Shown: positions 1 to 20,876 of the stretch, piece after piece | Layout: every line of letters starts with the position of its first letter | Numbering within the stretch: the first letter of the stretch is position 1 | Virus record (IMG/VR): IMGVR_UViG_3300009094_000797 | Coordinates: 1-20,876 of that record | Reading direction: 5' to 3' (one strand) | DNA length: 20,876 nucleotides | DNA from: a virus | Made by a program: the position numbers and the translations under genes | The notes under the pieces: generated by a model | Databases searched by the model: none | What the model was told of the DNA's origin: nothing | Seen by the model: the letters and a program-made list of their open reading frames with translations, nothing else

Positions 1-19
1 ACTGAGTGTTTATAGATAG

Positions 20-50
20 TATCACGGTGCGGTATCATGATAGGTGCGAC
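20..50. promoter_or_regulatory. Possible operator: palindrome flanked by direct repeats
   Basis: A perfect 10-bp palindrome, TATCATGATA, lies at 33-42. It is flanked by two copies of GGTGCG (26-31 and 43-48), and a further TATCA half-site lies at 20-24. The arrangement reads as two imperfect tandem units. It lies about 100 bp upstream of the first gene, in the leader of the plus-strand operon, where a repressor or activator could bind. No convincing sigma70 promoter could be assigned next to it, so the role is inferred from position and symmetry only. Confidence 0.3.
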
Positions 51-64
51 ACTTTGCCGCATTG

Positions 65-101
65 AAAGGGGCCCATGTTGCATGGCAATATAGGCCCTTG
101 G
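65..101 (+). repeat. 37-bp inverted-repeat element, copy A
   Basis: The left arm AAAGGGGCCC (65-74), a 17-nt loop (75-91) and the right arm AGGCCCTTGG (92-101) have the same 10-17-10 geometry as copies at 5751-5787 and 17007-17043. By eye it matches the 5751 copy at about 26 of 37 positions, including the loop start ATGnTGC. The arms here pair imperfectly (core GGGCC/GGCCC), so a transcription terminator is unlikely for this copy. It sits 38 nt upstream of the first gene, which favours a protein-binding or promoter-associated role. Confidence 0.55.
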
Positions 102-139
102 GGCCGACTCAACGCCCCCACAACCCCTAGGAGCGACAC

Positions 140-334
140 ATGACTGATCCGAGAAGCAATCTGATTGCGCCTCTGACGGTGCAGGATATCCAGAGCGATC
201 CCTCTCACAAGCCCCTGTGGTGGAGATCGAGAGGGACCTGCTTCGATTGGGCCTCTGAGTTGGTCAATAGCTCGGCAGCTGATGAAGTGATGGTCGAGTG
301 GGGCAAGGCTCTCAAGCCGATCCTTAACAAGTAG
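140..334 (+). CDS. Small hypothetical phage protein
   Basis: This 64-residue protein starts at an ATG preceded by an AGGAG Shine-Dalgarno about 6 nt upstream. It is the first gene of the plus-strand operon. The sequence has a tryptophan-rich middle (KPLWWRSRG) and a predicted helical C-terminal half with acidic and hydrophobic alternation. There is one cysteine and no membrane segment, signal peptide or recognised motif. I do not recognise the family. It is followed at once by a strong hairpin, so it may be a separately terminated early transcript or a highly expressed leader gene. Confidence 0.7.
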   Translation: MTDPRSNLIAPLTVQDIQSDPSHKPLWWRSRGTCFDWASELVNSSAADEVMVEWGKALKPILNK

Positions 335-341
335 TTCCATC

Positions 342-370
342 GGGCTGCCCGAAAGGGCAGCCCTCCCTTG
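342..370 (+). terminator. GC-rich hairpin with GAAA tetraloop, probable terminator/attenuator
   Basis: A perfect 9-bp stem, GGGCTGCCC (342-350) and GGGCAGCCC (355-363), closes a GAAA tetraloop. It begins 8 nt after the stop codon of the first gene. The downstream tract (TCCCTTG) is only moderately T-rich, so termination may be partial or the hairpin may instead protect or process the upstream RNA. The next gene starts 34 nt later. Confidence 0.6.
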
Positions 371-396
371 CTCGCAGCCACCAAAGGCATCGACCA

Positions 397-771
397 ATGA
401 ACTCGCACAACGCCGACCCCACACTTCCTCATATCGCCGTCCACTTGCACTCGCAATCCTGTCTGTCCTGTGGCCACACCGCCCGATGGAGCAAAGTCTA
501 CGAGTCCATCACTCAAGGCAACACCCTGCGCCGCCTAATGCCCGCCCGCTCCCGCGCCGCATGGCCCACCGATTACGAGATCATCGCCACTTCCATGCCC
601 ATCGAGTATGTGCCGATCTGCTTCTCTTGCATCGATGCCGCAAAAGTGGAGCCTGACCACGAGGCCCACAAACGCTGGCAAGAGACCCTGATGCGCAAGC
701 GCGAGGAGGCCAAAGCCCAAAGCGCAGCCCCCGCGCCAAAAGCCACCGCCCCCACAATCGACATGCTATAA
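397..771 (+). CDS. Small zinc-ribbon-like protein
   Basis: A 124-residue protein with two CxxC pairs, C22/C25 (SCLSCG) and C75/C78 (PICFSC), spaced as in a zinc ribbon. A charged helix (about residues 87-107, KRWQETLMRKREEAKAQ) and an Ala/Pro-rich linker follow. The tail ends TAPTIDML, nearly the same as the TPTVDML ending of the gene at 6235-6471, although the two proteins are otherwise unlike. It lies between the hairpin at 342-370 and the gene at 779. The upstream ribosome-binding signal is weak (AAAGG about 10 nt before the ATG). Function unknown; zinc binding is inferred from cysteine spacing. Confidence 0.75.
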   Translation: MNSHNADPTLPHIAVHLHSQSCLSCGHTARWSKVYESITQGNTLRRLMPARSRAAWPTDYEIIATSMPIEYVPICFSCIDAAKVEPDHEAHKRWQETLMRKREEAKAQSAAPAPKATAPTIDML

Positions 772-778
772 GGGAGCA

Positions 779-958
779 ATGAACATGAAACACGTCACGA
801 TGATGGGCGCCGTCTGGCGCATCAATGAAAAGAACTTTCGCAAGCTGCAAGACGAACTGAAACGCACTGGCGCGGTCGAGAACATGGATCGCTACGGCAA
901 AGAGATCGTCGATCGTCTCTACACGATCAGCGAAATCGAATCCGAACTGCAAAACTGA
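779..958 (+). CDS. Small hypothetical protein
   Basis: An open frame of 59 codons begins at ATG 779, with a second ATG at 785. A GGGAG Shine-Dalgarno at 772-776 is better spaced for the second start (8 nt) than for the first (2 nt), so the true start may be 785. The product is charged and predicted mostly helical, with no cysteines and no motif I recognise. It fills the gap between the zinc-ribbon protein and the VWA protein in the same operon. Codon use looks like its neighbours, which supports a real gene. Confidence 0.65.
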   Translation: MNMKHVTMMGAVWRINEKNFRKLQDELKRTGAVENMDRYGKEIVDRLYTISEIESELQN

Positions 959-985
959 AACCCAAACCCGAAAGGACCAAGCTCA

Positions 986-1675
986 ATGCTACAAACCCCA
1001 GCTATCCGCTCTGGCATCCCCGCCCGCATTTCGACTCAGCGCGACATCATTTTGCTCGACTGCTCGAGCTCCATGATCTCGCAATGGACCGACATTTGCA
1101 AGGCAATCGACGCCTACGTCCAATGCCTGCAATGGGACAAGATTAATACCTCGATCTATGTCGTCGGCTTTAGCAGCGGCGGCATGGACGTGTGCTACCG
1201 CGACTGCCACGTCAACGACTGGCAGCCCCTTGTCGTGGACCACATTCCTCAAATCCAGCCGACCGGCGGCATGACACCATTATATGATGGAATCCAGCTC
1301 GCCTGCTGGCGCCTCCGCGACGAAGCCCCGAGCAAGGCCCATTTGACCATCGCGACCGACGGCGACGAAAATGACAGCAAGTTCACCGACCTCGACCAAC
1401 CCTCCGGCTTCTTGAACTGGGCCCGCGCCCAAGGCTATCAGGTCACCTTCCTCGGCTGCGACTTCAACAACGAAAAGCTCGGAGCCTCGCTTGGAGCCAA
1501 TCCGGGCAACACCGTTAGCGTCCAAAAGGCTCTGCTCGAGGAGGCCGCAAAATCCCTGGCCAAAAAGCGCACACGTTACTCTCAATTTGGCACCTCAATG
1601 GAGTTCGATGACGACGAGCGCTCCCACTTCGGCGGCATGTTGACCGACCAAACCGGGAGCAGAGAGGACCAATGA
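986..1675 (+). CDS. VWA-domain protein with intact MIDAS metal site
   Basis: This 229-residue protein carries a von Willebrand factor A fold. The MIDAS metal-binding site is complete: DxSxS at D25/S27/S29 (LLDCSSSM), the threonine in GGMTPLYDG (T97) and the aspartate in TIATDGDEND (D125). VWA domains bind divalent cations and mediate protein-protein contacts. In bacteria and phages they often pair with AAA+ ATPases or zinc proteins, but no MoxR/RavA-type partner is seen here. The last about 45 residues are charged and probably separate from the fold. An AAAGGA Shine-Dalgarno precedes ATG 986. The stop overlaps the start of the next gene (ATGA), so it is probably coupled to the zinc protein at 1672. 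Confidence 0.88.
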   Translation: MLQTPAIRSGIPARISTQRDIILLDCSSSMISQWTDICKAIDAYVQCLQWDKINTSIYVVGFSSGGMDVCYRDCHVNDWQPLVVDHIPQIQPTGGMTPLYDGIQLACWRLRDEAPSKAHLTIATDGDENDSKFTDLDQPSGFLNWARAQGYQVTFLGCDFNNEKLGASLGANPGNTVSVQKALLEEAAKSLAKKRTRYSQFGTSMEFDDDERSHFGGMLTDQTGSREDQ

Positions 1676-2334
1676 CCGGGCCCGGCAACGGAGCAGATAA
1701 GGGTGAGGCGTTTAGCCTCACCCGGCTCATCAAGCTCTTGAAGCTCACAACCTCGACCAACAACGCCGAGGCGCTCCTTGCCATGCGCAAGGCCAACGAA
1801 GAGCTCAAAAAGCTGAACAAAGACTGGGAGGAAATCCTCACCGGTCGCATCATGGTTGTGGGCGACCCCTTCGCCGCCACCGCGCGCCCCACCATTAGGC
1901 CGAGCGCTCCGCCCCAACCGAAGCCGGCACCCCCGCCGCCTCGCAGCTTTTCCTGCTACGACTGCGGCATGGCTCTGCGCGCGGCCCAAGTCCACTACCA
2001 CGCTGGCCACAAGTACTGTCTAGCTTGCTATCAAAAGGCCACGACTGTCCCCTGCGCCGATTGTGGCATGCGCACCTCCAACTTCCGAGTCCCCACCTAT
2101 GGACCGCGGCACGGCCAAAAGCTCTGCCCATCCTGCTACACCAACGCCACCAACGCCAAATCGACCACCATTACAAACAAATTCGGCAAAGCCTGCATTT
2201 CCTGCGGCACCTGGGTCGAAGCCGGCAGCGGCAAGGCCACAAAGCACGCGGGCACCGACGCCTGGGTTGTGCATCATGACACTTGCGACGCCAAACTCCG
2301 CCGCCACCAAGCCCCGAGCACCGATCAGCTATAG
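1672..2334 (+). CDS. DUF2786-like plus LIM-like zinc-binding protein
   Basis: A 220-residue protein in three parts. Residues about 16-60 (LIKLLKLTTSTNNAEALLAMRKANE) resemble DUF2786, a helical domain common in phage proteins. Residues about 70-92 form a Pro-rich linker. The C-terminal part holds zinc-ligand clusters: C95/C98 with H113/C116/C119, then C128/C131 with C152/C155, then C175/C178 with H201-202/C205. The C-x2-C ... H-x2-C-x2-C pattern is LIM-like. It starts inside the stop of the VWA gene (ATGA), so the two are translationally coupled and may form a complex. Enzymatic function is not evident; a nucleic-acid or protein adaptor role is an inference. Confidence 0.8.
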   Translation: MTGPGNGADKGEAFSLTRLIKLLKLTTSTNNAEALLAMRKANEELKKLNKDWEEILTGRIMVVGDPFAATARPTIRPSAPPQPKPAPPPPRSFSCYDCGMALRAAQVHYHAGHKYCLACYQKATTVPCADCGMRTSNFRVPTYGPRHGQKLCPSCYTNATNAKSTTITNKFGKACISCGTWVEAGSGKATKHAGTDAWVVHHDTCDAKLRRHQAPSTDQL

Positions 2335-2347
2335 GAGCACCACCGGA

Positions 2348-2605
2348 GTGCAGGAAGCGGCCCCACCCCCCAAGAGCGAAAAACAGGCGCTCCCCCCAAT
2401 GCCGAATAAAGGCTCATTCGAAATCCCCCGCCTCGAGTCCCAATCGACACGCGGCGCCCGCTTCGCCTACCACAAGCTCTGGCGCCACTCGTGGCCCCAC
2501 AGCGACCACTTGTTGCGGCGGCTCGCCCGCTATGCTCGCAGCTGCAACGAACTCTTAACCCTCATGCGCGTCGCATTCGATGATGAGCAGGAGTCCTCAC
2601 AATGA
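2348..2605 (+). CDS. Small basic hypothetical protein, GTG start
   Basis: An 85-residue frame is proposed from GTG 2348, which has an AGGAG Shine-Dalgarno at 2333-2337, 10 nt upstream. The alternative ATG at 2399 has no ribosome-binding site. The N-terminus is Pro/Lys-rich and probably disordered. The C-terminal half, rich in His, Arg and Trp (YHKLWRHSWPHSDHLLRR), is predicted helical and basic, which could suit nucleic-acid binding. I do not recognise the family. Its TGA overlaps the ATG of the next gene. Confidence 0.6.
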   Translation: MQEAAPPPKSEKQALPPMPNKGSFEIPRLESQSTRGARFAYHKLWRHSWPHSDHLLRRLARYARSCNELLTLMRVAFDDEQESSQ

Positions 2606-2817
2606 TTACTCGCCTCCTCGTTATCGACCCCGAAAACACGAATAATGTCCTGGTCTACCAGGTCCCCGAACACTCCCGCCAGGAAGCCTTGCTCACCTAC
2701 CTCCTGGAAAAGGAAGGCATCGAATTCTGCTCTCTCGCCCCCCGCCCTCGTACACCACACAACCGGCCCCGCAAAGCGAAGCCAAAATCAGGAGCCTCCA
2801 ATGTCAGCAACCTTTGA
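2602..2817 (+). CDS. Small hypothetical protein
   Basis: A 71-residue protein begins at ATG 2602 inside the stop of the preceding gene (ATGA), with an AGGAG Shine-Dalgarno about 9 nt upstream. The first about 50 residues look like a compact alpha/beta fold (MITRLLVIDPENTNNVLVYQ, then a helix TYLLEKEG). The tail is basic and Pro-rich (RPRKAKPKSG). It overlaps the next gene by 17 nt. No motif recognised. Confidence 0.65.
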   Translation: MITRLLVIDPENTNNVLVYQVPEHSRQEALLTYLLEKEGIEFCSLAPRPRTPHNRPRKAKPKSGASNVSNL

Positions 2818-3040
2818 CCAGAGTCCTATCACCCTCATCTGCGAATCGCAACCGCGAGCAAAACTCGCCCACACTTGCGGCTTATGCGGATTCCTAATTC
2901 CGAGTGGGGAAAAGCACACCAGATTCGTTTACCGCTACAACCTTGCGCTCGATCGCCGCAACCTCCGCTGCGTCCGCTTCCACTTCACCTGCCCACCGAT
3001 GGAGGGGCGTGAAGCGCCCCTTCCGCAACACCATTATTGA
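2801..3040 (+). CDS. Small treble-clef/zinc-finger-like protein (paralogue of 4226-4429)
   Basis: A 79-residue protein whose ATG (2801) has an AGGAG site 6 nt upstream. Probable zinc ligands are C26, C29, H39, C57, H61 and C64. The same ligands occur at exactly the same residue numbers in the protein at 4226-4429, and the stretch 26-65 aligns without gaps with 13 identities by eye (pattern CxxCGxxIxxGxKHxR ... CxRxHxxCP). The two are paralogues. The basic centre suggests nucleic-acid contact, but function is unknown. A GC hairpin (3003-3021) lies within the 3' end of the gene. Confidence 0.75.
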   Translation: MSATFDQSPITLICESQPRAKLAHTCGLCGFLIPSGEKHTRFVYRYNLALDRRNLRCVRFHFTCPPMEGREAPLPQHHY

Positions 3041-3049
3041 GGAGGTCAA

Positions 3050-3265
3050 GTGAAGCCTCTCCGCCCATACCAAAACGCAGACCATGAGCCTCGATCTGCG
3101 TGCCAAGGCAAGGCCGGTTTCGCGTCCCTTGCCTTGGCGAAATCTGTCGCCCGCCGCATGCAGAGCAAGAAGGGAAACAGAGGAACCCCAAAGCGCCTCG
3201 ACACTTACTCCTGCTCCCATTGCGGCCTATTCCACATCGGAAACTTCAACGGCTGGAGGCGCTGA
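3050..3265 (+). CDS. Small CxxC/His zinc-binding phage protein
   Basis: A 71-residue basic protein starting at GTG 3050, with a near-ideal GAGGAGG Shine-Dalgarno just upstream. It has a helical, Lys/Arg-rich middle (ALAKSVARRMQSKKGNRG), then TYSCSHCGLFHIGN with C55/C58 and H62, plus C18 near the N-terminus. This layout (early Cys, basic helix, YxCxxCxxxH at the end) resembles a widespread family of small phage proteins ending in YxCxxCxxWHxG. Zinc binding is inferred and the role is unknown. Confidence 0.75.
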   Translation: MKPLRPYQNADHEPRSACQGKAGFASLALAKSVARRMQSKKGNRGTPKRLDTYSCSHCGLFHIGNFNGWRR

Positions 3266-3267
3266 AA

Positions 3268-3495
3268 ATGGCGTCAAGATGGATCGCGGTGGATGAGGTC
3301 GGCAACGACAACTTCGCCACCAGCATTTACGAAGACGATTTCAAGGGACTGCTGGTCTGCCGCTGTAATCAGAACGGCCAATATCCTTGGCAGGCTCCGG
3401 CGATAATTCTCGGCCTGGAGCAGAGCCGCGCTTCCTCTGCTGATTCGAAAATGAAGTCCTCGTGTGAGTCCCAGCCCAACAGGAGTAGTGTATGA
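3268..3495 (+). CDS. Small hypothetical protein with altered 3' end
   Basis: A 75-residue frame from ATG 3268, two bases after the previous stop, with GGAGG about 9 nt upstream. Residues 1-50 are well-formed (MASRWIAVDEVGNDNFATSI ... AIILGLEQ) and include VCRC. The last about 20 residues (ASSADSKMKSSCESQ) are low-complexity. They are encoded by a 31-bp segment (3432-3462) that is 30/31 identical to 4141-4171 but is read there in another frame, so the C-terminus has probably been rewritten by recombination or duplication. Its TGA overlaps the next ATG. Confidence 0.6.
   Translation: MASRWIAVDEVGNDNFATSIYEDDFKGLLVCRCNQNGQYPWQAPAIILGLEQSRASSADSKMKSSCESQPNRSSV
3432..3462 (+). repeat. 31-bp dispersed direct repeat, copy 1
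   Basis: This segment matches 4141-4171 at 30 of 31 bases; the only difference is A at 3443 against G at 4153. In the frame used by copy 2 it would read FLC-stop-FENEVLV, the single change turning TGG (Trp) into TGA. Here it is instead translated in a different frame as the tail of the 3268-3495 protein. The flanks are unrelated, which points to a short duplication or illegitimate recombination. Confidence 0.85.
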
Positions 3496-3986
3496 ATCTC
3501 CCGCGAATTTTGCGTAACCCTGCCCCTCAATCAGGAACCCCCTCCATGTCCGAAAACAACACGAACACGAGACTTGAGCCGAAGGCCCCCGCGCCGATGG
3601 CGCCACCGATCTCCGGCCAAGCCTACGCCCCTCCCCGCTACCGCAGCCAAGCGTATGCGCAAGCGCAAGCCGAGTGGGAGCAGCTCGACAACGAGCTTGC
3701 GTATACCAAGGACCAATGCGAATCCCTGCGCGCCCAGATCAAGGTCGCCGAGGAAACCATAAAGGCGCTCAAAATCGAACGCGACGAGCTTCGCTCCTCG
3801 AACGAACGTCTCGTGCGCGAGAACACCGACATGCACGCCAGCGTCACTGCCGCGGCGAACTGCCTTGTCGGCCTCGTCGCCAAGCGCAGCAACGGCAACA
3901 GCGATGATCCTCGCCTCGACGCCCGCGACGCCATCGAGGCCGCCTTAACCGCAACCTCAACCGGAGCCCTGCACCATGGCAATTGA
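3492..3986 (+). CDS. Coiled-coil protein
   Basis: A 164-residue protein from ATG 3492 (overlapping the previous stop as ATGA, AGGAG 6 nt upstream). An internal ATG at 3546 also has a usable AGGA site and would remove 18 residues. Residues about 19-52 are Pro/Ala-rich and disordered. About residues 58-117 form a strong coiled coil with heptad-like Leu/Ile spacing (ELAYTKDQCESLRAQIKVAE, KALKIERDELRSSNERLVRE). The C-terminal segment is short and helical. No enzyme motif is present. A structural, oligomerising role is likely, but the function is unknown. Confidence 0.72.
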   Translation: MNLPRILRNPAPQSGTPSMSENNTNTRLEPKAPAPMAPPISGQAYAPPRYRSQAYAQAQAEWEQLDNELAYTKDQCESLRAQIKVAEETIKALKIERDELRSSNERLVRENTDMHASVTAAANCLVGLVAKRSNGNSDDPRLDARDAIEAALTATSTGALHHGN

Positions 3987-4233
3987 CCTCGACTCCGAAC
4001 ACAGCCGCGCCCGCGAGGCCATTGGCCGCTTGCTCGAAGCCATCAGCGACCTGGTCGCTATTGACTCCATACCGTGGCCCAACAAGCGCGACATGGTCTC
4101 CTTCGAAGCCAGCGAAAACCAGTGGACCGACGTAGGCGAATTCCTCTGCTGGTTCGAAAATGAAGTCCTCGGCGACGATGAAGACGAGGAGGAAAAGGAG
4201 GAGGAAAAGGAGGAAGGAGCGAAAAATGACTGA
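3976..4233 (+). CDS. Small acidic protein with poly-Glu tail
   Basis: An 85-residue acidic protein from ATG 3976, overlapping the previous gene by 11 nt, with GGAG about 9 nt upstream. Residues 1-65 are helical (SRAREAIGRLLEAISDLVAI). The tail (about residues 68-83) is almost entirely Asp/Glu/Lys (DDEDEEEKEEEKEE) and is encoded by a 12-bp tandem repeat. The same purine-rich DNA provides the Shine-Dalgarno for the next gene. Acidic tails occur in DNA-mimic and histone-binding-like proteins, but nothing here proves such a role. Confidence 0.7.
   Translation: MAIDLDSEHSRAREAIGRLLEAISDLVAIDSIPWPNKRDMVSFEASENQWTDVGEFLCWFENEVLGDDEDEEEKEEEKEEGAKND
4141..4171 (+). repeat. 31-bp dispersed direct repeat, copy 2
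   Basis: This copy encodes FLCWFENEVL within the acidic protein at 3976-4233 and is 30/31 identical to 3432-3462. It reads through as a natural part of the protein here, so it is probably the donor. Confidence 0.85.
4186..4209 (+). repeat. 12-bp tandem repeat encoding the acidic tail
   Basis: Two perfect copies of GAGGAGGAAAAG (4186-4197 and 4198-4209), followed by a partial third, encode the repeating Glu/Lys tail of the upstream protein. They also place several AGGAGG-like sequences ahead of ATG 4226. Replication slippage here could vary tail length. Confidence 0.8.
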
Positions 4234-4429
4234 CTCTGTCGACCTACCGCTAATCCGCCGCCTCAGCGAAACCAGCCCGCGCGCCCGCAAGGACTATCGC
4301 TGCGACATCTGCGGCCAACCTATCCGAAAGGGCGTAAAACATTGTCGCTATTCCTTCATCGATGAGGACAGCGCGCCCGCGGCGCGCTTCGGCTGCCTCC
4401 GCTACCACATCCTTTGCCCCGAGGTATAA
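4226..4429 (+). CDS. Small treble-clef/zinc-finger-like protein (paralogue of 2801-3040)
   Basis: A 67-residue protein from ATG 4226, preceded by AGGAAGGAG, overlapping the acidic-tail gene by 8 nt. Ligand candidates C26, C29, H39, C40, C57, H61 and C64 match the numbering of the protein at 2801-3040 exactly, apart from the extra C40. The shared core is CxxCGxxIxxGxKHxR ... CxRxHxxCP. The resemblance is too exact for chance and indicates an in-phage duplication, now highly diverged. The function is unknown; metal binding is inferred. Confidence 0.75.
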   Translation: MTDSVDLPLIRRLSETSPRARKDYRCDICGQPIRKGVKHCRYSFIDEDSAPAARFGCLRYHILCPEV

Positions 4430-4431
4430 TC

Positions 4432-4827
4432 ATGAAGCGAGTCATCCTCGAATCCCCCTACGCGGCGCGCAATGGGCGCACCATCGACGACAATATTGCC
4501 TATGCTCGATGGTGCGCCCGCGATTGCGTTAATCGCGGCGAGAGCATTCACGCCTCCCATCTGCTCTACACACAATTCCTCGACGACTCGAAGCCCGAGG
4601 AACGCGAACTCGGAATCAAGGCCGGCCTCGCCTGGCTCCCCGTCGCCGATTACTCCGTCTACTATACGGATCACGACTGGAGCAGCGGCATGCTTGCAGC
4701 CCTGCACGAGCATTCTATTAAGCGCGGCTTCGACTTCCGTATCCGCGCACTGTTCGGTCCTGCCAAGCTTCCCGCCACGCTGCATGAGGAAATAGAGCAT
4801 GTCCTCCGATCCAAAATCGAGCAATGA
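4432..4827 (+). CDS. DUF7768-like protein (nucleoside deoxyribosyltransferase-like fold suspected)
   Basis: A 131-residue protein from ATG 4432, with GAGG 7 nt upstream. The first 90 residues carry a distinctive phage pattern: VILESPYA at the N-terminus, DDNIAYARWCARDCVNRGE, then ASHLLYTQFLDD, ERELGIKAGLAW, and ADYSVYYTDHDWSSGM. I associate this with DUF7768. The layout (strand, ESPY, Asn/Tyr helix, SHLLYTQ, GxxAGLAW, D-x-x-V-x-Y-T-D) recalls the nucleoside 2-deoxyribosyltransferase/DUF4406 superfamily, so a nucleotide-handling role is plausible. I cannot assign catalytic residues with confidence. The tail (HEEIEHVLRSKIEQ) is helical. Confidence 0.75.
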   Translation: MKRVILESPYAARNGRTIDDNIAYARWCARDCVNRGESIHASHLLYTQFLDDSKPEERELGIKAGLAWLPVADYSVYYTDHDWSSGMLAALHEHSIKRGFDFRIRALFGPAKLPATLHEEIEHVLRSKIEQ

Positions 4828-4839
4828 AGGACTCCATCC

Positions 4840-5160
4840 ATGTTCTTCGCCATCCGACACAAACCAAGCGGCGGCTTCCTCCCAAGCCTCTCCAGCTATG
4901 GATTCACCCGAGCCGAACCTTCGACCAGCGACCCCCCTCGACTCTTCAAACACAAGCACTCCGCCACCCAAGCTCTCAACTGGTGGCTCCGAGGCGAGTC
5001 CTTCGAACATAGCACTTGGTCGGATAACGATCTCGGGACGGAGCGTCATATTGAGATTCGTACAATCCACAAGCCGGGCCGCCGCCGATCCGACTTCGAA
5101 ATAGTCCTCATCGGCTTGCTGCTCAAGACTCTCGATCAAGCCGAACTGGAGAAGCTTTAA
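4840..5160 (+). CDS. Hypothetical phage protein
   Basis: A 106-residue protein from ATG 4840, with AGGA about 9 nt upstream. It begins MFFAIRHKPSGGFLP and contains GFTRAEPS, PPRLF and ALNWWLRGE, an arrangement I have seen in uncharacterised phage proteins. The second half is alternately charged and hydrophobic (HIEIRTIHKPGRRR, DFEIVLIGLLLKTL) and ends in a helix. There are no cysteines or catalytic motifs. The stop TAA overlaps the next ATG (TAATG). Function unknown. Confidence 0.72.
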   Translation: MFFAIRHKPSGGFLPSLSSYGFTRAEPSTSDPPRLFKHKHSATQALNWWLRGESFEHSTWSDNDLGTERHIEIRTIHKPGRRRSDFEIVLIGLLLKTLDQAELEKL

Positions 5161-5531
5161 TGGAACTTTATGAACTCCACATAATCGGGCCGCTCAACCT
5201 CCTAGCTCGAACCCTTGGCTCTCCTACCGAAGAGTCTCTTGCTATTGTCGAGGCCATCGACAATTCCCTCTCCATAATCCGCAACGCCAAGCCCGGCACA
5301 GGCCCCCTCTGCATTTGCCTCGACTGCACGACAGAGTTCACTGCGCACAACACACCGCTCCGATTCTGCCTCTTGATGCCAATCGACCTCACACATGCTA
5401 AAACGTGCGTCGCCAGCGGCATTTGCCGCTCCTGCATTTCCCTTCCCGATCTGGACGCCCGCCTCCGAGAGTCCTACGAAAAGGGACTCAAAAATCAAAT
5501 CCAAATTCTCGACGGCTATCACAACGCATAA
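5160..5531 (+). CDS. Small zinc-ribbon-like phage protein
   Basis: A 123-residue protein from ATG 5160, sharing one base with the previous stop. Cysteine pairs C53/C56 (CLDC) and C89/C92 (CRSC) make a zinc ribbon; C51, C70 and C83 are extra. The pattern CxxC-about 30-GICxxC resembles other small uncharacterised phage proteins. The N-terminal 45 residues are helical, and the C-terminus (LRESYEKGLKNQIQILDG) is a short amphipathic helix. Function unknown; metal binding is inferred. Confidence 0.7.
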   Translation: MELYELHIIGPLNLLARTLGSPTEESLAIVEAIDNSLSIIRNAKPGTGPLCICLDCTTEFTAHNTPLRFCLLMPIDLTHAKTCVASGICRSCISLPDLDARLRESYEKGLKNQIQILDGYHNA

Positions 5532-5544
5532 AGGAATCCTCCCC

Positions 5545-5721
5545 ATGCACACCTACCGCAAATTCCTATACAGCGGCTCAAACCCAGCGCGTTTTTATTA
5601 TGAAATCGGTTATTGGCTTGACCAACAGTGGATGAAACTTGAAACGGTCGAAGGCGACTCTGCTGAAGCCGATGCTCGCGCCCGCGTCAATTACCTCAAT
5701 GGTGGGAGCGGCTATCCATGA
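5545..5721 (+). CDS. Small hypothetical protein
   Basis: A 58-residue protein from ATG 5545 with an AAAGGA Shine-Dalgarno. It is rich in Tyr and Trp (YYEIGYWLDQQWMKLE) and ends ARARVNYLNGG. It is the last gene before the control region at 5722-5808, so it closes the first plus-strand block. No family recognised. Confidence 0.65.
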   Translation: MHTYRKFLYSGSNPARFYYEIGYWLDQQWMKLETVEGDSAEADARARVNYLNGGSGYP

Positions 5722-5736
5722 ACTCGTATTTTTTTC

Positions 5737-5765
5737 TTGACAATTCCGGGAAAGGGGCCTATGCT
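5737..5765 (+). promoter_or_regulatory. Strong sigma70-type promoter
   Basis: A perfect -35 box TTGACA (5737-5742) is separated by 17 nt from the -10-like box TATGCT (5760-5765, 4 of 6 consensus). A run of T lies just upstream of the -35 box, like an UP element. The expected start, near 5772, falls inside the loop of the overlapping hairpin, 37 nt before ATG 5809. It would drive the nucleotide/recombination module and suggests use of host RNA polymerase. Confidence 0.75.
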
Positions 5766-5788
5766 GCCCCCCAACACAGGCCCCTTTT
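5751..5788 (+). terminator. Perfect hairpin overlapping the promoter (37-bp element, copy B)
   Basis: AAAGGGGCCT (5751-5760) pairs perfectly with AGGCCCCTTT (5778-5787) across a 17-nt loop, followed by T then AG. Transcripts arriving from the upstream operon would form the full 10-bp stem with a short U run, so it can act as an intrinsic terminator. Transcripts from the 5737 promoter contain only the right arm and would escape. The same sequence is a palindrome over the spacer and -10 box, so it could also be an operator. It matches copies at 65-101 and 17007-17043. Confidence 0.65.
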
Positions 5789-5808
5789 AGCGAGTAACTG
5801 AACCCCTA

Positions 5809-6015
5809 ATGACTCCGAACCGAAAAGCTCCCTACGTTCGCCTTCGCATCAACATCGACGCGACGGTGAACGCCCACTTCGAAATGCTTCCAGAGATTCA
5901 TGATCCTGTGACCCGCAATCCGCGCTACGGCGAGCGGAGCAAAATCATCCAAGAACTCATCATCAAATACCTCGAATCGCGGGGCGTTAAACTCCATGCC
6001 GGAGAAGTCCAATGA
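5809..6015 (+). CDS. Possible ribbon-helix-helix DNA-binding protein
   Basis: A 68-residue protein, the first gene after the promoter at 5737. A short strand (YVRLRINID, residues 9-17) is followed by a helix, a loop and GERSKIIQELIIKYLE (residues 41-56), the order expected of an Arc/CopG-like ribbon-helix-helix fold. The insertion between the helices (HDPVTRNPRY) is longer than usual, so the call is tentative. The Shine-Dalgarno is weak. Its place next to a palindromic promoter would fit an autoregulator, which is inference. The stop overlaps the next ATG (ATGA). Confidence 0.6.
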   Translation: MTPNRKAPYVRLRINIDATVNAHFEMLPEIHDPVTRNPRYGERSKIIQELIIKYLESRGVKLHAGEVQ

Positions 6016-6242
6016 CCGACATCGACCCCCCGCCGCGCGCCGCCTCGATCCAAATCTGGTCCTGCGGCCACTGCCCCCATCCGCACGTTTTGTTGCTCGA
6101 CGAAAGCGGACGGCGTATCGCCGAAGTCCTGCTTTCCTCTGAGCACATCGCGAGTCTTAATAGCTTCCGCTACGCGCAACGCCACAACGAATTGCCGCAG
6201 GGGCGCACCTATTGCTTCCTGCCAAGGAGCACCAATGCCTGA
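6012..6242 (+). CDS. Small CxxC phage protein
   Basis: A 76-residue protein from ATG 6012, overlapping the previous stop. IWSCGHCPHPHVLLLDESG holds one CxxC pair (C18/C21) with two nearby histidines that could complete a metal site. The rest is a small alpha/beta segment (RRIAEVLLSSEHIASLNSF). No enzyme motif is evident. It overlaps the next gene by 8 nt. Unknown function. Confidence 0.68.
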   Translation: MTDIDPPPRAASIQIWSCGHCPHPHVLLLDESGRRIAEVLLSSEHIASLNSFRYAQRHNELPQGRTYCFLPRSTNA

Positions 6243-6471
6243 CGTCATGGATTTGTTCCCCGATTTGCGCGACCGGCCGACCCTCGACCTTCAGGCCCGA
6301 CGCAATGAGCTAATCGCGCTCCCCGACCCGAAATCCGACCCCGTTCTCCAGGAATTGGTGTGCATCCTCCGCATCCTTCGGGGGCGGGCGAGCGAATCTT
6401 CGCGCTCCGGCCGCCCTAGCTCTGGCTCCGGCTCCTCCCGCAAAGTTACTCCAACCGTGGACATGCTATGA
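6235..6471 (+). CDS. Small hypothetical protein with shared PTVDML tail
   Basis: A 78-residue protein from ATG 6235 with AAGGAG 6 nt upstream. Residues 1-55 are helical and Leu-rich; residues 56-70 are a Ser/Gly/Arg linker. The terminus TPTVDML nearly repeats the TAPTIDML terminus of the zinc-ribbon protein at 397-771, suggesting a common docking peptide. The stop overlaps the start of the kinase-like gene (ATGA). Confidence 0.65.
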   Translation: MPDVMDLFPDLRDRPTLDLQARRNELIALPDPKSDPVLQELVCILRILRGRASESSRSGRPSSGSGSSRKVTPTVDML

Positions 6472-7052
6472 CCCACAGCCTCAGCCTCCCCAAATTCATT
6501 TTCCTCAACGCGCCTCCTGGTTCCGGCAAGACGACTCTTGCCGAACTCCTGATTGCAAATCACGAGGTTTGCAAACTCAGCTTCGCCGACCCTATCCGCA
6601 TGGCGCTAACCGCGACCTTTTACCCCGACAACCTATACACCCCATCGAGCTTGAATCTCGCTGATGGTGAGACGAAAAAATCCCTCATTCCCGGCACCCA
6701 AGTTTCCCACCGCAAATGGATAGTCGAGTTCGGCCGCTTTATGCACCTGTTGCATGGCGAATCGATCTTCGGCCAGCTCGCCCACCGCGCAACACAGGAA
6801 CAGGAAATGTACTATCGCCATTTCCTGTTCGACGATCTGCGCACCCCCGGCGACATCGAGCCCTTTATCCGAAACGAGGGCGTTTTCCGCCTTCTCATTA
6901 TTCAAATCCAGCGCCCCGGCTGCTCTTGGACTGGCGACCTTGGCAATTGGGTCAAGCCTCCCGACGTTAGAGTTATCAGCATCCAGAACGCTGGAGAGCC
7001 CGCCGACATGCTCACCTCGCTGAAACGCGAATTGGAAAGGCTCCCCGCATGA
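6468..7052 (+). CDS. P-loop nucleoside/dNMP-kinase-like protein
   Basis: A 194-residue P-loop protein. The Walker A motif APPGSGKTT (residues 15-23) follows a hydrophobic first strand (KFIFLNAP). LSFADPIR (about 37-44) resembles the region after the P-loop in phage deoxynucleoside monophosphate kinases, which phosphorylate dNMPs to dNDPs for DNA synthesis. The segments YRHFLFDDLRTPGDIEPF and RLLIIQIQRPG fit the later strands of that fold. Location between small genes and the recombination module, with dUTPase further on, supports nucleotide metabolism. Substrate cannot be told from sequence; a generic adenylate-kinase-like ATPase is the alternative. It starts inside the previous stop and overlaps the nuclease start (ATGA). 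Confidence 0.75.
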   Translation: MTHSLSLPKFIFLNAPPGSGKTTLAELLIANHEVCKLSFADPIRMALTATFYPDNLYTPSSLNLADGETKKSLIPGTQVSHRKWIVEFGRFMHLLHGESIFGQLAHRATQEQEMYYRHFLFDDLRTPGDIEPFIRNEGVFRLLIIQIQRPGCSWTGDLGNWVKPPDVRVISIQNAGEPADMLTSLKRELERLPA

Positions 7053-8110
7053 CCGAGACTCAATCCCTGCTTCCGCACTACATGGACTCCACGATGATGT
7101 CGTGTGCCCGAACATGTCTGCAAAAGTTCCATACCGAATTCTGCCTCGGCCTGCGGCCCGCCGAAACCAGCATCGACCTCCATGCCGGCGGCTGCGTTTC
7201 CGCTTCACTCGAATCCTTTTATCGGGCAACCTACGAGGACGGGCTCGACACCCCGAGTGCGACGGGCCGCGCTCTTGCACGATTTTTTCACGAGTGGGAT
7301 GATTTCGAACCGAAAAAAGACACCGCAAAAACCCGCGAAAATATGTGGGCCGCCGTCGAGTCCTACATCCAAAAATATCCCCCTCGCACCGACCACGTTC
7401 AACCCTATTCCTTCGATGGGCAAACCTCCGTCGAATTCTCTTTCGTCATTCCCCTGGAGCCTGCCGCTCCGTGGGCTGACGTTATAGGGGATAAGGAGAA
7501 ATACTTCCCCCTTCATCCTGTCACTGGCGAGCCCTGGATTTATGTCGGCCGCTTCGACCTCCTCGGAGAACTAACAAATGGAGCCTCGCGTCAAGTCGTC
7601 ATCCGCGACGAAAAAACGGCGGGCCGCCTCGAAACGAATTGGTCCGACAAATGGAATCTGCGATCTCAATTCCTCGGCTACTGCTGGGCGCTTCAGCAAA
7701 TGGGCATTAATTGTTCGACTGTTGTCGTGCGCGGAATCATCATCACTAAAAAGGAGATTCGCCAGGTCGAGGCGATCAAACCCTACTCGCAATTCCTGAT
7801 CGAGCGCTGGCACGAACAATTGCGCCGCGATCTCTGGCGCATCACGCGCGCCTGGCAGGAGCAATACTTCGACTGGAACCTCGGCGAAGCCTGCACAATG
7901 TACGGCAACTGCCCCTTCATGGACCGCTGCACGAGCCCCCACCCGGACCGCTGGAACTCCAGCTACAAGGTTGCCCGATGGAATCCCCTCGCTCGAAACC
8001 CGATCGCCGAGACCTCGATCGCCTCGCCCTCTACAAGTATTGCGAAAATTGCCAGTCTTGGTCTCGCCATCCCACCGAATCCTACCTTGGAACTTGCCAG
8101 AATTCCCTAG
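7049..8110 (+). CDS. Cas4/RecB-like PD-(D/E)XK nuclease with Fe-S cysteines
   Basis: A 353-residue protein with the PD-(D/E)XK core: E129 (SVEFSF), D170 (YVGRFDLLGEL), E188-x-K189 region (IRDEKTAG) and the QxxxY motif at Q207/Y211 (SQFLGYCWA). An N-terminal cysteine pair (SCARTC, 19/23) and three C-terminal cysteines (C282, C288, C294) match the Fe-S cluster layout of Cas4/AddB-type nucleases. Such enzymes resect DNA ends. The Sak4-like ATPase downstream supports a recombination role. The last about 45 residues (from about 309) are encoded where another gene (7978-8187) overlaps and look unlike a conserved domain, so the functional protein may effectively end near residue 310. Confidence 0.85.
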   Translation: MTETQSLLPHYMDSTMMSCARTCLQKFHTEFCLGLRPAETSIDLHAGGCVSASLESFYRATYEDGLDTPSATGRALARFFHEWDDFEPKKDTAKTRENMWAAVESYIQKYPPRTDHVQPYSFDGQTSVEFSFVIPLEPAAPWADVIGDKEKYFPLHPVTGEPWIYVGRFDLLGELTNGASRQVVIRDEKTAGRLETNWSDKWNLRSQFLGYCWALQQMGINCSTVVVRGIIITKKEIRQVEAIKPYSQFLIERWHEQLRRDLWRITRAWQEQYFDWNLGEACTMYGNCPFMDRCTSPHPDRWNSSYKVARWNPLARNPIAETSIASPSTSIAKIASLGLAIPPNPTLELARIP

Positions 8111-8187
8111 CGAGCTGGAGCGGCCAAACCACCGACTCCCGCTTCCGCTGCCTCCACTGGAAAAGGAAACTCGACAATGCCAGTTGA
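7978..8187 (+). CDS. Small Cys4 zinc-binding protein overlapping the nuclease
   Basis: A 69-residue protein from ATG 7978, in a different frame from the nuclease, whose last 133 nt it overlaps. C22/C25 (YCENCQSW) with C40 and C58 (RFRCLHWK) give a Cys4 metal site of a type seen in small phage proteins, and this supports it over the nuclease frame as the conserved frame here. There is no clear Shine-Dalgarno, so translation may depend on ribosomes from the nuclease gene. It overlaps the Sak4-like gene by 11 nt. Confidence 0.6.
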   Translation: MESPRSKPDRRDLDRLALYKYCENCQSWSRHPTESYLGTCQNSLASWSGQTTDSRFRCLHWKRKLDNAS

Positions 8188-9067
8188 CCACGTTGCAGGT
8201 GTCGCCAGCCCTGGCTCAAATCCTATGGGGCTTTTACAGCCTCCATCGCTCTTAAACATGGGCGCGCCCGGCTCTGGGAAAACCACTGCCCTCGCCACGC
8301 TAATCTTGAATCGTGTCCGCACCTTCGTTATCAGCACGGAGCCCGGCGGCATCGAATCCCTGTTGGATGAAATTAGCAGAAAAGGCTACGACCTCAATCT
8401 CCTGCACTGGAGCTATGTGCCCCCGGCTTCGCCCGGCTGGGGCAGCTTACGCCAAGCCGGACAACTGGCAAACGTGATGTCTTATGAGGACCTTTCCAAG
8501 CTCAAAATGGGCGTGGCCAAGGACCAGATGAAGCAGCTTGGCAAATTCTTCGATCTGTGCGAGAACTTCAAGTGCGAAAGGACTGGCAAAGAGTTCGGTC
8601 CCATCGAGAAGCTGGGTCCAGAGTGCGCTGTGTGCTTGGACTCGCTCTCCGGCCTCAACCATATCGTGATGCAGAATACTGTGGGCTTCAAGCCGAGCCC
8701 GCACCAAGGCGAGTGGGGCATCGCCATGGGCTTAGAGGAAAATATCCTCCTTAAATTCCAGGCCGATTTGACCTCCTATTTCATCTGCAACGCCCACATT
8801 GTGCGCGAACCGGACGAAGTCAGTGGCACCTCCAAGGTGGTCGCGGCCGCCCTCGGCTCGAAGCTCGGCCCCCGTGTTCCTCGCTTCTTCGGCGAGGTGG
8901 TCTTGTCGAAAAGGGGGGCGCAAAAATTCACCTGGCGCACAATGGACAATGAGGCCGATCTCAAGAATCGAATTCTGCCGATCGGCCAAGAACTGGTGCC
9001 GGACTTCACCCCAATTGTCGCGGCCTATCAAAAGCGGGTCGCCGCAGCAAAAGCGAGTGCAGCATGA
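8177..9067 (+). CDS. Sak4/RecA-like P-loop ATPase (AAA_24 type)
   Basis: A 296-residue ATPase. Walker A is GAPGSGKTT (residues 29-37), after LLNM; a Walker B-like strand is CAVCLDSLSGL (D155). TEPGGIESLL near residue 54 and the C-terminal segments FICNAHIVRE and FFGEVVLSKR fit the RecA-like core of phage Sak4/AAA_24 proteins, which promote single-strand annealing and recombination. Family size and the neighbours (Cas4-like nuclease upstream, putative ssDNA-binding protein downstream) match a phage recombination cassette. AAAGGA lies upstream of ATG 8177. The TGA overlaps the next ATG. Confidence 0.82.
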   Translation: MPVDHVAGVASPGSNPMGLLQPPSLLNMGAPGSGKTTALATLILNRVRTFVISTEPGGIESLLDEISRKGYDLNLLHWSYVPPASPGWGSLRQAGQLANVMSYEDLSKLKMGVAKDQMKQLGKFFDLCENFKCERTGKEFGPIEKLGPECAVCLDSLSGLNHIVMQNTVGFKPSPHQGEWGIAMGLEENILLKFQADLTSYFICNAHIVREPDEVSGTSKVVAAALGSKLGPRVPRFFGEVVLSKRGAQKFTWRTMDNEADLKNRILPIGQELVPDFTPIVAAYQKRVAAAKASAA

Positions 9068-9315
9068 TGAACGACTGGGAAGAACGTGCAAATAGTGGCG
9101 AAGGCAGTTTTGCTATAGCCCTCGCCTTATTCGAGGTGGCACGCCAGATTAAAAATCTGGGCAACGCCGACGCCATGACCTCAATGGGAGCCATTGAAGG
9201 GCTTGCGGCCCACCTCGGCGAAAGACTTGACGGTGTTGCCAACTCTCTCGATGCAATCGGCAATGCCATCGAAGGACTTTGGAGCGAAGCTCCAGCGAAA
9301 GAGAGCGCCACATGA
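9064..9315 (+). CDS. Small helical hypothetical protein
   Basis: An 83-residue protein that begins ATGATG at the stop of the Sak4-like gene. It is predicted all-helical (FAIALALFEVARQIKNLG, AIEGLAAHLGERLDGVANSL) with repeated small/hydrophobic spacing that could oligomerise. No cysteines or catalytic motif are present. It lies between the Sak4-like ATPase and the ssDNA-binding candidate, so it may belong to the same recombination set. Unknown function. Confidence 0.68.
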   Translation: MMNDWEERANSGEGSFAIALALFEVARQIKNLGNADAMTSMGAIEGLAAHLGERLDGVANSLDAIGNAIEGLWSEAPAKESAT

Positions 9316-9569
9316 AACTCCGACTCGCCCTTCGTCAGGAAGGAATATGGTGGAACGCCTACATCGCAGAAGAGCATTCGATGGAAAATGCAGAGCTGAT
9401 CGGCTCCATCCTCCTCCATCCTGCCAAACAAGACCCAAAGATAAAGGAAGGATTCATACTGCTCATGCAAATGGTAATGGCGCACGGCGTCGAGGCTATC
9501 ACTGGCCACGGAGTCGCCGAATGGGAAATGCATCCGGCTCCGGAAAGCGAACGTTCCGGAAACGCTTGA
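9312..9569 (+). CDS. Small hypothetical phage protein ending RSGNA
   Basis: An 85-residue protein from ATG 9312, overlapping the previous stop (ATGA) with a GAAAGAGAG ribosome-binding stretch. It begins MKLRLALRQEGIWWNAYIAE, has helices around GFILLMQMVMAHGVEAI and ends APESERSGNA. The layout resembles uncharacterised phage proteins found beside Sak4/ssDNA-binding genes, but I cannot assign a function. About 100 nt without an independent gene follow, although the next gene's frame is open through them. Confidence 0.7.
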   Translation: MKLRLALRQEGIWWNAYIAEEHSMENAELIGSILLHPAKQDPKIKEGFILLMQMVMAHGVEAITGHGVAEWEMHPAPESERSGNA

Positions 9570-9673
9570 CAGTCAAAGAATTCTGGGCGAACGCCCGAAT
9601 CAGAGACTTGGTGGGACTCGGACACCTGCCTCCAGCTCTGCAACCTGACCCTGTCCGACTAGGATATCCAATC

Positions 9674-10141
9674 ATGGATATGAAAGCACTACTCGACGCC
9701 CCCGTTGCCGGACCTCTTTCGACGACGGTAAAAGTGCCTCGCGAGGGCGAATACAAAGCCATCATCGACGATGGCGAAAAGGCCATCCAGTTCCGCGACG
9801 GCGACGCCTCCCGCAATCTCTCGCCTCAAGCCACGGTCCTGTTCTCCATCCTCGACGAGAATCTCAAAAAGGAACTCGGCCGCGACAAGGTCCTGGTCCC
9901 GATGACCCTCTGGATCGACGTTACCGACTCCGGAGCCCTCGACCTGGGTGAAGGGAAAAACGTGGGCTTCGGCCGTTTGTTCGACGCCGCGGGCTTGAAT
10001 GATGCTGGCGGAACCTTCGGCGACAAGATCAGCCGCCTCAAGGGCCGCGGCCCCTTCATGGTCAAGGTTGGCCAGAGGAGCGACAAAAACGATCCCAACA
10101 TCAAGTACGCCGAGGTTCGCAAGGTTGCGAAGCTGACTTGA
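9674..10141 (+). CDS. Putative phage ssDNA-binding-like protein
   Basis: A 155-residue protein from ATG 9674 (AGGA about 10 nt upstream). It begins MDMKALLDAPVAGPLSTTVK and contains a beta-rich middle (EGEYKAIIDDGEKAIQF, ATVLFSILDE, LVPMTLWIDV) then GRLFDAAGLN and GRGPFMVKVGQRSDK, a pattern I associate with DUF669-like/OB-type phage ssDNA-binding proteins near Sak4. Location directly downstream of the recombination ATPase supports this. The frame is open upstream to a TTG at 9566 overlapping the previous stop (TTGA), which would add 36 residues (KEFWANARIRDLVGLGHLPP); that longer start cannot be excluded. A strong terminator follows. Confidence 0.7.
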   Translation: MDMKALLDAPVAGPLSTTVKVPREGEYKAIIDDGEKAIQFRDGDASRNLSPQATVLFSILDENLKKELGRDKVLVPMTLWIDVTDSGALDLGEGKNVGFGRLFDAAGLNDAGGTFGDKISRLKGRGPFMVKVGQRSDKNDPNIKYAEVRKVAKLT

Positions 10142-10162
10142 CACGCTTGCTTCGCATAAACT

Positions 10163-10192
10163 GGAGCGCGCGAATGCGCTCCCCCTTTTTTT
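10163..10192 (+). terminator. Strong rho-independent terminator
   Basis: A perfect 7-bp GC-rich stem GGAGCGC (10163-10169) / GCGCTCC (10176-10182) with a 6-nt loop is followed by CCC and seven T. It lies 21 nt after the stop of the ssDNA-binding candidate. It closes the nucleotide/recombination module and leaves only 24 nt before the methyltransferase start, so that module must be transcribed by read-through or from a promoter I cannot see. Confidence 0.9.
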
Positions 10193-10216
10193 GCCCGAAC
10201 CCCGAGGTTCCCCAAA

Positions 10217-11596
10217 ATGCGAATCATCAAAAGGAGTGAGCTTGATGTCCCCGACTCCCGACAGCGCCGAACCATGGATCTCCGTGCAGTACAAGATCTC
10301 GCTGCCGACATCGCGACAAACGGGCTATATCACCCTCCAGTCGTACACCGCCGCAGAGACAGCGAAAATTTCGTTCTTGTCGCTGGGGGACGTCGACTTC
10401 GCGCCATTGACGCCATCGGGAACGCGGGTCACATTTTCCATTGTAATCGACAGATCATTACCCCCGGCGAGGTCCCGGTCACAGAACTGAATGACAATCT
10501 GTCGTTCGGTGATCTGAAAACTGTCGAACTGCATGAGAATATCATGCGGGAGGAACTGCCCTGGCAGGACCGCATTTCTGCGCTTGCTGAAATCCACCAA
10601 TTGCGCTTAACTGAAAATCCACAGCAAACCGGCCTCGACACGGGGCGCGAACTGGCCCAAAAGGCGACCTCGAATCCGAGCGAGGGTCAAATGCGGTGGG
10701 CCGGCGTCGCCGTTCGCGAAGCCAACATCATAGCAAGACACCTCGATGATCCGGCGATCCAAAAGGCGCGCAATGCAACGGAGGCGCTCCACCTCGTCTA
10801 CGCCAAAGAGGAAAAAGCGTTCGCAGCCGAACTTATCAAACGCCAGCCGCAACTCGACGCCGCGCCCGATATTCAGGTCCGCCGCGGCAATCTCCTTCAC
10901 CTCATGCCCAGTCTCGATGAAGGTCAATTCGATCTTATCCTTGCCGACCCGCCATATGGTATCGGAGCGGACAGCGGAGGCTTTCGTGCACGTACTGTCC
11001 AACATCATAACTACACCGACGATCCTGCAACAGCTAAAAGCCTGCTGCAATGCATTATTAGCGAAGGCTTCCGGGTCACTCGACAACGCGCAAATATGTT
11101 TATCTTTTGCGATATCGACCTCTTTACGTGGCTCAAGGAAGCGGCGCAGCGCGCAGGCTGGGACGTTTTCCGCACTCCCATAACCTGGGTGAAGTCGGAT
11201 AGTGAGGGGCTCGCCCCCTGGGGCCGCTCCGGCTTCCGTCGCACCTGTGAATGGATCATGTACGCGACCAAAGGCGATAAGGGTCTCTATCATGCACCTG
11301 TCGATATCCTTCGTCATAATCGCGTGGGCCGTGCTGACCGTGAGTATGGACCGGAAAAGCCAGTCCCGCTCCTCGAACAACTTATCTCATGCTCGACGCT
11401 TAGTGGAGATACAGTTCTTGACCCTTGTTGCGGTAGCGGTAGCACTCTTGTTGCTGCTCGCCGGCTGCGCCGCAAGGCCCTAGGAATCGAGCAAGACGAA
11501 AAAGCCTTCAATCTCGCCCTGGTCAACTCGCAAAAGGACGACCAGCCTCAACCGCAGCCCCCGGAGTCCACCGACGTCGGAGTCGAAGCTCTTTGA
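10217..11596 (+). CDS. ParB-like domain fused to a beta-class DNA (adenine-N6 or cytosine-N4) methyltransferase
   Basis: A 459-residue fusion. Residues 1-125 are ParB/Srx-like: GLYHPPVV, LVAGGRRLRAI (55-64) and ELHENIMREELPWQDRI (104-120). Residues about 215-435 are a SAM-dependent DNA methyltransferase with catalytic motif DPPYGI (244-249) before the SAM-binding motif DPCCGSGST (402-410), an order typical of beta-class N6A/N4C enzymes. It probably modifies phage DNA against host restriction, with the ParB part supplying DNA binding or nuclease activity. No cognate restriction gene is seen. GAGG lies upstream of ATG 10217. The stop sits in CTTTGAC, and a +1 shift there would add 19 residues. 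Confidence 0.87.
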   Translation: MRIIKRSELDVPDSRQRRTMDLRAVQDLAADIATNGLYHPPVVHRRRDSENFVLVAGGRRLRAIDAIGNAGHIFHCNRQIITPGEVPVTELNDNLSFGDLKTVELHENIMREELPWQDRISALAEIHQLRLTENPQQTGLDTGRELAQKATSNPSEGQMRWAGVAVREANIIARHLDDPAIQKARNATEALHLVYAKEEKAFAAELIKRQPQLDAAPDIQVRRGNLLHLMPSLDEGQFDLILADPPYGIGADSGGFRARTVQHHNYTDDPATAKSLLQCIISEGFRVTRQRANMFIFCDIDLFTWLKEAAQRAGWDVFRTPITWVKSDSEGLAPWGRSGFRRTCEWIMYATKGDKGLYHAPVDILRHNRVGRADREYGPEKPVPLLEQLISCSTLSGDTVLDPCCGSGSTLVAARRLRRKALGIEQDEKAFNLALVNSQKDDQPQPQPPESTDVGVEAL

Positions 11597-11654
11597 CTTT
11601 GCTGCTCGCAAGATCCACGAAACCGAAAAGGCCTACGACAAAGGACTTATCTGA
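11591..11654 (+). other. Candidate +1 ribosomal frameshift site and 19-codon extension
   Basis: The methyltransferase ends CTT TGA followed by C, giving the heptamer CTTTGAC of the bacterial prfB (RF2) programmed +1 frameshift. Slipping +1 on CTT skips the T and reads GAC TTT GCT onward, an uninterrupted 19 codons (DFAARKIHETEKAYDKGLI) to TGA at 11652-11654. That stop overlaps the next gene's ATG as TGATG, the coupling style used in this operon. A GGAG lies 8 nt upstream of CTT, farther than the 3 nt in prfB. The extension has no start codon of its own in frame. A lost-frame remnant or an assembly indel are the alternatives. Confidence 0.4.
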
Positions 11655-11953
11655 TGCGAACGAAACCCGAAGTCGTAACTATCGATCCTGGCGCCGTCCA
11701 GCGCCACCAGGTCCTGCTCAATGAACGCTTTCGGCTCACCGCGGAAGGCAACCTGTTCATCGAACTGGTCCGCATCGGCATGAATCCGCCCCTTAATAGC
11801 GGACAGCAAATGCCAGTCGACGACGTCATCAATCGTGCTTGGCAACTCACCGTCGAAGCCTTCCTTGTCATCGACAAAAACGAGTGGTTCGTCGACGTGC
11901 CAGGCTGGCCCGGCGAACTCATTGCGCGCCATAACGAGGACAAGGCCGAGTGA
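11654..11953 (+). CDS. Hypothetical phage protein
   Basis: A 99-residue protein from ATG 11654, with AAGGA 8 nt upstream. The sequence is mixed alpha/beta, with VVTIDPGAVQ, LFIELVRIGMNPPL and a C-terminal AFLVIDKNEWFVDVPGWPG. No cysteines, no membrane segment and no motif I recognise. It lies between the methyltransferase and the polymerase N half, and its stop overlaps the polymerase start (GTGA). A replication accessory role is possible but not shown. Confidence 0.72.
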   Translation: MRTKPEVVTIDPGAVQRHQVLLNERFRLTAEGNLFIELVRIGMNPPLNSGQQMPVDDVINRAWQLTVEAFLVIDKNEWFVDVPGWPGELIARHNEDKAE

Positions 11954-13698
11954 CCTCCCTGTTCGACTGCACCAGCGGCCCCCTCGACGCCCCGATAATG
12001 CTCGTCGGCGAAAGCTGGGGCTCCGAGGAGGCGGTGCAAAAGCGTCCCTTTGTCGGGGGCGCCGGCCTCGAACTGGATCGCATGCTGGCCGAGGCAGGGA
12101 TCGCGCGCAACTCGATCCTGTGCACAAATGTGTTCAACGCTCAACCGGAGGACAATGAGGCATGGCATTTCTTCCACGATTCTTCGACAACCTCGCCCCG
12201 CTATCGTGGCTTATGTCCAACGAATTTCGCTGTATCGGAAATTCAGCGTTTGGAAGCCCAGATTCGAGCGGTAAAACCCCGACTTGTCATTGCCGCTGGC
12301 AACTATGCTATGTGGGCAACGGCCGACTGCTGCTCAATATCATCAACGTCAACTGGAAATGGTGCGACCGTCCGTGTCCCTGGCGGGATAACTTCTTGGC
12401 GTGGCTCCATGCTGGAGTCGGCGACCATCCCTGGACTCCAGCTAAAGGTGCTCCCGATTCTGCATCCGGCCGCGATAATGCGAGCTTGGTATCAAAGAGC
12501 GGTGACCGTCCATGACCTTAGAACTCGCGTTCCTCGTGCACTGCAAAACATGTGGCGTCCACTTACTGGTCCAAAGGTTCTCGCACCTGGAAGCTTTGCC
12601 GAAACTCGGGAACTGCTGGGCTTGTGGAAAGGGCAGCTTGACCGTGGAAACGGTCTACGCCTGTCCCACGACATCGAAACGGCGCGCGGATTCATCACCT
12701 GTATGTCCTTTGCTACAGGACCTTACGACGAAACAGGGACGGCCCTCGTAATCCCGTTCGTGCGGCCCGAGGGCAAAATCTGGCGCAACTTTTGGAGTGA
12801 ACGGGAGGAAATCGAACTTGTCCAGTGCATTGTGGCCATCCTTTCGCATCCAAACATTCAAATCGAGGGGCAGAATTACCTATACGATCTCCAATACATC
12901 GAATCCAGTTGGGGACGTTGCCCCAGACTCGATTTTGATACGATGCTGGCGCATCACTTACTCTTTCCTGGAACACCGAAGGGGCTGGATTATCTTTCTT
13001 CCCTCTATTGCCGCTACCACTGGTATTGGAAGGAGGACTTAAAGGAATGGAACAATTCCATCGACTGGGAACAAAATCTGCGCTATAATGCTGAGGACAG
13101 TTTGAGGACATTCGAATGCGCAAGCGCCCTTCGTACTCTGATTCGCGATCATGGCATGAGCGAGCTGTGGGAATGGGAAAAGCGAAAGAATTCCATGGCG
13201 CTCTCCATGATGCAAAAAGGCGTTCGCATAAATCGCGAGGCACGCGCCAGGCTCGCCTTCGAACTATCCACTGCCCTGGGGGAACGACATTCCTGGTTGT
13301 CGTCGATTATCCCACAAACCTGGCTGAAGCCTTTTTTGAAAACATCAAAATCGAATTGGTGGGAATCCGTACATCAACAAAAGACCTTGTTCTACGAAAT
13401 TCTTGGCTTAAAAGGCCAAACAAACCGCAAAACTGGAAAATCTACCATCAACTACGAAGCCTTGCAAGAGCTGAAATCGAGAAATCCCGAACTGAGCCGC
13501 ATATTTGATTGTTTGATCGATTGCAGGTCCATTGGCATTTACCATAATACCTTCATCAAGGCTGAACTCGAACCGGATGGCCGCATGAAATGCATGTTCA
13601 ATACTGCTGGCACCTCAACCTTCCGCTGGTCCAGCAGCAGCAATGCCTTCGGTCGCGGAGGGAACCTGCAAAACATTCCTATGGGAGAGGAAGACTAA
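11950..13698 (+). CDS. DNA polymerase I-type, N-terminal half: UDG domain, 3'-5' exonuclease, partial polymerase
   Basis: A 582-residue protein from GTG 11950 (GTGA overlap). Residues 1-200 match a family 4-like uracil-DNA glycosylase: GESWGSEEA (20-28), RPFVGGAGLELDRML (32-46), LCTNVFNAQPEDN and LHPAAIMR (171-178). Residues about 235-390 are a DnaQ-like proofreading exonuclease with all three motifs: DIE (D241/E243), N309 ... D313, and YNAED (Y379/D383). Residues 390-577 are family A polymerase up to FRWSSSS and NLQNIP (572-577). It stops at GEED, just before motif A, which is encoded separately at 14438. UDG-PolA fusions are known (for example SPO1). Whether this half and the C half reassemble is not shown. 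Confidence 0.88.
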   Translation: MTSLFDCTSGPLDAPIMLVGESWGSEEAVQKRPFVGGAGLELDRMLAEAGIARNSILCTNVFNAQPEDNEAWHFFHDSSTTSPRYRGLCPTNFAVSEIQRLEAQIRAVKPRLVIAAGNYAMWATADCCSISSTSTGNGATVRVPGGITSWRGSMLESATIPGLQLKVLPILHPAAIMRAWYQRAVTVHDLRTRVPRALQNMWRPLTGPKVLAPGSFAETRELLGLWKGQLDRGNGLRLSHDIETARGFITCMSFATGPYDETGTALVIPFVRPEGKIWRNFWSEREEIELVQCIVAILSHPNIQIEGQNYLYDLQYIESSWGRCPRLDFDTMLAHHLLFPGTPKGLDYLSSLYCRYHWYWKEDLKEWNNSIDWEQNLRYNAEDSLRTFECASALRTLIRDHGMSELWEWEKRKNSMALSMMQKGVRINREARARLAFELSTALGERHSWLSSIIPQTWLKPFLKTSKSNWWESVHQQKTLFYEILGLKGQTNRKTGKSTINYEALQELKSRNPELSRIFDCLIDCRSIGIYHNTFIKAELEPDGRMKCMFNTAGTSTFRWSSSSNAFGRGGNLQNIPMGEED

Positions 13699-13699
13699 C

Positions 13700-14155
13700 A
13701 TGGATCGTCTACTCTACTTTCGCTTTGCTGCCGACGCCCTTCCGCCGATTCGCGCCCTTCCGAATTCGATCGGCTACGACGTGCACGCCTATCTAAAAAC
13801 AGAATCGGGGCGCTCAACACATAAAAGCATCGGCGCGCAAATGACCTGCGCCGTTCGAACGGGTATTTGTGTCATTCCGCCTCCAAATCATTGCATCCTG
13901 GTTTGCTCACGCTCTGGTCTGGCGGCGAAGGGCGTTTTTGTCGCCAATGCCCCCGGCGTCATCGACCCCGATTACACTGGTGAACTCATCGTCCTCCTCT
14001 GCAACACTGGCTGGGACCTCTATCATGTCCGTCACGAAGACCGTATCGCCCAACTCCTCCTACTTCCCCGGCCTGCGACCCCCGAGGTTGCGGAGGCCAC
14101 CCACCTTCCAGGAACTGATCGTGGGGGCCGTGGATTTGGGTCCACAGGACGTTAG
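13700..14155 (+). CDS. dut: Trimeric-type dUTPase (dUTP diphosphatase)
   Basis: A 151-residue homotrimeric-type dUTPase, which hydrolyses dUTP to dUMP and pyrophosphate. All five conserved motifs are present: IGYDVHA (24-30), RSGLA (71-75), APGVIDPDYTGEL (84-96), DRIAQL (114-119) and RGGRGFGSTG (141-150). ATG 13700 has an AGAGGA stretch upstream and starts one nucleotide after the stop of the polymerase N half. Length is normal for the family. It is unusual only in place, sitting between the two polymerase halves. It fits functionally with the fused UDG domain as a guard against uracil in DNA. The 3' end overlaps the next gene. Confidence 0.92.
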   Translation: MDRLLYFRFAADALPPIRALPNSIGYDVHAYLKTESGRSTHKSIGAQMTCAVRTGICVIPPPNHCILVCSRSGLAAKGVFVANAPGVIDPDYTGELIVLLCNTGWDLYHVRHEDRIAQLLLLPRPATPEVAEATHLPGTDRGGRGFGSTGR

Positions 14156-14444
14156 ACTCGAGCCTCCCTTGCTCTGGGTCCGAGGCCGCCCCGCCATCGT
14201 TTATTGGAAGGATGTAATGATTTTCTGCCACCAGCGGGCAGAGATTTTCATCCATCTCCATATTGCAGGCCGCAATGGCTGTTCCGGCCCCTGGCTCGCG
14301 CAACGGCTCGGCCGCGAATGCAAGATCGAATCCATAGTGAGCTACATTGCGCGAATGCGAAGTACGCTACGCTCCGTTAATGCTCACTACGAAATCTCCC
14401 ACGGTCGCGGGGCCTATATCCTGTCGAGGACGAGCGGATGCTAA
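14121..14444 (+). CDS. OmpR/PhoB-like winged-helix DNA-binding protein
   Basis: A 107-residue protein starting at GTG 14121 (AGGA 7 nt upstream); an earlier ATG at 14025 is also in frame. The sequence follows the OmpR/PhoB effector fold: an N-terminal strand pair (LLWVRGRPAIVYWKD), a helix (IFIHLHIAG), GPWLAQRLG, then the recognition-helix region SIVSYIARMRSTLRS and a beta-hairpin wing (YEISHGRGAYIL). No receiver domain is present, so it is not a classical response regulator. It overlaps the dUTPase and, by 7 nt, the polymerase C half. A transcriptional regulator inside the replication module is inferred; targets are unknown. Confidence 0.72.
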   Translation: MGAVDLGPQDVRLEPPLLWVRGRPAIVYWKDVMIFCHQRAEIFIHLHIAGRNGCSGPWLAQRLGRECKIESIVSYIARMRSTLRSVNAHYEISHGRGAYILSRTSGC

Positions 14445-15184
14445 CCGAATACAAGCTTCCGAATATCAGGAAAATCTTCGTCCCCGATCCCGGCTATATC
14501 CTCTTCGACGCCGACTTGGCTGGAGCTGATGCCCTCGTTGTTGCAGCCGAGGCGGAGGACGATTTCCTCCTGAACGCGGCTCTAACGGGCTATGACATTC
14601 ATAGTGAAAACGCGGAGCATATGCTTGGCACACAGTTCACGAGGCTCATCGGGGCGGAGCGTAAAGCCGTCCGCCAGAAGTTTAAGAGTGGAGTGCACGG
14701 TACTCACTATGGCGGAAAACCTCCAACACTTGCATCCACGTTGGGCTATAGCCGGGATTTCTGGAGTCGCTTTCAGTCCTACTGGTTCGGACTCCACCCC
14801 GGCGTTAAGGGCTGGCATCAGCGAGTGGAACGAAGCCTTGCGACGAATCGGACAATTCAAAATGCCTTCGGCTATCGGATCATCTTCTATGATCGTATCG
14901 ATTCAATTTTCCCTGAAGCGCTCGCCTGGGGCCCGCAATCAACGGTCGCGGAAACCTGCTTCCGCGGAGCCCTCCAATTGAAATCGCGCTGCCCCTGGGT
15001 CGAACTCCTGCTCCAGGTGCATGACAGCATTGTGTTCCAGGTCCCGAGCCATCGATCCGATTGCATTCCGCAAATCCGGGCGGCGCTTCCCGTTCCTGTT
15101 CCTTATCCCAAACCACTCCACATCCCGTGGGGTTTATCGGCCTCCCCGGTGTCGTGGGGCGACTGTCAAAAGGTTCCAATATGA
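14438..15184 (+). CDS. DNA polymerase I-type, C-terminal half (palm/fingers)
   Basis: A 248-residue protein that carries the polymerase motifs missing from 11950-13698. Motif A is FDADLAGADA, with catalytic D26 and D31 at the place of the usual Glu in SQIE. Motif B is RQKFKSGVHGTHYGG, with R79, K83, H87 (position of E. coli Pol I F762) and Y91. Motif C is LLLQVHDS, with catalytic D196. It begins with LPNIRKIFVPDPGY, the normal sequence after NLQNIP, so it continues the N half almost without a gap. ATG 14438 lies inside the winged-helix gene's end. Alone it lacks the exonuclease and part of the palm/thumb and should need the N half to work. Confidence 0.88.
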   Translation: MLTEYKLPNIRKIFVPDPGYILFDADLAGADALVVAAEAEDDFLLNAALTGYDIHSENAEHMLGTQFTRLIGAERKAVRQKFKSGVHGTHYGGKPPTLASTLGYSRDFWSRFQSYWFGLHPGVKGWHQRVERSLATNRTIQNAFGYRIIFYDRIDSIFPEALAWGPQSTVAETCFRGALQLKSRCPWVELLLQVHDSIVFQVPSHRSDCIPQIRAALPVPVPYPKPLHIPWGLSASPVSWGDCQKVPI

Positions 15185-15306
15185 ACATCTTCGAACTGCA
15201 TGAGCAAATGACTGGCCACCTGGGCATTGAGGGTGAAAAGCTCGATGCACAAGTCCGCTCCAAATTGGAACGGGTAATCGAAAAGCATAAGGCACGCCTA
15301 AAATGA
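15181..15306 (+). CDS. Small hypothetical protein
   Basis: A 41-residue charged, helical peptide (NIFELHEQMTGHLGIEGEKL, then RSKLERVIEKHKARLK). Its ATG overlaps the stop of the polymerase C half (ATGA). The length is short, but the coding rhythm, amphipathic pattern and precise overlap favour a real gene. It may be a small replication accessory protein, although no family is recognised. Confidence 0.6.
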   Translation: MNIFELHEQMTGHLGIEGEKLDAQVRSKLERVIEKHKARLK

Positions 15307-15316
15307 GGAAGCCAAA

Positions 15317-16552
15317 GTGGCTCGAATCTTTAAAAATTGGTTGGAAGCTTACGTTGACTTTGCAAAGGACTCCGAAGCTCCAGTCAAGTTCCATTTTTGG
15401 TCCGGAGTGTCAATGCTCGCGGGAGCGCTTCGACGCCGTGTATGGCTGGACATGCACAAATTCCAGTGGACACCGAATTTCTACATCATTCTCGTCGCTC
15501 CGGCTGGTGTGGTGCAGAAGTCGACAACAATGGGAGTTGGTTTACGCCTTTTGGAAAAAGTCCCCGGAATCCACTTCGGCCCAGAATCTATGACCTGGCA
15601 AGCTCTTGCTCAGGCGCTCTCCTCTGCTGTGGAGTACTGCGAATATGTCGACCTCAATGGACAACTCGCCCGCATTCCGATGTCGTGCCTTACGGTCGGC
15701 ATTGGAGAACTTGGAACATTTTTGCGGACTGATGACGACCAGCTCCTATCGTTTCTTATCCGAATGTGGGACGGACAAGCAGACAAATTTCGTCATGAGA
15801 CAAAAAGCAGCGGAAATATTGAAGTCGACCATCCTTGGCTTAACCTTATCGCTGCGACAACTCCAGCATGGCTCAGAGCCAATTTCCCCGAAGCAATGGT
15901 TGGAGGTGGCCTCACAAGTCGAATCGTTTTTGTCTACAGTGACAAAAAACGCCAACTAGTCCCCTATCCCGACGAGGTGATCCCCCATGACCAATATCGA
16001 CAGCTCGAAAAAGCACTTACTGACGATCTTACAGCGATATCTCAACTTGCAGGACCCTATATCCTGTCAACTGATGCACGAATCTGGGGCCGTGATTGGT
16101 ACACTCAACACAACGATCATAGCGCTCGACCTCCACACCTTGCGAGTGACAGATTTGGAGGCTACATTGCGCGGAAGCAAACACATTTACATAAATTTGC
16201 TCTTGTCCTTGCCGCTTCAAAACGAGACAAGCTCATCATCGAACGCGAAGACCTGGTCGAAGCCGAACAGATTATAACGTCAAATGAACAGGACATGATC
16301 CGCGTTTTCGAATCCATCGGCGTGGTGGACGAAGCCCGCCATGTCAATGAAATCGTCACCTTTGTCCGCAACATCGGCGGTCAGAGCGTCAAAGACCTTT
16401 GGTCCCGTTCGATGAACTTTATGTCCTTTGTCGAATTCCAAGCAGCCCTTCGCGCTGCCGTTCATGGCAACCTTTTGACTATGATAAAACAGGGCGACGC
16501 CGATTTCGTCCTGTTCAATGCATCAAAGCAAACCGGAGACCCCCTGCAATGA
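15317..16552 (+). CDS. DUF3987-like phage ATPase/helicase candidate
   Basis: A 411-residue protein from GTG 15317 with GAGGAA 7 nt upstream. Early SGVSMLAGALRRRVWLDM and the strand FYIILVAPAG lead into AGVVQKSTT (63-71), a P-loop in which the Gly before Lys-Ser is Gln. LTVGIGELGTFLR is a Walker B-like segment, and LIAATTPAWLRANFPEAMVGGGLTSR fits a sensor/arginine-finger region of DUF3987-type phage primase/helicase ATPases. The C-terminal about 100 residues (DEARHVNEIVTFVRN) look like a winged-helix DNA-binding tail. Position after the polymerase supports a replicative helicase role. The degenerate P-loop leaves ATP use uncertain. Confidence 0.75.
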   Translation: MARIFKNWLEAYVDFAKDSEAPVKFHFWSGVSMLAGALRRRVWLDMHKFQWTPNFYIILVAPAGVVQKSTTMGVGLRLLEKVPGIHFGPESMTWQALAQALSSAVEYCEYVDLNGQLARIPMSCLTVGIGELGTFLRTDDDQLLSFLIRMWDGQADKFRHETKSSGNIEVDHPWLNLIAATTPAWLRANFPEAMVGGGLTSRIVFVYSDKKRQLVPYPDEVIPHDQYRQLEKALTDDLTAISQLAGPYILSTDARIWGRDWYTQHNDHSARPPHLASDRFGGYIARKQTHLHKFALVLAASKRDKLIIEREDLVEAEQIITSNEQDMIRVFESIGVVDEARHVNEIVTFVRNIGGQSVKDLWSRSMNFMSFVEFQAALRAAVHGNLLTMIKQGDADFVLFNASKQTGDPLQ

Positions 16553-16650
16553 AGGAAACAGTACCTGTCATAGCCGTCCCCGACGGCCAGTTCAGCCACA
16601 TCGTCGAATCGAATGAGCGCTATTATGAAATCCCCGCTCTTTGGTTCTGA
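16549..16650 (+). CDS. Very small hypothetical protein
   Basis: A 33-codon frame starting with ATG 16549, overlapping the stop of the DUF3987-like gene (ATGA). The product (VPVIAVPDGQFSHIVESNER, then YYEIPALWF) is short and without a motif. The overlap style matches its neighbours. It may be real or a chance open frame. Confidence 0.45.
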   Translation: MKETVPVIAVPDGQFSHIVESNERYYEIPALWF

Positions 16651-16666
16651 ATATGAGGAGCTAATT

Positions 16667-16729
16667 GTGGCGCTCACTCTTGTACTCGCCACAAGCTTCC
16701 TAATAATGGTGATCTTTGCGCGGCTCTAG
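16667..16729 (+). CDS. Possible 20-residue hydrophobic peptide
   Basis: A GTG at 16667 with GAGGAG 6 nt upstream opens 20 codons (LTLVLATSFLIMVIFARL core), which would make a single membrane-spanning helix. The TAG stop at 16727 shares the palindrome CTAG with the stop of the convergent minus-strand gene. The good ribosome-binding site supports it; the size does not. It would be the last plus-strand gene of the operon. Confidence 0.35.
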   Translation: MALTLVLATSFLIMVIFARL

Positions 16730-17046
16730 CGCGGATGATGTCCGGGCCAGCCATTACAATGCGCCACCTCGTGTCGCAGTAGGCTCGTCTCCGTCATCAC
16801 ACTATCGACATTGATGATAATGGTGCAACGGGAGGCCGAATGCAGAATTGCGCAGGCCCCGACATTCCCGAAAACCGTCGTCCGCTGCGAATCACACAAT
16901 CTGTTCGCTTCGAGTCGATGAACCCGCACAATGGTCAATTCGCCCTTGTATGGGAAATCGTAACGCTCTGGAGGAGGAGTTGCTATGAACAAGAAGCCGA
17001 TCAGGGAAAGGGGCCCAAGCTGTTCCACTACATGGCCCCCTTTCAC
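16726..17046 (-). CDS. Small HExxH metalloprotease-like protein
   Basis: A 106-residue minus-strand protein from GTG (17046-17044), which overlaps the stop of the large upstream gene (GTGA), so it is translationally coupled. Near the C-terminus, LLRHEVAHCNGWPGHH contains HExxH plus downstream histidines, a zincin-type zinc site. I recognise the CTIII ... RHExAHCNGWP pattern from small uncharacterised phage proteins. The N-terminus (LSLIGFLFIATPPPERYDFP) has a hydrophobic stretch like a weak signal or lipoprotein leader. Proteolysis of cell-wall or virion proteins is inference. It converges on the plus-strand operon and shares CTAG as stop. Confidence 0.75.
   Translation of the reverse strand: MKGGHVVEQLGPLSLIGFLFIATPPPERYDFPYKGELTIVRVHRLEANRLCDSQRTTVFGNVGACAILHSASRCTIIINVDSVMTETSLLRHEVAHCNGWPGHHPR
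17007..17043 (+). repeat. 37-bp inverted-repeat element, copy C
   Basis: AAAGGGGCCC (17007-17016), a 17-nt loop (17017-17033) and GGCCCCCTTT (17034-17043) pair at 9 of 10 positions. It matches copy B at about 28 of 37 positions in the plus orientation. It sits exactly between the stop of the large minus-strand gene and the body of the metalloprotease gene, whose codons 2 to 14 it forms if GTG 17046 is the start. Confidence 0.55.
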
Positions 17047-20000
17047 TGCACTCGTCGAATGTCTTGCAAGCCGGGAGGCGCGCCTTCGGGATAAAGCGCG
17101 TCGATGCTTTGATAAAGCGTTGTGTCTCTCCGCCCCGTTGGCAGCCCCGATTCTTGTCGAGCTCTATCTTGTGCTCTTCTCACTATTGATTGTCGCAAGT
17201 TCGTTCCTGTTATTGCTTTCGCTTTTGCTTCTTCAGGCAGGCCCCGATTGAACGCTTTTACGGCTTCGATCACCGACTCGATCTGCTCCGGATTGTTGTC
17301 CTTCACGGCGCTCCAATATTGCCTCATGAGCAACTGGCGCCTGATTTCCCAATACTCCACCGCCTCCGCTTTCGCAGCAATGTTTTCCTGTCGGGCTACG
17401 AGCCTGGTCGGCTGGAAGCCAAGACCCCTTGCTAAAATCTCTGCGGCCCCCATCGTATCATAGGGGTCGAACTTGATGATCTGGTTCCCGCGTCGATTCC
17501 TTTCGCCGCCTTCCTCTGCAAAGCGCCACGCCGTGCTCACGTCGCGAATTGCGGCAGGCATTATCTGCTCCCATTTCTTCCTGTCTGGCTCTGTGAATGG
17601 ATTGCTCGTCGCGAAATTGTAAAGCGAGAATCCTATTCCGAACGCTGCACCGCTCGCCCTTTGGATTTGCTGCAATTCATTCCGCTCCGGGCTCTTCGAG
17701 GGCGAGAAGGCTCTACCTACGTCGAACGGCAAAACTTGTCCCATCCCAATGCTGCGGCTAATCGAAACGCCCCGCGGCTCCGGGAACGTTCCAGCGTATT
17801 CATTTTTGTCCCTTAAACCGAGCGTCGAGCCCATCAAATCCAAAACATGCGGGACGCCGAACGCATAACGTCCAACGCCGTGCATCACCAGATCAGGCGA
17901 AATGGCTCCATTGCTCAATGCTCGAACTTGCTTCCGCACTTCGTCCTCGAGGTCGAAATCACTGGACAAAAATCGCTTGCTCAGCATTTTCATGATCGAG
18001 CTAATGTCTTCAGAAAACGGCAGTCCGGCCAGGCCGGCGGCGCCGCCGAGCAATAGCATTTGCCGGACAAAGCTTCCCTTATTATTCCACAAATTGAACA
18101 GCACGTTCTGCTGGAAGCTCTTAAAAAGCAAAACGGCGCCAAGTCCGCCTTGAAACATTTTCGGCCGCGCATGATACCCATATTCGAACATGGATTCCTT
18201 GACTGCGACCGTGGCGGCGGTGTATGCTGCGGCTTCCTCGTGACTCCAATTCTTTTCCCGGAGTCGCAGATAAAGCAACTGGTTCGCCTGAATGCTGTTC
18301 TGGACGAACTTCGAACCGAGATCCTTTTTCGCCAAATCATAGGCACCGAGCAGGGTCGTCGTCCGCCCCCATTGCTCACTCATTTCGAACATTTTAGCGG
18401 AAAGCTCCGCGCCTTCCTGCCAGGTCCGCTCAATTCCCTTTCCAAGCCCCTTGAACAGATTCCGCCCTTCGCTCAACGCCCCAAGTTCATACGCTTGTTT
18501 TGGAGCAGTCAATCCGTCGTCGGCGCCCTGTTGCAGAATCCGCAATTCGTCCGCTGCCATATGCGACGTGGTCATGCGGCGGAACAGAGTGTTCGATTTT
18601 CCCGTTGCTCGAATCAGTGCGGCGGCCGACTTAAAATCGCCGAAATGACTGCTCAAATTCGGCCACGCCACCAGCGGGACCTGAGTCAAATTGATCGCGG
18701 CGGTGGAGACTCTGAATCCCATGTGGAAGTGGAACATCGCTCCCTTCAACCGAGCATAATCCGCCTTCGGATTCAGCACGGTGTCCAAGTGCTCTGTCAT
18801 CAAATTCCGAATCTGGTCGAGCTTCGTGTGGTCGTTCCGGGTCAAGCGTTCATTGGTCATTTCCGCAATCATATCTCGCATTTGATCGGCATATTTGATC
18901 CGAGCGAAATAATGCGACCCATGAAACTTGTATTGCGCGTAGGCGCGCTGCCAGTCTTGTGAATAGCCCGGCGTGAAATCCTTTTGCTGGAAATGATGCC
19001 TGAAGCTTTGCGCGGGCGCATATTCGAACTTGAGCTGGTCGATCGAATCCCTCATATTTTGACTCAAATTCAATTTGTCTGCAATCCGATCGAGCATGCC
19101 TGGGGGCATCCCGAGCAACGGATGCACATCCTTGTGCAGGAACCCAGATTTCACCTGTTCGCCCTGCGCCGCGGCGGCCTGCATTTGCTCAACGGCGCGA
19201 TCTCTCGCCTTTTGCGTTTCAAACCGATAGAATTCCTTCACCTTTCCATCAACTGTATACGTCGTGGCGGTGTAATCGCCAAATCGAGCAAAGGGCATGA
19301 ACGGAATGCTGTCCATTGCACGAATCTGCGCCTCGACGCGCTCCATCGCTTGCGCTTGTTCGATCGGATCGCGGATGCGACTAGTTTCCGCCATCAATAT
19401 GTCCTTGTATCGCATCAAATCATTTCGCAAATCAGTAATAATAGCGCCAAATTGCTTCGCCCCCCTTTCCGTCAATCCATGTTTCTTGATAAGAGCTCGC
19501 AGCTCAGTATCGGTGGGCCTCCGCAGTCCGTCCTTCGCCAATTCCTTCGGGTCCATGAACCGACCATTTGCATAATCGTCGATGAATCGGCCGAGGGCCT
19601 CGCCTTCCTCGCGGCTCAAGTGCTTCCACGGCCGCATGACATTAATATCAGCTTGATTCAATGCCGTTATGGTTTCGAGGTTCAGCAAATCGGTCAACTC
19701 CCGATAAAGCTGAAGCGGCAAAATGTGCTCGTTCCGCTTCGCAATCTGCTGAAGCGAAAGTGCAACCTTATAAAACCAATTCATCCGATCCCCGTGCGCC
19801 GCAAAGGCTCGACCTTCGGCCCCAGCGCCTGCGCCGTCGAGGATCGCCCTTCCACCTCCCGTGCTCCCCATTTGCGGGGTAGCCGGTGCCTCCGTCCCTT
19901 CGGTTTGCAACGCACGAGCATTTTTCAGCAATCCTTGCAAGTGCATGGTGCTGGCCACCTCCGGTCCAAACACTCCATTCTGCTGTATGAAACTGTCGAG

Positions 20001-20876
20001 CCATGCGCGCATTGCGGGTGCCGCTTCGAACGATTCCCCGGTCACCGCCTGTCGAACGGCGCGCACCACATCCCGGATAACGCGGCCCAGCGACGAGAAA
20101 AACTTATCGACAACAGACATAGGCTTGGCGTCTGTGGTCGCCCACCGCGCCACGTTATCCGCAAACCACTCATTAAAACCGAACCAATACTCGCGCTCCG
20201 CTTGTGGCATGTCGATCCAACGCAAATTCCTCCAACTAGTCGAGCTTGGCTCATTGAACTCAGAAATCGGAGCTCTACGTCGCACGAGGGCGTTCGCGGC
20301 ACTCGGATCAGTTTTCATCCGCATTACGAACTTGTCGTAATCGTCGAAAATTGCAACTTTTTTCTCCGGCGGCAATTTATCAAAAACGTCGTACATCAAA
20401 TGATGTCCGAATTCGTGGGCGAGCGTCGAATAAATCTGCTCCGGCGATTGTGCATTCGCCAGATTTATGCGAATGATTTTCTCGTCCGGATGATACCAGC
20501 CTCGACTCGTGTCGTTTGGATCATGATACAACTCGATTTTGCGCAAATCTGTCCCTTCGAGTCCCATCGCCTTTCGAACGTTTTCCAAAACCTTGATTGC
20601 CTGGCGCGCCGCCGCGCGGATTCCCGGTACCTCCCCCATCGCCACACCCGGATCGATGACCTGTGCAGCAACCTTCTGCTCGAATAGCGGCAGCCCCCGC
20701 TTGATGCGGCTCCCCGCCTCCGGAGAGACATTGATATATCGATTCCTGGTCGCATTCAAAAGCTGTCTTTGACCAGCAATCGTATTCGCCATAGGCTCGT
20801 CTGCTCGAATCGCCTGTGGCCCCACATCGAACGTCGTCTCGCCTCCATCCATGCCGAGCTTCTTCGCCCACTTTTG
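17043..20876 (-). CDS. Large polyvalent phage protein: metalloprotease domain plus PLxRFG-like region (5' partial)
   Basis: The frame stays open to the right edge (upstream codons read QKWAKKLG before the ATG at 20852), so the N-terminus is probably outside the window; 1269 residues are visible from that Met. Residues about 90-250 form a zinc metalloprotease: LAHEFGHHLMYD (HExxH at 146-150) and downstream NEWFADN (E228, likely third ligand). A PLxRFG-like motif, MPFARFGDYTATTY, lies near residue 515. A hydrophobic stretch (QMLLLGGAAGLAGLPF, about 928-943) could insert in a membrane. Size and layout fit internal virion/ejection proteins of podoviruses. This is structural inference; the protease substrate is unknown. 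Confidence 0.85.
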   Translation of the reverse strand, partial: QKWAKKLGMDGGETTFDVGPQAIRADEPMANTIAGQRQLLNATRNRYINVSPEAGSRIKRGLPLFEQKVAAQVIDPGVAMGEVPGIRAAARQAIKVLENVRKAMGLEGTDLRKIELYHDPNDTSRGWYHPDEKIIRINLANAQSPEQIYSTLAHEFGHHLMYDVFDKLPPEKKVAIFDDYDKFVMRMKTDPSAANALVRRRAPISEFNEPSSTSWRNLRWIDMPQAEREYWFGFNEWFADNVARWATTDAKPMSVVDKFFSSLGRVIRDVVRAVRQAVTGESFEAAPAMRAWLDSFIQQNGVFGPEVASTMHLQGLLKNARALQTEGTEAPATPQMGSTGGGRAILDGAGAGAEGRAFAAHGDRMNWFYKVALSLQQIAKRNEHILPLQLYRELTDLLNLETITALNQADINVMRPWKHLSREEGEALGRFIDDYANGRFMDPKELAKDGLRRPTDTELRALIKKHGLTERGAKQFGAIITDLRNDLMRYKDILMAETSRIRDPIEQAQAMERVEAQIRAMDSIPFMPFARFGDYTATTYTVDGKVKEFYRFETQKARDRAVEQMQAAAAQGEQVKSGFLHKDVHPLLGMPPGMLDRIADKLNLSQNMRDSIDQLKFEYAPAQSFRHHFQQKDFTPGYSQDWQRAYAQYKFHGSHYFARIKYADQMRDMIAEMTNERLTRNDHTKLDQIRNLMTEHLDTVLNPKADYARLKGAMFHFHMGFRVSTAAINLTQVPLVAWPNLSSHFGDFKSAAALIRATGKSNTLFRRMTTSHMAADELRILQQGADDGLTAPKQAYELGALSEGRNLFKGLGKGIERTWQEGAELSAKMFEMSEQWGRTTTLLGAYDLAKKDLGSKFVQNSIQANQLLYLRLREKNWSHEEAAAYTAATVAVKESMFEYGYHARPKMFQGGLGAVLLFKSFQQNVLFNLWNNKGSFVRQMLLLGGAAGLAGLPFSEDISSIMKMLSKRFLSSDFDLEDEVRKQVRALSNGAISPDLVMHGVGRYAFGVPHVLDLMGSTLGLRDKNEYAGTFPEPRGVSISRSIGMGQVLPFDVGRAFSPSKSPERNELQQIQRASGAAFGIGFSLYNFATSNPFTEPDRKKWEQIMPAAIRDVSTAWRFAEEGGERNRRGNQIIKFDPYDTMGAAEILARGLGFQPTRLVARQENIAAKAEAVEYWEIRRQLLMRQYWSAVKDNNPEQIESVIEAVKAFNRGLPEEAKAKAITGTNLRQSIVRRAQDRARQESGLPTGRRDTTLYQSIDALYPEGAPPGLQDIRRVQ

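Follow-up and report, generated by a model that had tools for sequence, protein, structure and literature searches.

Five copies of a 37-bp palindrome, each built from two inverted 16-bp half-sites (AAAGGGGCCYATGYTG) flanking five variable central bases, lie between genes in the virus record IMGVR_UViG_3300009094_000797 (20,876 bases, hereafter the window) and in a contig that overlaps it. On balance, we favour the reading that these palindromes are double-stranded DNA operators of a phage-encoded regulator, most likely the 68-aa ribbon-helix-helix (RHH)-like protein encoded on the + strand at 5809-6015, whose gene starts 22 nt after one of the copies. A broader proposal is offered tentatively, with clearly less assurance: the family of this protein may represent previously undescribed RHH-like phage regulators that run a small genome-wide regulon in widespread uncultivated tailed phages, with a lineage-specific, co-evolving operator code at conserved genome places, including roadblock-type sites between the DNA polymerase and helicase genes.

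At 99.8% identity, the first 963 bases of the window coincide with the end of another contig, 28,007 bases long (IMGVR_UViG_3300006844_000037, or G001). This contig was taken as the left continuation of the window, although the two may possibly be separate strains instead. An earlier note on the window had reported three copies of an inverted repeat, at 65-101 (site A), 5751-5787 (site B) and 17007-17043 (site C); these positions were right, and its identities of 26/37 between A and B and 28/37 between B and C were exact on recount, A and C sharing 23/37. The overlapping contig raised the total from three to five with site D (L028:11100-11136, equivalent to G001:25107-25143) and site E (L027:10319-10355, equivalent to G001:10319-10355), so that five copies of identical geometry were found in about 48 kb. 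The pattern AAAGGGGCC-N15..25-GGCCC occurred three times on the + strand of the window; across 2000 dinucleotide-preserving Markov shuffles it averaged 0.0025 occurrences and never exceeded 1. Site E, left out of a matrix trained on A-D, scored 39.8 with it, the values in five shuffles being at most 8.9.

The copies had been described as a hairpin with a 10-17-10 geometry. The inverted repeat itself was confirmed, but the outer 10 bases are completely paired in site B only (10/10, as against 9 in C and 6 in A), and symmetry continues inward past them to position 16, so the unit was redefined as 16-5-16. The half-sites thus span 65-80 and 86-101 in A (centre CATGG), 5751-5766 and 5772-5787 in B (centre CCCCC), and 17007-17022 and 17028-17043 in C (centre TTCCA), B being the best dyad with 14/16 matches. 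Predicted coding overlap amounted to 0-3 of 37 bases per site for A-E, while only 11% of 37-base windows in the genome background have five coding bases or fewer; the placement at gene or module boundaries claimed for the three copies therefore holds for all five. Site A follows the tas gene, which is carried on the overlapping contig, by about 80 nt and precedes an ORF at 140-334. Site C lies between convergent genes, and its last base (17043) is also part of the stop codon of a minus-strand gene (17043-20876), which encodes a large late protein of at least 1269 aa matching DarB-like antirestriction and unknown families in PHROGs. Likewise, site E touches the stop codon of a minus-strand late gene.

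Promoter boxes had been noticed only at copy B and, among A-C, a good sigma-70 promoter was indeed found at B alone. This element (TTGACA-17-TATGCT, 5737-5765, + strand; one found, 0.1 expected in shuffles) is positioned just upstream of the 68-aa RHH-like gene, and its -10 box, TATGCT at 5760-5765, sits in the left half-site of B. TTGACA-17 promoters also precede the RHH-like gene in two relatives. In G006, TTGACA-17-CATAAT is placed in the same way relative to a variant site; in G015, TTGACA-17-CATCAT is accompanied by at most one recognisable half-site, degenerate at best. In G015, about 7 nt separate the -10 box from the ATG of the RHH-like gene (L043:9948-9983), which suggests a leaderless mRNA or one with a very short leader.

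Palindromes of this kind could also act in RNA, as intrinsic or bidirectional terminators or as mRNA-processing hairpins at the boundaries of transcription units. GC-rich arms with A-rich left flanks and T-rich right flanks would suit such elements, as would the convergent genes around C and the stop codons touched by C and E. However, no intrinsic terminator was called at B or C with loops of 3-8 allowed, T runs being limited to 2-4, and the spacing is fixed among the copies of the window phage, whose half-site letters are conserved from copy to copy. Covariation between arms was assessed on 18 sites in five genomes with G-U pairs allowed: 204 of 262 pairs were formed, versus 207.8 after permutation (p=0.92). 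Because pairing within a site was no better than pairing across sites, the palindromes look like DNA sites rather than RNA hairpins. Additionally, with the -10 box inside the left half-site of B, a transcript from that promoter would not contain the whole palindrome. Terminators or processing hairpins are thus considered improbable. Among the roles listed in the earlier note, a phage regulator site is the one favoured here; the RNA-processing hairpin is disfavoured on the grounds just given, and so is a promoter for a phage polymerase, the sites being two-fold symmetric and B overlapping a sigma-70 promoter of host type. No phage RNA polymerase was found by search, but the control of that search was equally silent, so this result has no weight by itself.

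If the sites are operators, the RHH-like protein already singled out from the sequence appears to be the best candidate binder. Its homologs were found in G006, G008, G012, G015 and Mel-JY34. Among 80 helicase loci, 19 also carried a member of the family, roughly 6-10 kb upstream of the helicase; loci whose upstream flank is short had no chance of being counted. No significant match to the family was obtained in Pfam or PHROGs; single members matched RHH_3 (E 0.007) and RHH_1 (E 0.027) of Pfam. Profile-to-PDB comparison with the first family profile gave four hits, with NikR at the top (E 0.17) and two CopG/Arc-type antitoxins behind it (E 0.9-1.1), and a further PDB profile search returned Antitoxin EndoAI (E 0.06), a CopG-family protein (E 0.3) and MCM7 (E 1.2). 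The AF2 monomer, built from 16 sequences, displayed helices at 18-25 and 42-57 with a mean pLDDT of 81.8 and no N-terminal strand of three residues or more, and Foldseek with this model produced no meaningful match and no RHH structure among its results. The leading PDB profile matches, to RHH proteins or RHH antitoxins, are weak (E 0.06-1.1), and the assignment to the ribbon-helix-helix class is accordingly tentative.

A scan of the rest of the genome and of related phages, as suggested in the earlier note, revealed further intergenic copies and, in relatives, dyads with letters of their own. In IMG/VR, a looser first pattern matched eight contigs, L006 alone being related to the window, and the strict full-site pattern matched that contig only. 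The strict pattern scanned against GTDB retrieved two unrelated Streptomyces records, reading as GC-rich hairpins after genes, and a homologous-protein scan with L028:4653-6950 recovered the same phage only. The exact site letters look private to this phage.

Four relatives display dyad families of their own, which differ in letters, keep a nearly constant spacing inside a given genome and occupy similar places. Their half-sites read AACCGGGCGGTGTC in G006, AAGGGCCGGTGGC in G015, AAGGGCGGTTAAC in G008 and TTGGGGGCGGAGAT in G012. A de novo dyad search gave 67 for the window phage, 67 for G006, 56 for G015 and 57 for G012, versus 50-55 in a control of two shuffles per genome. In G008 a low-complexity stretch swamped the signal of this search, and its four sites were obtained by a motif scan that started from the palindrome at 5683. 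For Mel-JY34, G011 and L014, no dyad family rose above the control of the de novo search. The distance from the outer G-rich to the C-rich box is about 19 bases in most genomes (by eye) and 20 in G012, and the G006 site at the regulator promoter is 2 bp shorter.

The positions occupied by these dyads fall into a few recurrent places. Sites were found at the start of the regulator operon (window B, G006 17726, G012 5946, G008 5683, L069 1032 and L059 48) and at the polymerase/helicase junction (G006 7144, G015 12392, G012 15785, G008 15997, G011 8464 and others). In the late operon, site E and G006 38575 are both just upstream of orthologous genes, G015 40687 is one gene further and G008 37274 is nearer the capsid gene; in the early region, sites were located at window A, G006 22491, G015 26319 and G012 320. 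Late-operon and early-region places are similar and, in some genomes, not strictly orthologous. Sites C and D are without clear counterpart in the relatives, C lying after the helicase and the sites of the relatives before it. No site was found at either junction covered in L014, the polymerase of which is 70% identical. Two features of a self-regulating viral regulon of the SvtR/AvtR type are present, namely a family site at the promoter or operon start of the regulator and sites at other, including structural, genes (A, C, D and E; the late-operon sites of G006, G015 and G008).

The polymerase/helicase junction was analysed in 80 loci collected by a helicase-profile scan, of which 68 had a mapped polymerase stop codon; this set includes G006, G011, G012, G015, G008 and L014, used earlier, and most of its loci are new. 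A dyad was called when the junction score ranked in the top 15% of its own locus. Gaps of 40-95 nt had a dyad in 16 of 17 junctions; for shorter gaps the figure was 1 of 24, and for longer gaps 5 of 27. The corresponding Fisher p of 1.8e-9 for the 40-95-nt class is optimistic, because the limits of the gap classes were set with the locus list already in view. Nineteen loci were tested blind for a site common to the RHH-like gene and the junction, and only L076, which corresponds to G012, gave a clear case. A wider search added L059 and L069, giving 3 of 7 usable RHH-bearing loci with a junction dyad (binomial p 0.004) in which the best second match lay upstream of the RHH-like gene at a distance of no more than 1 kb.

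This distribution bears on two further explanations. A mobile or gene-converted short repeat devoid of regulatory role would account for copies being more alike within a genome than between genomes. Such a repeat is nonetheless very improbable: the copies of the window phage are only 23-28/37 identical yet free of indels, similar places are occupied in relatives by different letters, and the dyads at the polymerase/helicase junction are strongly non-random.

The second explanation retains DNA operators and assigns them to another factor, either the ParB_N/DNA-methylase fusion (10217-11596), the HTH protein (L028:9512-10144) or a regulator of the host. Homologs of the first two are present in relatives with dyad families, a host regulator would dispense with any phage regulator gene, and some RHH-bearing loci are without a site at the RHH-like gene, none matching having been found upstream of it in L088, L102, L105, L054 and L055. 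On the other hand, the RHH-like gene is the only one seen repeatedly in an operon that begins with a family site, in the six genomes and loci listed above. The strong variation of operator letters between relatives is also more easily reconciled with a phage regulator that drifts quickly than with a conserved enzyme, although a host factor varying from host to host remains compatible with it. Another binder is accordingly regarded as rather unlikely, if a more serious alternative than those considered so far.

The surroundings of site A raised a different question. A tas gene (L028:12060-13019, equivalent to G001:26067-27026; NCBIfam NF052498, E 3e-32) lies just to the left of A and is preceded by a dual-repeat array (about G001:25955-26060) of AGCGTGCYA and AGYAACCCA, with repeats and spacers of about 9 nt, so that this TIGR-Tas system is bracketed by sites D and A. 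The sites might be guide-RNA units or targets of this system, and the properties of tigRNA, which is 36 nt long and has two spacers pairing with opposite DNA strands (PMC12045711), agree with such a role. However, the spacer pairs matched A-E no better than shuffled sequence did, and the searched relatives with their own dyad families have no Tas homolog at E below 1. On these two grounds the explanation was rejected as having hardly any likelihood, and TIGR-Tas was treated as a neighbour.

Other features of the window were recorded along with the sites. The early region contains a 31-nt direct repeat, 97% identical, at 3432-3462 and 4141-4171, and a DUF7768 protein is encoded at 4414-4827 (Pfam, E 3e-24). 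The family A DNA polymerase is in two pieces within 11950-15184, a UDG-exonuclease-polymerase N half (11950-13698) and a polymerase C half (14438-15184), with a dUTPase ORF (13643-14155) between them; in many relatives the halves are separately placed.

With the RHH-like protein as the regulator, a coherent scheme can be outlined. Binding of its dimers to the two inverted 16-bp half-sites would be cooperative. At B, the bound protein would cover the -10 box and thereby repress its own strong promoter. At A and D in the early region, at E in the late operon, at C at the end of the late operon and at the polymerase/helicase junction of the relatives, nearby promoters would be repressed or elongating RNA polymerase would be blocked, and both replication and structural genes could be tuned in this way. 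In each lineage the letters of the operator would drift while spacing and places are kept. If this is true, regulator and operator letters drift together under a preserved regulon layout, and the relatives offer a natural series of matched regulator/site pairs for testing specificity change in a small DNA-binding protein. An unnamed gene family would also gain a function, and regulatory maps would become available for phages represented solely by metagenomic sequence.

Several known systems can be compared with this proposal. NikR binds widely spaced inverted half-sites and was the best, although not significant, hit of the first family profile. It differs in that the 68-aa protein has no room for a metal-binding domain, and in the sequence and spacing of the operator. 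Mycobacteriophage cluster A stoperators are asymmetric, 13 bp long and mostly in one orientation; a genome can have up to about 30 of them, and they occur in temperate phages with an immunity repressor (PMC6550527, PMC9283540). They resemble the palindromes described here in being scattered over the genome and mostly off promoters, with one at the repressor locus and a genome-specific motif (PMC6550527, PMC9283540). The present sites fall outside this class of short, numerous, asymmetric elements, since they are symmetric, about 37 bp long and number 3-5 per genome. Tyrosine integrase PF00589 was found in none of 7 records, its control being positive in 14 genomes. Among RHH proteins, SvtR of SIRV1 recognises three sites besides its own promoter, one of them at a tail-fibre gene, and AvtR of AFV6 has eight potential sites (PMC5569661). 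In both systems, as proposed for the present phage, a small viral RHH protein represses its own promoter and binds a few further sites, and the operator is an imperfect inverted repeat, but they belong to archaeal viruses with TATA/BRE promoters, and their operators are shorter and of other sequence (PMC5569661). Binding was demonstrated by experiment for SvtR and AvtR (PMC5569661), whereas that of the window phage is predicted from sequence. SvtR and AvtR, together with the mycobacteriophage stoperators, appear to be the closest known counterparts of the regulon proposed here.
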